DNA of 64,000 nucleotides from Bacillota bacterium. Its GTDB lineage: Bacteria > Bacillota > UBA4882 > UBA8346. Made by a program: the position numbers and the translations under genes. Positions within the stretch are counted from its first letter, which is position 1. The number at the start of each line of letters is the position of its first letter. The stretch covers positions 1 through 64,000 of the forward strand of contig JAKPCT010000291.1 of assembly GCA_029553165.1 (NCBI GenBank), given 5' to 3'. Below, in pieces: positions 1 through 64,000 of this stretch. Below the pieces are notes generated by a model. The model did not search any database. It was not told the DNA's origin and was given only the letters and a program-made list of their open reading frames with translations.

Positions 1-90
1 GCATCAAAAGCCTGGGGAACTAAGCGCTACATGAGTATGAAGCACCTTGATGAGATGGCTCCAGATCATTCACAAGTAACTGCTGGTTAA
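1..90 (+). CDS. C-terminal end of an unidentified protein (5' partial)
   Basis: An open frame enters from the left edge and stops at a TAA. Only 29 residues are visible, beginning ASKAWGTKRYMSMKHLDEM and ending SQVTAG. I do not recognise the family from so short a tail. The frame is credible because it runs open from the first base, but no ribosome site or domain can be checked here. No clear U-rich terminator follows it before the duplicated non-coding element that starts near 205. Confidence 0.4.
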   Translation, partial: ASKAWGTKRYMSMKHLDEMAPDHSQVTAG

Positions 91-204
91 CTGCCGGTTA
101 CCAAGCGGAAAATGATTTTGCGAAAAAATCTTGACGGTACCGTATAAAACAAAAATTTAAAACGTAAGTGTTTATATTTATTGCTGGCTTTTAAGAAAAA
201 GAGC

Positions 205-320
205 AAAAAAAACCTGCTAATATGCAGGAATGGGTTGAGTATATATTAAAAAGAGGTCAAAACCAAAACTTATTTTCATACTTAATTATAATAGTTAATT
301 GTGAAGAAAATATGAAATGT
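205..320. repeat. Duplicated non-coding element, copy 1
   Basis: First copy of an imperfect direct repeat; the second starts 155 bases on. It opens with an A run and a hairpin, CCTGC (213-217) against GCAGG (224-228). Then come the shared words GAATGGG, TATATA, GAGGTCAAAA and AAAACTTATTTTCAT, and a second imperfect inverted repeat whose 3' arm ends GTGAAGAAAATATGAAA. No coding frame is shared by the two copies. It could be a tandem structured RNA or a duplicated regulatory leader; I cannot choose between these. Confidence 0.6.
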
Positions 321-359
321 AAAAGAATACTTTTTGTTATATAATTAAGATCTAAGAAC

Positions 360-476
360 AAAAAAAACCTGCCATATTTGCAGGAATGGGATTAGGTATA
401 TATCAAAAAGGAGGTCAAAATCAAAACTTATTTTCATATTTAATATAACAATTAAATATGAAGAAAATATGAAATT
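360..476. repeat. Duplicated non-coding element, copy 2
   Basis: Second copy of the element. The hairpin CCTGC (368-372) / GCAGG (380-384) is kept although its loop differs in sequence and length from copy 1. The second hairpin is perfect here: TTCATATTTAAT (433-444) against ATTAAATATGAA (451-462). Between them lies AAAAAGGAGGTCAAAA, which looks like a ribosome site but has no start codon at the right distance. The rest of the 500-base gap before the response regulator shows no other gene. Confidence 0.6.
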
Positions 477-589
477 AATAGACTGAAATGTTAAAATTAT
501 GAAAACAGATAAGCGCTTTTAATATTGCTGATTGGGAATAAGAGTAGTACGATGATGATGTGAAATTAATTAAGAAATTGGGGTTATTG

Positions 590-1285
590 ATGAAGAATGT
601 AAAAATTTTAGTTGTTGATGATGAGCCAAAGATCTTGGAAGCAGTGCGATCATATTTAGAAAAAAATGAGTACCAGGTATATATGGCTACTGATGGAGAA
701 GAAGCACTGAAAGTCTTTAATACCGTATATCCGTCATTGGTGATCCTGGACCTGATGCTTCCTAAAATTTCCGGGGAAGAAGTATGTCAAAGGTTAAGAA
801 AAATCTCCAGAGTCCCAATAATTATGTTAACAGCGAAGATCACCGAAGAAGAAGTAATCAACGGACTGAAACTGGGTGCTGATGATTATATTACGAAACC
901 TTTTAGTCCCAGAGAACTGGTGGCAAGGGTTGAAGCACTTATTCGAAGAACAACCCAGGAAGCGGTACCTTTAGCCGAAATTCTGTCATTTAATAGTGGC
1001 GAATTGGTTATTAACAGTATCAACCGTGAAGTTACCAAACAGGGTAAGTTGATCGATCTTACTCCAAATGAATACAAACTATTGATGACCTTGGTTAAGT
1101 ACCCGAAGAAAACTTTTACCCGTGAAGAGCTTATTTCAATGGTGCTTGGTGATGATTACGAGGGTTTTGATCGAACGATTGACGCTCATGTTAAAAATCT
1201 GCGTCAAAAAATTGAAACCGATACTAAAGAGCCACGTTATATTTTAACAGTGCATGGAGTTGGCTATAGATTCGGAGGGGAATAA
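590..1285 (+). CDS. OmpR/PhoB-family response regulator
   Basis: Cytoplasmic DNA-binding response regulator of about 231 residues. The receiver domain (about 3-118) has the acidic pair DD after KILVV, the phosphoacceptor Asp54 in LVILDLMLP, the Thr in MLTA and the Lys in ITKPFSP. The C-terminal part is a winged helix with the family words LTPNEYKLL, DAHVKNLRQKI and HGVGYRF. I prefer the ATG at 590, which has GGGG six bases upstream and gives the usual short N-terminus; an in-frame GTG at 560 is the alternative. The sensor kinase starts 3 bases after its stop, so the two form one operon. The regulated genes are not evident. Confidence 0.93.
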   Translation: MKNVKILVVDDEPKILEAVRSYLEKNEYQVYMATDGEEALKVFNTVYPSLVILDLMLPKISGEEVCQRLRKISRVPIIMLTAKITEEEVINGLKLGADDYITKPFSPRELVARVEALIRRTTQEAVPLAEILSFNSGELVINSINREVTKQGKLIDLTPNEYKLLMTLVKYPKKTFTREELISMVLGDDYEGFDRTIDAHVKNLRQKIETDTKEPRYILTVHGVGYRFGGE

Positions 1286-1287
1286 AT

Positions 1288-2676
1288 GTGATTACACTAC
1301 GGAAGAAGCTTTCATACTCCTATATGTTGCTGGCATTATTTTGTATCTTATTAATTAGTATTGTGGGCAATCGCTTAATGGAAAACCAGTTTTATACTTA
1401 TATCAAGCATAACAACGATAAAAAGATACAAGAGATCGTTACATTAATTAGGCAAAATCATTCCAGCTCCTCAATCGATTGGGATTATCAAGGGATCGAG
1501 GAAATTGGATTATTAGCTTTGGAACAGGGATTTATAATTAAAGTGACTGATGATTTAGGAAATGTAATTTGGGATGCAGCCAGTAGCAGCCGGTTTCAAA
1601 AAATACAATCAGATATTACTAATGCTATGAAAGCACGAGCGCTCTTCCCAAAAGGAAGAGTTATTGAAAAAGAATATCCAATAACATTTGATTCTAAAAC
1701 GATTGGGACAATTCATATTAGTAATTATGCCCCGTTTTATACGACTGAAGCAGATATCGCTTTTTTAAATACCCTTAACTTTACATTGTTAGGGGTAGCG
1801 TTATTTTCATTGATTGCTTCATTATTAGTTGGAACTTATATGGCACAACGGATCAGTAATCCAATTTTGCGTGTTGTAAAGACAGCAATGTTTTTGGCTG
1901 AAGGTAACTTAAAAGCGACCAGTACCGAAAAGACTAATATTAAAGAGATTAATGAATTAATCCAAGCGATCAATTATTTAGCAGAATCATTAGAACAGCA
2001 GGAAGAACTGCGTAAACGCCTTACCGCTGATGTGGCTCATGAGTTACGCACTCCGTTAGCTGCGATTCGCAGTTATATTGAAGCGATGCTGGATGGAGTT
2101 TGGACCTTTGATCAGGAACGGCTGAAAAGCTGCCATGAAGAGTTAATGCGTCTGACACGGATGATCAAAGACATTGAGAAGTTATCCAAATATGAAGGGG
2201 AAATAACTCTCAATAAGAGACAATTTAACTTACATGAGGTTGCGCAGCAAATAGTGGCCAACTTTGAACATGAATTTGAAAATAAAGGAATCGAACTTGC
2301 ATTTCATGCTGAATACACTGAGATTGTAGCTGATCAGGATAAGTTAAGCCAAGTTATAATTAATTTATTATCCAATGCCTTAAAATATACCAATGAGGGC
2401 GGAAGTGTCAAATTAACAATCAGTAAGTTTAATCATTTTGTAGAGATTACTGTTACGGATACCGGAATTGGGATTTCCGAGGACGACTTGCCGCATGTAT
2501 TTGAAAGGTTTTATCGCGCTGATAAGTCGAGGACGCGCTCTACAGGAGGTTCAGGGATCGGTTTAACGATTACCAGAGCAATTGTCAAGGCTCACGGAGG
2601 CAAGATTAAGATCGAAAGTACCGTCGGTGTAGGGACCAAAGTGAATGTAATCTTACCCAAAGTTCATATTTATTAA
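1288..2676 (+). CDS. Membrane sensor histidine kinase
   Basis: Partner kinase of the preceding regulator. It has 462 residues: TM helix about 10-27, an extracytoplasmic sensor region to about 160, a second TM about 163-183, a HAMP linker, then the phosphoacceptor domain with His251 in DVAHELRTPLAAI. The ATPase domain carries the N box NLLSNALKY, the G1 box DTGIGI and the G2 box GGSGIGLTI. The GTG start sits 7 bases after GGAGGGG at the end of the regulator gene, so translation is probably coupled. The sensor region resembles no named domain that I can see, so the stimulus is unknown. Confidence 0.93.
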   Translation: MITLRKKLSYSYMLLALFCILLISIVGNRLMENQFYTYIKHNNDKKIQEIVTLIRQNHSSSSIDWDYQGIEEIGLLALEQGFIIKVTDDLGNVIWDAASSSRFQKIQSDITNAMKARALFPKGRVIEKEYPITFDSKTIGTIHISNYAPFYTTEADIAFLNTLNFTLLGVALFSLIASLLVGTYMAQRISNPILRVVKTAMFLAEGNLKATSTEKTNIKEINELIQAINYLAESLEQQEELRKRLTADVAHELRTPLAAIRSYIEAMLDGVWTFDQERLKSCHEELMRLTRMIKDIEKLSKYEGEITLNKRQFNLHEVAQQIVANFEHEFENKGIELAFHAEYTEIVADQDKLSQVIINLLSNALKYTNEGGSVKLTISKFNHFVEITVTDTGIGISEDDLPHVFERFYRADKSRTRSTGGSGIGLTITRAIVKAHGGKIKIESTVGVGTKVNVILPKVHIY

Positions 2677-2759
2677 AGGTTTAGAAATAATTAACTGGTA
2701 AATTTGTAAATTCTGTATATAATTAATTAGGTGATATAATTTCCGGAAGAGGGCAAAGA

Positions 2760-3665
2760 ATGAATAACGTAATGCGAAAAGATCGTGGCGCAATTAGAGT
2801 GATTAAAAATAATTATTTGACGGTTGAGATTGGCCTTCCCGGCCAGTATTATTGTGGTGCTCGCTTTGATTGGACTGGATTTATGAAACAAATTATCTTA
2901 GATGATCAATATAGTTTTGGTACATTCGAATCCCCGATTGATGGAATGGGTAGCGGGGGAGAAGGATTTTGCAATGAATTCGGGATCAGAGAACCAATTG
3001 GTTATCAAGAAGTAAACCAAAAAGAACAATTCCCCAAATTAGGGATTGGACTGTTAACCAAAGAAGATGATGGTTTTTATGATTTTATGCGTTATTACCC
3101 AGTCGTTTCATATGAAACTAAAGTTGAATGGGGTACCGATCAGGTTAGATTTATTCAAGCTCCTTTACAATGTAACGGTTATGCGGTTAATTATGAAAAA
3201 CAAATTAAACTCGATCACAATCAGGTGATTGTTAGTTATTTATTACATAATGTTGGTTCAAAACCGATTATTACTTCTGAATATTGTCATAATTTTATCA
3301 GTATTAATGACTTTGACATTAATCAGGATTACCTCCTCTCACTTCCTGAAGGCGGTTTACTTCGGGTTGAAACTGAGTCCGATGTTTTAGAAATGAGTGA
3401 ATCGGCAATTACATGGCGTTATTCGCCGGACATTGAGTTTTATGCTTCTGTTGACAGACCATGGGTCGGAACAGGGCGCGGTTGGGATCTGTATCATTCC
3501 GGTTCCAAAACCGGGGTGAAAGAGACAGTTGATTTTGAGCCGATTAGTTTTGCAGTTTGGGGAAGTCCTTTTGTAGTAAGCCCGGAGATCTTTATCAATA
3601 TTGAATTAGAGCCTGGTGAAACACAGCACTGGACTCGGATTTTTGAGTTTTATCATAATAACTAA
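2760..3665 (+). CDS. Galactose-mutarotase-like fold protein, function unknown
   Basis: A 301-residue cytoplasmic protein with no signal peptide or membrane segment. Words such as GARFDWTGF near the N-terminus, SEYCHNFISI in the middle and ELEPGETQHWTRIFEFY at the end recall the beta-sandwich of aldose 1-epimerases and related sugar-binding enzymes. I infer the fold from this pattern only; the substrate is unknown, and I did not identify the catalytic His/Glu pair with certainty. The ATG follows AGAGGG. It lies about 80 bases after the histidine kinase and could be read with it, but no sequence signal proves this. Confidence 0.6.
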   Translation: MNNVMRKDRGAIRVIKNNYLTVEIGLPGQYYCGARFDWTGFMKQIILDDQYSFGTFESPIDGMGSGGEGFCNEFGIREPIGYQEVNQKEQFPKLGIGLLTKEDDGFYDFMRYYPVVSYETKVEWGTDQVRFIQAPLQCNGYAVNYEKQIKLDHNQVIVSYLLHNVGSKPIITSEYCHNFISINDFDINQDYLLSLPEGGLLRVETESDVLEMSESAITWRYSPDIEFYASVDRPWVGTGRGWDLYHSGSKTGVKETVDFEPISFAVWGSPFVVSPEIFINIELEPGETQHWTRIFEFYHNN

Positions 3666-3909
3666 AATTTTAATCATTATGATTGTGATTGCGCTTGCGC
3701 TTTATTTTCAATAACTATGCCGTTGTTTCAATTTATCTAAAGCATTGACGAAAATGGTGGCTAATTACTGAAAATATCTGTTTTATTTGGTGCTTCTCTG
3801 TTTCTAAGGTTTCTAAGGTTTTCATGTTGGCAGCGCTTAATGTGCTGGTAATGGATTGCATAGTTGTGTTCCGCCGGTCATTTTATGTACCCTACTCTGT
3901 TCTACCAGG

Positions 3910-4263
3910 TTATCCTCTTGGTTTAAATAATAGTGCTCCAATGAAGCCAAAGATAATCGCTGCTGAGATACCGGCGCTGGTTACCTCAAAGATCCCTGTT
4001 AAAACACCGATCAGGCCATTACGTTGATACTCTGTCATTGCCCCTTTAAATAAAGAATTTCCAAAACTGCTGATGGGGACGGTTGCACCGGCTCCGGCAA
4101 GTTTAATTAAGGGTTCATATAAACCGAGTCCTCCTAAAACCGCTCCGGTTACAACTAAAATAGTCAGAACATGAGCCGGAGTCAGTCGGAAAAGGTCCAT
4201 CATCAATTGCCCAATCATACAGATTCCACCACCAATTAAGAATGCCCAGATAAATTTGTCCAT
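3910..4263 (-). CDS. spoVAE: Stage V sporulation protein AE (SpoVAE type)
   Basis: A 117-residue membrane protein, last gene of a spoVAC-spoVAD-spoVAE operon. SpoVA proteins form the inner-membrane channel that carries dipicolinic acid into the forespore and releases it on germination. The sequence has the family's repeated hydrophobic segments and words such as GGGICMIGQLMMD, GAGATVPISSFGNSL and a C-terminal GFIGALLF. Its length fits the short SpoVAE form found in clostridia. It starts 15 bases after the spoVAD stop. About 240 bases of non-coding DNA with no clear terminator separate it from the convergent mutarotase-like gene. Confidence 0.93.
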   Translation of the reverse strand: MDKFIWAFLIGGGICMIGQLMMDLFRLTPAHVLTILVVTGAVLGGLGLYEPLIKLAGAGATVPISSFGNSLFKGAMTEYQRNGLIGVLTGIFEVTSAGISAAIIFGFIGALLFKPRG

Positions 4264-4278
4264 ATCTTAGACCCCCTG

Positions 4279-5280
4279 TTATGCTTCAAAAGCAACTGCA
4301 TGAGCAATGCAAGGAATACTCTCTTTTTGCTGATAGGAAAGAGGTGAAAGCAGTGCTCCGGTTGCGATTACTAAAACGCGATTCAAATTATACTGTTTCA
4401 TTCGGCGGTAAAAGTGTCCATAGGTAACTGTTGCTGCGCAGGCACAACCGCTGGCCCCGGCAAATACCGGTTGTTCCTTCTTGTAAATCAAGACTCCACA
4501 ATCGGTAAATTTTTCGGATGGAATATTGATACCGTGTTCTTTGAGGAGATCAGCCGCTATCTGGTGTCCAACCTTGCCCAGATCTCCGGTGGCAATCAGA
4601 TCGTAGTAGTCAGGACCGCGATTAAAATCCCGGAAATGAGCTTCAATGGTATCAACTGCCGCCGGAGCCATTGCTCCTCCCATATTGAAGGGATCAGAGA
4701 TGCCCATATCGACAACTTTTCCAATTGTCGCTCCGATAATCCGGGGTCCGTCACCGTCAGGTGTAATAAAAGCAGCTCCGGCACCGGTAACTGTCCACTG
4801 TGCTGTCGGTGGTTTTTGAGAACCATATTCGGTAGGATAACGGTATTGCTTTTCACAAGCGGCATTATGGCTGGATGTTGCCGCCAATGCATTTTTGGCA
4901 AATCCGCTATCGACTAACAGTGCTGCTAATGCCAAACCTTCCATTGAGCTGGAACATGCACCATATAAGCCTAAGAAGGGGATCCCAATAGCTCTTGCGG
5001 TGAAGCTGCTTGAGATAATTTGATTTAGTAAATCCCCTGCGAGAAAGAACTGAACATCTTTTTTATTAACATTAGCTTTGTTCAGAGCTGTCTCGCAAGC
5101 TTGTTCAAGCATTTTCTGCTCTGCTTTTTCAAAACTGTTTTGACCAAACCAGATATCTTCATGAAGGATGTCAAAGTCATTTGCCAGAGCACCTTGAGCT
5201 TCAAACGGTCCGCCAATAACCCCAGTTGAACGGACTACCGGTTGCGATTCAAACAGCCAACTTTGAAGACCTTGCAGCAT
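4279..5280 (-). CDS. spoVAD: Stage V sporulation protein AD (SpoVAD)
   Basis: A 333-residue protein with a thiolase-like fold, close to the usual length. In Bacillus the homologue is the soluble SpoVA subunit that binds dipicolinic acid on the inner membrane surface. Recognisable words are the Cys-containing GLYGACSSSMEGLALA, TSSHNAACEKQ, IATGDLGKVGHQIAADLL and the Cys-rich GASGCACAAT. Its ATG overlaps the spoVAC stop by one base (TAATG), so translation is coupled. The operon lacks spoVAA, spoVAB and spoVAF, as is common outside Bacillus. Confidence 0.96.
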   Translation of the reverse strand: MLQGLQSWLFESQPVVRSTGVIGGPFEAQGALANDFDILHEDIWFGQNSFEKAEQKMLEQACETALNKANVNKKDVQFFLAGDLLNQIISSSFTARAIGIPFLGLYGACSSSMEGLALAALLVDSGFAKNALAATSSHNAACEKQYRYPTEYGSQKPPTAQWTVTGAGAAFITPDGDGPRIIGATIGKVVDMGISDPFNMGGAMAPAAVDTIEAHFRDFNRGPDYYDLIATGDLGKVGHQIAADLLKEHGINIPSEKFTDCGVLIYKKEQPVFAGASGCACAATVTYGHFYRRMKQYNLNRVLVIATGALLSPLSYQQKESIPCIAHAVAFEA

Positions 5281-5759
5281 TAGATACCACCCAGTGAGTT
5301 GATTGTTATCTTTATTAGAGCGACAATAAATGCAGAAACCACTCCAAAAACAATAACAGTGCCTGCTAACTTAAACATCTTTGCGGTTACGCCTAAGATA
5401 AAACCTTCGCTCCGGTGTTCAATCGCCGATGAAACCATTGAATTAGCAAAGCCTGTAATAGGAACAGCAGTGCCGGCTCCTGCCCATTGGGCAATTTGAT
5501 CGTAGATTCCAAAACCGGTTAGGAGGACTGAAAGCATAATCAGTACGGCGACACTGGGATTGCTGGCAGTAACTTCGTCAAAGTTAAAATAAGTCATAAA
5601 AAAAGTCTGCAGAGCTTGGCCAATTGTGCAGATCAATCCGCCTACTAAAAAAGCACGGACGCAATTCCAAAGGACAGGCCGTTTTGGTTCTCGGGCTTTG
5701 GCAAAACGTTGATATTCTTGTTGTGCTGGGGTTAATTTTTGATTTTTTTGAGAAGACAA
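5280..5759 (-). CDS. spoVAC: Stage V sporulation protein AC (SpoVAC)
   Basis: First gene of the spoVA operon, about 159 residues with a hydrophilic N-terminus and several membrane segments. In Bacillus SpoVAC is a mechanosensitive channel component of the dipicolinate transporter. Family words include RAFLVGGLICTIGQ, GFGIYDQIAQWAGAGTAVPITGFANS and SEGFILGVTAKMFKLAGTVI, each read in parts. I chose the TTG at 5759 because AAGGTG lies seven bases upstream; a TTG at 5765 lies too close to that site. A forespore sigma-G promoter is expected, but I could not pick one out with confidence. Divergent from the DUF421 gene. Confidence 0.94.
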   Translation of the reverse strand: MSSQKNQKLTPAQQEYQRFAKAREPKRPVLWNCVRAFLVGGLICTIGQALQTFFMTYFNFDEVTASNPSVAVLIMLSVLLTGFGIYDQIAQWAGAGTAVPITGFANSMVSSAIEHRSEGFILGVTAKMFKLAGTVIVFGVVSAFIVALIKITINSLGGI

Positions 5760-5936
5760 TGTCAATCACCTTATCTTAATTCTTTTTCATGAATTATTAT
5801 CTAAAAAACGGAGTTGATTAATGAGTGGCAAAATATGTAAAAATGGAATTGGTTAATATTTTAAAAAGCAATTTAGCAAAATATTAATAATTTAAATTTG
5901 CATAATTTAAATTTGCGGGATAGTGGAGGTGATAGG

Positions 5937-6650
5937 TTGTCGATTTTTTTAGTGGTTTTCCTGCGGTCAGTAATTGCTTTTGTGGTGCTGTTGGTGTTGA
6001 TCCGGTTGATTGGCAAGCAACAGATGGCGGAACTGACTTTTTTTGAGTACATTGTAGGGATCACCATTGGTTCGATTGCGGCGACAATTTCGGTACAATT
6101 GAATCAGAATACCTTAGCTTCGCTTGTAGGTTTGGCAGTGTGGGCTTTCTTACCGATTTTAATGTCGTATCTCAGTATGCATAATGTTTGGTTTCGGAAG
6201 ATAATTGAGGGGGAGGCGACTGTAGTAATCGAAAACGGGAAGATCCTCGAGGAGAACCTTGCAAAGATTCATTTCACAATTGATGAGTTACTTTTGGAAC
6301 TCCGTTCGAAAAATATTTTTAAAGTGGCGGATGTGGAATTTGCTTTGATTGAGACCAATGGTAAGCTTAGTGTCCAACTGAAATCACAAAAAATGCCGCT
6401 TACTCCTGCTGATTTACACCTGGCTACCGAGTATGCCGGGTTACCAACAGTCTTAATTAATGACGGCATTTTGTTGAAAGATGCTTTAAAGTCGTTGAAC
6501 CTGACTCAGGCGTGGTTGATGCATCAATTGGCCAAACAGAATATTACTGATGTTCAAGCGGTCTCATTAGCACAGTTAGATACCGTTGGTAATCTGTACG
6601 TTGACTTAAAAGGGGACAATTATTACTATATCATCAACACCGCTAATTAG
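5937..6650 (+). CDS. DUF421 (YetF-like) membrane protein, copy 1
   Basis: About 238 residues: three hydrophobic segments in the first 90 residues, including the conserved RLIGKQQMAELTFFEYIVGI, then a soluble domain with the DUF421 words VVIENGKI, FTIDELLLELRSKNI and AEYAGLPTVLINDG. The TTG start at 5937 is well supported by GGAGGTGAT ending a few bases upstream. Biochemistry is unknown for the family. In some Bacillus strains DUF421-containing proteins travel with a mobile spoVA operon and raise spore heat resistance. Here the gene is divergent from spoVACDE and followed by a DUF4363 lipoprotein; a paralogous pair lies at 29.4-30.4 kb. A spore-membrane role is my inference. Confidence 0.85.
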   Translation: MSIFLVVFLRSVIAFVVLLVLIRLIGKQQMAELTFFEYIVGITIGSIAATISVQLNQNTLASLVGLAVWAFLPILMSYLSMHNVWFRKIIEGEATVVIENGKILEENLAKIHFTIDELLLELRSKNIFKVADVEFALIETNGKLSVQLKSQKMPLTPADLHLATEYAGLPTVLINDGILLKDALKSLNLTQAWLMHQLAKQNITDVQAVSLAQLDTVGNLYVDLKGDNYYYIINTAN

Positions 6651-6669
6651 AGTTTTAAGGAGGTCTGTC

Positions 6670-7026
6670 TTGAAGAAAGGAGTATTATTATTTAGTTTGG
6701 TTTCATTGATGTTTGTTCTTAGTTCTTGTACCTTATTCCGTAGTCATTTAGACAACATTACTAATTTCTCTGTTTATTTACACGCTACAGAGGTTAATAT
6801 TCGGGATGCTGATTGGTCAGCGGCAAAACAAAATCTGGCTAAATCAATGAATGCCTGGCGTGTCATGAAACCATATTTGCAGATTGATATTGACCATGAC
6901 TATGTAAATGATATTGAAGCCGATTTTATTAAACTGAAAGCTAATTTGGAAACCCGTCAAAAGCCGAATTCACTGGAGTATATTCTCTTAATCCAACATA
7001 ATTGGAAGAATGCCGGGGCAATGTAG
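6670..7026 (+). CDS. DUF4363-family lipoprotein, copy 1
   Basis: A 118-residue protein with a lipoprotein signal peptide ending at FVLSSC, followed by a small helical domain with words like NIRDADWSAAKQNLAKS and VNDIEADFIKLKANL. These match the DUF4363 pattern shared with the paralogue at 29352. The TTG start has AAGGAGG five bases upstream. It lies 19 bases after the DUF421 gene, so the two are co-transcribed. It is probably anchored on the outer face of the membrane beside the DUF421 protein. It ends 9 bases from the convergent TPR gene. Function unknown. Confidence 0.8.
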   Translation: MKKGVLLFSLVSLMFVLSSCTLFRSHLDNITNFSVYLHATEVNIRDADWSAAKQNLAKSMNAWRVMKPYLQIDIDHDYVNDIEADFIKLKANLETRQKPNSLEYILLIQHNWKNAGAM

Positions 7027-7035
7027 TAACAAAGT

Positions 7036-9642
7036 TCAATTACTTTTCATTTTAGCTGGAGTATGGAGTCTAAATCGAGACTTAATCTTATCTTGATTTG
7101 CAATAACCTTGCGATAGTCATCAGGATGTGTTTGCGAAGAATAAACTTTAAGGGCTTCATCAAAGGCACGCATTGCTAACAGAAGATTTTCATTCCGGTC
7201 TTTTATTTCAGCCAGCATTCCGTATGCTGTGCCCAGGTTATTTTGAGTCATTGCGTATTCAAAGGGGTATTTTTGAATGTTAAAAACAGTCAAAGCCTCT
7301 TGCAGTGATTGGGTGGAATTAAGTAAGTTAATTTCTTTATGTTTAAGCGAATATTCCGTCAAATGTTGATAGGCTACGCCTAAATGATTAAGAATCAAAG
7401 CATATTCAAACGGTTCACTTTCTTTGTTATATAAAGTTAAAGCCTTTTCAAAGAATTGGATTGCTTCGGTGATGTTTTGAGCTCCGTTTCCAAACGCTGC
7501 CAAACTTTGGAGCGTTTTTCCCAGTTTAAAATAGATCCCTGCTGATTGCTTGGAATCATCGGTTAAATAAACGATTGCTTTATCATAAGCACGTTTTGCT
7601 TTAGTAATGTTAAACTCTTTCTCCTCAATTTGTGCAATTTCCAAATAGACATCCCCGATTTGTTCGTGGGCGCTGGCCAGCTCAAGGTTTTTATGTTCAA
7701 TCATGGCTGGATTACTGATGTTAGCCTCGTTAGAATAAATTGTGACCACATTTTGGAACGCTTGGAGCGCCTTGTTGAAGTTGGTCAAAGCATCTTTAAG
7801 CTGCGCAAACTGTTTATAAATAAGCCCTTTATTAAAATTAACGCTGGCTGACAGTTGCGGATCTTTATTCAAAATTAAAGCAGTATCGTATGCTTTTAAT
7901 GCTTTTGTAAGGTTGTTCTCCGGATTTGAAATTTGCGCCATTTGGTAATAGATATCACCAAGATTTTTATGGATCTGTGCGATCTCCTCCGGATAATTAT
8001 TCTCGGAGAGAATTGATAACGAATCATTAAATGCTGCAATAGCTTGTGCTAACAGTTTACTCGTATTGTTAGGCTGTATGATGGCTAATTCTTTTAAAAC
8101 TAACCCCGTTTCCATTTTTAATATGGCATAGCCGACTGGATTGAGATTTAGCTCAAATAGCTCAGCGGCCTGTTCATACGACTCTAATGCAGTTTTTAAA
8201 TTAGTTTTAGGTTCTTCAATTGTTGCTAAATGAGTATAAGCTTTTCCTAATAACTGATGTGCCTCTGCTGTTTCCTGATCGGTGGAGAAATTATTTGCAG
8301 TTATTGCAGTTTCTAAAGCATCGATGGCATTGGATAAAGTTTCTTTCTCGGTTACATATTTGAATAAAGTAAGATATGTTTTGCCGAGAGACATTTTAAT
8401 TTCAGAATAAACCTGCGGTTCGGTTTTATTGGTATAAACCCTTGTCCGTAGGGTTTCTTCAAACACTTCGGTTGCTCGTTTTAAATTAAATTCCGGATTA
8501 TCATACTCCGCAAGCTTAGAATAAATATGTCCCAGTTGGTGATTGATCGAGGCATAACTAAAGGGATAGCGATCAATGGTAAACACTTTTAAAGCTTGAT
8601 GCGAGCTTTCGATTGCTTTATAAAAATATTTTTTATTATTAAATTCTTTTTGGGCTTCAAGAAAGAGTTTCATCAATTTGTAATTAATATTTGCATATTC
8701 AAATGGATTGTTGGTTATGGTGTAAATTTGGGCAGCTTTCTTGAACGCCCGGAATGCTTTTACAAGGTGCTGCCGGGTAGCTTCATATTTTGCCAGCAAC
8801 AAATGGAAGCTGCCCAGGTTGTATTGGGCTTGAGCAAATTTGAGAGCGTCTTGCTTACGTTCAAGGTAAACCAGAGCTTGATTGACTGCTTCCAGTCCTT
8901 TTAACAAATTGTCATACTGATTAATATGACGCGCGTATTTCCGGTAAGAAATACTGAGTGCTAATTCAGCGAGCGCATATTCGTAATACTTTTTTTTCTG
9001 AAAGAAGATTTTTGCTGCATTTGTCAATAAAGCAATTGATTCAAGTAACAGATTGTGATGTTCATTATCATGATTGAGGTTGGCTAAATTATAATATGTA
9101 ATCCCTAAATTATATTTGATTTTAGCAAGCAGTCCATTACGGGATTTATTTGATATTAATGATAAGGCATTTTGCAAACAGCTTTTAGCGGTCTCAAAAT
9201 TGTTAGTTTTCTCTTCTAGTTCGGCTAAATTATTAAAACATCTTCCTAATTCATTTAAGATCATTGCTTTTTCAAGTAAATAGTGCCCGACGGGATAACA
9301 TTTCAAAGCCAGATTGTAATATTGAATCGCTGATTTTAAATTGGCGATTTTCGTAGCAGGGTTAATTTCTGCGATATCAAAAAAACATTTTCCGTAATTA
9401 AAGAGAATATAGGCACGAGTCTTCGGTCTTAATGAGCGGAGATCGAGATTTGATTCATTGAGCAGCTGCAGTGCTTCGTTGATTTTTCGATCTTTAATTA
9501 ACCAGCAGATCTGATTAATGAGCGCCTTTTTTTCAGCGACGAATTTGAACCGTTTGCGGAGTTCAATTGCGACAAAAAAGATAATTGCCACTACAATTAC
9601 GATTGAACCATTAATTAGACCGATCCACCATGTTGCTTTCAT
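7036..9642 (-). CDS. Large membrane-anchored tetratricopeptide repeat protein
   Basis: About 868 residues. A single N-terminal TM helix (roughly 5-27) is followed by a basic stretch and about twenty degenerate TPR units over the whole remaining length, with recurrent patterns such as YNLGSFHLLLAKY, HQLGHIYSKLAEYDN and NNLGTAYGMLAEIKDR. No catalytic domain is visible, so it is probably a scaffold or adaptor. The ATG at 9642 is preferred over an upstream TTG at 9654, which lacks a usable ribosome site. The TM helix precedes the repeats with a positive stretch after it, which suggests the repeats face the cytoplasm. Partners are unknown. Confidence 0.8.
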   Translation of the reverse strand: MKATWWIGLINGSIVIVVAIIFFVAIELRKRFKFVAEKKALINQICWLIKDRKINEALQLLNESNLDLRSLRPKTRAYILFNYGKCFFDIAEINPATKIANLKSAIQYYNLALKCYPVGHYLLEKAMILNELGRCFNNLAELEEKTNNFETAKSCLQNALSLISNKSRNGLLAKIKYNLGITYYNLANLNHDNEHHNLLLESIALLTNAAKIFFQKKKYYEYALAELALSISYRKYARHINQYDNLLKGLEAVNQALVYLERKQDALKFAQAQYNLGSFHLLLAKYEATRQHLVKAFRAFKKAAQIYTITNNPFEYANINYKLMKLFLEAQKEFNNKKYFYKAIESSHQALKVFTIDRYPFSYASINHQLGHIYSKLAEYDNPEFNLKRATEVFEETLRTRVYTNKTEPQVYSEIKMSLGKTYLTLFKYVTEKETLSNAIDALETAITANNFSTDQETAEAHQLLGKAYTHLATIEEPKTNLKTALESYEQAAELFELNLNPVGYAILKMETGLVLKELAIIQPNNTSKLLAQAIAAFNDSLSILSENNYPEEIAQIHKNLGDIYYQMAQISNPENNLTKALKAYDTALILNKDPQLSASVNFNKGLIYKQFAQLKDALTNFNKALQAFQNVVTIYSNEANISNPAMIEHKNLELASAHEQIGDVYLEIAQIEEKEFNITKAKRAYDKAIVYLTDDSKQSAGIYFKLGKTLQSLAAFGNGAQNITEAIQFFEKALTLYNKESEPFEYALILNHLGVAYQHLTEYSLKHKEINLLNSTQSLQEALTVFNIQKYPFEYAMTQNNLGTAYGMLAEIKDRNENLLLAMRAFDEALKVYSSQTHPDDYRKVIANQDKIKSRFRLHTPAKMKSN

Positions 9643-9741
9643 TACACTTACCAACCTTTATTTTGTCTCTATTTGTATATCGGTAGAAAGTAGTTACAAT
9701 TTTAATAGTTTTGCTGGTTGATATGGAAGGATGATAGAAGA

Positions 9742-9766
9742 GGGCTGCTACAAAACGTAACAGCCC
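9742..9766. terminator. Hairpin downstream of the SleB-type gene
   Basis: GGGCTGCTAC (9742-9751) pairs with GTAACAGCCC (9757-9766) with one G-U type mismatch. It lies just after the stop of the minus-strand LysM/SleB gene. The U tract on the minus side is poor (only C/U mixed), so termination may be weak. Confidence 0.5.
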
Positions 9767-9777
9767 GGTGTTACTGA

Positions 9778-10899
9778 TTAATATTTAAAGAAGACATGAT
9801 CGCCGATGATAGCAGTAACCGGATGGGAGCGTACCCATTGATTGGTGGTCTTTGATGGATTATAGAAACCATTCGCTCCGTTACTTGGATCCCACCCGGA
9901 AAGTGCGGCTTGAATTGCTTGATGAGCACTTGCCGTGGCAGGTAGGTTAATTCGGCCGTCTAAGACCGGACTGTATTGGTAACGTCCCTGGTCAACTTGG
10001 TAAATGATGCCTGAAACAGTATTAGGGTAACGTGGATCGCGTAACCGGTTTAAGATTGTACAAGCTACAGCAACTTGGCCTTCGAAAGGTTCACCGGAAG
10101 ACTCCGCGCTAACAAGTCTGGCTAATAAATCGAGATCACTTTGGCTTAAATATAAATTAGAATATGATCCGGAATTACCGGTTGTAGCGTTAGGAATCAC
10201 CAGACGCTGTCCGGGATAGAGTGGCTGATTCTGATTAATATTATTAGCCTTACATAAAGAATCCACTGTTATTCCATATTGTTTGGCAATCAGATATAAA
10301 GAATCACCGCTTTTAACCGTATAGTTAGTTCCGGTATTGTTATTTGTGGTACCTGACGTAGGTATTTTTAAAGTTTGGCCAACCATAATGGTATTGGAAG
10401 TTATTTGGTTGGCTTGTTTTAAAGCTTCAACAGTAACTCCATAACGTTGTGCGATTAGGAAAAGGCTTTCACCTGCTTGGACCCGATGGGTTGTCCCAGT
10501 GCCAGACGAATTAGTAGCAGTTGGGATGATCAAACGTTGGCCGACCAAAAGCGAATCACTGGTAAGATTGTTGGCGCGCTTCAATTGATCGATACTAATC
10601 CCATACTGTTTGGAGATTAAAAAGAGTGATTCACCAGATTTAACAGTATGGCTGGTTGATGTAGCTGGTGTTGAACCGGTAGTGGTGATCCGGAGTGCTT
10701 GTCCGGGATAAATCATGGACGAACTCAACCCGTTAGACTGTTGCAAGGCGGTTATGGTTGTGCCATACCTTGCAGCAATACTGTATAATGAATCACCAGG
10801 TTGAACGTAATAGGTTTGTCCCCATGAGATACTACCGAAACTGATTAATATACCAAATAAAACACCATAGATCACCAGTTTGTTCTTTCTGCACTGCAC
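9778..10899 (-). CDS. LysM-repeat cell wall hydrolase, SleB/CwlJ type
   Basis: A secreted 373-residue protein. A signal peptide (about 1-27) is followed by four LysM peptidoglycan-binding modules, each with a YTVKSGDSLYLIA-like opening and an LVIP-like end, near residues 29-72, 84-128, 140-184 and 194-239. The C-terminal domain (about 250-373) is a Hydrolase_2/SleB domain with the catalytic Glu in LVSAESSGEPFEGQVAVA, the NRL motif and a terminal GDHVFFKY. SleB homologues cut spore cortex muramic-lactam glycan; others act on vegetative wall. The GTG start has AAGGAG eight bases upstream. Four LysM units make it longer than Bacillus SleB, so a direct sleB name is not safe. Confidence 0.9.
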   Translation of the reverse strand: MQCRKNKLVIYGVLFGILISFGSISWGQTYYVQPGDSLYSIAARYGTTITALQQSNGLSSSMIYPGQALRITTTGSTPATSTSHTVKSGESLFLISKQYGISIDQLKRANNLTSDSLLVGQRLIIPTATNSSGTGTTHRVQAGESLFLIAQRYGVTVEALKQANQITSNTIMVGQTLKIPTSGTTNNNTGTNYTVKSGDSLYLIAKQYGITVDSLCKANNINQNQPLYPGQRLVIPNATTGNSGSYSNLYLSQSDLDLLARLVSAESSGEPFEGQVAVACTILNRLRDPRYPNTVSGIIYQVDQGRYQYSPVLDGRINLPATASAHQAIQAALSGWDPSNGANGFYNPSKTTNQWVRSHPVTAIIGDHVFFKY

Positions 10900-11205
10900 A
10901 TTCTCAGCTCCTTTTTGTCCACGATGTCCGATTGGGCAAAGAGGTTGCTGCGAATATTGTTATGACGAAAGCTGTGTTTGTAATAGAGATCGTGGCCTTG
11001 ATTTGTTTAAAAGATAATACCTACAAGTCAGGTGAAGCCAAAGCTGGAATTGTCTTACCAAAGATATCATTGGATTAACAATTCTTCTAGTAATAGCAAA
11101 TTCTTTAAGGTCTGGAAGAATCCTTTTGGGAATGGATGGCAGGTCCATAGATGGATGAAGATTACAATGAGGGTGTAGTGGTTGTAATAAAGAAAGGATG
11201 TAGTC
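10900..11205. other. Intergenic region between the PBP and LysM/SleB genes
   Basis: About 306 bases between two minus-strand genes. It should hold the promoter of the LysM/SleB gene, whose ribosome site is at its edge. I see no RNA gene, no strong hairpin and no convincing coding frame; short frames here lack ribosome sites and family resemblance. Confidence 0.5.
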
Positions 11206-13317
11206 TTATGGAACAAAGAAACGCTGTAACCAATCGAAGATCCGGATCTTTGGCTGACACTGATCACAAATCGCAGTGGGTTGTTGCCCGAAGATAAACT
11301 TTCGCTCTGTCGTTTGTCTGCAATGTGGTCCGGGTAAGAGATTAGAAACCCGGCAAACTCTTAATTGAATATGACGGTGTTGGTAACAATAATCCATTGG
11401 TTCGGTTCCAATTAAAAAGAATTCAGAATAATTAGGACAATCAGGAGTGGCTTTAGCGCCGGTTTCTTTGCAGATCGGAACTTTAACGATATTATCTGGG
11501 ATCGGGAATTCAGTATTTCGGGTGGTAACCCGATTCATAAAATTAGCCCAAATCGGAGCAGCAATTCGATTAGCGGCTCCGGGGAGCGGACGTTCGTAAC
11601 GATCACAACCAACAAAGACACAAGTCAGAAGATCCGGGGTATATCCGACAAACCATGCGTCACGGTTGGCTTCAGTGGTTCCGGTTTTACCGGCGGCGGT
11701 TTTTGTAAAATATTTTCCGATATTAGCTGCGGTACCACCTTCTTTAAATACTCCGGTTAAAGCTTGGGTCAGAAGATAACTGACGCCCGGATTTAAGACG
11801 AGTTCACGGTTGGAAATCCGTTGGTAAAGAATCTTGCCGTTATGATCCCTAATTCTTTTAATAGTAGTAGGTTTAAGCCGGTAACCGCCATTGGCCAGAG
11901 GGAGATAAGCGGTTGCTAACTCAAGCGGGGTCACTTCTCCGGAACCTAAAGCCAGTGACAGTTGGCCGGGGAGTTTGGAGGTGATCCCTAACCGGGTGGC
12001 TTCGTGAAGGACCGTTTCAATACCCAGTGATTCTAAAATTTTAACAGCAACAACATTACTTGAAGCCGCCAATGAATCGCGTAATGACATTTGACCTGAG
12101 GTAAATTCGTTATTGTTATCCAGAGGTCGATAAGCGACAGTTCCAATCAGGTACGTTTTTGGAGTACGGTCAATTTTACTGGCCAGTGTATATCCTTTAC
12201 TTAATGCTGTTGCAAAGAGTAGGGGTTTGAAGGCGGATCCGGGCTGTCTTTTGGCTTGAATTGCCCGGTTGAATTGGGACTTATTGTAATCGGTACCTCC
12301 GATTAAGGCGCGGATTTCGCCGGTGTGCGGGTCAAGCGCAATCAGTGCACCTTGTGGTTGTACCAATCCATGGCGGTCATTGGCTAACTTCGGTAAACCA
12401 TTAAGGAATGACTGTTCAGCATGTTTTTGTATATTCAAGTCCAAAGTGGTTTCAATGATTAAGCCGCCGGTATAAATAATTCCAGGCTCTGCTGTAAAGA
12501 TGCCGGCAATCTCATCTTGGAGTAAGTCTAAAAAATATGGAGCGGGGCGTCTCCGGGAAGACAAGCCTGATAGATTTAACGGTTGTTTGGCATAGTTTTG
12601 ATATTCGGTCTCTGTAATATAACCGCATTCCAACATTCGTTTTAACGTTAATAATAACCGTTTTTGCGCTGCTTCAGGATTGGTGTAAGGTGAATAAATC
12701 CCGGGACCCTTTGGTAAACCGGCTAACAAGGCCATTTCAGCCTGGTTGAGTTCGCCAAGTTCTTTGTTGAAATACGTTTCGGCTGCAACTTTAACACCAT
12801 AGGCACCATGGCCAAAATAAATCTGATTTAAATATAATTCTAAGATCTCATCTTTACTTAAGTGTAATTCTAATTTTAAGGCGTAAAAAAGTTCTTTGAG
12901 TTTTCTTTTAAAGGTTCGCTGTTGGGTGAGATAAGTATTTTTTGCAAGTTGTTGAGTGATGGTACTTGCTCCTTGTGCCAAACTGCGGTTGGCAATATCA
13001 TACCAGGCTGCTTTTAAAAGTCTTCCGGGATTGATCCCATGGTGTTGATAAAAACGGTGATCTTCAACTGCCAAAAATGCTTTGATTAAAAAGTCAGGAA
13101 TCTCACTGAGATTAGCTTGCCGGCGGTTTTCGCGGTAAAAAGTAGTGATCAGTTGCTGGTTACGGTCATAGATTTCGGTAGTGAGCGGCATTTCCGGTTT
13201 AGGTAGCGGAAGATAAAGCCATACCAAAAATAGGCCCATTATAACCATCATTAATAACAGGCAGAGTACTTTCCAATTAATTATTAAGGTTGTATTGTTA
13301 GATGATACGTTATTCAT
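11206..13317 (-). CDS. Class A penicillin-binding protein (PBP1A family), first of three
   Basis: A 703-residue bifunctional peptidoglycan synthase. It has an N-terminal TM anchor (about 12-32), then a glycosyltransferase domain with EDHRFYQHHGI and ASTITQQLAKNTYL. The transpeptidase domain has the active-site Ser in RQPGSAFKPLLFA, the SxN motif in SSNVVAV and the KTG motif in AAGKTGTTEANRDAWF. The C-terminal 90 residues are rich in Cys (KVPICKETG, PDCPN, YCYQH), a tail seen in clostridial PBPs. It acts outside the membrane. Two more class A PBPs lie at 50.1 and 58.3 kb. Its own gene stands alone, separated from the LysM/SleB gene by about 300 bases. Confidence 0.95.
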   Translation of the reverse strand: MNNVSSNNTTLIINWKVLCLLLMMVIMGLFLVWLYLPLPKPEMPLTTEIYDRNQQLITTFYRENRRQANLSEIPDFLIKAFLAVEDHRFYQHHGINPGRLLKAAWYDIANRSLAQGASTITQQLAKNTYLTQQRTFKRKLKELFYALKLELHLSKDEILELYLNQIYFGHGAYGVKVAAETYFNKELGELNQAEMALLAGLPKGPGIYSPYTNPEAAQKRLLLTLKRMLECGYITETEYQNYAKQPLNLSGLSSRRRPAPYFLDLLQDEIAGIFTAEPGIIYTGGLIIETTLDLNIQKHAEQSFLNGLPKLANDRHGLVQPQGALIALDPHTGEIRALIGGTDYNKSQFNRAIQAKRQPGSAFKPLLFATALSKGYTLASKIDRTPKTYLIGTVAYRPLDNNNEFTSGQMSLRDSLAASSNVVAVKILESLGIETVLHEATRLGITSKLPGQLSLALGSGEVTPLELATAYLPLANGGYRLKPTTIKRIRDHNGKILYQRISNRELVLNPGVSYLLTQALTGVFKEGGTAANIGKYFTKTAAGKTGTTEANRDAWFVGYTPDLLTCVFVGCDRYERPLPGAANRIAAPIWANFMNRVTTRNTEFPIPDNIVKVPICKETGAKATPDCPNYSEFFLIGTEPMDYCYQHRHIQLRVCRVSNLLPGPHCRQTTERKFIFGQQPTAICDQCQPKIRIFDWLQRFFVP

Positions 13318-13467
13318 GAGTTACCTTTCAAAAGAATCCTCTACTTAATAATATGTCCATAATAGGTATTTTTATGAAACAGTAATAATTTGATTCTCAA
13401 ACGAAAATGGAGGGATTAGCAATAGATCCATTGAAACTATAAGGACAAAGATGGGAGGGTATTACAA

Positions 13468-14652
13468 TTGACAGAGCTTTATTTTGGAATATTTTTTGTA
13501 ACGGGATGTATTTGTGGAGCATTGGTGATGCGATTGATTGATAATAAAATTCAACAAAAATTGCAGGATGTCCGGCTTAAGGATCAGGAGTTGATCATTG
13601 GTCAGCTGAAAGAATCATTTGCCACTCTATCATATGAGGCATTATATAGGAATTCACAACAGTTATTGAATGTTGCAAATGAAGTCCTTAAAAGCCAATC
13701 CTATCAACAGGAACAAAATTTAGAAACCAAAAAACAGTTGATCGATCAAAACTTGGAACAGTTAAGTAAAGAACTCACTAAGGTTCATAATGTCATTTGC
13801 GAGCTGGAAAAGGATCGTGAAAAAAAGTATGGTGAAATCAGTTATCAATTAAAGCAAGTTACCGAACAGACAATTAAACTTCAAGAGACAACCCAACAAT
13901 TAAAATCAACTTTAACAAATCCTAAAACCAGGGGTCAGTGGGGAGAACGGATGGCCGAAGATATTTTAAAACTAATTGGCTTTGTTGAAGGGATTAATTA
14001 CCGTAAACAACAGTGTTCCAATACTGGAAGCAGGCCTGATTATACATTTTACCTTCCAAAGAATTTGATCCTGAATATGGATGTGAAATTTCCGCTTGAT
14101 AACTACCTCAATTATTTGGAGGCTGAAGATTTTAATACAAAGGAATATTATAAACAACAGTTTTTAAAGGATGTCCGAAACCGGATTAAAGAGGTTACAG
14201 GACGGAATTACATCAGTGCTGAAGAACATACTTTAGATTATGTTTTAATCTTCATTCCCAACGAACAGATCTATAATTTCATTAATGAAACCGACCTTAC
14301 AATAATCGATGAAGGATTAAAAAATAAAGCAATCCTGTGTTCACCCTCAACTTTATATGCATTTTTAGCAGTAATCAGGCAAGCGGTTGATAACTTTCAT
14401 TTGGAGCAAGCTACTTCACGAATCTTAGCACTAATGGGTAATTTTTATAAACAGTGGGAGGCATTCTGTTTTACTTTGGAAAAAATCGGAAGGAGAATTG
14501 AGGATGCCCAAAAAGAATATCTGTTATTGACTTCAGTACGTCGTAATCAACTTGAAAAGACATTAACAATGATTGAAGAGGTGCGTCAAAACAGTAATAT
14601 TCCTTTAGAAGATTTTCAAAGTGAGGTAGCAGCAACAAAAATTATTGAGTAA
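13468..14652 (+). CDS. rmuC: RmuC-family protein
   Basis: A 394-residue protein with an N-terminal hydrophobic anchor (about 4-23), a long Gln/Glu-rich coiled coil (about 30-150), and the RmuC nuclease-like domain with RGQWGERMAEDILKLIGF, DVKFPLDNY, YISAEEHTLDYVLIFIPNEQIY and SPSTLYAFLAVIRQ. RmuC proteins are thought to be membrane-tethered nucleases that limit rearrangement at DNA inverted repeats; the biochemical role is still uncertain. The TTG start has GGGAGGG eight bases upstream. It is read alone; the following cheA begins 166 bases later with no clear terminator between. Confidence 0.9.
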   Translation: MTELYFGIFFVTGCICGALVMRLIDNKIQQKLQDVRLKDQELIIGQLKESFATLSYEALYRNSQQLLNVANEVLKSQSYQQEQNLETKKQLIDQNLEQLSKELTKVHNVICELEKDREKKYGEISYQLKQVTEQTIKLQETTQQLKSTLTNPKTRGQWGERMAEDILKLIGFVEGINYRKQQCSNTGSRPDYTFYLPKNLILNMDVKFPLDNYLNYLEAEDFNTKEYYKQQFLKDVRNRIKEVTGRNYISAEEHTLDYVLIFIPNEQIYNFINETDLTIIDEGLKNKAILCSPSTLYAFLAVIRQAVDNFHLEQATSRILALMGNFYKQWEAFCFTLEKIGRRIEDAQKEYLLLTSVRRNQLEKTLTMIEEVRQNSNIPLEDFQSEVAATKIIE

Positions 14653-14818
14653 ACCAAAAAATAACACTTAAAGATTCTTTAGATTGTTGTAGCGGTTGAG
14701 CTATGGAAAAAGCAATAAAGAATTAGTACTATTGATCCGATAAACAGTATTAAGCGGAATTTGATGTTTATTCGAAAAATAGAATATAGTTGGTTTTTTT
14801 GAAGGGAAGAATATTTAC

Positions 14819-16804
14819 ATGTCACTTGATAACGGCCTGCCTGTTGAAGAATCTTTAAGTAAGGTTTTTATCGCTGAAACTGTTGAACAGTTGGAACGGT
14901 TCACCCAAATTCTCTTAATTATTGAGAAGAAGCCTGAAACTATTGCTACAGAGATTCATGAGTTATTCCGGATTGCTCATAATATTAAAGGATCTTCCGG
15001 AATGATTGGGTTGAATGAAATCAAAGAAACGATGCATTCCGTCGAGAATATGTTTGATGCGGTGCGTAATAACCGGCAGGAGTTAACAGCCGTAATTATT
15101 GACGAGTTACTACAATTTACTGATGAACTTATTTTATATATCCGTAATGGCGATTGGAATCGAAAGTGGAAAGGATCTCGCTGGAATAAAATCTTCAACA
15201 CCAACCCGGAAAAAGATGCAATTGGTGAAAGTAATGCTCAAAATCAACAAGAAGTAGCATTGGTTTTGAATTCGGATGAAAAGAAGGCGGTCGCTGAGTG
15301 GCAGGAAGCCGGTAATTTTGTTTATGGGTTAGATGTCAAATTTATTACCGAAGCCTTAATGAAGTCAGTTTCAGCAATGACCTATATTGGTTTTTTACAA
15401 AATTGGGGTACCATCTTTAAAACGGCCCCGGCACAGGAGGATTTGGCAAAGGAAGACTATGGCAATCTCAAAATTGTCCTGTTTGCCGATTCTCAAATTG
15501 ATCCTGAATCGGAACAAAGCATCTTAAAGTATCCCGTATATGATATCGAACAAGTAACGATGCGGCGCTGGGATTATCATCCGCAGGAGCCTACCCAGCA
15601 GGTAATAGTTGATTCCAAGCTTGATCAGACCGTCAGGGTTGATTCCAATAAAATTGACAAACTGATCAATGATGTCGGTGAGTTATTAACGATCAAGGCC
15701 GGTTTAACACAGTTAGTCCGGGAACAAAACTATTCAAAAGACAGCTGGAATCAGCTGGCGAAAACAGTTCAACAGCTTGAACAGTTAGTATCAGATTTTC
15801 AAATGGAGATCTTAGATTTACGAATGGTGCCGGTAAACCAGCTTTTTTCACGGTTTCCGAAGATCGTCAGGGATATCTCGAGAAAGAAGAATAAACCAAT
15901 CGATATTAATTTCATTGGTGGAGAAACTGAGATCGATAAGCAGATCTCGGAGCGGTTAGTTGATCCTTTGACCCATATAATTCGAAATGCGGCTGATCAT
16001 GGTATTGAACCCCCAGAAGAGCGGATTGCCAAAGGAAAAAGCGAGACCGGAATGATCACCATGAAGGCTTGCCATGAAGGGAACTGCATCGTTATTAGTG
16101 TTATTGATGACGGACATGGGTTAGATGTTGCCAAAATCCGGGAAAAAGCAATTAAGAATAAGTTGATCAATGAAACAGATGAATTACGGGAAAATGAGAT
16201 AATTAAGCTGATTTTTGAACCGGGATTTTCAACAGCAGAAGAGATCAGTGATATATCCGGACGAGGTGTAGGTTTGGATGTTGTTCAGACGAGTATCAAA
16301 GAATTAAAGGGTGAAATTGATATTGAGAGCAGTCCTAACCAAGGGACGACTTTTCATTTAAAAGTACCGTTGACGTTAGCGATCATTCAGTCATTTATGG
16401 TCAAAGTTGGCGATCAGGTTTTTGGTATTCCGTCGGTGGATGTTGTTGAAAGTCTTTCAATTGAAACCAAGGAAATTAAGACAATAGGAGAAAATAGTGT
16501 CTTTTCTTTACGGAGCGAAGTGGTGCCGCTTGTTGATCTGGCAAATCTGTTTGAATGGCAGGATCTGAATACTGATAATGGTAAAATCTCGGTGATAATT
16601 GTCAGAAAAGGCCGACATAAGCTGGCTTTAGGAGTCCATGAGCTATTGGGTCAGGAAGAAATAATGATTAAACAGATTAATAAAGCAATGCCCGAGAACC
16701 CGATTATTGCTGGGGCAACCTTACTTGGTAATGGTCAGATTGGACTGGTGCTTAATATCAATCAGATTGTCAAGGAATCCCTGCATATTTCACTGGATGC
16801 CTAA
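14819..16804 (+). CDS. cheA: Chemotaxis histidine kinase CheA
   Basis: A 661-residue cytoplasmic kinase. The P1 HPt domain carries the phosphorylated His54 in ELFRIAHNIKGSSGMIGL. A variable P2-like region follows, then the dimerisation domain (TVRVDSNKIDKLINDVGELL), the ATPase domain with HIIRNAADHGIE, DDGHGLD and GRGVGLDVV, and a C-terminal CheW-like domain. It phosphorylates CheY and CheB-type partners. cheW and cheY follow on the same strand, but no receptor, cheR, cheB or flagellar gene is in the window. The system could serve motility, pili or another output. Confidence 0.95.
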   Translation: MSLDNGLPVEESLSKVFIAETVEQLERFTQILLIIEKKPETIATEIHELFRIAHNIKGSSGMIGLNEIKETMHSVENMFDAVRNNRQELTAVIIDELLQFTDELILYIRNGDWNRKWKGSRWNKIFNTNPEKDAIGESNAQNQQEVALVLNSDEKKAVAEWQEAGNFVYGLDVKFITEALMKSVSAMTYIGFLQNWGTIFKTAPAQEDLAKEDYGNLKIVLFADSQIDPESEQSILKYPVYDIEQVTMRRWDYHPQEPTQQVIVDSKLDQTVRVDSNKIDKLINDVGELLTIKAGLTQLVREQNYSKDSWNQLAKTVQQLEQLVSDFQMEILDLRMVPVNQLFSRFPKIVRDISRKKNKPIDINFIGGETEIDKQISERLVDPLTHIIRNAADHGIEPPEERIAKGKSETGMITMKACHEGNCIVISVIDDGHGLDVAKIREKAIKNKLINETDELRENEIIKLIFEPGFSTAEEISDISGRGVGLDVVQTSIKELKGEIDIESSPNQGTTFHLKVPLTLAIIQSFMVKVGDQVFGIPSVDVVESLSIETKEIKTIGENSVFSLRSEVVPLVDLANLFEWQDLNTDNGKISVIIVRKGRHKLALGVHELLGQEEIMIKQINKAMPENPIIAGATLLGNGQIGLVLNINQIVKESLHISLDA

Positions 16805-16870
16805 GTTTAGGACATTAGCTTAATGTTTGTGATTAAATAGCAAGTTTGAACATGACAGGATGGGAGAACA

Positions 16871-17452
16871 ATGACATTAAATAATGTTATGGATTTGGTT
16901 AATTTAAATGCCGTTAATGAAGAAGAGGTTCAACAAGTAGTTTTTTGGATTGAAGAGGAAGAATTCAGTGTCGATATAACTGATATCCAAGAGATTATTA
17001 AATATACTGCTCCTGTTAAAGTACCAAAATCCCCTGATTATATTATTGGTATTATCAATTTTCGAGGTCATGTCATTCCGGTGATCGATTTACGGATAAT
17101 CTTTAACTTTCCTAAAATCGAAATTAACAATTATCCGATTATTGTAGTAGTCGAGGGTGAGGAGAAGATCTTCGGTTTATTGGTTGATAAAGTGACGGAT
17201 ATTGTTACTTTAACCAATGAGGAAACGGAGCCTCCTCCAAATTTCAGTAATTCGAAAAAAGCAAAATATATAAGGTCTATTGCTAAAATCAACAATCGGA
17301 TGATCTTTATGCTTGATTTGGAGAAGTTGATCAACGGTGATCCGGTTGAAAAAAATGCGCTAGTCGAACCAAAGACTGGTAAGAGTAGTAATAAGGATAA
17401 GAAACAAACAACCAATGCCAAAAAATCATCGGGAGAAAAGAAGAAAAAATAA
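16871..17452 (+). CDS. cheW: Coupling protein CheW with a basic C-terminal tail
   Basis: CheW links receptors to CheA. The CheW domain (about 18-155) shows FWIEEEEFSVDITDIQEII, PDYIIGIINFRGHVIPVIDLR (read in parts) and LLVDKVTDIV. At 193 residues it is longer than usual, because about 35 residues of Lys/Ser/Asn-rich low-complexity sequence are added at the C-terminus, ending in a run of lysines. This tail might bind nucleic acid, membrane or an acidic partner; I cannot tell which. The ATG follows GGGAGA by three to four bases. It sits between cheA and cheY with short gaps, which suggests one operon. Confidence 0.93.
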   Translation: MTLNNVMDLVNLNAVNEEEVQQVVFWIEEEEFSVDITDIQEIIKYTAPVKVPKSPDYIIGIINFRGHVIPVIDLRIIFNFPKIEINNYPIIVVVEGEEKIFGLLVDKVTDIVTLTNEETEPPPNFSNSKKAKYIRSIAKINNRMIFMLDLEKLINGDPVEKNALVEPKTGKSSNKDKKQTTNAKKSSGEKKKK

Positions 17453-17480
17453 GAATAAATAACAATAAGAGGTGGATATC

Positions 17481-17840
17481 TTGAAATGTTTAGTTGTTGA
17501 CGACGCTGCTTTTATGAGAATGTCATTAAAACAGATTCTGCAGGCTAATGGTTTTACGGATGTTTTTGAGGCCGGTAATGGTCAAGAAGCCTTAATGATG
17601 TTTAAGAAAGAAAAACCGGACTTGGTGACCATGGATATTACAATGCCGGAGATGGATGGGATAACAGCGATCAAAGAAATTATGGCGATCGATCCTACGG
17701 CGAAAATAGTTGTCTGCAGCGCCATGGGACAAAAGGAGATTGTGTTGGAAGCAATTCAGGCCGGAGCTAAAAATTTTATTGTTAAGCCGTTTGATGCGCA
17801 AAAGGTTGCGGAGATTGTCAAAGCGGTTGCTAAACGATGA
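17481..17840 (+). CDS. cheY: Chemotaxis response regulator CheY
   Basis: A single receiver domain of about 119 residues with no output domain. The acidic pair follows CLVV, the phosphoacceptor is Asp52 in LVTMDITMPEMDG, then come the Ser/Ala in VVCSAMGQ and the Lys in FIVKPFDAQK. This is the CheY layout. I chose the TTG at 17481 because AGAGGTGG lies just before it; a GTG at 17472 overlaps that ribosome site. It closes the cheA-cheW-cheY group. The target cannot be inferred here because no flagellar motor gene is present. Confidence 0.92.
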   Translation: MKCLVVDDAAFMRMSLKQILQANGFTDVFEAGNGQEALMMFKKEKPDLVTMDITMPEMDGITAIKEIMAIDPTAKIVVCSAMGQKEIVLEAIQAGAKNFIVKPFDAQKVAEIVKAVAKR

Positions 17841-17907
17841 AGGAAACAGGGTTGGTATGACGAATAGTAATATTGTTTAAATTACATTTTGTCAAACAAG
17901 GATTATT

Positions 17908-19437
17908 ATGAGTCAACCACTGATTTCCTTAGAGCATGTTTCATTATCATTCAATGACAGTAAATTAATAACTGATTTGACCTGGCACATAAAGAAAGAC
18001 CAGCACTGGGCGGTTGTTGGGCCAACCGGCTCGGGTAAATCCAGTCTGGCTAAGATAATTAATCGTAACATTATCCCTGATCAAGGCCGGGTAAAATATT
18101 ATTTTGATGACCGTATCGAAGGGTCACCTTTTTTCAATCGTGGGGAAATAATCATTATTTCTCCGGAAGTACAACGGGAATTTCAACAATATTATGGTAG
18201 CTATCATCAGGCGCGTTGGCAAAGCTTTGAAGGAGCCGAGGCGCCTGTTGTTATGGAACTTTTAAGCGGTAAGAATATTGAACACGCTTCTCCTTATGAA
18301 GTGACGCCTTTAAAAGTTGATGAGACAATTTATAACGCCAGACGCGATCAAGCAATCAAGTTATTGCAGATTGGCCATTTGTTGGAGCGAAAGGTTCATC
18401 AGTTATCAAATGGGGAAACGCGTAAGGTAATGCTGGCAAGAGCTTTAATGCAAAAACCGCAATTACTGATCTTTGATGATCCGTTTTACGGACTGGATTA
18501 TAATTCCCGTTCCATTTTGACGGAACTGATTGAGCAGCTAATTACCAATAACGAAATTCATATTCTCTTTTTGACCAGCCGACCTGAAGAAGTACCACCA
18601 GGAATAACTGACATTATTCGACTGGAACAGGGACGGGTTTTTATAGTCGAATCACGGGACCAACTTCTACAGACGAATATACTGGAATCAGTTGAACATA
18701 ATTTGGGAACGGTAAAACCTTCATCTCGACCGAGTGCCGATCATTATGGAGAATACTTGGTTGAAATGGCGAATGTTTCAGTCACATATTCAAATCATAA
18801 AGTATTAGCGGATATTAATTGGTGTGTAAGGAATGGCGAACATTGGGCGGTTTTGGGTGAAAACGGCGCCGGTAAATCAACTTTATTAAGTTTGATATTG
18901 GGTGATAATCCCCAAGCTTACGCTAATAAAATTAAACTGTTCGGTGTTGAACGGGGTTCCGGCGAAAGTATTTGGGAGCTTAAACAGAAGATCGGGTGGG
19001 TTGCGCCCGAGTTGCAAAATCATTTTGACAGTAGTTTATCAGGCTTTGAAGTGATCTGCTCTGGTTTTTTTGACACCATCGGACTATATCACGAATGCAG
19101 TAAGAGTCAATTAGCCGAAGTGGACCGTTGGATTGCGTGCTTAGGACTTGAAAGAATAGTTACTAAACGCTATAATTCACTGTCGGCGGGTGAACAACGG
19201 TTGATCTTAATTGCCCGTGCGGTGGTAAAAAATCCGAAGCTTCTAATCCTGGATGAACCTTGTCAGGGATTGGACCCGCTACATCGGTCAAAAATTATTA
19301 TATTCTTTGATCAATTACCGCAGCAGTCGGAGCTTGGTTTAATCTATGTAACTCATTATACTGAAGAGATTCCGGGTGTAATCAGTCATCTGTTATACTT
19401 AAAGGGCGGTAAAATAGAAAAGATCGTTCAACGTTAA
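17908..19437 (+). CDS. Double-ATPase ABC protein, ModF/YlmA type
   Basis: A 509-residue cytoplasmic protein with two ABC ATPase halves. The first has Walker A GPTGSGKSS, signature LSNGETRKVMLARAL and Walker B LLIFDDPFYGLD. The second has GENGAGKST, signature LSAGEQRLILIARAV and LLILDEPCQGLD. No membrane part is present. The arrangement matches ModF/PhrA-like proteins, which are of uncertain role and were once linked to molybdenum transport. No permease or molybdate gene is nearby, so the substrate is unknown. The ATG follows AAGGA by six bases. Confidence 0.85.
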   Translation: MSQPLISLEHVSLSFNDSKLITDLTWHIKKDQHWAVVGPTGSGKSSLAKIINRNIIPDQGRVKYYFDDRIEGSPFFNRGEIIIISPEVQREFQQYYGSYHQARWQSFEGAEAPVVMELLSGKNIEHASPYEVTPLKVDETIYNARRDQAIKLLQIGHLLERKVHQLSNGETRKVMLARALMQKPQLLIFDDPFYGLDYNSRSILTELIEQLITNNEIHILFLTSRPEEVPPGITDIIRLEQGRVFIVESRDQLLQTNILESVEHNLGTVKPSSRPSADHYGEYLVEMANVSVTYSNHKVLADINWCVRNGEHWAVLGENGAGKSTLLSLILGDNPQAYANKIKLFGVERGSGESIWELKQKIGWVAPELQNHFDSSLSGFEVICSGFFDTIGLYHECSKSQLAEVDRWIACLGLERIVTKRYNSLSAGEQRLILIARAVVKNPKLLILDEPCQGLDPLHRSKIIIFFDQLPQQSELGLIYVTHYTEEIPGVISHLLYLKGGKIEKIVQR

Positions 19438-19450
19438 TATTTATAAAGGT

Positions 19451-19479
19451 TTGATATTGCTATTTATTTTGGTTATGAT
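19451..19479 (+). promoter_or_regulatory. Sigma-A type promoter of murI
   Basis: TTGATA (19451-19456), a 17-base spacer, and TATGAT (19474-19479) precede murI by about 40 bases. Spacing is ideal and each box has one mismatch to the consensus. Confidence 0.6.
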
Positions 19480-19519
19480 ATGATTATGGATTGATTTTAT
19501 CTTTTAAAGGGTGATTTCA

Positions 19520-20320
19520 TTGTCGAGTAGTGCTCCAATCGGCGCTTTTGATTCTGGAGTAGGTGGGTTGTCAATCTTAGCAGAGGTTCGGAAGCTGCTT
19601 CCGGCAGAAGATCTGATTTATCTGGCTGATACGGCCCACTGTCCGTACGGAGTTAAACCTGTTGAGGAGATTAGGACCAGGATATTGAAGATTGCTGATT
19701 TTTTGGTTGGCTTGGGAGTTAAAGCGATAGTGGTTGCTTGTAATTCGGCAAGTATTGCCGGATTGGACCAACTGCGTGTGGCTCATCCGGAAATACCGAT
19801 TATCGGAGTTGAGCCAGCGGTAAAACCGGCGCACGATCTGACCAAAAACGGTCGGATTGGAGTTTTAGCAACGAGTCTGACTTTAAGCGGTCCGCGTTTT
19901 TCGGTCTTGGTTGAGAAATATGGGACCGATGTTGAAGTATATACCCAGCCGGCGCCGGGATTGGTTGAGCTGGTCGAGGCCGGTAAATTGGATACTTCGG
20001 AGACTGAACAGTTACTTTGGGATTATTTAGAGCCATTACTTAACAAGGGGATCGATACCCTGGTTTTGGGGTGTACTCATTACCCGTTTTTGAAACCAAC
20101 AATTACACGGCTTGTTGGTCCGGAAGTGACGATTATTGATACGGGTTTGGCTGTTGCCAAGCAGACTTATCGCTTGTTGGAACACAGGGGGTTGCTTAAC
20201 GGTCGCGATGGTCGGGGCAGAGAAGTCTTTTACACCAGTGGCGATCCCATTGCTGTAAAAGGGGTAATTGAAACTTTGTGGGGTAGAAGTAATTTGGAGA
20301 TTTTGGAAACTGGAGTTTGA
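19520..20320 (+). CDS. murI: Glutamate racemase
   Basis: About 266 residues. It interconverts L- and D-glutamate and so supplies D-Glu for the peptidoglycan stem peptide. The two catalytic cysteines are visible in VVACNSASI and LVLGCTHYPFL, with the N-terminal signature GAFDSGVGGLSIL. I place the start at the TTG at 19520, with AAGGGTG upstream at a normal distance; the GTG at 19511 overlaps that site. It has its own promoter and is closed by a terminator shared with the convergent aminotransferase. Confidence 0.95.
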   Translation: MSSSAPIGAFDSGVGGLSILAEVRKLLPAEDLIYLADTAHCPYGVKPVEEIRTRILKIADFLVGLGVKAIVVACNSASIAGLDQLRVAHPEIPIIGVEPAVKPAHDLTKNGRIGVLATSLTLSGPRFSVLVEKYGTDVEVYTQPAPGLVELVEAGKLDTSETEQLLWDYLEPLLNKGIDTLVLGCTHYPFLKPTITRLVGPEVTIIDTGLAVAKQTYRLLEHRGLLNGRDGRGREVFYTSGDPIAVKGVIETLWGRSNLEILETGV

Positions 20321-20354
20321 ATAATTATTTTTTTGAAGTTCATATGTATAAATA

Positions 20355-20377
20355 AAACCCAGCTTTTGGCTGGGTTT
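20355..20377. terminator. Bidirectional terminator between murI and the aminotransferase
   Basis: AAACCCAGC (20355-20363) pairs perfectly with GCTGGGTTT (20369-20377) around a 5-base loop. Flanking A and T runs allow it to work for both converging genes. Confidence 0.85.
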
Positions 20378-20404
20378 GTGTTTAAGATCTTGTAAGAAGG
20401 ACTT

Positions 20405-21589
20405 CTATAAACCAAATTTCTTTGCTAATTTAGTGAAAGCCGGAAGAGAATTTTTAATTGTTTCACGTGAGACACAGTAGGCAATCCGGAAATAACCAGG
20501 ACCGCCAAACCCGCTGCCGGGGACTAAAAGCAGATTGAATTCAATTGCAGCTTGGGTAAAAGCGACATCATCGGGGATCGGGCTTTTGGGAAATAGATAA
20601 AACGCTCCTTGAGGTTTGTTAACCTCAAAACCAATACTGGTCAAGTGATTGTATAATATATCTCTTCGTTCTTGGTATTCTTCGGTTCCAATAGCTTCAC
20701 CCTGAAGTCCTGTAATGATTCGTTGCATTAAAGCAGGTGCATTTACAAAACCTAAGACCCGGTTGGCAAATACTAGGGCATCAAATACTAAAGCCGCTTC
20801 AGGAAGCTTTGGATTGACCACGATGTAGCCAATCCGTTCCCCAGGCAGGGCCAAATCTTTACTGTGAGATGTTACCAGCAGACTATGTTCAAAGATCTTC
20901 AGAACCGATGGAACGGTTGCTCCGTCATAAACTAACGAATAATAAGGTTCATCAGAAATTACATAAATTGTTGTTCCGTATTCGGCTTCTTTCTTCCGGA
21001 TTAGGTTAGCCAGTTCCTGGAGGATTTCAGCTTTATAGATTACTCCGGTTGGATTATTGGGTGAATTGAGTAGAATTGCTTTGGTCTTTTCATTGATGGC
21101 CTTCTCAATTACGTTTAAATCAGGTTGGAAATCTGGACCTGATTTGACTACGACCAGTTTCCCTTGGTGATTATCGACGTAAAAACCGTATTCAACAAAG
21201 TAGGGAGCATTAACGATAACTTCATCACTGGGATTTAACAGCGCTTTGAAAGCGACATTTAAACCGCCACCGGCGCCAACAGTCATCAATACATGATTGA
21301 TTGACAGCTCTAAACCGTCTTTCTGATTGAGATAGTTACAGATTGCTTGCCGGGTTTCCGGATAACCGGCATTACTCATATATTGGTGCATGCCCTTGAT
21401 TGGACTTAAAGCAAGTTCTTTGAGGCGTTCTTTGAAAGCAGCTGGTGGCTCCAAATCAGGGTTACCAAGACTGAAATCGTAAACATTTTCCGGACCATGA
21501 ATTTTGCGTAAACGCTCCCCTTCTTCGAACATCTTGCGGATAAATGAGGCTTGGGAGAGTGATTGTTTAACTTTGGTGGATATCGACAT
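20405..21589 (-). CDS. Class I pyridoxal-phosphate aminotransferase
   Basis: About 394 residues, cytoplasmic, fold type I aminotransferase of the aspartate/aromatic group. The PLP lysine lies in TSHSKDLALPGERIGY. Other family marks are FSLGNPDLEPP, the glycine-rich TVGAGGGLNVAFKALL, LNSPNNPTGVIY and SDEPYYSLVYDG. The amino donor cannot be deduced from sequence alone. The ATG at 21589 has GGAGGAGG six bases upstream and is preferred over the ATG at 21607, which has none. It is a single gene ending at the shared terminator with murI. Confidence 0.9.
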   Translation of the reverse strand: MSISTKVKQSLSQASFIRKMFEEGERLRKIHGPENVYDFSLGNPDLEPPAAFKERLKELALSPIKGMHQYMSNAGYPETRQAICNYLNQKDGLELSINHVLMTVGAGGGLNVAFKALLNPSDEVIVNAPYFVEYGFYVDNHQGKLVVVKSGPDFQPDLNVIEKAINEKTKAILLNSPNNPTGVIYKAEILQELANLIRKKEAEYGTTIYVISDEPYYSLVYDGATVPSVLKIFEHSLLVTSHSKDLALPGERIGYIVVNPKLPEAALVFDALVFANRVLGFVNAPALMQRIITGLQGEAIGTEEYQERRDILYNHLTSIGFEVNKPQGAFYLFPKSPIPDDVAFTQAAIEFNLLLVPGSGFGGPGYFRIAYCVSRETIKNSLPAFTKLAKKFGL

Positions 21590-21720
21590 GCTCAGATCCT
21601 CCTCCATAATTAACAGTAAATATTAATAATTGTAATTGATTTTTGGAAAAATTCCAAGAGAAAAGAAGGAATGATCAGAATTTAAGACATTTCTTACCTC
21701 TAATAGTAATCAGATAACTC

Positions 21721-21749
21721 TTTACAGACGTCAAAAAATAGATTATAAT
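21721..21749 (+). promoter_or_regulatory. Sigma-A promoter of tRNA-Leu
   Basis: TTTACA (21721-21726), a 17-base spacer and a perfect TATAAT (21744-21749) end 11 bases before the tRNA. Confidence 0.85.
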
Positions 21750-21760
21750 TTTAGATACGT

Positions 21761-21847
21761 GCCGAAGTGGTGGAACTGGCAGACGCGCTGCGTTCAGGGC
21801 GCAGTGGGAGTACTCCCGTGCGGGTTCAAATCCCGCCTTCGGCACCA
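21761..21847 (+). tRNA. tRNA-Leu (anticodon CAG)
   Basis: A class II tRNA with a long variable arm. Acceptor strand GCCGAAG pairs with CTTCGGC, and the CCA end is encoded. The anticodon stem CTGCG/CGCAG holds the loop TTCAGGG, giving CAG, which reads the Leu codon CTG. The variable arm is the GGGAGT/ACTCCC region and the T arm is GCGGGTTCAAATCCCGC. It is a single gene with its own promoter and terminator. Its 3' flank begins an accessory stretch with a broken gene, although I see no attachment-site repeat. Confidence 0.97.
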
Positions 21848-21871
21848 ATTAAATAGCATTAAAGATTAATT

Positions 21872-21899
21872 CCTTCGTGTAAACAACGAAGGTTTTTTA
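21872..21899 (+). terminator. Terminator of tRNA-Leu
   Basis: CCTTCGT (21872-21878) pairs with ACGAAGG (21886-21892), followed by six T. A standard intrinsic terminator. Confidence 0.9.
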
Positions 21900-22068
21900 T
21901 TTTGTGGCGACGGCTGTTACCTATTTGGTTAGCAGCCAATTAAAGTATCAAAGGGCTTTACCAAAATATGATTGTATTAAAATTTCATAAATTTGTAAAC
22001 CGCCTGAAAGGGAATGAGTTTCCAAATGACGAATTTTGTTCCAGAAGTTTATGCAAGGAGCGTTGAAA

Positions 22069-23893
22069 ATGAATATCGGATTGCCTAATAAAGAACATAG
22101 TTATAATTTGAAACAGAATAATACACAATCTTTAGAAAACCAATATAACCAATTGGATCAAAATCCAGCTGGTGACAGTAAAATATATAAAGCAATTCAA
22201 GAAGAGATTGTTAAACAAATTACTGATAAAACCAATTTAGATAATGGGTTGGGTGGAAAAGATAAAATTTCAGTGGAAGCTAATATCAAAGAACGGGATG
22301 CTTATGTGATCCGGGGCACCTTTGGCAGAGATGTTGATAAAATTGTAGCCCGAGGGCAAGCATCACTAGTGCGGGCTGACTATCAGATTGAAAGTAAAGG
22401 CAGTTATAAAGGGGTTAATGGGATCCAGTGCGAAGCAACTACCAGGGCACTAAATGAGTTTCAGAAAGACGTTGGTCTGAAACCAAGTGGCAAATTTGAC
22501 CAGGAAAGTATGAAGACACTGGATTTGGTGACTGCTGCGGGACTAAAAAAAGCCGATCTCCGGGAGATCAACAAGAAGGTGCTCCAATCTCAGGATCAAG
22601 AGCCTATAAGCAGTAATGCACAAAAAGTAGAACCAGGAGTTAACTCCCAAGGCTCAGGGAAGATTAACCGAACGTGATGCTAAAGCTACCGTGGTTGAGT
22701 TTGGCAAGACCAGAGGTAACTATCAAATGGCCCAAGCGCAAGCCTCATTAGAGATGGCTGGTTACCAAATAGGGGAGATTGATGGAACAAGGAATGTTCA
22801 GACGATTGAGAGTATCAAACAGTTTCAACAGGATGTCGGACTGCCGGTTACCGGAAAGCTAGATCCTGATACATATTACATGTTGGAACGGAAGACAGTT
22901 GAAGGTTGGGTGCAACCGAATGCGTTGAAAAGAGAAACAAAAATAAAAGATACCAATATAAATAATGGCCGGGAATCATTGGGCCAAAGTCTTGAAGCAC
23001 CAAAATATAAAAAATCAACCGTCACTAAAGATAAGAATGGGAACATAATTGAAGAAAAGAGAATGTATGATAAATATAATGAACATATTTATTATCGCTC
23101 TGATGGTTCAGTTGTTACAAAAAGGTTTGATTTAACAACTAATAAATTAATTGGAGAAATTGAGTATGATAAAGATGGTAATAAAATCTATGAGGCGACT
23201 TTTAAGTATTCTAGATTCAGTGATGAGAGAGGTACTGGAGAACTTGTAACTGCCTATTATCACATAATTAATATAAATGATTCTATTGTTCGCGAAATAA
23301 AAGAAGAAAATGAAACAAAATTTTATGATCAGAATAAAAGAGTAGAGGAACGAGTCAATAGGTGGGTCTATGCTCCAAATGGGATTGAACTTTCACATCT
23401 GTATAAAAGTACTAGAACACATCAAGGAAAAGATGGAGTGTATCGCACATTCATTAATGGCACTTTTGATATAAGAGTTAATGAATATAGTAAATTCTAT
23501 ACAGCACGCTTACTCAGTAATGATGCAAAGGAAAATCTTTTTCAAAGCACTATAGAAGAAATAAGGGACGGAGTCACTTCACTTTTTGTCCCTAAACCAA
23601 TATCCGTTGAAATCGGTCTTATTGGAGCCGATGCAGCATTATCTGCTTACGAACGTGCACAATATAACGGTTTTCAAACTTATGAACCAGGTTATCATAT
23701 TGTTGCGGATTTAGACTTATCAGGACCGGATGAGTTTAGATTTACAACTTATTCAGGTACAGTTAAAGCATATTTACCTGATCCTAATAATAATCAGGAG
23801 AGAAAACTTATATACACCGACGATTACTCTAATTTTTTAAATTTGCCAAATAGGTATAGTGTAAATAGAACTTATCATATTCCATTGAAATAA
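22069..23893 (+). pseudogene. Frameshifted gene with two peptidoglycan-binding-like repeats
   Basis: Two adjacent frames belong to one gene. The first (22069-22677) holds a repeat with KERDAY, ARGQASLVRADYQI and ALNEFQKDVGLKPSGKFD. The second (from about 22640 to 23893) continues in the +1 frame with the matching words TERDAK, AQAQASLEMAGYQI and SIKQFQQDVGLPVTGKLD. The second half lacks a ribosome site at its GTG (22691), and its homology begins upstream of it. An extra G near 22636-22637 would explain the shift. The repeats resemble PG_binding_1 domains. The last 250 residues, with YYRSDGSVVTKRFD and EYDKDGNKIYEATF, recall RHS/YD-like strands but are otherwise unknown. No signal peptide is seen. 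The ATG at 22069 follows AAGGAG. Confidence 0.75.
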
Positions 23894-23914
23894 CAAATTT
23901 GTAAAGGAGAAAAA

Positions 23915-24886
23915 ATGAAAAGAAAATTACTATTGATTTTATTTATATTAATTATTTTTTGTATTGCTGGGTGTTCAAATAAATACAAACTGGTTTACAC
24001 TTTTGAACAAAGCAGTGATTCATATAATGCATATGTTAATCTTGCTTTTTCAGAAGATGGAAAGAAGATTTACAGCACTTTATATAATGGAATAAATATC
24101 TATTCGCTCGAGGATGAAGATATTATTTTAACAAAAACAATTGACACTATCAGGAATAGGACCGAGTTTAATGCCAGGCTTTCTACTTATTCCCAAAATA
24201 ATATTGCGGCTAATTATTGTAGAGAAATAAATCAAATTGTTTTGCATGATTTAATTAATAATCAAGAATTAGCTAGAACTAAAACAAATGGGCGAGTGAC
24301 ATCGATAGTATTATCAAAAGATGGGAAGTATTGTGCTTATCGAATGTGGAAAGATGGTAACATCAAATTATGGAATATTGAGATTGATCAAACATTGGAT
24401 ATAGCAAATGGAAAGACTTTAGCAGGTTTTGATTTTACTGCTGAAGGGGACTTAATAACAATTGAGCGGGATGGATCGGCTTTGTCAATTTGGGATTTAA
24501 ACTCTGGAGTCTTAAAACAAACTTTAAAAATAAGTGGAAATGGATTTTTAGATATTAAAACTATTAAAAATACAAAACAATATGTATTTTATAATGACGA
24601 TCAACGTGTTTTTAGTCTTTGGGATTCCAGTACTAATACTATTATAAAATCAATTAATACTTACAGCACTCCGGTAAGGGTGTTTGCCTGTTCGCCGGAT
24701 GGGCGGTATGTAGCAGCTTCCTATTATAGTAGAGGAATGGAATTGATTGATTTTGAAACGGGAAAAATTGAAATCATCTGGAGTCCCAAGTATTCAGGAG
24801 TTGATGCTGTAGCATGGTCGGATGATGGGAAATTTCTCGCTGCCTGTACCTATAATAAAATTAATGTTTGGAGGATAAGGGATTAA
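23915..24886 (+). CDS. Lipoprotein with WD40-like repeats
   Basis: A 323-residue lipoprotein whose signal peptide ends in the lipobox IAGC. The rest shows WD40-like beta-propeller strands: LAFSEDGKKIYS, SIVLSKDGKYCAYRMW, LSIWDLNSGVLKQTL, FACSPDGRYVAASYY and VAWSDDGKFLAACTYN, with terminal INVWRI. It sits 21 bases after the frameshifted gene, behind AAAGGAG, so the two were probably one unit. Propellers of this kind bind partners rather than catalyse. The partner is unknown; the upstream wall-binding protein is the natural guess. Confidence 0.8.
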   Translation: MKRKLLLILFILIIFCIAGCSNKYKLVYTFEQSSDSYNAYVNLAFSEDGKKIYSTLYNGINIYSLEDEDIILTKTIDTIRNRTEFNARLSTYSQNNIAANYCREINQIVLHDLINNQELARTKTNGRVTSIVLSKDGKYCAYRMWKDGNIKLWNIEIDQTLDIANGKTLAGFDFTAEGDLITIERDGSALSIWDLNSGVLKQTLKISGNGFLDIKTIKNTKQYVFYNDDQRVFSLWDSSTNTIIKSINTYSTPVRVFACSPDGRYVAASYYSRGMELIDFETGKIEIIWSPKYSGVDAVAWSDDGKFLAACTYNKINVWRIRD

Positions 24887-25372
24887 AATGAGCGGATTTG
24901 GTCAAATTCAGCCAGATGTTTTTCAGCGATCAAATTTGAGGGCATGGCTTAAATTAGCATACCTTTTTAAATTGACCTAAGAAATTTAATAAGAGGTCAA
25001 AACAAACGAAAAAGGTTAAAAATGAGAGCAATAGTAAAAAATATTTAAATAATCATAAATAATAAGCTTAAATAACGGTATCTGAATGTCCAAAAATAAG
25101 AAAGTTCTTTTGATTATATTAACTTATTGCAGCAATCAAGCTTTAAAAGTGGTATATGAAAACAGTAAATAACATAACAAGAATATTGCCAACATTACAG
25201 TAATAAATCTATTAAATGTATGTAACAGATATATACCACTCATTTTCTTTGGGAGCTCCCCTTATCAAGGATTCAAAATAGTACTATTAACTGAAAGATT
25301 TTCATTAAGAATCGCACTTTACATCGTACTAACAGTTGTTTCAAAGAAAGTAACATTAAGAGGAGGACCAAG
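24887..25372. other. AT-rich intergenic region before the small secreted peptide
   Basis: Nearly 490 bases, very AT-rich. A 30-codon frame at 24888-24980 starts 7 bases after AAGGG at the end of the lipoprotein gene, but it matches nothing I know. The word AAGAGGTCAAAAC near 24992 is shared with the duplicated element at 205-476, though nothing else of that element is visible. I see no RNA gene. Confidence 0.4.
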
Positions 25373-25504
25373 ATGAAGCGTTTTTTGGCTTTAACTTTAT
25401 TGTTTCTGCTGATCTTTTTTAGGGTTTCAGTATCATTGGCGGATGGTGAAATCGATCTGGATTACATGGTAAATGGAGAATTTGGAGTTGAATTTATAGA
25501 TTAA
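25373..25504 (+). CDS. Small secreted peptide (43 residues)
   Basis: A short frame with strong local support. AGGAGG stands six to seven bases before the ATG, and an intrinsic terminator follows 40 bases after the stop. The product has a clear signal peptide (positive MKR, a hydrophobic core of about 13 residues, then VSVSLADG). Cleavage would release a very acidic mature peptide of about 20 residues containing GEIDLDYMVNGEFGVEF. I do not recognise it. It could be a signalling peptide or a small exported protein. It lies alone between the WD40-like lipoprotein and the cad operon. Confidence 0.6.
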   Translation: MKRFLALTLLFLLIFFRVSVSLADGEIDLDYMVNGEFGVEFID

Positions 25505-25544
25505 TATGCTTATCAGTTTTAAACGAATCTCAAAACTTTAAAGG

Positions 25545-25573
25545 CTTGCAAGAATCTTTGCAAGTCTTTTTTT
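25545..25573 (+). terminator. Terminator of the small secreted peptide gene
   Basis: CTTGCAA (25545-25551) pairs with TTGCAAG (25558-25564) over a 6-base loop, followed by TCTTTTTTT. Confidence 0.85.
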
Positions 25574-25600
25574 AATTCTGTAAAAAAATATATAAAGGGA

Positions 25601-25629
25601 TTTACATTTTGAGGATAAAAACATATAAT
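25601..25629 (+). promoter_or_regulatory. Sigma-A promoter of the cad operon
   Basis: TTTACA (25601-25606), a 17-base spacer and a perfect TATAAT (25624-25629). The operator begins one base later, over the likely transcription start. Confidence 0.85.
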
Positions 25630-25630
25630 A

Positions 25631-25652
25631 CAATTAAACAATTGTTTAATTG
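25631..25652 (+). promoter_or_regulatory. Perfect 22-bp palindromic operator of the cad operon
   Basis: The arm CAATTAAACAA is followed directly by its exact complement. It lies between the -10 box and the cadC start, where a bound ArsR/SmtB-family dimer would block transcription. Binding by the CadC-like protein encoded next is inferred from position and symmetry. Confidence 0.8.
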
Positions 25653-25673
25653 ATAAAATGAGGTGAAATTAGA

Positions 25674-26030
25674 GTGGCTGATAACAGAGATTTGTGTGAT
25701 AACTACTGTTTATCCGGGGATATACCGGTTGAGGATCTGCGCCGGCAACTTCTTGCCGTAAGTGGTCTGTCAGAAGTCTTTAAGGTGCTTGGCGAAGAGG
25801 TGAGGGTGAAGATTTTATACCTGTTATCCCTTAGAGAACTCTGTGTTTGCGATATTGGAGCCGTATTAAACATGAGTATGCCGGCCATCTCTCACCATCT
25901 GCGGCTGTTGAAAATATTTCGTCTGGTTAAGTACCGTCGCGAGGGGAAGATGGTCTATTATTCCCTCGATGACCACCATATATTAAATATGATAAAAGAA
26001 GCTCAAGAACATTTTGCCGAAGAAAAATAA
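25674..26030 (+). CDS. cadC: ArsR/SmtB-family metal-sensing repressor, CadC-like
   Basis: A 118-residue winged-helix repressor that should leave DNA when it binds Cd(II), Pb(II) or Zn(II). The four Cys of the CadC alpha3N site are all present at near-identical positions: Cys8 and Cys12 in the N-terminal arm (DLCDNYC), and Cys57 and Cys59 in ELCVCDI. The recognition helix is MSMPAISHHLRLLK. GTG start with GAGGTG eight bases upstream. The gene lies directly behind the 22-bp palindrome and 33 bases before the efflux ATPase, the usual self-regulated metal-resistance unit. Confidence 0.92.
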   Translation: MADNRDLCDNYCLSGDIPVEDLRRQLLAVSGLSEVFKVLGEEVRVKILYLLSLRELCVCDIGAVLNMSMPAISHHLRLLKIFRLVKYRREGKMVYYSLDDHHILNMIKEAQEHFAEEK

Positions 26031-26063
26031 GGGTTTATCTTGAAAAGATAGAAGGGGAAGCCG

Positions 26064-28142
26064 ATGCGTATTATCCTTGATGGACTTGATTGTGCCAGTT
26101 GTGCTGCTAAAATTGAAGCAGAACTTCGTAAGCTAAGCGGATTAGAAGAGTTGAATGTTAACTTTGTTACCCGGAGTATTGATATCTCAAAAGAACGCTA
26201 CGGTGAAATCAGTGCGGTCATTGCCAAAATTGAACCTCAGATTAGGCTGATTATCGAAAACGGTGCTCCTCAAGGAAAACCGAAGCAAATTAGCCGCTCC
26301 GACTGGATTTTGGGGCTATCGCTAATAATGTATGGCTTGGGAATTACTTTCCATGGCCGACTGGCCAATCGTTGGCTGGAGAATTTTATTTTTTTGATTC
26401 CCTATATTTTAGTGGGCTATCCGGTTGTTTATAAAGCAGCCCAGAAAGTGTTCCGAAGGGAATTTTTTGATGAGAATTTTTTAATGACACTTGCTACTTT
26501 TGGAGCAATTGCAATTAATCAGCTTGAGGAAGCAGCCGGAGTAATGCTATTTTACGCCGTAGGAATGTATTTGGAAAATAGAGCGGTAACGCGTTCGCGG
26601 GCTTCGATCAATGCTTTGCTGGATTTAAAGCCGGAATATGCCAACCTGCAGCTTGATGGGCGCATAGAAGTGGTTAAGCCGGAAACAGTAAGCGTTGGGC
26701 AGACGATTGTCATTAAACCGGGAGAGAAGATCCCGTTAGATGGAGAAGTGATTGAAGGGACCTCTTTTGTCAATACGGCGGCATTGACTGGTGAATCGGT
26801 TCCGCAAAGAGTCTCCGTTGGTAAAGAAGTATTGGCGGGGATGATCAATGGCGAGGGATTATTGATGGTTAAGGTTAACCGCAGTTATGAGAATTCTTCA
26901 TTGGCGCGGATCTTTCATTTAATTGAAACCGCCGGCGAACGTAAAGCGCAAGTGGAACAGTTTATTACCAGATTTGCGACTTATTATACTCCGGTAGTAG
27001 TAATTATTGCTGCTTTAATCGCGATTATTCCGCCGATGGTGTTCAAAGGGACAGGATGGTCTGAATGGTTGTACCGGGCATTGGTGTTGTTGGTGATCTC
27101 CTGTCCGTGCGCTTTGGTGGTATCAATACCACTGGGGTATTTTGGAGGGATTGGTGGCGCTTCACGTCAGGGAATCTTAGTCAAAGGTGCTAATTTTCTT
27201 GATGCATTGGCGAAAATCCATACAGTAGTCTTTGATAAAACCGGAACATTAACCAAAGGGGTCTTTGCAGTCAGCGAAGTTGTAGTAAATGAAGGCTTTT
27301 CTAAGGAGCAGTTGATTGAGGCAGCAGCAATTGCCGAAGCATTCTCCAATCATCCGTTGGCTGTGCCGATCCGGAATTTGTATTCAGAAGAATTAGCGTT
27401 GGACCGGATCACCAACTATCAGGAGATTCCGGCACATGGAGTGATTGTTGACTATGACGGTCAGAAGATCATTGCTGGAAATCGACGGTTGCTGGAACAG
27501 GAAGCGATCGGTTGCAATGAACCTGTAGCTGTTGGGACAGTAGTCCATGTTGCGGTCGACCGGACCTATCTGGGATATATCATTATCGCCGATCAGGTCC
27601 GCAGTGAAGCCCGTGACACAATCAAAGCATTGCAGCAATTAGGAGTAAAGACGATCGCCATGCTTACCGGGGATAGCCAGAAGGTAGCCGCTCAAACCGC
27701 CAGCCAATTAGAGATTGCTCACTATTATTCACAGCTATTACCTGAAGATAAAGTTAATCGGGTGGAAGAGCTGTTGGCCAAGATACCGCAACCCAAGAAA
27801 CAGAAGCTGGCATTTGTGGGTGATGGCATTAATGATGCTCCGGTAATTGTCCGGTCGGATATCGGAATTGCGATGGGCGGTCTTGGAAGTGATGCAGCGA
27901 TTGAAGCTGCTGATGTGGTGATCATGGATGATCAACTTTCAAAACTGGTAACCGGAGTGAAGATAGCTAAACAGACTGATCGAATTATCAAACAGAATAT
28001 TATTATGGCTTTAGTGATAAAAGCAGGATTTATCTTTTTAGGTGCTTTTGGTGTGGCTACTATTTGGGAAGCGATCTTTGCCGATGTTGGGGTAACATTA
28101 TTGGCAGTATTTAATGCAATGCGAACCATGAGGATCAAATAA
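26064..28142 (+). CDS. cadA: Heavy-metal P1B-type ATPase, CadA/ZntA type
   Basis: A 692-residue membrane pump that exports Cd(II), Zn(II) or Pb(II). The N-terminal HMA domain keeps its metal-binding Cys pair in GLDCASCA. The membrane metal site is SCPCALVVS, the SPC motif of P1B-2 pumps. The phosphorylated Asp is in DKTGTLT, the His-Pro pair in NHPLAVP, and the hinge in GDGINDAP. Length and order match CadA. The ATG follows GAAGGGGA. It is the second gene after cadC; no terminator is clear before the convergent apbE. Confidence 0.94.
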   Translation: MRIILDGLDCASCAAKIEAELRKLSGLEELNVNFVTRSIDISKERYGEISAVIAKIEPQIRLIIENGAPQGKPKQISRSDWILGLSLIMYGLGITFHGRLANRWLENFIFLIPYILVGYPVVYKAAQKVFRREFFDENFLMTLATFGAIAINQLEEAAGVMLFYAVGMYLENRAVTRSRASINALLDLKPEYANLQLDGRIEVVKPETVSVGQTIVIKPGEKIPLDGEVIEGTSFVNTAALTGESVPQRVSVGKEVLAGMINGEGLLMVKVNRSYENSSLARIFHLIETAGERKAQVEQFITRFATYYTPVVVIIAALIAIIPPMVFKGTGWSEWLYRALVLLVISCPCALVVSIPLGYFGGIGGASRQGILVKGANFLDALAKIHTVVFDKTGTLTKGVFAVSEVVVNEGFSKEQLIEAAAIAEAFSNHPLAVPIRNLYSEELALDRITNYQEIPAHGVIVDYDGQKIIAGNRRLLEQEAIGCNEPVAVGTVVHVAVDRTYLGYIIIADQVRSEARDTIKALQQLGVKTIAMLTGDSQKVAAQTASQLEIAHYYSQLLPEDKVNRVEELLAKIPQPKKQKLAFVGDGINDAPVIVRSDIGIAMGGLGSDAAIEAADVVIMDDQLSKLVTGVKIAKQTDRIIKQNIIMALVIKAGFIFLGAFGVATIWEAIFADVGVTLLAVFNAMRTMRIK

Positions 28143-28225
28143 AGCAAAGGCAGGATGATTTTAAACGTGTTAATAGTTTAAGAGATTGATGAAGAAGAAT
28201 TAAGAATTAAAACAATAAAGCAAAG

Positions 28226-29239
28226 CTAGTTTGAGGCTTGAAATGTGGTTTCGTTTAGATTTACCAACTGCTCCTGCGAATCGTAGAAGATTACCTGATA
28301 TTGTGGGTTATCCTTAAGAAAAGAGCGGATTTTAGCTGGAGGCAGTAAGAATAATGCCGTTGATAACAGATCGGCTTCAGTAGCATTAGGAGCCGTAACT
28401 GTTAACAGGATTTTGTCATGGACAGGGTAACCAGTTTGGGGATTGATTAAATGCGAATAACGGGTTTCAGCTTCAATAAAATAGTTTTGAGTGTCCGCTG
28501 AAGTTCCCAGCGCACGATCATTTGGTAAATTTATTGTTCCCAGTAATGTCTCGGAATTACGGGGATGACCAATTCCGATCGTCCATTGGGAGGTTGCGTT
28601 TTTGTTTCCGATTACCCTGATGCTGCTGGTGCCGCCGTTAATCAGTGCTGATTCGATACCATGTTTTTTTAAGATGTCGTAAGCACGGTCGATTGCATAA
28701 CCTTTAGCAATACCGCCAAAGTCTAACTTCATCCCGGGTTGAGTCAGGAAGACGGTCTGCTGTTTTGGGTCAAATTCAACCAAATTGAAGTTTACCAGTG
28801 ATAATGTGGTATTGATCGCTTGCTTTGAAGGCAGTCGGGGATTCTGTTCGGCTGAAAAACCCCATAATTGGATTAACGGAGCGATTGTTGGATCAAATAC
28901 TTGATCGAGTTTAGGATAAAACGCTTTAACCACGTTTAAAATTTCAATGATTGCCGGATCAACCTTAACCTTACTGATACCGGCTTGATTATTTATCTCT
29001 GTCAGTTGGGAATTATCATTGAGAGTAGTTAAAGCTTCAATCCTTTTGATTTCATCAAAAGCAGCCCCGATTGCTTTTTCGGCATTTTTTCCGGTGGCGG
29101 TTATCTCAAAGGCTGTACCCATGGCAAATAAGGTTTTGGTAAGGGTTTGATTTTGTTTGGTATTTAGCCAGAAAACGGTTCCTGACAATATTAGTAGCAC
29201 AAATAAAGAATAAGTAAGCTTTTTATCTCGAAACATCAC
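28226..29239 (-). CDS. apbE: FAD:protein FMN transferase (ApbE)
   Basis: A 337-residue exported enzyme that attaches FMN covalently to Thr residues of partner flavoproteins. An N-terminal TM/signal segment (about 8-26) is followed by MGTAFEITATG, DFGGIAKGYAIDRAYD, SALINGGTSSIRVIG and YSHLINPQTGYPV, all typical of ApbE. No Rnf, Nqr or other FMN-carrying protein is in the window, so the target is elsewhere. It lies about 110 bases downstream of the second DUF421-DUF4363 pair on the same strand; a shared transcript is possible but not shown. Confidence 0.93.
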   Translation of the reverse strand: MMFRDKKLTYSLFVLLILSGTVFWLNTKQNQTLTKTLFAMGTAFEITATGKNAEKAIGAAFDEIKRIEALTTLNDNSQLTEINNQAGISKVKVDPAIIEILNVVKAFYPKLDQVFDPTIAPLIQLWGFSAEQNPRLPSKQAINTTLSLVNFNLVEFDPKQQTVFLTQPGMKLDFGGIAKGYAIDRAYDILKKHGIESALINGGTSSIRVIGNKNATSQWTIGIGHPRNSETLLGTINLPNDRALGTSADTQNYFIEAETRYSHLINPQTGYPVHDKILLTVTAPNATEADLLSTALFLLPPAKIRSFLKDNPQYQVIFYDSQEQLVNLNETTFQASN

Positions 29240-29351
29240 TGATTCTCCTGAAAGAGTAACAGATTTGAGAATAATTCAACTCTTAAAAGAATATTGTAGA
29301 CCGATTGCCGGAAAAGAGCAAGCTTTAATCTTAAAGTCAGGAACAATAAAG

Positions 29352-29732
29352 TTAAAAAATATTTGTTGAATTCAGTCGTTCTCTTTCAGGAACGTGATTG
29401 AGGAAGTGGGAAATGATTCCCAGTTCAATCTGGGCTTCAATCTTACCTTGGTAATTGACTGCTTTGGTTAATTTTGAGAGTGATTCTTCGATGAAATCGA
29501 TCTCCCGGTGATTGGTTAAGATATACCAGACTTTTTTCTCCTGCTGCCACTGTTGCTTGAACTGATTCAGCTGCGATTTGGCCTGTGACCAGTTTTCCCG
29601 ATTGATATCGAGTTCAACATTCTTTAAATAAGGGAGCAGTCTTTGGCTGCTGTGATCGAAGTATTTTTCAGTACTGATTCCGAAAAAAACAGTCAATGCC
29701 AAAATGACTACAGAGATTAACCAGATTTTCAT
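29352..29732 (-). CDS. DUF4363-family exported protein, copy 2
   Basis: A 126-residue protein with a hydrophobic N-terminal segment (about 3-18) but no lipobox Cys, unlike copy 1. The helical part shows DINRENWSQAKSQLNQFKQQW and REIDFIEESLSKLTKAV, which match copy 1 (NIRDADWSAAKQNL, VNDIEADFIKLKANL) in order and spacing. AAGGAG lies seven bases before the ATG. It starts 11 bases after the stop of the DUF421 partner. It is probably anchored by its uncleaved N-terminal helix. Function unknown. Confidence 0.78.
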   Translation of the reverse strand: MKIWLISVVILALTVFFGISTEKYFDHSSQRLLPYLKNVELDINRENWSQAKSQLNQFKQQWQQEKKVWYILTNHREIDFIEESLSKLTKAVNYQGKIEAQIELGIISHFLNHVPERERLNSTNIF

Positions 29733-29743
29733 CGTTAAACTCC

Positions 29744-30430
29744 TTATTGCTTTGGTGACTGGGGTTTTGGCTGAATATACAAGGTGCCACTGGGATCAAG
29801 GCTGGCTAAAAAGACATCTTTCCAATGGGCGATCCCGCCTTTTTGAAGTTCTTGGAGCAACCATGTTTCATCCAGATTGACTTTGGCCAGGTTCTGCCGT
29901 TCCAGGATTCCGTCGGCGACTAAAATGGTTGGAAGCCCTTCGTAGCCGGTAGACAGCTTTAAATCATCAGGAGTAACCGGCCGTTTATTGGACTTAGGGA
30001 TTACCGAAAGATCACCGCTGGTCTCTAAAATAGCAAAAGCGATATCGTTAATGTTAGCATAACCTTTTGAACGAATCTTCTCTAATAAATCATCAATTGT
30101 CAACCGTAACCGGGTGAGTTCGGTAACATTTAAAGTGCCATTTTCGATGATGATATTGGGTTTGCCATCAACGATCTGGCGAAAGAGATTGCTTTTTAAA
30201 GCCAGGATCGAGAATGTCGCCTGGATAAATAATAGGGTAAATATCGGAATAATACCATTTATGAGCGGTATTTCAGTATCTTGCATTGGAATGGCTGCCA
30301 GTTCAGAGATCATGATTGTTACAACTAATTCATAGGGTTGTAATTGTCCGATTTGACGTTTTCCCATCATCCGGATTACGATTACCACCAATAAATATAA
30401 AATAATTGTCCTGACAGGCAAGATTAGCAT
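29744..30430 (-). CDS. DUF421 (YetF-like) membrane protein, copy 2
   Basis: About 229 residues with the same layout as the copy at 5.9 kb: hydrophobic helices in the first 85 residues with IRMMGKRQIGQLQPYELVVTI, then the soluble domain with IIIENGTLN, LTIDDLLEKIRSKGY and YEGLPTILVADG. The ATG at 30430 is preferred because GGGTGAT stands before it; a GTG at 30442 is the alternative. The order DUF421 then DUF4363 is the same as in copy 1, so the pair was duplicated or acquired as a unit. Function unknown. Confidence 0.83.
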   Translation of the reverse strand: MLILPVRTIILYLLVVIVIRMMGKRQIGQLQPYELVVTIMISELAAIPMQDTEIPLINGIIPIFTLLFIQATFSILALKSNLFRQIVDGKPNIIIENGTLNVTELTRLRLTIDDLLEKIRSKGYANINDIAFAILETSGDLSVIPKSNKRPVTPDDLKLSTGYEGLPTILVADGILERQNLAKVNLDETWLLQELQKGGIAHWKDVFLASLDPSGTLYIQPKPQSPKQ

Positions 30431-30693
30431 GGATTTTATCACCCAACTCAGTTTGCGCTAAGCTAAAATGGTATATTCGGGTACATTCAAAAAACACAGA
30501 CTTAATTTTTGGTAACTAAAATCAGTAATTTACGTTATAATTTTTAGGCGAAAATTAAACAGATAAAAAATTCCAATTAGTTTATACAGGAATTATAATG
30601 AAAAGTTAGAAGTATATGTTTAAGAATAATCATTAACCTGTTGATGGAAATTCCGGATGGAACAACTAAGTCGTAAAAAGGATGTGGAATAGA

Positions 30694-31506
30694 ATGAAGA
30701 TTATGTTCAGGTTGAGTTATTGGGTTTTATGTATAATTTTATTGTCGACTTCTGTTTTTGCAAAAACAGTTGTTGGAGAGATTAAAACCGGTGAGTATGA
30801 GGTTAATCCGGTTCATAGTTATAATCCTTTCCCGTACAAAACGGCTCAGGAATATTTTGATAATCTCCAAAAAGTAGATTTGCAATTGGGAAATGAAGAA
30901 TCCTTTCGTGATCTGCCAAAGTTGGGAATGAAGAAACCCTATACCGGTTATATCACATTGGGTGATAAACCGCAAAAGTTTGGCGTGATCGTTGATATTT
31001 ACGGTCAAGAAAAGCGTTTGTACATAGATACTGATGGTGATGGCAGTTTTGCCGGCGAACCGATGGTAGTACTACTTAATGAATGGCAGGGGATGCAAGT
31101 ATACTGGGTGGTTGCTCCGGAACCAATTCAGTTAAAGGTAACTTATGATTCGGCGGGGGGAAAGACTTTTCCAATCCAGATCTCCGTTTCCGGTTTGTTG
31201 AATCCAACCGGGGTAGTTATTAAGGAGAAACCATATTTACGGATCAATGTGCGGACATGGTTTTTGGTAAAGATTAATGAAGCCGGTTATGAAAAGTATG
31301 GAGCTATTGTTGATTTTAATAATAATGGTCGGTTTAACGATCCCCAAGACCGGTTCTTTTTAGATTATAATAACAATCGCTTTTTCAATCCAAATGAAGC
31401 TATTATAATCAAAAAAGGAGTTAACCTTAAAAGCGGAAAGAGCAAAACGACATTAGATTGGCAGGCATATCCGGAAAAAGTGATTGTAGGAGGGGATAAA
31501 CGTTGA
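30694..31506 (+). CDS. Secreted protein with EF-hand-like calcium motifs
   Basis: About 270 residues with a signal peptide ending near SVFAKT. The body holds three Asp/Asn-rich loops like EF-hand or dockerin calcium sites: DTDGDGSFAGEP, DFNNNGRFNDPQD and DYNNNRFFNPNE. No enzyme family is recognised. The chosen ATG at 30694 leaves AAGGA about eleven bases upstream; the ATG at 30682 would touch it. Its end overlaps the start of the first M16 peptidase by 4 bases, so these genes are translationally coupled. It may be a partner, inhibitor or substrate of the peptidase pair; this is inference. Confidence 0.72.
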   Translation: MKIMFRLSYWVLCIILLSTSVFAKTVVGEIKTGEYEVNPVHSYNPFPYKTAQEYFDNLQKVDLQLGNEESFRDLPKLGMKKPYTGYITLGDKPQKFGVIVDIYGQEKRLYIDTDGDGSFAGEPMVVLLNEWQGMQVYWVVAPEPIQLKVTYDSAGGKTFPIQISVSGLLNPTGVVIKEKPYLRINVRTWFLVKINEAGYEKYGAIVDFNNNGRFNDPQDRFFLDYNNNRFFNPNEAIIIKKGVNLKSGKSKTTLDWQAYPEKVIVGGDKR

Positions 31507-32837
31507 TTAAGATTTTACATAATGGTCCACGAAGAATTACGACATTCGGACGCGGCTTAATTTGGATATTGTTATTGGTTTTTGTGCTGTTAGGGAGTGT
31601 AGTGTCGGCTGCGCCACGCAAAGGTAAAGGATTATTTGAGAAAAAAGTGCTCGAAAACGGCATTACTGTACTTTATAAAACCATGAAGGACCAACCGAAA
31701 ATTTCAATGTACGCAGTGATTCCGATTGGGACCAATTACGAAGAACCCAATAAGAAAGGAATCGCTCATTTACTGGAACATTTAATCTTTCGTGGCCATG
31801 GTGATTATACATTTAAAGATGTCATGGAGGTTACTTCGAGGCAGGGAGGATATTTTAACGGTTTTACCTCGTTTTATACAACTACATATAATTATGTAGT
31901 CCCCAAAGAACAGTTTGAGCAGGCGTTTAAGACTTTTAATGCTTCTTTGTGGGAACCGGCGTTTGAAAGTCATAATGTGGAGATGGAGAAGCAGATCATT
32001 GTCCATGAGTTGGACCTGTCTTATAGCAGTCGTTATCCTTATTATCCGGTAATTCGCTACTTCTATCCGGAGATGTTTCATTCAAAGGAGACATTGGCAG
32101 GCATTTCAGCGTCTGATTTAAAGGCATTTCATCAAAATTATTACCAGCCTCAAAATGTTACTTTCATAATTGCCGGGGATTTTGAGCCCCAGAAAGTTTT
32201 TGATGAACTAGCAAAAGTGAAAAATGGTTTTGGAGCCAAAGAAGTACCTAAAGTAGAAACCAAAATGATCAGTCTGCCCCGTGGTGAAGTAGTTGAAACC
32301 AGGAATCTCTATCCTTTTAAATATCAGGTCTTAATGGCTTATGAATTGGAAGGATTAACCGCGAAAGAACGAATGGTCCTAAAATTGCTTTCTTTTATTT
32401 ACGGGATGGATTTTAAAGTTGATTATCTCAAGGAACAATACAAGATCTATAATGTTGTTACCCGAACGGTGGGCAATAAAGACTTCTTTGGCATTTATTA
32501 CTTGGAACGTAATAACCCGTTTAGTCCGGAAGAATATGCGAAAGAGAAGCAGAATCTGAAAGATTACTTTGAAGAGTTTAAAAAGATTGATTTCAAGAGA
32601 GCGGTTCAAAATCTGATTGGGTTAATCCTGTTAGAAGAGATATATAGTCAAGCTACTCCGGAAGATGTGGTTGAATACGAGGTGGCGCGTCTGACAAATC
32701 CTGATAATATCAGCGTGGAAGCAATTGATATCCTTAAAAAGCTGACACCAAAAGACTTGGAGAGTGTCATCAATAAGTATTTTCAAGCTGAACCTACTGC
32801 ATGGATCTTGGTTAAAGATCAGGAAGGAGGTAAATAA
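31503..32837 (+). CDS. Exported M16-family zinc peptidase, catalytically competent
   Basis: A 444-residue protein with a hydrophobic export signal (about 17-36). The inverted zinc motif HxxEH is His89-Leu-Leu-Glu92-His93, and the third ligand is Glu169, at the canonical 76-residue spacing, so this half should be active. YYQPQNVTFIIAGDF fits the M16 fold. M16 enzymes degrade or process peptides inside a closed chamber built from two halves. The TTG start overlaps the previous gene and the next gene begins directly after its stop. The N-terminal signal places it outside the membrane. Confidence 0.9.
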   Translation: MIKILHNGPRRITTFGRGLIWILLLVFVLLGSVVSAAPRKGKGLFEKKVLENGITVLYKTMKDQPKISMYAVIPIGTNYEEPNKKGIAHLLEHLIFRGHGDYTFKDVMEVTSRQGGYFNGFTSFYTTTYNYVVPKEQFEQAFKTFNASLWEPAFESHNVEMEKQIIVHELDLSYSSRYPYYPVIRYFYPEMFHSKETLAGISASDLKAFHQNYYQPQNVTFIIAGDFEPQKVFDELAKVKNGFGAKEVPKVETKMISLPRGEVVETRNLYPFKYQVLMAYELEGLTAKERMVLKLLSFIYGMDFKVDYLKEQYKIYNVVTRTVGNKDFFGIYYLERNNPFSPEEYAKEKQNLKDYFEEFKKIDFKRAVQNLIGLILLEEIYSQATPEDVVEYEVARLTNPDNISVEAIDILKKLTPKDLESVINKYFQAEPTAWILVKDQEGGK

Positions 32838-34118
32838 ATGACCAGAAAATTATTGATCTTTGCGTTGATACTTAGTTTAACGATAGTTACATTCCTTCCG
32901 GTCGCTGCTGAAAAAGGGTCAGTGGTTGAACGTACTTCCGTGAGTGGAATGACCATTTTATTGGAGAAAAATGATTCTCAATTAGTTGAGATAGCGTTAT
33001 TGTTGAAGTCCGGCAGTGGCCTTGATCCGGTTGGCAAAAAAGGAACCGCCGAGTTAATGAATAACTTTATCAGAATCAGATTTAGAAATGCTGAAAACAA
33101 GTATGGGCAGATCGCGCTCGAAACCTATCCGGAGTTTACTTTGGTCAGGATCAGGGTTGCGCCGGCAAATTTAAAATTGGCATTGCAGGATATTAAAGAG
33201 TTATTCTCGATTCCGGTATATAGTTATGATATCATTACTGATTTAAAGAAATTGGCAGAATCGGAATTGAAGGCGATACCGTCTATTGTCAAAGCATATT
33301 TTACATTTAATAAAGAGTTTTATGGAGTAGATCATCCATATAATGAATACCTTGATGCCCAGGCCATTTCCAATATTACAGGTTCTGATGTTTATCGCTG
33401 GTATCGTCAGACATATCAACCCAGTAATGCATTGTTGTCAATATCAGGCAATGTTAAATTAGGAATCAAGGACCTGCATAAGTTCTTTGCAAATATGATA
33501 ACGGAATCAGTAGATAAAAGATTATCAATTCAGCCGGCAGTAGTTAAAGCAAATAAATCGGTTACCGATGTAGATCCTAATGGCAGGGTGGTTTCGTTTG
33601 TCATGGGTTTCGCTGCCCCCAGAATCCAAGACCCTGAATATCCCGCTTTTAGAATCATCGCTTATTATCTTGGTGATTATCAGCATTACTTTGAAGAAGT
33701 ACGGGTTAAAGAGGGATTGATGTATGCTGATTCAATTTATTATAACTATATTGAAAAAGCGAAATCACCCAATATTGTTTTTCTTACGACAACCGATCCG
33801 CAGTTAGTAGAGAGGGTGACTGAGAAGACGTTAGAGGTTGTAAACCGACTCATTCAAGAGGGGATCGATGAACAGATTATTAAGCGAATAGTTAATAATA
33901 TTAAGTTGCGGGTAGATTCACGCAAAAAATCCGGACGCGATAAAGCAGTAGTCAATGTCTTAACCCATTATTTGCAGAGTCAGTTAGTTGATGATGAATT
34001 GTTGCTTAAAGAGTTAGAAAAAGTTACTCCTGCTGATATTAAAGCTGCTGCTGGCAAGTATTTTACTAACTACATTAAAGTGGTCTATCAACCAAAAGTT
34101 AAAGCGGAGCATTTTTAG
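32838..34118 (+). CDS. Exported M16-family homologue lacking the zinc motif
   Basis: A 426-residue protein with a signal peptide (about 1-24, ending VAAEKG). It has the M16 fold marks LLKSGSGLDPVGKKGTAEL, YRWYRQTYQPSNALLSISGN and EEVRVKEGLMYADSIYY. Where the HxxEH motif should be it reads GTAELMNNFIRIRF, so no zinc site is formed. This is the usual non-catalytic half of a heterodimeric M16B peptidase. AGGAGG lies at the end of the preceding gene, 7 bases upstream. A strong terminator follows, closing the three-gene operon. Confidence 0.88.
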   Translation: MTRKLLIFALILSLTIVTFLPVAAEKGSVVERTSVSGMTILLEKNDSQLVEIALLLKSGSGLDPVGKKGTAELMNNFIRIRFRNAENKYGQIALETYPEFTLVRIRVAPANLKLALQDIKELFSIPVYSYDIITDLKKLAESELKAIPSIVKAYFTFNKEFYGVDHPYNEYLDAQAISNITGSDVYRWYRQTYQPSNALLSISGNVKLGIKDLHKFFANMITESVDKRLSIQPAVVKANKSVTDVDPNGRVVSFVMGFAAPRIQDPEYPAFRIIAYYLGDYQHYFEEVRVKEGLMYADSIYYNYIEKAKSPNIVFLTTTDPQLVERVTEKTLEVVNRLIQEGIDEQIIKRIVNNIKLRVDSRKKSGRDKAVVNVLTHYLQSQLVDDELLLKELEKVTPADIKAAAGKYFTNYIKVVYQPKVKAEHF

Positions 34119-34140
34119 TTAGAGCGAACTTAACATTGAG

Positions 34141-34176
34141 GAGCTGTGCAAGAGTGATTTTGCGCAGCTCTTTTTG
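34141..34176 (+). terminator. Terminator of the M16 operon
   Basis: GAGCTGTGCAA (34141-34151) pairs with TTGCGCAGCTC (34160-34170) with one G-U, followed by five T. Confidence 0.88.
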
Positions 34177-34260
34177 TTAAGTTGCTGTACAATTATTATC
34201 TGTTATGGTTTTTCTTAATTTAAAACAAAATAATTTTAGCTAAAAAATTAAAAATTAGAG

Positions 34261-34290
34261 TTGACAAATAATAATTAACCATGTTAATAT
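34261..34290 (+). promoter_or_regulatory. Promoter of the marR gene
   Basis: A perfect TTGACA (34261-34266), an 18-base spacer and TAATAT (34285-34290) with a TG one base upstream of the -10 box. The operator-like motif at 34269-34287 fills the spacer. Confidence 0.7.
34269..34287 (+). promoter_or_regulatory. Operator-like motif, copy 1, inside the marR promoter
   Basis: TAATAATTAACCATGTTAA with inner symmetry ATTAAC-CAT-GTTAAT. The same 19 bases with one change recur at 34889 before the rubrerythrin gene. A MarR dimer bound here would block its own promoter. The regulator assignment is inferred. Confidence 0.65.
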
Positions 34291-34330
34291 TTATACAGGT
34301 TGATAATTAACTTATTAGGAGTAAGTTGAC

Positions 34331-34873
34331 TTGGAAAGAGACATTTTGGAAGTTGCCACTAAACTATTTAGTAAGACTTTAATTGCGCGGGTTTACAACC
34401 AGAGCTTGTTGGAGGTTCCGGAAGAAAATCTGTCCCAGGTCCAATTATTATGTTTGCGGTATGTTTATACTCATTCAGAACCGTCGGTGGGTTCAATCGC
34501 TGAGGGGCTGAATATTAGCGCTGCTGCTGCCGCAAAATTAATTGACCGTCTTGTTAAACGGAATTTGCTGATTCGGGAGGAAGATCAAGCAGACCGGAGG
34601 GTCTTAAAGATTAAATTAACCCAAAGAGGGGAACAAATTCTCTCCCGGATCAATGAGTATGAGACCAAATATTTTCAGGCGATCATTGCTAAAATGGCCA
34701 AGGAAGACGCCCAGTCTTTACAAGCAGGGTTAATTGCCTTTTTAAAGGCGGCTTTGATCACTCCGGAACAGATTGATGAAGTTTGTCTCAAATGTGGCTG
34801 GGAACATTTTCTCGATTGCCCGGGAAATCAGCTTTATCACCTGTTAACCGGGAAGAATAAAGAAGAATATTAA
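34331..34873 (+). CDS. MarR-family regulator with a C-terminal Cys cluster
   Basis: A 180-residue regulator. The winged helix shows PSVGSIAEGLNISAAAAAKL, IDRLVKRNLLIREED and DRRVLKIKLTQRG, all MarR-like. After the last dimerisation helix comes an extra tail with Cys152, Cys155 and Cys163 in VCLKCGWEHFLDCPG, plus His159; this pattern could hold iron, zinc or an Fe-S cluster, or form a disulfide. TTG start with AGGAG nine bases before. It stands directly upstream of rubrerythrin, superoxide reductase and ferritin genes and shares an operator motif with them. An oxygen- or iron-responsive role is inferred. Confidence 0.85.
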   Translation: MERDILEVATKLFSKTLIARVYNQSLLEVPEENLSQVQLLCLRYVYTHSEPSVGSIAEGLNISAAAAAKLIDRLVKRNLLIREEDQADRRVLKIKLTQRGEQILSRINEYETKYFQAIIAKMAKEDAQSLQAGLIAFLKAALITPEQIDEVCLKCGWEHFLDCPGNQLYHLLTGKNKEEY

Positions 34874-34888
34874 CCAATATTTTTAACT

Positions 34889-34907
34889 TAATAATTAACC
34901 ATATTAA
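34889..34907 (+). promoter_or_regulatory. Operator-like motif, copy 2, upstream of rubrerythrin
   Basis: TAATAATTAACCATATTAA, 18 of 19 bases identical to the motif at 34269 and 44 bases before the rubrerythrin start. A plausible -10 (TATAAA) lies at 34909-34914 but the -35 is poor. It marks the rubrerythrin operon as a likely target of the MarR protein. Confidence 0.6.
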
Positions 34908-34950
34908 ATATAAATAAGATTAATTAAATCAAAGAAAGGGGTAATTGAAG

Positions 34951-35523
34951 ATGAGTATTAAAGGAACTAAAACGGAGAAGAACATTTTGACAGCATTTGT
35001 AGGAGAGTCGCAGGCACGAAACAAGTATACCTACTTTGCTGCACAAGCTCGCAAGGAGGGTTTTGTCCAGATAGCTGACATCTTTGAAGAAACAGCTAAT
35101 CAAGAGAAAGAACATGCCAAACGCTTATTTAAGTTGTTGGAAGGCGGGGAAGTAACTGTCGAGGCGGCTTTTCCTGCAGGAGTAATCGGCAACACGCTCG
35201 AAAATTTAACAGAAGCAGCCGGCGGGGAAAACCACGAATGGACCAATATGTATCCTGAGTTTGCCAAAATAGCCCGTGAGGAAGGATTCCTGCAGATAGC
35301 AGCGATCTTTGAGGCGATTGCTGTAGCGGAAAAACAACATGAAAAAAGATATCTGGGCTTACTAAATAATATTAAAAATAAGACCGTATTTAAGAAAGAT
35401 AAAACAACCGTTTGGCGCTGCCGTAACTGCGGTTATATTCATGAAGGACTGGAAGCTCCGGAAACATGTCCTGCCTGTGCTCATCCGCAAGCACATTTCG
35501 AGATTCTGGCTGAAAATTGGTAA
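34951..35523 (+). CDS. rbr: Rubrerythrin
   Basis: A 190-residue cytoplasmic peroxidase of anaerobes that reduces hydrogen peroxide with electrons from rubredoxin or NADH systems. The di-iron four-helix part has [24 protein letters not shown] and [14 protein letters not shown], supplying the Glu and His ligands. The C-terminal rubredoxin-like domain has the two Cys pairs in WRCRNCGY and [10 protein letters not shown]. The ATG at 34951 has AAAGGGG about nine bases upstream. It heads a three-gene set with superoxide reductase and ferritin. Confidence 0.96.
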
Positions 35524-35577
35524 GAATAGTCTTAATAAGAATAAATTATTTTGAAGAAAATAAATGGAGGAATAGTT

Positions 35578-35958
35578 ATGGCAAAGAAATTAGAGGTCTA
35601 TAAATGTGAAGTATGCGGTAATATTGTTGAAGTCGTTCATGATGGCTTAGGGACACTTGTCTGTTGCGGGCAGCCAATGAAGCTTTATACCGAAAATACA
35701 GTCGATGCAGCCAAAGAGAAACATGTTCCGGTAATTGAAAAAGTTGACTTCGGTTATAAAGTGTCTGTCGGAAGTGTAACCCATCCAATGGAAGAAAAAC
35801 ATTATATTGAGTGGATTGAATTGATTGCCGATGGGAAAGTGTACCGCCAATATTTAAAACCTGGGGATGCTCCGGAAGCATTCTTTAAGATTGACGCTCA
35901 AAATGTTACTGCAAGAGAATATTGTAATTTACACGGTTTATGGAAGGTGGAAGCATAA
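35578..35958 (+). CDS. dfx: Desulfoferrodoxin / superoxide reductase
   Basis: A 126-residue enzyme that reduces superoxide to peroxide without making oxygen. The N-terminal desulforedoxin centre has YKCEVCGN and VCCGQPMKL (four Cys). The catalytic iron centre is supported by [22 protein letters not shown] and the C-terminal YCNLHGLW. Both centres are complete, so it is the two-iron class. GGAGG stands seven bases before the ATG at 35578; an in-frame TTG at 35551 is less likely. It lies between rubrerythrin, which would remove its peroxide product, and ferritin. Confidence 0.95.
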
Positions 35959-35960
35959 AT

Positions 35961-36455
35961 ATGGCTAATGTCAATCAAAAGATTCAAAAAGCGTTGAATG
36001 AGCAGATTCAACATGAATTAGGTTCTTCGTATCTTTATTTAGCGATGGCAACCTATTTTTACTCTCAAAACCTGGATGGAATGGCGCAATGGATGAGAGC
36101 ACAGGCCAAGGAAGAGCTGGCACATGCTTTCAAAATTTACGACCATTTGATTGAAAGAGGGATCGAAGTCCAGCTAGCAGCACTGGCAGAACCTAAAAAG
36201 AGTTGGAATTCTCCATTGGAAGCGTTTGAAGATGCCTACAAACATGAGCAATTTATCACTTCGAAGATCAATGAGTTATATAAATTAGCGATGGAGGTAA
36301 GTGATAATCCGGCGTTGGTAATGTTACAATGGTTTATCAGTGAGCAGGTTGAGGAAGAGGCTTCGGTATCCAAAGTTGTCGAAACCTTAAAAATGATTGG
36401 TAACTCGGGTTCAGGTTTGGTGATGCTCGACCGTCAATTGGGAAAAAGGGAATAA
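35961..36455 (+). CDS. ftnA: Ferritin (FtnA type, non-heme)
   Basis: A 164-residue iron-storage subunit. The di-iron ferroxidase centre is supported by NEQIQHELGSSYLYLAMA, AKEELAHAFKIYDHL and WFISEQVEEEASV, in the usual order and spacing. It oxidises and stores Fe(II), which limits Fenton chemistry. The ATG begins two bases after the superoxide reductase stop, with AAGGTGG inside the end of that gene acting as ribosome site, so translation is coupled. A strong terminator follows and closes the operon. Confidence 0.94.
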   Translation: MANVNQKIQKALNEQIQHELGSSYLYLAMATYFYSQNLDGMAQWMRAQAKEELAHAFKIYDHLIERGIEVQLAALAEPKKSWNSPLEAFEDAYKHEQFITSKINELYKLAMEVSDNPALVMLQWFISEQVEEEASVSKVVETLKMIGNSGSGLVMLDRQLGKRE

Positions 36456-36473
36456 ACAGATAATTAATCTAAT

Positions 36474-36501
36474 AAAAAAACTGCCGCAAGGCAGTTTTTT
36501 T
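36474..36501. terminator. Terminator of the rubrerythrin-ferritin operon
   Basis: ACTGCC and GGCAGT pair around a GCAA tetraloop, flanked by seven A before and seven T after. It can act in either direction. Confidence 0.92.
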
Positions 36502-36566
36502 GTAGATCTGGAAAATTTGATTCTAATCCCTCCGGAGAAAGCATATTTTTTATGGGGGGATAAAAG

Positions 36567-36905
36567 ATGGAAAAGAACAGAGTTGAAGATCTGGACAAGT
36601 ATCTTGTTGAATACGAAAAAAACCGCCGCAAAATCAGAGGAATCATAACCGGAGCAAGCATTCAACTGTTAATGATAATTTGGTCGATCATTAGGCCACC
36701 GGAAAAATCGGGTTTAATAACGGTCAGTGACCTTCTGATAATCGGATTAATTTTAACGATTGTTTATTTATTTTTGGCGTTAAATAAGCTAAAATTATTA
36801 AGAAGCCAGATTTGGATCTTGGCGTCGGAATGTGATCCGGCACCAAATAAAAAGATAGTATTAAGTGATGATTTATTAGAGGAAGTCTTCAATCAAAACC
36901 AATAA
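36567..36905 (+). CDS. Small two-helix membrane protein of unknown function
   Basis: A 112-residue protein. A charged N-terminus (about 1-25) is followed by a TM helix (about 27-43), a short linker, a second TM helix (about 52-71), and a charged C-terminal tail. GGGGGG stands seven bases before the ATG. I do not recognise the family. It ends 18 bases before the M20 peptidase gene on the same strand, so they may share a transcript. Confidence 0.65.
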   Translation: MEKNRVEDLDKYLVEYEKNRRKIRGIITGASIQLLMIIWSIIRPPEKSGLITVSDLLIIGLILTIVYLFLALNKLKLLRSQIWILASECDPAPNKKIVLSDDLLEEVFNQNQ

Positions 36906-36923
36906 GTTAAAGAGGGGCGAAAG

Positions 36924-38012
36924 ATGGAAAATCACCTGAGTCTTCTGGAACAGTTAGTAAATATTGATTCCGGTACTGGAGATCAGTCCGGACTAAGAAG
37001 AGTCGCTGGGATTATTAGTAGTCTGGCAAGTGATTTGAGCTGTAACTGGGAGACGTTAAAGGCAGCTGATGGTTCGGAACATTACTATATGCACCGGGGT
37101 GAAGGTAAGTTGATCTTATTGCTTGCTCACCTTGATACCGTCTTCCCGCCGGGGACGGTTGCCAAGCGTCCCTTTAAGATTGAGGGTGATTATGCCTATG
37201 GACCGGGTGTATCTGATTGTAAATCCGGAGTGGTTACCATCCTTGGAGCTTTGTCGCGATTAGCGGCAAACTGGCCGAAATATCAAATTGGTTGTCTGTT
37301 TAATACTGATGAAGAGATCAGTTCGCCTGGTTCGCGTGAGATTATTAAGCGTTTGGCCGGTTCAGCCGCAGCGGTTTTGGTTGTTGAACCTGCCGAAGGA
37401 CAAAATCTTACTGTTGCGCGTAAGGGGATTGGCCGGTTTACGCTGGATGTTTATGGGAAAGCTGCTCACTCGGGTTCAAATTACCAAGATGGGAAAAGCG
37501 CTATCTTGGAATTAGCTCATAAAATTATTGCAATTCAGGCATTGACTGATTTTAGCCAGGAGATAACCTTAAATGTAGGAGAAATTAAGGGTGGCTCACG
37601 ACCTAATATCATCCCTGATTACGCAACTGCCGAGATTGATCTCCGCATTAAAAAAGCAGGACAAGACCAAAAAGTAATTGCCGAACTTAATCGGATTGTA
37701 TCCGGCAGCACAATCGCCGGTACTACCTGTAAATTTAGTGGTTCAATTACACGTCCGCCGATGGAGTTGACTGCTGCTAACTTAAATCTGTTTAATCGAT
37801 TTCAAGTGATTGGTAAGAAATTGGGAATTGAGTTGGGTAAAGTTGAGTCCGGAGGAGGTTCGGATGCCAATTTGGCAGCTGAAACCGGTGTGCCGTCAAT
37901 TGATGGGTTAGGTCCGATTGGTGGCGGTCATCATTCCGAATCGGAATATATGGTGATCTCCAGTTTGCAACAACGAATCGATTTATTAGCAGAATTCTTA
38001 AGAACTTTCTAA
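36924..38012 (+). CDS. M20-family metallopeptidase, carboxypeptidase G2-like
   Basis: A 362-residue cytoplasmic zinc peptidase. Metal-binding words are LLLAHLDTVFP, GVSDCKSG, FNTDEEISSPGS, VVEPAE and GGHHSESEY, in the order of the M20 family. The inner dimerisation domain (about 175-285) has GKAAHSG. Relatives remove C-terminal Glu or cut small peptides and acyl amino acids; the substrate here is unknown. GAGGGG lies about ten bases before the ATG. Confidence 0.9.
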   Translation: MENHLSLLEQLVNIDSGTGDQSGLRRVAGIISSLASDLSCNWETLKAADGSEHYYMHRGEGKLILLLAHLDTVFPPGTVAKRPFKIEGDYAYGPGVSDCKSGVVTILGALSRLAANWPKYQIGCLFNTDEEISSPGSREIIKRLAGSAAAVLVVEPAEGQNLTVARKGIGRFTLDVYGKAAHSGSNYQDGKSAILELAHKIIAIQALTDFSQEITLNVGEIKGGSRPNIIPDYATAEIDLRIKKAGQDQKVIAELNRIVSGSTIAGTTCKFSGSITRPPMELTAANLNLFNRFQVIGKKLGIELGKVESGGGSDANLAAETGVPSIDGLGPIGGGHHSESEYMVISSLQQRIDLLAEFLRTF

Positions 38013-38104
38013 TGTAGAGAGATAATTGATTGCCGAACGGTTGCTTTTGGTTTGAAGTTATAGTAAAATCTTAAAGATAAAATTCATTTGATGCAGAGGA
38101 TATT

Positions 38105-38779
38105 TTGGGAACGATTGTTAATGTGATTACAATTTTAATTGGGGGAACGATTGGGCTGTTAATGCGTAATCGGTTCCCGGAACGGATTGCCCAGACCGCT
38201 CTTCAGGTCATGGGTTTATTTACGTTTTTAATCGGTGTAGGAATGGGGCTAAAAGGCAATCAGCAGATTCTGGTCCTGATTAGCCTGGCATTAGGAGCGA
38301 TGTTGGGTGAGTGGATTGATATCGAAGGCCGGCTTGAAAGATTTGGCGTTTGGCTGGAGCAGAAGTTAAATGTGACTGAAGGCAGTCCGTCGAAAGGGTT
38401 TATCTATGCCAGTCTGGTTTATTGTGTAGGTTCGATGGCGATTGTCGGAAGTATAGCTGACGGCGTAAAAGGTGATGCTTCAATCCTCTTTACCAAATCA
38501 ATGATGGATGGAATAATCTCGATTCCGTTTGCAGCTGGTATGGGATGGGGAGTTCTGGGATCGGCGCTGCCGATCTTAATCTATCAGGGAGGATTAACTC
38601 TATTGGCAGTTCAGTTACAACCTTTCTTTAACGATCTGATTATTAATGAATTAACTGCAGTTGGTGGAGTTATTGTGATGGGGATCGGGATCAATATTTT
38701 GGGGATTCATAAAATTAAAGTCGGCAACTTTTTGCCTTCGCTGCTGATTATAGTTATTTTAATGTGCTTATTCAGTTGA
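38105..38779 (+). CDS. DUF554-family membrane protein
   Basis: A 224-residue membrane protein with about seven hydrophobic segments. Family words include GTIVNVITILIGGTIGLL, LGAMLGEWIDIEGRLE, SLVYCVGSMAIVGSIADG and GVIVMGIGINILGIHKIKVGN, read in parts. DUF554 proteins are thought to be transporters, but the substrate is not known. The TTG start has AGAGGA seven bases upstream. A single gene. Confidence 0.88.
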   Translation: MGTIVNVITILIGGTIGLLMRNRFPERIAQTALQVMGLFTFLIGVGMGLKGNQQILVLISLALGAMLGEWIDIEGRLERFGVWLEQKLNVTEGSPSKGFIYASLVYCVGSMAIVGSIADGVKGDASILFTKSMMDGIISIPFAAGMGWGVLGSALPILIYQGGLTLLAVQLQPFFNDLIINELTAVGGVIVMGIGINILGIHKIKVGNFLPSLLIIVILMCLFS

Positions 38780-38868
38780 TAATGTTAGAATCATTTAATA
38801 ATATTTTAATAATATTGTAACAATGAAGAATTATATTATACTGTTGTAATTTAGTAAATCTCCCAGAG

Positions 38869-38988
38869 GTGAGTCTCCTGGCTAGAAAATTGTTCAGTCA
38901 CAAAAACAACCAGATTTTTTCAAAGTATGAGCTGTTGTTGTACGGATTATTAATTTTAGCTACCATTTCAATTGCTCTTAAAAGTTAA
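38869..38988 (+). CDS. Possible single-helix small membrane protein
   Basis: A 39-codon frame from GTG; a CTG at 38878 with AGAGGTGA upstream is another possible start. It has a basic N-terminus (LARKLFSHKNNQ), then a hydrophobic helix (YELLLYGLLILATISIA) and a short LKS tail. It is followed about 30 bases later by an intrinsic terminator with no other gene between, which supports expression. No family is recognised. Confidence 0.4.
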   Translation: MSLLARKLFSHKNNQIFSKYELLLYGLLILATISIALKS

Positions 38989-39018
38989 TAAGGGGTCATT
39001 AATTTAGAAATGTTAAAG

Positions 39019-39051
39019 ATGCTTGCGGTGTTGCAAGCATTTTTGTTTTTT
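39019..39051 (+). terminator. Terminator before the cortex cluster
   Basis: ATGCTTGC (39019-39026) pairs with GCAAGCAT (39033-39040) around a 6-base loop, followed by TTTTTGTTTTTT. Confidence 0.88.
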
Positions 39052-39161
39052 CTAGGGACTAATTTGGTCTTTAAAAACAGCAGGAACAATTTCGTGGGTT
39101 CTGTCATTAAAACTCTTGTTCAAACGTATGCTTTAAAGCAAAGAAGATTAAGGGTGATAGG

Positions 39162-40709
39162 ATGAGACATACTCCATCGATTGTAAAAGGAACCGCGATT
39201 CTTACAGCTGCTGGTTTTTTAATTAAAATTTGTGGTGCAATTTACCGTATTTTTTTGTCCCGAATGATTGGCCCGGAAGGCATTGGCCTCTATCAAATGG
39301 CCTATCCGGTCTATTTAATCTTTTTATCATTATCAACAGCCGGAATACCGATTGCTATTTCAAAGATCGTGGCTGAAAAAGTAACTATTGGCGACCGGGC
39401 AGGTATCAAGGGAGTGTTTAATGGGGCATTGACACTATTATTTGGCTTAGGAGTGACCTTTTCAATCGGGATGGCGGTATCCGGCAACTGGGTAGCAACG
39501 CACCTGGTGGCTGATCCGCGGGCGGTATATGCAATTTGGGCTTTGGCTCCGGCAATTTTTTTCATGAGTATTATGGCTGTATTTCGAGGTTTCTTCCAGG
39601 GATGGATGGATATGAAACCGAGCGCCTATTCACAAATGTTTGAACAGGTTGTCCGGGTGGCAGTTTCGTTAATATTGGCATCATTACTATTAAAAAATGG
39701 AATTGAACATGCAGCGGCTGGAGCAGCTTTTGGGGCTACCGCGGGTGGATTGTCTGGATTGTCCTATTTGATCTATAAATATTTTAAAATTCGTCCGGCT
39801 TTAAGGATTTATAACAAAGATTCGAAGAAGAGCAGTGTCTGGTCGGAAATAAAACGACTGGTAAAATTTGCATTACCGATCTCGATTGCCGTGATCTTAA
39901 TGCCATTATTACAGACGCTGGACTCAATTTTAGTCCCTAATTTATTGCAAAAAGTGGGGTATACTATTCAACAGTCAACAACGATGTTAGGCTTGCTAGG
40001 AAACTCTTGGGCGGTAATTTACTTACCTTTAATCGTCACTGGGGCGATCGCGGCTAATCTGGTACCAGTGATCGCAGCAGTCAGAACCTCCAACAATAAA
40101 GTGCTCCTGGAAAAGAAGATTGTTGAAGGTTTGCGACTGGCATTGATCTACCTGATCCCGGCGACAGTAGGGTTATTCACCTTTGGCACAACGATTTATC
40201 GCATTATTTATGGGCAGGCAGGCGTAGCGTTATTATCCTGGTTTGCTCCGGCAGTATTATTTTTAGGGGTTGAACAGGTCACTGCAGCAGTTTTACAGGG
40301 ATTAGGGAAACCAAAGTGGCCTTTGTTGACTTTTATTGCAGGTGCATTGGTTAAAATAATCGTTACGGTATTTACCACCAAATTACCGGGGCTCAACCTG
40401 GCAGGGGCAGCACTGGGGACGGTTGTTGGCGCCGGAATTACGGCTTTGCTTAATTTGATTAAAATAAAAACACTTCTGAATTATCAACTACCCAATAAAT
40501 TGGCGTTGTTTATCAGTGGGGGAATTATGTTTTTAGGGTGCCGGATCTTACAACGCAAAATTTTGCTGGCCCCGATTGGTCAATTGTTACTACTGGGGAT
40601 GATCGGTTTATTATTATACATTATCGCTTTGGTTTTATTAGGAGGAATTAGCAATCAGGATCTAGAATTGTTCCATGGATTTTTACGGAAGAAAGGAAAA
40701 ACAATATGA
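39162..40709 (+). CDS. yabM: YabM/SpoVB-type MATE-like polysaccharide flippase
   Basis: A 515-residue integral membrane protein with about fourteen helices of the MVF/polysaccharide-export superfamily. It opens with VKGTAILTAAGFLIKI and YRIFLSRMIGPEGIGLYQMAYP, as in SpoVB and YabM. Relatives move lipid-linked glycan precursors and are needed for spore cortex or used in the vegetative envelope. Its stop overlaps the mazG start by four bases (ATGA), the same pair order as yabM-yabN in Bacillus, so I use that name. A second flippase of the superfamily lies at 51.8 kb. Confidence 0.88.
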   Translation: MRHTPSIVKGTAILTAAGFLIKICGAIYRIFLSRMIGPEGIGLYQMAYPVYLIFLSLSTAGIPIAISKIVAEKVTIGDRAGIKGVFNGALTLLFGLGVTFSIGMAVSGNWVATHLVADPRAVYAIWALAPAIFFMSIMAVFRGFFQGWMDMKPSAYSQMFEQVVRVAVSLILASLLLKNGIEHAAAGAAFGATAGGLSGLSYLIYKYFKIRPALRIYNKDSKKSSVWSEIKRLVKFALPISIAVILMPLLQTLDSILVPNLLQKVGYTIQQSTTMLGLLGNSWAVIYLPLIVTGAIAANLVPVIAAVRTSNNKVLLEKKIVEGLRLALIYLIPATVGLFTFGTTIYRIIYGQAGVALLSWFAPAVLFLGVEQVTAAVLQGLGKPKWPLLTFIAGALVKIIVTVFTTKLPGLNLAGAALGTVVGAGITALLNLIKIKTLLNYQLPNKLALFISGGIMFLGCRILQRKILLAPIGQLLLLGMIGLLLYIIALVLLGGISNQDLELFHGFLRKKGKTI

Positions 40710-41518
40710 GTCAGAACAATAATGAGGCCATTTTTAACCGTTTGGTAGAAATAATGCACGAACTTAGGAGTGAACACGGTTGTCCATGGGATCGTGAGCA
40801 GACGCACCAATCATTAAAGCAGTATGCGATTGAAGAAACCTACGAAGTGCTTGAGGCAATTGATTCCGGAAATATGGACAAGCTTAAAGAAGAGTTGGGC
40901 GATCTCTTATTACAGGTTGTTTTTCATGCGGAGATTGCTACCGAAAACCGACAATTTACCATTTATGAAGTGATCGATACCGTTTGTGAAAAGTTGATTC
41001 GCAGACATCCGCATGTGTTTGCCGAAGTAAAGGTTGACGGTGTGGACGGGGTATTGGATAATTGGGAGAAAATCAAGAAGGAAGAGCATAAAGAGGAACG
41101 AAACTCCGTCCTGGATGGAGTTCCGATTGGATTACCGGCCCTGCAAAAAGCAGAAAAGTATCAGCGGAAAGCGGCACGGGTTGGTTTTGACTGGAATGAT
41201 ATTGCCGAACCGCTCGAAAAAGTGAAAGAAGAGTTTCAAGAGTTTGAAGCGGTTTTAAATTCCAGACAATTACCGGTTAAAGGAAGTCCGGAATGGTTGA
41301 AGTTAGAAGAAGAGTTTGGCGATATTTTGTTTTCGCTGGTAAATGTAGGCAGGTTTTTGGATATCAATGCGGAAATTGCTCTAGGACAGACGATTAATAA
41401 ATTTGTAAACCGGTTTACGTATATTGAGCAGGAAGCGGCGAAGTTAGGAAAGAAATTGCCCGAGATGACCCTTGCGGAGATGGATAGGTTATGGGAACAG
41501 GCCAAGCGTAATAGATAG
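40706..41518 (+). CDS. mazG: Nucleoside triphosphate pyrophosphohydrolase MazG (YabN core)
   Basis: A 270-residue cytoplasmic enzyme with two MazG domains. It hydrolyses NTPs to NMPs and pyrophosphate and is seen as a house-cleaning enzyme. The first domain has CPWDREQTHQSLKQY and EELGDLLLQVVFHAEI, with the Glu and Asp ligands for magnesium. The second has AARVGFDW and EEEFGDILFSLVNVGR. Unlike Bacillus YabN it lacks the N-terminal methylase-like domain. Overlaps the flippase gene by four bases; a terminator lies about 25 bases after its stop. Confidence 0.94.
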   Translation: MSQNNNEAIFNRLVEIMHELRSEHGCPWDREQTHQSLKQYAIEETYEVLEAIDSGNMDKLKEELGDLLLQVVFHAEIATENRQFTIYEVIDTVCEKLIRRHPHVFAEVKVDGVDGVLDNWEKIKKEEHKEERNSVLDGVPIGLPALQKAEKYQRKAARVGFDWNDIAEPLEKVKEEFQEFEAVLNSRQLPVKGSPEWLKLEEEFGDILFSLVNVGRFLDINAEIALGQTINKFVNRFTYIEQEAAKLGKKLPEMTLAEMDRLWEQAKRNR

Positions 41519-41542
41519 ACAATATTTCTATTCCAAACCGTG

Positions 41543-41571
41543 AAAGGCTGTTGCAACTGCAATAGCTTTTT
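41543..41571 (+). terminator. Terminator after mazG
   Basis: GCTGTTGCA (41547-41555) pairs with TGCAATAGC (41558-41566) with one G-U, flanked by A and T runs. A second weaker hairpin, GGTCACA with TGTGGCC then TTTT, lies near 41614-41644. Confidence 0.8.
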
Positions 41572-41804
41572 ATATTAGTGCTTGAAGTTTTGCTATAGGA
41601 CTTTAAATTATTTGGTCACACAGTATTAGCTGATGTGGCCTTTTCATATTTGCGAAGTATTTGAAAGCAAAATTGCCCAAAAACTTGAAAAATATCCCTC
41701 GAGAACCATCAATAAATTGGTGGAGAAGTATGGTGTTTAAGCATTAAAAACACCAGAAAATGAAATGATAGCAGATGAAAATTATTGAGTGGGAGCTAGG
41801 GAAG

Positions 41805-42767
41805 ATGAAAAAAATTGTAAAGAGGATCCTGGTGTTAGCAATTTTAGGGACAATCATCGTTAACGCAGGTTGCCGCGAGAGAGAAAGCAATATGTTTCGC
41901 AGTATGGTAACCCGCTATCGGACACCGCCGAAAATAACGGTTTTCATTAAACAGACCGGTAAGACTGAACGGATGGATATCGAAGAATATCTGGCCGGTG
42001 TTGTGGCCGGCGAGATGAAACCAAATTGGCCACTGGAAGCTTATGCGGCGCAGGCAATAATTGCCCGGACATTCACCATGGAATTTTTATCGCGTGGTGG
42101 AACAAGAAAACTCCATGGCACCGACATCTCAACCGATGAAACCGAAGCTCAGGCATATAATGCAGCCAATATAACGCCGGTCATCAGAAGAGCAATCCGC
42201 ATGACCCGGGGAGAAGTATTAACCTATAAAAACAGATATGTTAAGGCTTGGTATTCGGCAAGTTGTGGTGGTTTAACAACCTATGCCAAAGAGGGGCTGG
42301 GTTATCGTGGCCCGGAACCGCCTTACATTAGTTCGGTGAAGTCGCCTGAAGAAGAGTATATGCCTGCGGAAGAGTTTTATTGGAATACGACATTAACAAG
42401 CAAAGAGATTAATGCAGCTCTCCGTAAGATGAATAAACCGGAGATCGGTGAAGTAAAAAAGATGAAGATCGTTGAACGTAGTAGGACACACCGGGCTGTC
42501 ACATTAAAATTTATTGGGGACAAAGGTTCGGTGACGGTTGGTGGAGCTGATTTCAGAGTTAATTATGGTCCGCAAAAGATCCGTTCAATCTGGATCTCCA
42601 ATGAAATTGATAATCGGCCAGGCGCAATTGGCATTAAAGGGAGAGGTTTTGGCCATGGCGTTGGTTTATCGCAATGGGGAGCATACGCGTTAGCTAAACA
42701 AAATTGGAGTCCGCGACGAATCGTTAAGCATTTTTATCCTAAAGCCAAGATAACTAAAATATGGTGA
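41805..42767 (+). CDS. SpoIID/LytB-domain lipoprotein
   Basis: About 320 residues with a lipoprotein signal ending VNAGC. The SpoIID domain shows YLAGVVAGEMKPNWPLEAY, where the Glu of GEM matches the catalytic Glu of SpoIID. It continues with AQAIIARTFTMEF, RGEVLTYKNRYVKAWYSASCGG and the C-terminal GRGFGHGVGLSQWGAYALA. SpoIID is a lytic transglycosylase that degrades septal glycan during engulfment. Here the gene sits between mazG and yabP, a place it does not have in Bacillus, and is a lipoprotein, so I do not give it the spoIID symbol. The ATG at 41805 is preferred over 41775, which lacks a ribosome site. Confidence 0.9.
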   Translation: MKKIVKRILVLAILGTIIVNAGCRERESNMFRSMVTRYRTPPKITVFIKQTGKTERMDIEEYLAGVVAGEMKPNWPLEAYAAQAIIARTFTMEFLSRGGTRKLHGTDISTDETEAQAYNAANITPVIRRAIRMTRGEVLTYKNRYVKAWYSASCGGLTTYAKEGLGYRGPEPPYISSVKSPEEEYMPAEEFYWNTTLTSKEINAALRKMNKPEIGEVKKMKIVERSRTHRAVTLKFIGDKGSVTVGGADFRVNYGPQKIRSIWISNEIDNRPGAIGIKGRGFGHGVGLSQWGAYALAKQNWSPRRIVKHFYPKAKITKIW

Positions 42768-42802
42768 TCGGAAGCTTAAAAACAAATGATTGTTTTTAAA
42801 AG

Positions 42803-42830
42803 GCGAGTTGTTTTTGAACAACCGCTTTTT
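42803..42830 (+). terminator. Terminator after the SpoIID-domain gene
   Basis: GCG and GTTGTT (42803-42812, one bulged A) pair with AACAACCGC (42817-42825), followed by five T. Confidence 0.8.
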
Positions 42831-42907
42831 ATTTTCTGGATTGATCGATTCTAACCTTTGAAACGACTGAATAATTTATAAGGAATAAAGATTGAAGGAG
42901 GTAAATG

Positions 42908-43198
42908 ATGGATAGCCAAGCACCTAAAGCAGTTGATATCCCGCATCAAATCAATCTGTCAAACCGGGGGTTGCTGGGGGTTGACGGAGTTTTAAATTTA
43001 GAGAGTTATGATCAGGAAAAGATTATCATGCAAACCAGCGTAGGGGTATTGGAGGTTAAAGGAGAGAAGTTACATATTCAACAACTCAATCTGGACCAGG
43101 GAAAAGTTAAGATTGACGGGGTTATTTCAGCATTAACTTACAATGATGATCTGCTAGCCAAAAAAACAAAGGGGCTCTTTAGCAGACTGGCAAAATAA
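42908..43198 (+). CDS. yabP: Spore coat/cortex assembly protein YabP
   Basis: A 96-residue cytoplasmic protein. The words HQINLSNRGLLGVDGVLNLESYD, VGVLEVKGEKLHIQQLNLD and VKIDGVISALTYND (each read in parts) are the YabP fold, shared with YqfC. In Bacillus it is made in the mother cell and is needed for normal sporulation. GGAGG is seven bases before the ATG at 42908; an ATG three bases earlier is also possible. It lies upstream of the transglycosylase-like gene and yabQ. Confidence 0.92.
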   Translation: MDSQAPKAVDIPHQINLSNRGLLGVDGVLNLESYDQEKIIMQTSVGVLEVKGEKLHIQQLNLDQGKVKIDGVISALTYNDDLLAKKTKGLFSRLAK

Positions 43199-43289
43199 CC
43201 GATATTAATTGTAGTGCAAGCGGCGAATAGCAGGAATCCTTTGGCTGATCACGAATAAATTACACTAAGAATATTGATATGGGGTTATA

Positions 43290-44129
43290 ATGCCTTCTTT
43301 GCAAAGAATACGAAAGAAAAGTAAAAAAAATGTTCCCATCCAGCGTTGGATTGGGTTTTTTTTCAAATTAATCTTAAGTCCGCTGGTAATTAGCTGTGAT
43401 TTATTAAGACGTAAAGGCGTAGTAGATAACACATGGGTCTTTTCCTACATGCTTTTTTTAACCCTGGCTATGGTTGTGACATCCATTTGTTATGTTGCCG
43501 TGGAAAGCCCGATTGATAAAAGTTTAAATATGTTGGCAATGGCATCAGAGAGTAAAGAGATCCTGCCCGGAGATGTCCATCCGGTAATTGCTGCGATTAA
43601 TAAATATGCGCTAAAAGAAAAGATTGATCCGGCGCTAATCTTTGCCATAATCAAGGTCAAAAGTAATTTTATTCCGGATCGGGTTTCAGTTACGGGTGAA
43701 ATGGGCTTAATGCAGTTAAAGCTGGCAGTATGGAAAAAATACAGTGGTTCAGTTTGTCTTGGGCGACACAATAGAAATGAGATCTGTTCCGAGAATTGCA
43801 TCTTCAATCCGGCTGAGAATATTCGGATTGGTGTTAAATATTTCCGTAATTTACTTGACAAATATGGTGGCCGCGTTGATCTGGCGTTAGCGGCATATGA
43901 TGCAGGTATTGATAATGCTGATCTGGATCCGGAAACTGCCGGAACTGGAGACTTTCTTGATCAAGTGACCTCATATTGGTCTAATTTAAGGAAACAATCA
44001 ATTATGGCCCAATTAAAGACGGCGATGAACTTAAAACAATATTTGCGCTGGATGTTTGGGGCCTGTTTTCTACTGTGGTCACTTCTTTTTTACTGGATTA
44101 ATCGCAAAATCTTTAACTCTTTAAATTAA
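43290..44129 (+). CDS. SLT-type lytic transglycosylase homologue lacking the catalytic Glu
   Basis: A 279-residue membrane protein. A basic cytoplasmic start is followed by a TM helix (about 52-71), an SLT domain (about 96-235) and a second TM helix near the C-terminus (about 250-268). The fold is clear: AINKYALKEKIDPALIFAII, VTGEMGLMQLK, NIRIGVKYFRNLLDKYGG and DLALAAYDAG. The catalytic Glu normally found in ESxF is replaced by Lys124 in KVKSNF (codon AAA at 43659-43661). It is therefore probably a glycan-binding or scaffold protein rather than an enzyme, unless the base is an error. Placed between yabP and yabQ. Confidence 0.88.
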   Translation: MPSLQRIRKKSKKNVPIQRWIGFFFKLILSPLVISCDLLRRKGVVDNTWVFSYMLFLTLAMVVTSICYVAVESPIDKSLNMLAMASESKEILPGDVHPVIAAINKYALKEKIDPALIFAIIKVKSNFIPDRVSVTGEMGLMQLKLAVWKKYSGSVCLGRHNRNEICSENCIFNPAENIRIGVKYFRNLLDKYGGRVDLALAAYDAGIDNADLDPETAGTGDFLDQVTSYWSNLRKQSIMAQLKTAMNLKQYLRWMFGACFLLWSLLFYWINRKIFNSLN

Positions 44130-44209
44130 CCGATCTTGCTCCCTTAACTTCTAAAATTGCGGGTACAATCATAATTTGATCTAGAGAAGAAGGTTGGGGA
44201 GGAGCATTG

Positions 44210-44641
44210 GTGGATAATATCAATTTACAATTGGGATCAGGCTTGTTACTTCTCCTGATTGGGATAATCTTAGGGGGATATATTGATTTCTATAGAGTAT
44301 TCCGTGGTAAGCTTCGATTAAATAAGTTTCTTGATGCTGTCGGGGATTTGCTGTTTTGGGTATTAGCAGCCGTTATTTTTATACCGCTGATGTATTGGGT
44401 TAACTGGCTGGAGCTGCGGTTTTATGTCGGAATAGCGCTTTTGGTTGGGTTAAGCTTTTATTATCTGTGTTTTAGTAAGTTTTTGATTCGGCTGTTTTTG
44501 AGTTTTTGGAGATTAATAACCTGGTTGCCACGCCAACTGACTGACCGGCTAAAAAGAATCCAGTTGTTTCTGAGTAAAATCAATTATCGTTTGCAATTCA
44601 GGACTAAAACAGGTAAAATCGCAGAAAAAAGAGGGGGCTGA
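44210..44641 (+). CDS. yabQ: Spore cortex biosynthesis protein YabQ
   Basis: A 143-residue membrane protein with about four helices in the first 100 residues and a basic C-terminal tail. GGYIDFYRVFRGKLRLNKF, AVGDLLFWVLAAVIF and the aromatic YYLCFSKFLIRLFLSFW fit YabQ. In Bacillus it sits in the forespore outer membrane and is required for cortex synthesis. GTG at 44210 has GGAGG seven bases upstream; a TTG at 44207 is the alternative. In Bacillus divIC follows; here it does not, and a convergent CAP gene follows instead. Confidence 0.9.
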   Translation: MDNINLQLGSGLLLLLIGIILGGYIDFYRVFRGKLRLNKFLDAVGDLLFWVLAAVIFIPLMYWVNWLELRFYVGIALLVGLSFYYLCFSKFLIRLFLSFWRLITWLPRQLTDRLKRIQLFLSKINYRLQFRTKTGKIAEKRGG

Positions 44642-44651
44642 CTAAGCCCCC
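44633..44651. terminator. Bidirectional terminator between yabQ and the CAP gene
   Basis: GGGGGCT (44633-44639) pairs with AGCCCCC (44645-44651). The hairpin includes the yabQ stop codon and serves both converging genes. The T tract is short on the plus side. Confidence 0.75.
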
Positions 44652-44657
44652 ATTTAC

Positions 44658-45323
44658 TTATCTGCCAATAAACAGTTGTGTATAAATGTTACCATAAATA
44701 CTGCCGGAAGCAATACCAATACCGATTTCAGTAAAACTGGGGTTGAGGATGTTGGCTCGGTGTCCCGAGCTGTTCATCAGATTTTGATGAGCGCTTTCAG
44801 TGGTGGCGGCGCCAGCCAGATTTTCTCCGGCGGTTCGATATGTTATACCGGCATTTTTGATCATGTCAAAAGGTGAACCGTAAGTAGGAGAATTATGACT
44901 GAAGTAATTTTTAGCTACCATATCCTGACTTTTCTTTCGGGCCAAATTGACTAATTGACTGTTAACTGTTAATGGTTTAATTCCTTGACTGATTCGTGCT
45001 TGATTAACTAAATTAACCATTTTTGATTCTTCGGCACTGATTCCGGTTGAGGGTTGAGGCGTTGGGGTCGGGTTTGTTGGATTTGTTGGATTTGTTGTTG
45101 GTGTTGATGGTTTGGTTGTTGTTGGGACTGAAGGCTTAACGGTTGTTGTGGTTGGTTGATATACATAATAGTATCGATTACCGGTGCTGTAGACTATTAG
45201 TGTTGTATTGTTGCTGGTTTTTGTTGAGTAATAATTGGTTGCCCCCCAAGCAGGGACCATAGTAAGGATCAATAAACTGATAACCATTGATAATGATGTT
45301 AAAATTTTGGTGTTTCTGTTCAA
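44658..45323 (-). CDS. Secreted CAP (SCP/PR1)-domain protein
   Basis: A 221-residue secreted protein. A signal peptide (about 1-27, ending PAWGATN) is followed by a short Tyr-rich part and a Pro/Thr-rich linker of about 35 residues. The CAP domain (about 100-221) has MVNLVNQARISQGI, SQDMVAKNYFSHNSPTYG, GENLAGAAT and SSGHRANILNP. Bacterial CAP proteins such as YkwD are common in spore formers and envelope-linked, but their action is not settled. TTG start with AAGGAG eight bases before. Its upstream leader holds two strong hairpins. Confidence 0.9.
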   Translation of the reverse strand: MNRNTKILTSLSMVISLLILTMVPAWGATNYYSTKTSNNTTLIVYSTGNRYYYVYQPTTTTVKPSVPTTTKPSTPTTNPTNPTNPTPTPQPSTGISAEESKMVNLVNQARISQGIKPLTVNSQLVNLARKKSQDMVAKNYFSHNSPTYGSPFDMIKNAGITYRTAGENLAGAATTESAHQNLMNSSGHRANILNPSFTEIGIGIASGSIYGNIYTQLFIGR

Positions 45324-45352
45324 TTCATCTGCTCCTTTCGTTTTAAAAAGTG

Positions 45353-45431
45353 GGGACTGTGAATTTGTAGCAGTTATATCTCACAGTCCCGGGAAGACCG
45401 TAAACAGTTTTGATTATAGTACGTATCTTCC
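45353..45431 (-). promoter_or_regulatory. Structured 5' leader of the CAP gene
   Basis: Two adjacent hairpins lie 30 to 110 bases before the CAP start. Read on the minus strand, the upstream one pairs GGAAGA with TCTTCC plus an inner CGTA/TACG. The downstream one pairs GGGACTGTGA perfectly with TCACAGTCCC over an 18-base loop. They are separated by one base, so they could stack. The whole 376-base gap to the HD-GYP gene shows no coding frame. I could not match it to a known riboswitch class. Confidence 0.5.
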
Positions 45432-45699
45432 ATATGATGCCTGGGATTCCACACCCTCAACTTTTTGGATATTCATGTTTTCGCTGGTAAATCTTTAAAA
45501 CCCTTTAGGAAATTTAAGGGCATAATTTGTTACAGGACCTGGAATGTATGAAACTCAATATTAATATTAAATTTTGTTATAAAATAGCCGATAATACTTT
45601 TATTATGGCATTTAATAACATATAATTAAATTAACTTAAAATAAAAAAATACCAATTGTAGTTAATATAAGCAAATTTAAATAATAATGTTGAGGTAAA

Positions 45700-46614
45700 A
45701 TGTCATATCAAAAACATCCCTTTATCGAAATTACAGTCATTGGGGCGGTAATTTTGATCTGTTTTTTATCAGGTGCTTATTGTGGTTGGAGGGTTTTAGT
45801 CAAAACGCAGATCGAGCTAGAAATGTTGTATATTCATATCGTATTGTTTTTGGTTACAATAGTTTTTTTGGTTGCCTTTTACCAGAAAAGCCTGGCAAGT
45901 TTACAGAATATTATTGAAGAGAAGTATGCACTGCAAAAGTTTCATTTGGATAAGCTTAATAAAATTTCTGAAGGAACTTTGCGGGCGCTATCGACAGCGC
46001 TTAATTATCGAGATCATGGTACCTGGGGTCATTCGGCAAGGGTAGTTGGTTATGCGGTCGCTATCGGTAATCGGATTGGTCTGGACGATGAGCAGTTGTT
46101 ATTGCTAACTTGGGGTGGATTTCTGCATGATATTGGAAAGATCGGTGTGGTAGACAGTATCTTGTTAAAAGAGACTCCGTTAAGCAGCGATGAGTGGGAA
46201 GAGATTAGGAAACATCCCCAGTTAGGGTATGATATTGTCAGTAAAATTGATTTCTTAAAAGAGGCTTCGGACATTGTATTGCATCACCACGAAAGATATG
46301 ATGGTTCGGGTTATCCGGAAGGTTTAAAAGGAGAGGGGATTTCATTATTAGCGCGAATTTTTGCCGTTGCTGATGCATTAGACGCCATGACCAGCGACCG
46401 TCCGTACCGGCCGGCGATGGACCTCCAAAAAGCGTTAGAAGAGATCACCAGATTGGCAGGGAAACAATTCTGTCCAAGGATTGTGAGTATTTTAAAGCAA
46501 ATCGGACTGAAAGAGCTTCTGAAGATCAAAGAGAATATTAATGATATTAACTATATCCTTAAATTAAGGAATGATTTGGAGCAAAAGAAAGCGGACAAGT
46601 TAATGATCGGTTAA
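45700..46614 (+). CDS. HD-GYP domain protein, probable c-di-GMP phosphodiesterase
   Basis: A 304-residue membrane protein with two N-terminal TM helices (about 9-29 and 44-64), a short coiled linker and an HD-GYP domain (about 95-270). The HD pair is in FLHDIGKIG, with upstream His in HSARVVGY and downstream HHHERYDGSGYP, which is the GYP motif. The metal ligands of the family appear complete. Such proteins hydrolyse cyclic di-GMP. No sensor domain beyond the short outer loop is seen. The gene is transcribed alone and is followed by a strong terminator. Confidence 0.92.
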   Translation: MSYQKHPFIEITVIGAVILICFLSGAYCGWRVLVKTQIELEMLYIHIVLFLVTIVFLVAFYQKSLASLQNIIEEKYALQKFHLDKLNKISEGTLRALSTALNYRDHGTWGHSARVVGYAVAIGNRIGLDDEQLLLLTWGGFLHDIGKIGVVDSILLKETPLSSDEWEEIRKHPQLGYDIVSKIDFLKEASDIVLHHHERYDGSGYPEGLKGEGISLLARIFAVADALDAMTSDRPYRPAMDLQKALEEITRLAGKQFCPRIVSILKQIGLKELLKIKENINDINYILKLRNDLEQKKADKLMIG

Positions 46615-46622
46615 ACAAACAG

Positions 46623-46664
46623 ATAGACCTCGTTATCATACCTGATGGCGAGGTCTATTTTTAC
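46623..46664. terminator. Terminator after the HD-GYP gene
   Basis: ATAGACCTCG (46623-46632) pairs perfectly with CGAGGTCTAT (46649-46658), with an inner ATCA/TGAT pair, followed by five T. Confidence 0.9.
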
Positions 46665-46768
46665 TTTCTAACTTCTTTATGAGTTGTTTCTTTTTTGAAG
46701 CTTATCACCTTCTTGTGTCTCAATCATAAACTAAAAGTAAACTTTAGTGATTGATTGGGAGAATAACG

Positions 46769-47182
46769 ATGGATCAGAAAATGATTGAGCAATTGGTTGA
46801 TAAATATCTGGGTGTCCCTTACCGTCATTTGGGAAGGGATTTAAATGGGGTAGACTGTTTGGGCCTGGCTTACTTGTTTTATAAAGATTGTGGTATCGAT
46901 ATTCCTGATAATGATGGGAGTCTATATGAGGCGGATTGGTTTGTTAAAGATCCGGAACGGTATGTGCGGGGGATTCGCCGCCTGGGTACCGAAGTACCGA
47001 TAAATCAAATACAACCCTTGGATTTTGTCTATTTCAGAATGGGCAGAGGGGTTATCACCCATGGAGGGGTCATGGTAACATCAAATGCGTTTATCCATGT
47101 CTTAGAACGGACCCGGGTCCATATTTCGCCGTTGGACTTCAAGTGGCGACGTCGTCTGGCAGGAGCCCGCAGAATAGTATAA
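46769..47182 (+). CDS. NlpC/P60-family cysteine peptidase without export signal
   Basis: A 137-residue single-domain protein. The catalytic Cys is in GVDCLGLAYLFY and the catalytic His in ITHGGVMV, with GVPYRHLGRD before the Cys, as in the NlpC/P60 family that cuts peptidoglycan stem peptides. No signal peptide, TM segment or wall-binding repeat is seen, which is unusual for a wall hydrolase but typical of phage-type members. The ATG at 46769 follows GGGAGA by six bases. No phage genes are near. It may act on wall peptides inside the cell. Confidence 0.82.
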   Translation: MDQKMIEQLVDKYLGVPYRHLGRDLNGVDCLGLAYLFYKDCGIDIPDNDGSLYEADWFVKDPERYVRGIRRLGTEVPINQIQPLDFVYFRMGRGVITHGGVMVTSNAFIHVLERTRVHISPLDFKWRRRLAGARRIV

Positions 47183-47310
47183 TATTCCCGGATCCCATAT
47201 AAATTATGCCAAAAGATTAACTCCAAGACGAAAACAAAATCATATGTTATAACAGATAAGTGTTTAGAAGCATGATTCTAAACATAAAAATGAAGTAGGG
47301 AGGTATTGAT

Positions 47311-47400
47311 ATGGGTAGAGGGATTTTTGGAGAAAACAATTGTATTTGTATCGCATTATTGATTTTATTACTCTGTAACTTCTGTGGCGGACTCTTCTAA
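47311..47400 (+). CDS. Small Cys-rich hydrophobic peptide (29 residues)
   Basis: A short frame with AGGGAGG eight bases before the ATG and a strong terminator 20 bases after the stop. The product starts MGRGIFGENNC and continues as a hydrophobic helix with four Cys, ending CNFCGGLF. This layout recalls the small hydrophobic spore-associated peptides (YjcZ-like) common in spore formers. The likeness is by eye only, so the role is a guess. Confidence 0.6.
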   Translation: MGRGIFGENNCICIALLILLLCNFCGGLF

Positions 47401-47420
47401 AAAATAACTAAGCATAAAAT

Positions 47421-47448
47421 AAAACGGGCAACTAGTTGCCCGTTTTTT
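47421..47448. terminator. Bidirectional terminator for the small peptide gene and the tRNA pair
   Basis: AAAACGGGCAACT and its exact complement form a 26-base palindrome (47421-47446), with T runs on both sides. It ends the plus-strand peptide gene and the minus-strand tRNA transcript. Confidence 0.9.
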
Positions 47449-47457
47449 GATCAAAAT

Positions 47458-47532
47458 TGGAGCTGGCGATGGGAATTGAACCCGCAACCTGCGGTTTACG
47501 ATACCGCTGCTCTGCCATTGAGCTACGCCAGC
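47458..47532 (-). tRNA. tRNA-Thr (anticodon CGT)
   Basis: Read on the minus strand the acceptor GCTGGCG pairs with CGCCAGC, and the CCA end is encoded. The D arm is GCTCAATGGCAGAGC. The anticodon stem GCGGT/ACCGC holds the loop ATCGTAA, giving CGT, which reads the Thr codon ACG. The T arm is GCGGGTTCAATTCCCAT-like. It lies about 70 bases downstream of tRNA-Gly on the same strand. Confidence 0.95.
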
Positions 47533-47600
47533 AAAATTTGTTTAATACATCAAAATGAAAACTTCCGTTAAAATGGGAAGTCAATTTAAATTTGATAGTA

Positions 47601-47675
47601 TGGAGCGGGCGACGGGATTCGAACCCGCGATCCTCGGCTTGGGAAGCCGATGCTCTACCACTGAGCCACACCCGC
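47601..47675 (-). tRNA. tRNA-Gly (anticodon CCC)
   Basis: Read on the minus strand the acceptor GCGGGTG pairs with CGCCCGC (one wobble pair) with encoded CCA. The anticodon stem TCGGC/GCCGA holds TTCCCAA, giving CCC, which reads GGG. The T arm is GCGGGTTCGAATCCCGT. It is the first gene of a tRNA-Gly/tRNA-Thr pair. Confidence 0.95.
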
Positions 47676-47877
47676 GTTGTAGATAATATTATAACTGAAT
47701 CAGCATCAAAAAGCAAGATTGATAGAGAGGTAATTATGTAAAAAAACAACAAATTTTTAACCCAAATATGATTGAGATTGCCAATTTTTTATGATAACTT
47801 ATATATGGGATAAATTAACTGTAAAGGGGTGGAAAAGACCTAGTTTAATCATTATTTATGTATTGAAAGGAGCTAAT

Positions 47878-48796
47878 ATGATGAAAAAGATAATGCTATT
47901 ATTCACAATTATTACGCTTTTTGTAACAACCATTTTTTCGGGTAGTATCTTTGCAGTAGATCACAATTATTTGATTAAACCAGCTGCAGTTGTCTCCAAT
48001 GACTATCAATTATTAAATAAATCTGCTTTACAATCATTGATTACCGAGATGGTTTTGGAGAAAACTTCGCAAATAAATAATAAGGTCAAAAATACTAATA
48101 ATATTAGTTTTATTCAACCATACTTAATCAATCATGACTTTGCGACATCAACATCCTGGCGAAGGCTGCTATATTGCAAATATCAATGGACCAGTCCGGG
48201 CAATCCGTTCCTATATGGGAGCAAATAGTGGTGTCTTTACGCAGAGGGATCATATCTTCTATGAAAGCCGGCAAGATATAGTTACTTATGCCAGAGTGCA
48301 TAAGATTGGCGCTATTTTAGATTTTTATGATTACAGTCCGGAAGCAACGGGAATGGTCTATCAAAATAATAATAATAAAGTCGATGTTGATTTATTAGGA
48401 TTAAAATTAGATTTAAGTTTAGTTATTGATGGAAAACCTGATAAAATATGGATTCCGGGTTCGCTGAAATGGGAGATGCTAGATGGTGCACAGGGGGGAT
48501 TAATAATTGCGCATCGTTATGAAGCGGATTTTGACACTATTATTAATACCTCATACTATTTAGATGAAGCGAATGCAGACAATCAATTTACCGGAGATCC
48601 ACATGCATATGGTTCGTCAGGAATTTATTTAATCGGGTTGATCTATGATATGGAGCAGACGCTTCCTGATGCCAAAAATTTGACAATCAGACGCCATCTT
48701 TATTATACGGAACCAGGTTTAAAGGTGGAAAATGCAAAGAGTTTCTTTGAACGCACTAATAATCCTTTAAGATTTGAGGTTCAATTATTAAAATAA
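47878..48796 (+). pseudogene. Frameshifted gene for a secreted protein of unknown function
   Basis: The first frame (47878-48228) gives a good signal peptide (MMKKIMLLFTIITLFV, ending SIFAVDH) and about 90 further residues. The second (48134-48796) overlaps it in the +1 frame and carries a well-formed domain: HPGEGCYIANINGPV, YARVHKIGAILDFYDY, DKIWIPGSLKWEML and a final NNPLRFEVQLLK. The second part has no ribosome site or signal of its own. A TAA at 48125 in its frame places the shift after 48127. A single-base insertion would explain it. I do not recognise the protein. AAGGAG precedes the ATG. Confidence 0.7.
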
Positions 48797-48901
48797 TTCT
48801 TTCGTTAAAATAAGGATTAATTAAAGGATTTTTTGAGTTCAGGTCGAAAAGAAACTCAATAATTACTATATGCTAAAAGGCATATTTTGGAGGTGTTAAA
48901 G

Positions 48902-49072
48902 ATGAGTTATAAAATCAGTGATGACTGCATTAGTTGTGGCGCTTGCCAGCCAGAATGTCCAGTTGAAGCAATCAGCGAAGGTTCTGATAAATATTTGATT
49001 GACGCTGGTAAATGTATTGATTGCGGCGCATGCGCAAATGTATGTCCTGTAAGCGCTCCGGCTCAAGAATAA
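48902..49072 (+). CDS. Two [4Fe-4S] cluster ferredoxin
   Basis: A 56-residue electron carrier. Both cluster motifs are complete: CISCGACQPECP and CIDCGACANVCP, each CxxCxxCxxxCP. This is the short clostridial ferredoxin, the general low-potential carrier of anaerobes. GGAGGTG lies about six bases before the ATG at 48902; a TTG at 48887 is unlikely. It is a single gene with its own terminator. Confidence 0.96.
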   Translation: MSYKISDDCISCGACQPECPVEAISEGSDKYLIDAGKCIDCGACANVCPVSAPAQE

Positions 49073-49110
49073 TTATTAATTAAGGAATAAAAAAGAATTA
49101 TTAATTGAAT

Positions 49111-49160
49111 TGACCCCATTAGTTAGACCTGAAATCTAATCTTTTGGGGTCATCTTATTT
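49111..49160. terminator. Terminator between the ferredoxin and RHH genes
   Basis: TGACCCC (49111-49117) pairs with GGGGTCA (49146-49152), with an inner ATTAG/CTAAT pairing, followed by a T-rich tract. It can serve the convergent RHH gene too. Confidence 0.8.
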
Positions 49161-49191
49161 TGTAGATAATTAATTGTTTTTGCAGTGGTTT

Positions 49192-49383
49192 TTAAAGAAT
49201 CGGGGGACAAACGATCTCGGGCTCCTCAATAGCTTTCTCCTCAACATACTCAATTAAGAGCCGGTTGACCACCTCCGACAGACTTTGTTGCTCATAGAAG
49301 CTAATGTGGCGGAGCTTTTCATAAACGTCCTGATCGATTCTGACATGTAAATTCTTTTTGGATATCTGTGATATGCGTTCCAT
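49192..49383 (-). CDS. Ribbon-helix-helix (Arc/MetJ-like) small protein
   Basis: A 63-residue protein. The beta strand LHVRIDQDVYEKLRHIS and helices around QSLSEVVNRLLIEYVEE fit the ribbon-helix-helix DNA-binding fold, which works as a dimer. The acidic C-terminal tail ends EPEIVCPPIL. No toxin gene is next to it, so it is not a visible antitoxin. No strong ribosome site precedes the ATG. Possible local targets are unknown. Confidence 0.7.
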   Translation of the reverse strand: MERISQISKKNLHVRIDQDVYEKLRHISFYEQQSLSEVVNRLLIEYVEEKAIEEPEIVCPPIL

Positions 49384-49446
49384 GAATCTATAGTTTCACT
49401 TGTTAACTGAAGTTATACCTAGAAAAGTGTGGTAGGAAAATTCGGT

Positions 49447-49890
49447 TTATTCTAAAAACGAATTAACTAACTGGTTCACTACTTTTCCATCAGCCCGCCC
49501 TTTTACTTTAGGCATTAATGCTGCCATTACCTTCCCCATGTCTTTTTTGGAGGTTGCTCCAACGGAATCAATTATTTCCTGGACGATCGCTTTTAATTCT
49601 TCCTCTGATAACTGTGCGGGCAAATACTCTTGTAAGATTTGCAATTCCATCTTTAGGCTTTCAACAATATCATTGCGACCAGCTTTTTCGTACTCGATGA
49701 TCGCGTCTTTACGCTGTTTTGCTTCTTTGGCTAAAACTTCAATTACTTCTGAATCATCTAATTCATGACCGCGGTCAATCTCTAAGTTGGTAATCGCCGC
49801 TTTTACTAATCTGATTACCGAGAGCTTGAGTTGGGACTTATTTTTTAGTGCCACTTTCATCTCTTCTTGCAGCTTTTCTTTTAAAGTCAT
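49447..49890 (-). CDS. yqeY: GatB/YqeY-domain protein
   Basis: A 147-residue cytoplasmic protein with the YqeY fold, related to the tRNA-binding tail of GatB. Words are LKEKLQEEMKVALKN, LSVIRLVKAAI, EYEKAGRNDIVE and GKVMAALMPKVKGRADGK. It may help in tRNA-linked amidation, though the role is not proven. The ATG at 49890 has AGGAGG six bases upstream and is preferred over a TTG at 49911. A single gene, divergent from the second PBP gene. Confidence 0.93.
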   Translation of the reverse strand: MTLKEKLQEEMKVALKNKSQLKLSVIRLVKAAITNLEIDRGHELDDSEVIEVLAKEAKQRKDAIIEYEKAGRNDIVESLKMELQILQEYLPAQLSEEELKAIVQEIIDSVGATSKKDMGKVMAALMPKVKGRADGKVVNQLVNSFLE

Positions 49891-50058
49891 CGGGAACCTC
49901 CTGGTTAACAATAATAAAGTACCAAATATGATCTAATTATAACATATTCCAATTTATCAATAAAATGTCGCTTCCTTACTAAATAGTTTTGTTTAAGCAA
50001 GCTATAGTAATAAAAGTCAGTCAATTAACCCACTCTAATATCAGGGAGGGGAACAATT

Positions 50059-51918
50059 ATGCCATCAAAGAAGAGGAGTAAAAAAAGGGCTAAACCGCGA
50101 CGGAAAATTCCCCGCTTTTTTTTGGGATTAATATTATTAGCGGGGTTGGTATTATTATGCTTAGTCTTTTTTAATCCGTGGGTTTGGCGATTGGATTTGC
50201 GGGGAGCGTTGGAGCAGAGTAAAGTTGCTTCTACCGTTTATGACCGCGAAGGAGCAGCAATCGCAACACTGTATGGAAAACCTCGGTTGTGGATTAAGAT
50301 TGATCAGATTCCGGTTAAGTTACGCGAAGCGTTTATTGCTACTGAAGATGCACGTTTTTATCAACATAAGGGGATTGATATCCGGGGGATTACCCGGGCG
50401 CTTTACCATGATCTTCGGACACGAAGTAAACTCCAAGGTGGAAGCACAATAACACAGCAGTTGGTTAAGAATATTTTTTTCACCAATGAAAAAGACTTTC
50501 TGCGGAAGATTTTAGAGATGTCTTATGCAATCAGAGTTGAACAACAGTATTCCAAAGATCAGATATTAGAGTTTTATCTCAATAGTATTTATTTGGGGCA
50601 TGGGACCTGGGGGATCGCGGCTGCTGCAGAGGTTTATTTTGGAAAACCGGTTACCAAGTTATCAATTGCTGAAGGCGCATTAATAGCGGCATTAGCTAAA
50701 AGTCCCGAATATTATTCGCCGTTTCGCAATTATCAGGCCGGGCTCAAACGGCGCAATTTGGTTTTAAAACTGATGTGGCAGTATGGTTATTTGACTGAAG
50801 CCGAATACCGTGACAGTGTTAATGAACCGTTAGAAATTCTTGACCGTCCGGGGACTGCGTATGTTGGCGCTTATTTTGTTGACTATGTATTAGACGTATT
50901 ACGGGCGCAGACTTCATTTGATGAAAATTATTTACGTTCGGCCGGTTTAAAAATTTATACAACAATGGACCGTGAGATCCAGAAAGCGGCGGAACAGGCA
51001 TTGCTTGAATTGCCGGAAGACGGTGCTGATCAGTGGGGGATACTGCAACCACAAGGAGCTTTGGTAGCAATTAATGCTCAAAATGGCGGATTGTTAGCGA
51101 TTGTGGGCGGGAGACGCTACTCTGCCGCCCAGATTAACCGGAGTTATAAATTACTGCGGCAGCCGGGTTCAGCAATTAAACCATTTGTCTTTGCAGCCGC
51201 TTTGGAAGAAGGGTATAGTCCGGACTCAGAACTGTCAGATCAGCCCTTAGAACTTGAAGTTGCCGGAAAGATTTGGCGCCCCCAAAACTATGATAACAAA
51301 TATCGGGGATTGATCACACTTCGTAGAGCATTAGAAGAATCAGTCAATACGGTTGCAATTCAGTTGGTCCAAAATATTGGGATTGGTCGGGTAATGGAAC
51401 AGATGAAACGCATGGGAATCACCAACTTGGTAGAGACCGGAACCAAAAATGATCATAGTTTAGCTCCTTTAGCTTTGGGAGGATTAACTAAAGGGGTTAA
51501 TTTATTGGAATTAACTGCTTCATATAGTCCATTTGCGAATCAGGGGGTATATTCGGAACCATTTGGGATAACCAGGGTTTATGATGGTTCAGGGAGACTG
51601 ATTTTTCAGGCCGGGCCACGGCAACGACAGGTAATTAGCCCGGAAATCGCTGTGGCGATGACTTCGATCATGGAAGGAGTGATTACCAGAGGGACCGGAT
51701 TGCGGGCCCGGATCGCAGAAAAACAGGCTGCAGGGAAGACCGGAACTACTAACCGGAATACGAATGCTTGGTTCATTGGTTACACCGATACCGTGTTGGC
51801 AGGGGTATGGCTTGGAAATGATCAAGCCGGAAAACCGTTACAGGCTAAAGGAGTACCGTTGGGAAGCGGAACAGCTGCGGCAATCTGGGGTGAATTTTTG
51901 CGTCGAGTTGAAAGATAG
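50059..51918 (+). CDS. Class A penicillin-binding protein, second of three
   Basis: A 619-residue bifunctional glycosyltransferase/transpeptidase. A strongly basic cytoplasmic start (PSKKRSKKRAKPRRK) and TM helix (about 20-40) precede EDARFYQHKGIDIRG and GGSTITQQLVKN. The transpeptidase has RQPGSAIKPFVFA (active Ser), SVNTVAI and AGKTGTTNRNTNAWF. It ends soon after the penicillin-binding domain without the Cys tail of the first PBP. GGGAGGGG precedes the ATG. Its last 74 bases overlap the convergent flippase gene. Close in layout to the third PBP at 58.3 kb. Confidence 0.95.
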   Translation: MPSKKRSKKRAKPRRKIPRFFLGLILLAGLVLLCLVFFNPWVWRLDLRGALEQSKVASTVYDREGAAIATLYGKPRLWIKIDQIPVKLREAFIATEDARFYQHKGIDIRGITRALYHDLRTRSKLQGGSTITQQLVKNIFFTNEKDFLRKILEMSYAIRVEQQYSKDQILEFYLNSIYLGHGTWGIAAAAEVYFGKPVTKLSIAEGALIAALAKSPEYYSPFRNYQAGLKRRNLVLKLMWQYGYLTEAEYRDSVNEPLEILDRPGTAYVGAYFVDYVLDVLRAQTSFDENYLRSAGLKIYTTMDREIQKAAEQALLELPEDGADQWGILQPQGALVAINAQNGGLLAIVGGRRYSAAQINRSYKLLRQPGSAIKPFVFAAALEEGYSPDSELSDQPLELEVAGKIWRPQNYDNKYRGLITLRRALEESVNTVAIQLVQNIGIGRVMEQMKRMGITNLVETGTKNDHSLAPLALGGLTKGVNLLELTASYSPFANQGVYSEPFGITRVYDGSGRLIFQAGPRQRQVISPEIAVAMTSIMEGVITRGTGLRARIAEKQAAGKTGTTNRNTNAWFIGYTDTVLAGVWLGNDQAGKPLQAKGVPLGSGTAAAIWGEFLRRVER

Positions 51919-53209
51919 AACTGATCTTGGCAAAACTGGCCAAAAAGATGAAAATTTGAGTTACTGTTATTGACCATGCCGCTCCGTTAATCCCAAGTGG
52001 TTTGATTAAAATAAAGAAAAGCATGGTCTTTAAGCCGATCCCCCATAAACTTAACATCAGAATTATACTGCTGGAACCGGCTGCGCTTAAAATAGTTAAA
52101 TTTAGAATTGCGATTCCGGCAAAGGGAAGGCCGATCACCAACAGACGAATCAGATCGACACTGGAGACATTGCCATAGAGAAATAATGCCAATGGTCTGG
52201 CATTCCAAAAGATTAAAAAAAATCCGGTGAGACAGATGCAGATTGCTGCTAAATAATAACGCTGAATCTTCTTTTGAAAAACGGATGAAAGATTAGTTTG
52301 TGCTGCGGAACTGACTTGGGGTGATAACACTGAAGCTAACGGAAGCATAAAGATCAACGGGAAGAAAGCTACCGGTGCTGCCATCCCGTTTAATACTCCA
52401 AAGATGTTGGTGCTTTGTGACAAGGTATAACCATTACTGATTAATAATTTAGGGACTAAAGATGCTTCGCTGGCAGCGCTGATTGAGACCACAATTTGAT
52501 TTAACAGTAATGGCCAGGCATAGTTAAAGATTGCCAATCGGGGAATGTTTTCGATATTAGAGGTATTAATGGGAATTGAATGTTTATATTTATTGAAATA
52601 ATAGACTGTGAGAAAGCAGACAATTTCGCCAACGGTTAACCCAATCATCGGAATGGCGGATGATTCCAATTTAATAACTGGAAACAGAAACATCAATAAC
52701 AGGCAAGCAGTAGTGATCTCGGAGATCTGCTCGGTAATTTCGGATAACGCCGTAGGCGCCATTAAAGAAAAACCCTGAAAGTAACTGCGGTAAATTGCCG
52801 AAAGAGCCGAAAATGGTATGGCAATACAAATGATTAATAACGAGAATTTAACTCTGGGATCCGCAAAGACATACTTCCCCAGTAATGGCGCGGAGAGAAA
52901 CAGTAAAATACTGCTGATTAATGAAGTAATAATAACTGTTTTGACAGACCAAATTTTTAATTGGTTGATTTTGTTAAATTCTTTCTTTTCGAGATATTCG
53001 GCAACCCATTTGGTAATTGCCATTGGCAATCCAATAGTTGCTAAACCGCTTAACAACCGGTAAACCGGGTATGCCATCTGAAAAACCCCTAATCCGTCAG
53101 CTCCGATTTTACGGGCCAGCCAAATCCGATAAACTGTCCCCATAAAATGGATTGCCAGTCCCGAACCTAGCAGATAGAAGAAGTTTAACAAATTTGGTCT
53201 TGATTTCAT
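51845..53209 (-). CDS. SpoVB-like polysaccharide flippase, second copy
   Basis: About 454 residues with about twelve to fourteen TM helices of the MVF/polysaccharide-export family. The opening LNFFYLLGSGLAIHFMGTVYRIW and GADGLGVFQMAYPVYRLLSGLATIG (read in parts) match YabM/SpoVB proteins, including the flippase at 39.2 kb. The ATG at 53209 follows GGGGGATC; the 53272 start gives an unlikely hydrophilic extension. Its 3' end runs 74 bases into the convergent PBP gene. It could serve the cortex or the vegetative wall with the adjacent PBP. Confidence 0.87.
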   Translation of the reverse strand: MKSRPNLLNFFYLLGSGLAIHFMGTVYRIWLARKIGADGLGVFQMAYPVYRLLSGLATIGLPMAITKWVAEYLEKKEFNKINQLKIWSVKTVIITSLISSILLFLSAPLLGKYVFADPRVKFSLLIICIAIPFSALSAIYRSYFQGFSLMAPTALSEITEQISEITTACLLLMFLFPVIKLESSAIPMIGLTVGEIVCFLTVYYFNKYKHSIPINTSNIENIPRLAIFNYAWPLLLNQIVVSISAASEASLVPKLLISNGYTLSQSTNIFGVLNGMAAPVAFFPLIFMLPLASVLSPQVSSAAQTNLSSVFQKKIQRYYLAAICICLTGFFLIFWNARPLALFLYGNVSSVDLIRLLVIGLPFAGIAILNLTILSAAGSSSIILMLSLWGIGLKTMLFFILIKPLGINGAAWSITVTQIFIFLASFAKISSIFQLDAKIHPRLPQLFRFPTVLL

Positions 53210-53345
53210 ACCGATCCCCCGCTTGAATTGTCGTGTAGTAAACTCTATGTAACAGGCCCAAGAATATACCAATTAATCGGTTGCCGGTAATCAATCACGC
53301 TGTCTGGGCTAAATGCATAAGATGCATCAAAAAGGAGTGAGTTCA

Positions 53346-54347
53346 ATGCGGCGAGTGTTAATTGGTGTATTATTATCGCTGGTTATTTTGACTGGTGTAT
53401 CGTGTTCAAAAGAGACTTCCGGGGTTACCAGTATTAAGTTGTCGGAGGTTGTGCGGTCGGTTTTTTACGCCCCGCAGTATGTAGCGATCAGTCAAGGCTT
53501 TTTTGAAGAGGAAGGTTTAAAGATTGAGCTCTCAACGGCTTGGGGCGCTGACAAAGGGGCGGCGGCGCTGGTGTCAGGAAGTGTGGATATTGGATTTTTC
53601 GGGCCGGAAGCGGCGGTCTATGTTTATAACCAAGGGGCGGAAGATTATCTGGTGGCTTTTGCGCAGTTGACTAAAGGCGATGGTTCCTTCTTCATGGCGC
53701 GTCAACCGATGCCGGATTTCAAATGGGAAGCTGTTAAAAATAAAGTGATTATCGGCAGTCGTCCCGGAGGCGTCCCCCAAATGCTTCTGGAACATGTCCT
53801 GCGAAAAAACAATATCAAACCCGGGGTTGATGTTAATATAATTCAGAATATTCAGTTTACGGCCACTGCCGGTGCTTTTAAAAGCGGGACCGGCGACTTT
53901 ATTCAACTGTTTGAGCCAACTGTATCGGCACTGGAAAAAGAGGGAGTCGGCTATGTTGTCGCTTCATTTCGGGTTGAAGGCGGAGTTATTCCCTATACGG
54001 CTTATCATGCCCGTAAAAATTATCTCAAAAAGAATCCCGAAATAATTCAACGGTTTACCAATGCAATTTACCGGGGGCAGATCTGGGTTCAAAACCATAG
54101 TTCCGAAGAGATCGCGGAGGCAATCGAAGAGTTTTTCCCGGATATTGAAGCGGACATCTTATTGATGGCGATTCGACGTTATAAAGCTCAGGATACCTGG
54201 TCGCAAAACCCTATTATGACCAATACGGCGTTCAATCATTTGCAGACCATCATTCAGGAAGCCGGTGAACTTAGCAAGTTGGTTCCATACGAAAAGATGG
54301 TTGAAACCAAGTTTGCAATTCAGGCAATTAAAGATGTCAGTGAATAG
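53346..54347 (+). CDS. ABC importer substrate-binding lipoprotein (NMT1/SsuA-like)
   Basis: About 333 residues with a lipoprotein signal ending LTGVSC. The NMT1/THI5-like fold shows VVRSVFYAPQYVAISQGFFEEEGL, GAAALVSGSVDIGFFGPEAAV and FIQLFEPTVSALEKEGVG, read in parts. Relatives bind nitrate, sulfonates, taurine or pyrimidine precursors of thiamine. The ligand cannot be told by eye. AAGGAG is eight bases before the ATG at 53346. The ATPase and permease follow at once, giving a full importer. Confidence 0.9.
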   Translation: MRRVLIGVLLSLVILTGVSCSKETSGVTSIKLSEVVRSVFYAPQYVAISQGFFEEEGLKIELSTAWGADKGAAALVSGSVDIGFFGPEAAVYVYNQGAEDYLVAFAQLTKGDGSFFMARQPMPDFKWEAVKNKVIIGSRPGGVPQMLLEHVLRKNNIKPGVDVNIIQNIQFTATAGAFKSGTGDFIQLFEPTVSALEKEGVGYVVASFRVEGGVIPYTAYHARKNYLKKNPEIIQRFTNAIYRGQIWVQNHSSEEIAEAIEEFFPDIEADILLMAIRRYKAQDTWSQNPIMTNTAFNHLQTIIQEAGELSKLVPYEKMVETKFAIQAIKDVSE

Positions 54348-54362
54348 TGGTAGGGAACAACC

Positions 54363-55139
54363 ATGAATAAGGTCGAATTGAAGGATGTCGGTTTAAAATA
54401 TGTGAATAAAAGTGGTGAAATAGTTGCCTTATCTGATGTTAACCTCCAGATTCAACCGGAAGAATTCATCTCCATTTTAGGACCCAGTGGTTGTGGTAAA
54501 AGTACCATCCTCTCATTAATTGCGGGGATGCTTCTCCCGACGCAGGGAGTTGTCAGAATTGATGGTCAGGAGGTTAAAGGTGTCTCGCTAAAAGTAGGAT
54601 ATATGCTGCAACATGACCACTTATTTGAATGGAGGACCATTCGGGCAAATGCGATGCTTGGTCTGGAAGTAAGGAAGAAAGCCGATCAACAGCACCGGGA
54701 GTTTGTAGATGAGTTGTTGATCCGCTATGGATTAAAAGACTTTTTAAATAAATATCCTTCCGAACTATCGGGTGGAATGAGGCAGAGAGCGGCACTTGTC
54801 CGCACCCTGGCTTTGGAACCGGAGATAGTGTTGTTAGATGAACCGTTTTCGGCTTTGGACTACCAGACCAGACTGGCATTGGAAGAGGAAGTTGCTACGA
54901 TTTTAAAACGGGAGAAGAAAACAGTGATTCAGGTTACCCATGATCTTGCCGAAGCAATTGCGATGTCCGATCGGGTTATCATCTTAACCCCCCGGTCCGG
55001 AACGGTTAAATCGGAATACTTGATTGATCTTACCGGGAAGAACGGCTCACCATTTGCTGCCAGGCAGGCTCCGGAGTTTCGGGATTATTTTAAACAAATC
55101 TGGAATGAGTTGGAGGTAAGCCATGAAGCTGCAATGTAA
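54363..55139 (+). CDS. ABC importer ATPase (SsuB/TauB-like)
   Basis: A 258-residue cytoplasmic ATPase. Walker A is GPSGCGKST, the Q loop is YMLQHDHLFEWRT, the signature is LSGGMRQRAALVRTL, Walker B is VLLDEPFSALD and the switch His is in QVTHDLAEA. It is of the SsuB/TauB/NrtD type, which fits the NMT1-like binding protein upstream. Its end overlaps the permease start by 17 bases, with GGAGG of the permease inside its last codons. Confidence 0.92.
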   Translation: MNKVELKDVGLKYVNKSGEIVALSDVNLQIQPEEFISILGPSGCGKSTILSLIAGMLLPTQGVVRIDGQEVKGVSLKVGYMLQHDHLFEWRTIRANAMLGLEVRKKADQQHREFVDELLIRYGLKDFLNKYPSELSGGMRQRAALVRTLALEPEIVLLDEPFSALDYQTRLALEEEVATILKREKKTVIQVTHDLAEAIAMSDRVIILTPRSGTVKSEYLIDLTGKNGSPFAARQAPEFRDYFKQIWNELEVSHEAAM

Positions 55140-55974
55140 TCAAGATAATATTACTAAATGGCAGCGCTGGTTACGACGAGGTGCGGTTTCAGAGACTCAT
55201 GGCTGTTATCTGGAGCAGGTTCGCAAACAAGAATTATTAATCGCTACTTATCAGGTTTTGATCTGTCTGTTCTTGATCGTGTTTTGGGAGATTGGGGCTG
55301 CCTTCAAATGGATTGATCCGTTTATAACGAGTCAACCCACCAAGGTTTTTACCACCATTGTCAACTTGTTTAATTCCGGGAAGCTCTTTATTCACATTGG
55401 AACTACAGTCGGTGAAACGACAATCGGGTTTGTCCTGGGGACATTGGGAGGAACCTTGATTGCAATCCTGTTATGGTGGTCAAAAACGGTAGCTTCAATC
55501 CTCGATCCATATATTGTTTTGTTAAACAGCATCCCGAAGGTGGCGTTGGGACCGGTCTTTATTGTATGGCTGGGCAGTGGTACCGTGGCGATAGTTGCAA
55601 TGGCGTTAGCAATCTCGATCATTGTAACCATTATGATGGTTTTAAATGGTTTTAACGAGGTCGATCCGGATAAGATCAAACTGCTCCAGAGTTTCGGAGC
55701 AACCAGAATGCAAATATTAACCAAGGTTACTCTGCCGGCGACGGTACCAACAATAATTGCCGCCTTAAAAGTCAATTTAGGACTGTCATTGGTTGGCACG
55801 ATTGTCGGTGAATTTTTGGTCTCTAAAGAAGGACTGGGGTACCTGATTGTCTATGGCGGGCAAGTTTTCAATATGAGCTTGGTAATGGCCAGTATGCTAA
55901 TATTATGCGTTGTAGCGGTAGTCCTTTATTATGCGGTTGCGATCTTGGAAAACCGGGTTGTCAGGTGGAAATGA
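55123..55974 (+). CDS. ABC importer permease (SsuC/TauC-like)
   Basis: A 283-residue membrane protein with about six helices after a hydrophilic start of about 40 residues. The coupling motif that meets the ATPase is near LLQSFGATRMQILTKVTLPATVP, the EAA loop, read in parts. VGTIVGEFLVSKEGLGYLIV near the end is also typical of SsuC/TauC permeases. It completes the importer and is followed by a terminator. No metabolic gene in the operon hints at the substrate. Confidence 0.92.
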   Translation: MKLQCNQDNITKWQRWLRRGAVSETHGCYLEQVRKQELLIATYQVLICLFLIVFWEIGAAFKWIDPFITSQPTKVFTTIVNLFNSGKLFIHIGTTVGETTIGFVLGTLGGTLIAILLWWSKTVASILDPYIVLLNSIPKVALGPVFIVWLGSGTVAIVAMALAISIIVTIMMVLNGFNEVDPDKIKLLQSFGATRMQILTKVTLPATVPTIIAALKVNLGLSLVGTIVGEFLVSKEGLGYLIVYGGQVFNMSLVMASMLILCVVAVVLYYAVAILENRVVRWK

Positions 55975-56013
55975 CCAATTTATTGGTGCAATAATGCACT
56001 TAAGATTGAACTG

Positions 56014-56050
56014 AAAGCCTTGAAGTAATTTAATTATTTCAAGGCTTTTT
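56014..56050. terminator. Terminator of the ABC importer operon
   Basis: AAAGCCTTGAA (56014-56024) pairs perfectly with TTCAAGGCTTT (56038-56048), with T run after and A run before. Confidence 0.92.
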
Positions 56051-56092
56051 GTATGTGATATTTTTTGCGGTCAACTATTGCAATTGTTTAAC

Positions 56093-56121
56093 TTGACAGT
56101 AATTATTTGCATTGATATAAT
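56093..56121 (+). promoter_or_regulatory. Consensus sigma-A promoter before the truncated lipoprotein
   Basis: Perfect TTGACA (56093-56098), a 17-base spacer and a perfect TATAAT (56116-56121) with a TG one base before the -10 box. This is the closest match to consensus in the window and predicts strong expression. Confidence 0.9.
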
Positions 56122-56198
56122 GAATTTAACAAATTAGCAATAACTAATTAATTTAGAGCCGACACGAATAAAGTAGTTAGTTATAGGAGGAAGGAAAT

Positions 56199-56714
56199 AT
56201 GAAAAGAATAATCCCAATAAGTTTAATGGCACTGTTAATCATTGCATTAACTGTCGCTGGTTGTGGTGGAGGAGGCGGCAAAGGCGGAAAGAAAGGAAGT
56301 ATTGATGTCTATGTGGCGGGTTATGAGTATAATGGGAGCGGATGCGTCGCCAAATATTGGAAAAACAGTCATGGAGTGCCTCTTTCTGGTGAGACTGACT
56401 ATACATGTGCCACTTCAATTTATGTTTCAGGCAATGATGTTTATGTGGCAGGGTGTGAGGGAATTGTGACAGGACGTGACATCAATAATGTCGCTAAATA
56501 TTGGAAGAAAGGTCAGGAAGAGCCTCTTACTAATGGTGAACAAACTGCCGAAGCCCGTTCAATCTATGTAGTAGGCAATGATGTTTATGTGGCAGGGTAT
56601 GAGAATAATGGAACAAAAAACGTTGCCAAATATTGGAAGAACGGACAGGCTGAAGCATTAAGCGATGGGACAAACGATGCATTTGCAACTGGTATTTTTG
56701 TTGTTAACCGTTAA
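56199..56714 (+). CDS. Repeat lipoprotein, truncated at its 3' end
   Basis: 171 residues with a lipoprotein signal ending TVAGC and a Gly-rich linker. The body has three copies of a unit of about 45 residues with DVYVAGYE, VAKYWKNGQ and SIYVVGNDVYV. A fourth unit stops after ATGIFVVN, one residue before the TAA. The repeats resemble beta-propeller blades of a surface protein. The break falls at a transposase remnant read from the other strand, so the gene was probably longer. AGGAGG precedes the ATG. Confidence 0.75.
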   Translation: MKRIIPISLMALLIIALTVAGCGGGGGKGGKKGSIDVYVAGYEYNGSGCVAKYWKNSHGVPLSGETDYTCATSIYVSGNDVYVAGCEGIVTGRDINNVAKYWKKGQEEPLTNGEQTAEARSIYVVGNDVYVAGYENNGTKNVAKYWKNGQAEALSDGTNDAFATGIFVVNR

Positions 56715-56956
56715 ACAAAATGTAAAAGCCACATAAAATTAATATCTCTTCGACATGCTGTTTCAATTTTTCGGCTGGAATAAATATTGTTCATGTAAGC
56801 GTATGTTAATACTATAAACAAGATTTTGGGCTCGACTGCTGATTTTCTTCCCTTGGAAGAGTACGCCTTGTTTAACTTTTCGTAATTTAATGGAAGAATT
56901 AATTGATACTTTCCATTAAATCCAGTATAATTTTTATTGTATAATTTGTTTCTCAT
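56711..56956 (-). pseudogene. N-terminal fragment of an IS1182-type transposase
   Basis: 81 residues. TGFNGKYQLILPLNYEKL and LTYAYMNNIYSSRKIETACR followed by NFMWLL match the N-terminal helical domain of IS1182/IS5-like transposases (transposase InsH N-terminal type). Sequence homology ends right after NFMWLL, with HFV and a stop, so the DDE catalytic domain is absent. The fragment cannot transpose. It lies tail to tail with the truncated repeat lipoprotein. Confidence 0.75.
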
Positions 56957-57044
56957 AACTCAATTATACAGTTTTTGCAGGCTCTTTGGAGCCTGCAATT
57001 TCTTCTTGTTGTAAAAAATGGGGGCTGCATTTTGCAACACCCCC
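56711..57044 (-). mobile_element. Remnant of an IS1182-like insertion sequence
   Basis: The left part of an insertion sequence. The transposase frame covers 56711-56956 on the minus strand. Beyond its start are a perfect hairpin, TTGCAGGCTC (56975-56984) with GAGCCTGCAA (56989-56998), and a GGGGG/CCCCC inverted structure (57020-57044), which I take as the probable element end. The right part is missing and the remaining sequence abuts the truncated lipoprotein gene. The family is judged from the transposase N-terminus. Confidence 0.55.
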
Positions 57045-57104
57045 TTTTTGTGATATTTGTAACTTTGACAATAAATTTGAAAATAATATATACCGATGAG
57101 GATC

Positions 57105-57308
57105 TCACTTGAAGCGAGTGAGGTCCAAGATCCCAACACCGCGGTATTTGTCGTTGGACAGTTCCCAGCCAATTCCACTCTCTTTTAGGACGTTGAAGAT
57201 GTGGTAGTTGACCCGTTCCAGGGCTTCAGCATTGGAGACGTTCTCATCAATTTCTTCTTCAGGGATGTCAATCATCATTACTTTGTTGATGGTTATTTTT
57301 GTTTTCAT
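57105..57308 (-). CDS. Small conserved-looking protein of unknown function
   Basis: A 67-residue soluble protein, MKTKITINKVMMIDIPEEE at the start, then an acidic stretch and ALERVNYHIFNVLKESGIG. AAGGAG lies eight bases before the ATG at 57308, within the end of the upstream gene, and its first bases overlap that gene by 41 bases. I do not recognise it. It forms a two-gene unit with the membrane protein at 57268-57567. A bidirectional hairpin at 57020-57044 may end the transcript. Confidence 0.55.
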   Translation of the reverse strand: MKTKITINKVMMIDIPEEEIDENVSNAEALERVNYHIFNVLKESGIGWELSNDKYRGVGILDLTRFK

Positions 57309-57567
57309 GCCGCTCTCTCCTTTTCTCAATAATATAATAAACACCATGAACAATTAACATCTCAACCGTCGCGATCACTAGCATTACAAACATCGGCCAC
57401 ATGAGCATAATTCGGTTCTCCGGCCGGGCGGCAACCGCATAGCCGTATGCAGGTGGATAACAAAGCAGAATCAGGAGGAAAAAATAACCGATATATTTAA
57501 GTAGCTCCTTCTGTTCTTCTTTCATATTGCCGATGCTTTTGAGGAGCTTTTTAAGCCCTTCTTTCAT
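57268..57567 (-). CDS. Two-helix membrane protein of unknown function
   Basis: About 99 residues: a Lys/Glu-rich amphipathic start (MKEGLKKLLKSIGNMKEEQKE in parts), a TM helix (about 27-44), a short loop, a second TM helix (about 52-75), and a very basic, Asn/Gln/His-rich tail (EKRRERHENKNNHQQ). The start is uncertain; ATG codons at 57525 and 57567 are both possible and neither has a strong ribosome site. The overlap with the following small gene suggests coupling. Family not recognised. Confidence 0.5.
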   Translation of the reverse strand: MKEGLKKLLKSIGNMKEEQKELLKYIGYFFLLILLCYPPAYGYAVAARPENRIMLMWPMFVMLVIATVEMLIVHGVYYIIEKRRERHENKNNHQQSNDD

Positions 57568-57780
57568 CTTAGAGTACCTGTCCAAAAGAAGTTTTAATAG
57601 CAAAAATAACCGTGAATGACATGATATACCACCTCAGCAAATTATTATAACATATTCTGCCAAAAAATAAAGAAAAATTTCCAAGTAAATATCTTATGTA
57701 AATTTTGCCTATGGTGTCGGATGAGAATTAATAGTAAAATGATTTTGAGCGGTAAGCACAACAAGTAAGGGAGATTATTT

Positions 57781-58206
57781 ATGGGTCAGGTACGTCAAAG
57801 GAAAGTCTATTTGGGATTGACAGTAGCGGTAGTGATCTTGGGGTTATTATCCCGATACATTCCAATTGGATTATAATTTGCTTGGGTGCGATTATATTTG
57901 GGCGATGTATTATGGGGGATGATGGTTTTTTTAATATTGGGAACAATATTTAAATCTTTAACAACTGTAAGGCTTGCAGTCAGCGCTGGTATTCTGGCAA
58001 CGCTGATAGAGTTAAGTCAGTTAATCCGGAATCCTTGGCTTAATGCTTTACGTCAGAATAAAATTGGAGGATTACTGCTGGGACGAGGATTTTTATGGAG
58101 TGATTTACTTTGTTACATAATCGGGATCGGTGTTGCGATTATTATCGAAATCGGGATAAGTAATCGTAAAGTTAATGCTATTATTACCAAACTATTCCGG
58201 GAATGA
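57781..58206 (+). pseudogene. DUF2809 membrane protein gene with an in-frame stop
   Basis: The frame starts at ATG 57781 behind AAGGGA and runs MGQVRQRKVYLGLTVAVVIL, LLSRYIPIGL, then meets TAA at 57874-57876. It continues in the same frame as FAWVRLYLGDVLWGMMVFLI, IELSQLIRNPWLNALRQNK and FLWSDLLCYIIGIG, all marks of DUF2809. Joined, it is about 141 residues, the normal family length. The second half could restart at GTG 57886, but there is no ribosome site there. One base change, TAA from CAA, GAA or AAA, would cause this. Confidence 0.72.
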
Positions 58207-58289
58207 CAGTTAATCTGACTGGTAAAGCCGTTCAAATTATGATACGTTTAGATTGGAATTGATCTACTTTGTAATATGGAGATGATCGA

Positions 58290-60380
58290 TTGAAGTTAAA
58301 AAAAGTTATTACTGCTGTTATGTTAATTGGTTTGATAATTATTATTTTAGGAACAGCTATTGTTTATGGTGCTACTCTGCCGAAGGATTTTCGGGAGAAG
58401 TTAGAAAATATGCGTTCAGCATCAGCAGTGTATGATCGCAATGGTAAACTGATCGGAAATTTATATCACTATCGGCGGATTTGGACACCAATCTCCAAAG
58501 TTACACCTCATTTACAGAATGCCGTGGTAGCGATCGAAGATTCCCGGTTTTATAGTCATAATGGAATTGATTTAAGAGGTATCGCCCGGGCTACGGTCAA
58601 TAATCTTAAACCGGGTGGCTATATGGAGGGCGGGAGCACTATCACGCAGCAACTGGCGAAGATCTCATTGTTGACTTCGGAACGAACCATCTCACGGAAG
58701 TTTAAAGATATGTCGTTGGCAGTTCAGATCGAACAAACTTATTCCAAAAAAGAGATCCTGGAACTGTATTTAAACAGTATATATTTGGCACATGGTAATG
58801 TTGGTGTTGAAGCTGCCTCAAGATATTACTTTAATAAAACAGCAAATGAATTGAAGCTGGAGGAAGCAGCTTTAATTGCCGGGATGATTCGAAGCCCAGA
58901 AAATTATTCGCCTTTAAAAGATCCGGCCAAGGCTAAAGACCGGCGTAATTTAGTACTGAAAAAAATGTTGGAGCAGAAATATATTACGCACTTTGAATAT
59001 CAAAAAGCAAAAGATGCGAAGCTTAATATCGTAAAACAAAGTGAAGCGGTTGCGGTTGGTGGTTATTTTCTTGACTATATCAAAGATTATTTAGTTACTC
59101 ATGAAGGTTTTACTGAAGAAGAACTACGTTTTGGCGGTTATAAAATCTATACTACTTTGGACTTGAATTATCAAAAAGAAGCAGAACGGACAATGGCCAA
59201 AATGCCACAGATTGCTTCAGCAAAGGTTCAACCGCAGGGGGCGTTGGTGTCACTGGGGACAACCAATGGTGAGATTCTGGCGATGGTTGGCGGCCGTAAT
59301 TATACTCAAAGTCAATATAATCGCAGTGTTAATTCTTACCGGCAACCCGGATCGGCAATCAAACCATTCGTTTATGCAACAGCGCTCGAAAAAGGTTATA
59401 CTGCTGCTACAATAATTGAAGATCAGCCGTTAGAGATAACATTACCCAATGGAACTGTGTGGGTGCCGGAAAATTATGACCGTCAATTCCGAGGCCCGGT
59501 TACTTTGAGGGTGGGACTGCGCCATTCGTTAAATACGGTTGCGGTTCAATTATTGCAACAATTGGGATTGGATACGGTTGTGGAACAGATTGAACGAATG
59601 GGAATCACCAGTCTGGTCAAGAAAGGGACGAAAAATGATCTTAATTTAGCGCCTTTAGCTTTAGGAGGGCTTACCAAAGGAGTTACTCCGTTAGAGTTGA
59701 CAGCGGCTTATCTTACCTTTCCTAATTTGGGAGTATATATTAAACCAAATGCGATTCGGCGAATCGTCAATCGTAACGGTGAGGTTATCAAACGTTTTGA
59801 ACCGGAAAAAAAAGCGGTACTGTCAGCGCAGACTTCTTATATTATGACAATGTTGATGCAGGATGTTGTCGAGCAAGGCACGGGACAGAAAGCGAAACTG
59901 TCAAATCACCCTGTAGCCGGTAAGACCGGGACTACCAGTGATTATACAAATGCCTGGTTTGTAGGGTACACACCGGAGATCATCACTACTGTTTGGATTG
60001 GGAATGACCGTCAGGAGCAGCCAATGAAATATAAGGAACGGACTATTACCAGTGGTGTTGCTGCTGAGTTATGGGGGAGTTATATGAAGCAGATAACCGC
60101 TAACCAAACGGCTAAAAATTTTACCGAACCAACAGGAATTGTCTGGGCTGATGTTGATCCGGATACGGGTCAGGCGGTAATACCGGGTTTCTTCAATAAA
60201 AACACTTACAAAGAAGTCTTTAATGAAAATAATATCCCGGCCAGTTATGCTTATAAATTATGGTATAAATTTTTTAAGGGCAAGAAAGAAGCTGAAACTG
60301 GTGAGAATAACCTCGATGATTCTGATGATTCTATTGATTTAACCAATACTGATCAAGTGGAATCATCGGAGCAATTTTAA
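58290..60380 (+). CDS. Class A penicillin-binding protein, third of three
   Basis: A 696-residue bifunctional wall synthase with an N-terminal TM helix (about 8-28). The glycosyltransferase shows EDSRFYSHNGIDLRG and GGSTITQQLAKI. The transpeptidase has RQPGSAIKPFVYA, SLNTVAV and AGKTGTTSDYTNAWF. It has an extra C-terminal domain of about 110 residues (TGIVWADVDPDTGQAVIPG) and an acidic Asp/Ser-rich tail. The TTG start has GGAG eight bases upstream. It is most like the PBP at 50.1 kb in motif wording. rsuA follows 24 bases later. Confidence 0.95.
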   Translation: MKLKKVITAVMLIGLIIIILGTAIVYGATLPKDFREKLENMRSASAVYDRNGKLIGNLYHYRRIWTPISKVTPHLQNAVVAIEDSRFYSHNGIDLRGIARATVNNLKPGGYMEGGSTITQQLAKISLLTSERTISRKFKDMSLAVQIEQTYSKKEILELYLNSIYLAHGNVGVEAASRYYFNKTANELKLEEAALIAGMIRSPENYSPLKDPAKAKDRRNLVLKKMLEQKYITHFEYQKAKDAKLNIVKQSEAVAVGGYFLDYIKDYLVTHEGFTEEELRFGGYKIYTTLDLNYQKEAERTMAKMPQIASAKVQPQGALVSLGTTNGEILAMVGGRNYTQSQYNRSVNSYRQPGSAIKPFVYATALEKGYTAATIIEDQPLEITLPNGTVWVPENYDRQFRGPVTLRVGLRHSLNTVAVQLLQQLGLDTVVEQIERMGITSLVKKGTKNDLNLAPLALGGLTKGVTPLELTAAYLTFPNLGVYIKPNAIRRIVNRNGEVIKRFEPEKKAVLSAQTSYIMTMLMQDVVEQGTGQKAKLSNHPVAGKTGTTSDYTNAWFVGYTPEIITTVWIGNDRQEQPMKYKERTITSGVAAELWGSYMKQITANQTAKNFTEPTGIVWADVDPDTGQAVIPGFFNKNTYKEVFNENNIPASYAYKLWYKFFKGKKEAETGENNLDDSDDSIDLTNTDQVESSEQF

Positions 60381-60404
60381 CTGGTTTCAGGGGAGGTTTC
60401 CGGT

Positions 60405-61112
60405 TTGCGTTTAGATCGATACTTGGCAAATATGGGTTGTGGCAGTCGTAGTGAAGTGAAGCTGTTGATAAAAAATGGTAAAGCTACAATTAATGCAGTG
60501 ATGATTAAAGATCCAGCATTTCAGGTTAGTCCGGATCATGATCAGGTTTGTTTAAATGGGCAACCGATTGTTTTCCAGAGATTTTTTTATCTGATGATGA
60601 ATAAACCTGCCGGTGTGATCACTGCTACGGAAGATCTAAAGGCAACTACGGTATTGGATCTGATTGAAACTCGATATCATAATAAAGATATTGTTCCGGT
60701 CGGACGCCTCGATAAAGATACCGAGGGACTATTGCTTTTAACTAATGATGGCGAATTAAACCATAACCTATTATCTCCCAAAAAGCATGTTGATAAATGT
60801 TATTTTGCGAAAATCGACGGTTGGGTTACCAGTGGCGATCAAGAGGCGTTTGCAAAAGGGATTGTTTTGGATGATGGTTATTGTACTTTACCGGGGAAGT
60901 TGGAGGTTACCTTTGAAGGCCCGATTTCAGAAGTGATGATCACAATCCGCGAAGGAAAGTTTCACCAGATTAAAAGGATGTTTCAGGCTTTAGGCAAAAA
61001 GGTGCTTTATTTAAAGCGAATCTCAATGGGGAGTTTGGTCCTGGATCCCGATTTAGCTCCGGGGGAGTATCGAGAGTTAACTAAAGATGAGATTGAAGCA
61101 TTAACCAGGTAG
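60405..61112 (+). CDS. rsuA: RsuA/RluB-family pseudouridine synthase
   Basis: A 235-residue enzyme that isomerises a uridine in ribosomal RNA. The S4 RNA-binding domain is at the start (MRLDRYLANMGCGSRSEVK). The catalytic Asp is in VGRLDKDTEGLLLLTNDG. FHQIKRMFQALGKKV and LKRISMGSLVLD are the family's C-terminal words. The length and words fit RsuA (16S position 516 in E. coli), though the exact site cannot be told. TTG start behind GGGGAGG. Confidence 0.92.
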   Translation: MRLDRYLANMGCGSRSEVKLLIKNGKATINAVMIKDPAFQVSPDHDQVCLNGQPIVFQRFFYLMMNKPAGVITATEDLKATTVLDLIETRYHNKDIVPVGRLDKDTEGLLLLTNDGELNHNLLSPKKHVDKCYFAKIDGWVTSGDQEAFAKGIVLDDGYCTLPGKLEVTFEGPISEVMITIREGKFHQIKRMFQALGKKVLYLKRISMGSLVLDPDLAPGEYRELTKDEIEALTR

Positions 61113-61277
61113 AGAGTATTTTACCTGGTTAATTTCTTTATTTGGTCAAGTAACTGCTAAAATACTGCTAACTGTTTCAAATCGCGATACATAAAACTTT
61201 AACATTAAAAAAGCACCAAAAACCGTTAATTTATGATATTCTTAAAAAGTACTAGCTGAAACGGAGGAAGGAATTAA

Positions 61278-62072
61278 ATGATTAAATGTATTGCGATTGA
61301 TTTGGATGACACGCTTCTTAAACCCGATTTAACAATCTCGGAAGCTAACAAAGAGGCAATAAGCATAGCTATGTCAAAGGGAGTTAAAGTTTTATTGGCT
61401 TCCGGCAGGATGTATCAATCAATGCTTACATATTCAAATGAATTGGGGATGAATCTGCCTTTGGTTGCCTATAATGGCGCATTGATTAAGGAATCAGTTA
61501 CTGAAGAAGTGCTATATCATCAACCGGTCAATAATTTATTGGCACTTGAAATTGTAACAATCTTTCGCGAAGCTGGAATCCATTTGAATGTATATCTTGA
61601 TGATCAATTATATATGGATCAGTTGACTAAATGGGGGCAGACTTACGCTAAATTTGCTGGGGTTACTCCAAATCCTGTCGGGGATGTCTCCAGATTATTA
61701 AAAGCCAATTCACCACATAAAATGTTGGGTTTTGCTGAAGTTGAACAGATTGATTGTATCATGAAAAAATTAGAAAAAAAGTTCGGCAATGATCTGGATT
61801 TTGTTAAATCAAAACCTTATTTTGTTGAGATCTTAGCCAAGGGAGTTTCCAAAGGGTTAGCTTTAAAGAACTTAACTGAAAAATGGCAGATTAGAGCAGA
61901 AGAGGTAATGGCGATCGGAAATGCGCCTAATGATCTGGAAATGATTGAATGGGCAGGTGTTGGCGTTGCAGTTGGTAACGCAGATGATATCGTGAAGGCG
62001 AAAGCAGACCTGGTTGTCGCTGATCATAATGCTGACGGTGTTGCTGAAGCAATTTTAATGTATATTAAATGA
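61278..62072 (+). CDS. Cof-type HAD-superfamily phosphatase
   Basis: A 264-residue cytoplasmic hydrolase. Motif I is IDLDDTLL with the nucleophile Asp, motif II is LLASGR, motif III includes the Lys in LAKGVSKGLALKNL, and motif IV is GNAPNDLEMIEWAGVGVAVGNA. The C2B cap domain fits the Cof/YidA group, which dephosphorylates sugar phosphates and cofactors. In motif IV the usual GDxxND is GNAPND, with the first Asp replaced by Asn. GGAGG precedes the ATG. A single gene. Confidence 0.92.
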   Translation: MIKCIAIDLDDTLLKPDLTISEANKEAISIAMSKGVKVLLASGRMYQSMLTYSNELGMNLPLVAYNGALIKESVTEEVLYHQPVNNLLALEIVTIFREAGIHLNVYLDDQLYMDQLTKWGQTYAKFAGVTPNPVGDVSRLLKANSPHKMLGFAEVEQIDCIMKKLEKKFGNDLDFVKSKPYFVEILAKGVSKGLALKNLTEKWQIRAEEVMAIGNAPNDLEMIEWAGVGVAVGNADDIVKAKADLVVADHNADGVAEAILMYIK

Positions 62073-62446
62073 TAATGAATAATCTTTATACTTGTCTCAT
62101 AAATATATTGAGTAGATATAACTAATTAGGTAATGGTTGATTATATTAATAAAAGTTTTTGGGTTATAGAATTTGGAGCTTTAGAAAAGTTTATGGAGAA
62201 GTTACAAACTAAGTGCAGGAAAATAGAAAAAAATGTCGAATATAGATCGTGTTAAATTAATTAAAAAATAAAAGAATTTTCAAAATATAAATTAAATACA
62301 ACACTAAACATAATTAGTATATTAAGTTTATACTCTATTATATTTTACCGCTTTTTTTTCTGAAAATCAAGAATTATGATATGTATTGCTGTTACACATA
62401 AATAAGTTTTACAAAAATAATTTTATATAAGGAGGATATTTTCAGA
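62073..62446. other. AT-rich intergenic region before the ugpC-type gene
   Basis: About 374 very AT-rich bases. A 40-codon frame at 62133-62255 (starting MVDYINKSFWVIEFG) has only a poor ribosome site and no known relatives, so I do not call it. The rest should carry the promoter of the ABC ATPase. I could not choose a -35/-10 pair with confidence. No RNA gene is seen. Confidence 0.4.
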
Positions 62447-63550
62447 ATGGCAAGAGTAGTATTTGAGCACGTCTACAAAAGATATCCGGGAGGAGTTGTT
62501 GCGGTCAACGATGTTAACCTTGAGATCAAAGATAAAGAGTTTATCGTTTTTGTTGGCCCGTCAGGTTGTGGTAAAACCACCTCATTGCGGATGGTTGCTG
62601 GATTAGAAGAGATCTCTGAAGGTAATTTATATATCGGAGATAAAATCGTAAATAATGTTGCTCCAAAAGATCGGGACATTGCAATGGTTTTCCAAAACTA
62701 CGCCTTATATCCTCATATGGATGTTTATAACAATATGGCGTTTGGTTTAAAATTGCGTAAATTCCCCAAAAGCGAAATTGATCGCCGTGTTAAAGAAGCA
62801 GCTAAGATTTTAGGAATTGAAAACTTCTTACATCGTAAACCAAAGGCTTTATCCGGTGGACAAAGACAACGTGTTGCATTAGGACGTGCGATTGTTCGTG
62901 AACCACAAGTATTCTTGATGGACGAACCATTATCAAACTTGGATGCTAAATTACGGGTTCAAACTCGTGCAGAAATTAGTAAATTGCATAACCGTTTGCA
63001 AACAACTTTTATCTATGTTACTCACGATCAAACCGAAGCAATGACCATGGCAGATCGTATGGTAGTTATGAAAGACGGTATCATTCAACAGGTTGGTTCA
63101 CCATTAGATGTTTATGACAATCCAAGTAACGTCTTTGTTGCAGGATTTATCGGCACACCGCCAATGAACTTCCTTGATGGTGTTGTTAAAGAAATTAATG
63201 GTAGTTTGTATGTTGATTTTGAAGCTTTCAAAGTGAAGATTCCGGAAAGCAGATTTAAAAATGTTCGTCAATATCTTAATAAGCCAATTATCTTTGGAAT
63301 TCGACCTGAAGCAATTTTGGAAGCATGTAATCTTCCAAATGCCACTGAAGAAGAGAAAATTAACGCAATGGTTGATCTTACTGAGCTTATGGGTTCCGAA
63401 ATTAACTTGTTCTTATCAATTGGCAAACATACATTTACTGCTACCGTTGAAGCTCATTCAACTGCTAAAGACGGAGAGATTCATCAAGTTGTATTTGACG
63501 CCAACAAAATTCATCTCTTTGATAAAGAGACCGAAAAGAGCATTTTATAA
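62447..63550 (+). CDS. ugpC: Sugar-type ABC importer ATPase (UgpC/MsmK/MalK family)
   Basis: A 367-residue ATPase shared by carbohydrate importers. Walker A is GPSGCGKTT, the signature [15 protein letters not shown], Walker [13 protein letters not shown] and the switch His is in [12 protein letters not shown]. The C-terminal part (about 240-367) is the MOP/TOBE regulatory domain of MalK-type proteins, with IFGIRPEAI and [13 protein letters not shown]. No permease or binding protein is adjacent. A lone MsmK-type gene can serve several importers. AAGGAGG precedes the ATG. Confidence 0.92.
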
Positions 63551-63572
63551 TTTGATTGGAATTAATAATATT

Positions 63573-63597
63573 AAAAAGCCCTTTTGAGGGCTTTTTT
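63573..63597. terminator. Terminator between the ugpC-type gene and yyaC
   Basis: AAAAAGCCCT (63573-63582) pairs with AGGGCTTTTT, around TTTG, followed by further T. It can serve both converging genes. Confidence 0.9.
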
Positions 63598-63615
63598 GAT
63601 ATTATTTATGATAAG

Positions 63616-64000
63616 TTAATTGTGATGGACTGGTTCGTAATGCGGTATTAATTCGTCAATGACCGGAACGGTATTTACAGATTTATTGATCGAGTTGTAA
63701 ATACCGCGGCTGATTATTTCAGCCATCTTCATCACAAGACTCAGTCTGGTATTTTGAAGCACCATATATTCCATAAATCCACCAATGTTTACTATCCCGA
63801 TGATTTGAAGGTCGCCTACGGCTGGCAAATCTTTGTTAACCCCGGTTCCCGGTTGTAATGGTCCTTCTTTAATACTAATGTAGCCAACGCTTTCAGAACG
63901 GCCCAGACAAGCATCAATAGCTATGATAAATGGGTTTTTGTAAGTTTGGTTAATTTGGTTAATTGTCTCTTGAAGATTAACAGCATGAACCGGTTCATCC
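63616..64000 (-). CDS. yyaC: YyaC-type (DUF1256) spore protein, C-terminal part
   Basis: The frame is open on the minus strand to the right edge, so the N-terminus is outside the window; 127 residues are visible. DEPVHAVNLQETINQI, FIIAIDACLGRSESVGYI, GPLQPGTGVNKDLPAVGD and IGIVNIGGFMEYMVLQNTR are the YyaC/DUF1256 pattern. The family resembles the germination protease GPR in fold and is made in sporulation; its substrate is not settled. It converges on the ugpC-type gene. Confidence 0.92.
   Translation of the reverse strand, partial: DEPVHAVNLQETINQINQTYKNPFIIAIDACLGRSESVGYISIKEGPLQPGTGVNKDLPAVGDLQIIGIVNIGGFMEYMVLQNTRLSLVMKMAEIISRGIYNSINKSVNTVPVIDELIPHYEPVHHN

Follow-up and report, generated by a model that had tools for sequence, protein, structure and literature searches.

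A membrane-anchored SLT protein beside YabQ with lysine at the catalytic glutamate position, a candidate pseudo-lytic transglycosylase

In a 64,000-nucleotide stretch of Bacillota DNA, here called the window, the gene at 43290–44129 (+ strand) encodes a candidate pseudo-lytic transglycosylase: an SLT domain held between transmembrane (TM) helices, with Lys where the catalytic Glu is expected. Our analysis establishes the residue changes, their independent recurrence, the constraint under which relatives keep the dead domain, the predicted membrane architecture and the linkage to YabQ. With fair confidence, we favor the idea that the window gene product is a membrane pseudo-lytic transglycosylase (pseudo-LT) whose role is to bind, not cleave, nascent glycan alongside YabQ and DivIC at the sites of wall synthesis.

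Predicted architecture and altered active site

The open reading frame codes for 279 residues, and ORF analysis gave no competing frame over 43290–44129. In the Pfam profile search, SLT (PF01464) was the sole match of the product, scoring 69.1 bits (cut-off, 21.3) over residues 102–209, and a Peptidase_M23 (LytM) domain was absent. The AlphaFold2 model, computed from a 38-sequence alignment, has a mean pLDDT of 88 and a pTM of 0.77, with helices at residues 16–39, 47–84 and 220–278. When this model was searched with Foldseek, the best matches were Slt, MltC and MltE (Slt 5ohu, E 2.6e-5, probability 1.00). The Pfam match and the model place a GH23-like SLT domain at residues 98–230 (43581–43979, +).

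The initial annotation had put a TM helix on each side of this domain, and both the AlphaFold2 model and hydropathy agree. The preceding TM helix covers approximately residues 47–75 (43428–43514, +; model helix 47–84, Kyte-Doolittle 2.1), and hydropathy and charge analysis finds its flank toward the SLT domain negatively charged. The C-terminal TM helix covers approximately residues 255–271 (44052–44102, +; model helix 220–278 and hydropathy) and carries Trp269, which is invariant in alignments A1 and A2. A further hydrophobic helix at the N-terminus (residues 16–39; 43335–43406, +), seen in the model, had been overlooked. It contains Pro31, which is invariant across both alignments and kept in 8/8 rows that lack the catalytic Glu. 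By model and alignment, the window protein displays the YabQ-linked TM-SLT-TM architecture, consisting of the N-terminal helix with the SP motif, a TM helix, the SLT domain and a C-terminal TM helix. The charge runs from +7 at the N-terminus through +2 past the helix at residues 16–39 and −3 ahead of the SLT domain to +2 at the C-terminus, a pattern that would fit an SLT domain on the outer face with both termini inside. Under such an arrangement, the helix at residues 16–39 must not cross the membrane fully.

Meanwhile, we notice a C-x-G-x-H ... C signature within the SLT domain (C156/H160/C170; 43755–43799), which is near-invariant in the family and kept in the window protein and in all Glu-less rows. 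It is possibly a disulfide or a metal site. In one Glu-bearing member (L166 4089–4925, genome G007), a deletion takes out this signature.

The catalytic Glu had been read as replaced by Lys, codon AAA, and alignment to MltC bears this out. Lys124 (43659–43661, +) falls on the catalytic position of MltC, in a column holding E in chain 4c5f and Q in chain 4cfo, so that motif I of family-1 LTs (ES, with the catalytic Glu) is lost. Motif II retains GLMQ, and Leu145 (43722–43724, +) replaces the near-invariant Pro of GLMQ(I/L)xP in the conserved-column table. According to the conserved columns, motif III reads AYDAG, with Asp204 (43899–43901, +) replacing the invariant Asn of AYNAG, and motif IV reads GTGDF, with Gly218 replacing the invariant Glu and Phe222 the Tyr of ETRxY (43941–43955, +). 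The changes at near-invariant active-site columns are E124K, A137E, P145L, N204D, E218G and Y222F. Across 46 conserved columns, 38 are intact and eight depart (124, 131, 137, 145, 204, 210, 218 and 222). The SLT fold had been described as well kept, which holds for GLMQL, NIRIGVKYF and LALAAYDAG, all of them present, but not for the departing columns other than 124.

An assembly or sequencing error at 43659 could be invoked for Lys124, given that one G-to-A change yields Lys and that the genome assembly comprises 303 contigs with an estimated contamination of 7.27. At least five further near-invariant columns of the same active site are changed, which rules out a base error as the full explanation and leaves an error at this base scarcely credible. 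It is also very unlikely that real catalysis persists in an altered form, with another residue, or Glu137 beside GLMQ (43698–43700, +), serving as the acid instead of Glu124. Glu137 does occupy a position where, in the conserved-column table, every Glu-bearing relative has Ala. On the other hand, Glu218 and Asn204 are lost as well, and the lineages with Gln, Val, Gly or Ser at the catalytic site have no acid at 137, where Gly or Ala is found.

The catalytic Glu of SltB enzymes is in contact with a Tyr or an Asn, the latter of which reaches the sugar at −1 as well (PMC12547810). Judged from its residues, the window SLT domain would retain its fold along with some of the glycan groove, and presumably cannot perform the acid/base chemistry of an LT. 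The groove is partly altered (N204, E218), and these changes could weaken glycan binding.

Recurrent loss of the catalytic Glu and selection on the domain

The window protein belongs to a family of membrane-SLT-membrane proteins that is apparently unnamed so far. The gene was found in all 29 genomes of the class, and each of the nine further genomes in the same taxonomic family has an orthologue, with 40–47% identity to the window protein; even the closest relative found reaches only 47%. Of 399 genomes sampled from the phylum, 37 have the full architecture and 327 have YabQ. YabQ accompanies the architecture in 34 of the 37, the exceptions being three genomes whose copy has Gln at the catalytic site. 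The initial annotation had looked to orthologues in the same cluster position for Lys or another non-Glu residue, with Glu there counting against its reading. Lys as a trait common to them is ruled out, because 9/9 relatives of the taxonomic family carry Glu, and the Lys is therefore private to the window genome.

Among 50 aligned members, the catalytic column holds Glu in 42, Gln in three, Ser in two, and Val, Gly and Lys (the window protein) in one each. On a tree of the family built with this column left out, three changes at the column are needed, and well-supported branches force all three. Glu has been lost at least three times: to Lys in the window protein, to Gln in one family and to Val, Gly or Ser in another. 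The Gln replacement is the same change as in Slt E503Q and MltE E64Q, which PDB entries label 'inactive mutant'. As a baseline, 60 SLT proteins other than these were sampled in the phylum, and all 60 kept Glu, with the catalytic motif taken from whole open frames and the Glu of one protein (L260) from a separate reading.

The loss of Glu goes together with further changes in the active site. Leaving one row (L202) apart, Glu-bearing rows have 0–8 of the 46 columns broken, and never 124, 137, 142, 204, 205, 218 or 219. Columns 142, 204, 205, 218 and 219 show departures in 8/8 Glu-less rows versus 1/41 Glu rows, the single exception being L202, a relative of the Val/Gly/Ser group. The corresponding Fisher value (2e-8) takes no account of shared ancestry, and conservation in Glu rows was part of the reason for choosing these columns, so the three independent events are the safer number. 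In all eight Glu-less proteins, 14/14 structural columns are intact.

Some members show additional peculiarities. In L202 (4006–4914, genome G104), Glu is retained, AYNAG has become YNSS and the ETR motif is gone; this copy is possibly heading toward inactivation. Both Ser-type proteins (L206 3990–5081 and L207 3602–4783) have a low-complexity insert between motifs III and IV, which is of the GEPADSGEPAD... type in L207.

In the Gln clade, whole-gene dN/dS is 0.06–0.13, and that of the SLT domain is 0.01–0.08, lower than in every other part of the protein (bootstrap for two pairs, 0.00–0.03 and 0.03–0.11). Glu-bearing controls gave 0.02–0.10 for the SLT domain. A Ser pair gave 0.14, and a Val/Gly pair, which is less constrained, 0.26. 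The low values of the Gln clade and the Ser pair demonstrate, at the level of codon substitution, that purifying selection maintains the dead SLT domain in relatives. These ratios describe the relatives' copies, the window gene having no near relative (best 47% identity). Selection on the Lys copy itself is suggested by its intact frame, anchors and structural columns. Our findings support the earlier proposal of a pseudoenzyme: motifs I–IV are all altered in the window protein, relatives lost Glu independently, and the domain is under purifying selection in them.

We also considered that the window gene is a decaying relict, its LT redundant in this genome only and its active-site changes the first marks of drift. 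The private Lys, beside nine family relatives with Glu, fits such decay, as does the longer window branch (0.81, versus about 0.55–0.60 in two sisters when their branch lengths on the tree are summed). The window genome also has three further SLT proteins, two of which were read to carry Glu, so LT activity is available elsewhere. Yet the frame, both anchors, 38/46 conserved and 14/14 structural columns are intact, the SLT domain matches that of the sister L164 at an identity (0.50) no lower than the remainder of the protein, and purifying selection acts on the independent lineages without Glu. Weighing both sides, we regard decay as improbable and prefer a retained pseudo-LT.

Linkage to YabQ and DivIC

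The window gene lies in a run of genes that are all on the + strand, in the order spoVB-like (39162), mazG (40706), SpoIID-like LT (41775), yabP (42905), the SLT gene and yabQ (44207). The yabP gene (42905–43198, +; Pfam YabP, and NCBIfam TIGR02892 above cut-off) ends 92 bp upstream of the SLT gene. The yabQ gene, also called shfA (44207–44641, +; TTG start; Pfam Spore_YabQ, and NCBIfam TIGR02893 above cut-off), begins 78 bp downstream. The SpoIID-like LT (41775–42767, +) scores above cut-off for TIGR02669 and below it for TIGR02870, and alignment to C. difficile SpoIID shows that its own catalytic Glu (GEM) is kept.

Several features farther along the window were noticed. A symmetric terminator-like hairpin (44633–44651) lies where yabQ and a CAP-domain gene (44658–45323, −) converge. 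The overlapping ORFs at 47791–48228 and 48134–48796 resemble one gene (47791–48796) frameshifted around 48134–48228, which looks like an assembly error or a pseudogene. The translation of the ORF at 47432–47752 (−) resembles read-through of tRNA genes, and this segment probably represents tRNAs rather than a protein.

Across the 50 family loci, YabQ is directly downstream of the SLT gene in 45 and DivIC is nearby in 37, as against YabP upstream in 27, which makes YabQ and DivIC, not YabP, the constant partners. Class relatives have the order pyrG-SLT-yabQ-divIC, and this order together with the 27/50 count rules out YabP as the linked partner. Transcription of the Yab-cluster genes, yabQ among them, is under sigma-E, and these genes are believed to have a part in forming the cortex, for which yabP may be dispensable (PMC3533761). 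According to a 2026 preprint, ShfA (YabQ) localizes at active wall synthesis sites, for which undecaprenyl phosphate is needed; the preprint also proposes that ShfA binds undecaprenyl lipids and reports that at least 89% of sporulating Bacillota conserve the shfA-divIC order (PMC13232292).

The initial annotation had proposed a role in YabP/YabQ-dependent cortex assembly. Its YabQ part stands on the adjacency of the two genes, and its YabP part fails on the inconstancy of that neighbor. A non-catalytic part played solely in cortex assembly, together with YabP and YabQ, would suit the location in the yab cluster, the adjacency to YabQ, and the presence of SpoIVA, YabQ and Spo0A in the window genome. 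It would also suit two f66 genomes with SpoIVA, both of which miss the SLT gene and YabQ together. On the other hand, a scan for sigma-E promoters, in itself uninformative, gave scores at background and none above it.

The three genomes with Gln weigh further against such confinement. In these members of one family (L189/G063, L192/G357, L194/G316), Spo0A, SpoIVA and YabQ were not detected, and the strongly constrained Gln copy is kept right before divIC. The spacing is 5 bp in two genomes, and the third has a computed overlap that arises from an upstream-extended divIC frame. Completeness of G063, G316 and G357 is 98, 77 and 89%, and a chance gap for the missing markers in all three is unlikely; by their gene content, they are a probable lineage of spore-formers that lost sporulation. 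YabQ is gone there and is thus not an obligate partner in the Gln clade, and a cortex-confined role for the gene is doubtful. We consider such a role unlikely, though it has more in its favor than decay. It overlaps with the preferred reading in taking the protein as a pseudoenzyme, and the explanations weighed here are not all mutually exclusive.

Proposed function and relation to known systems

For the preferred reading of a pseudo-LT at wall-synthesis sites, we propose the following arrangement. The SLT domain would sit outside the membrane between its two anchors, and its groove would hold or sense nascent glycan strands, or an active autolysin, without cleavage. The pseudo-LT may dock partners by direct contact, and its place of action may be the site at which lipid-linked precursors are collected by YabQ and septal synthesis is organized by DivIC. 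Most relatives have the catalytic Glu and are probably active membrane LTs as well, for example strand trimmers. Since the gene has survived at least three losses of Glu, a non-cutting function suffices to retain it.

More tentatively, and with somewhat less than even confidence, we propose a YabQ/DivIC-linked class of membrane pseudo-LTs in spore-forming Bacillota. In this class, cutting would be dispensable and discarded at least three times, and the conserved job, binding nascent glycan or an autolysin where lipid-linked precursors flow, would outlive sporulation. A single catalytic residue that was lost repeatedly at a fixed locus offers a natural experiment that separates cutting from binding in a membrane LT. 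Meanwhile, YabQ, which is required for the spore cortex, gains a new candidate partner. The YabQ/ShfA-DivIC neighborhood of the preprint (PMC13232292) is the same locus as that of the window gene, and the main text of the preprint has no occurrence of transglycosylase.

Dead LytM factors are already well known; a search of the literature available without subscription found no report of a natural SLT pseudo-transglycosylase kept by selection. The window protein shares the SLT fold with the family-1 LTs Slt70/Slt, MltC and MltE (GH23), both by sequence and by Foldseek, and retains GLMQ. In contrast to them, it has neither the catalytic Glu, nor the Asn of AYNAG, nor the Glu of ETRxY, and its SLT domain is held between membrane helices, whereas Slt70, MltC and MltE are soluble or lipoproteins. 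That spore biology can retain a pseudoenzyme has a precedent in the CspC pseudoprotease of Clostridioides difficile spores, which acts at germination and has an unrelated fold (PMC6636752). The inactive LytM factor DipM of Caulobacter stimulates an SLT and an amidase (PMC10336132). Like DipM, the window protein is a dead peptidoglycan-hydrolase fold; in DipM, the LytM endopeptidase fold is kept for regulation, whereas the window protein has the SLT fold.
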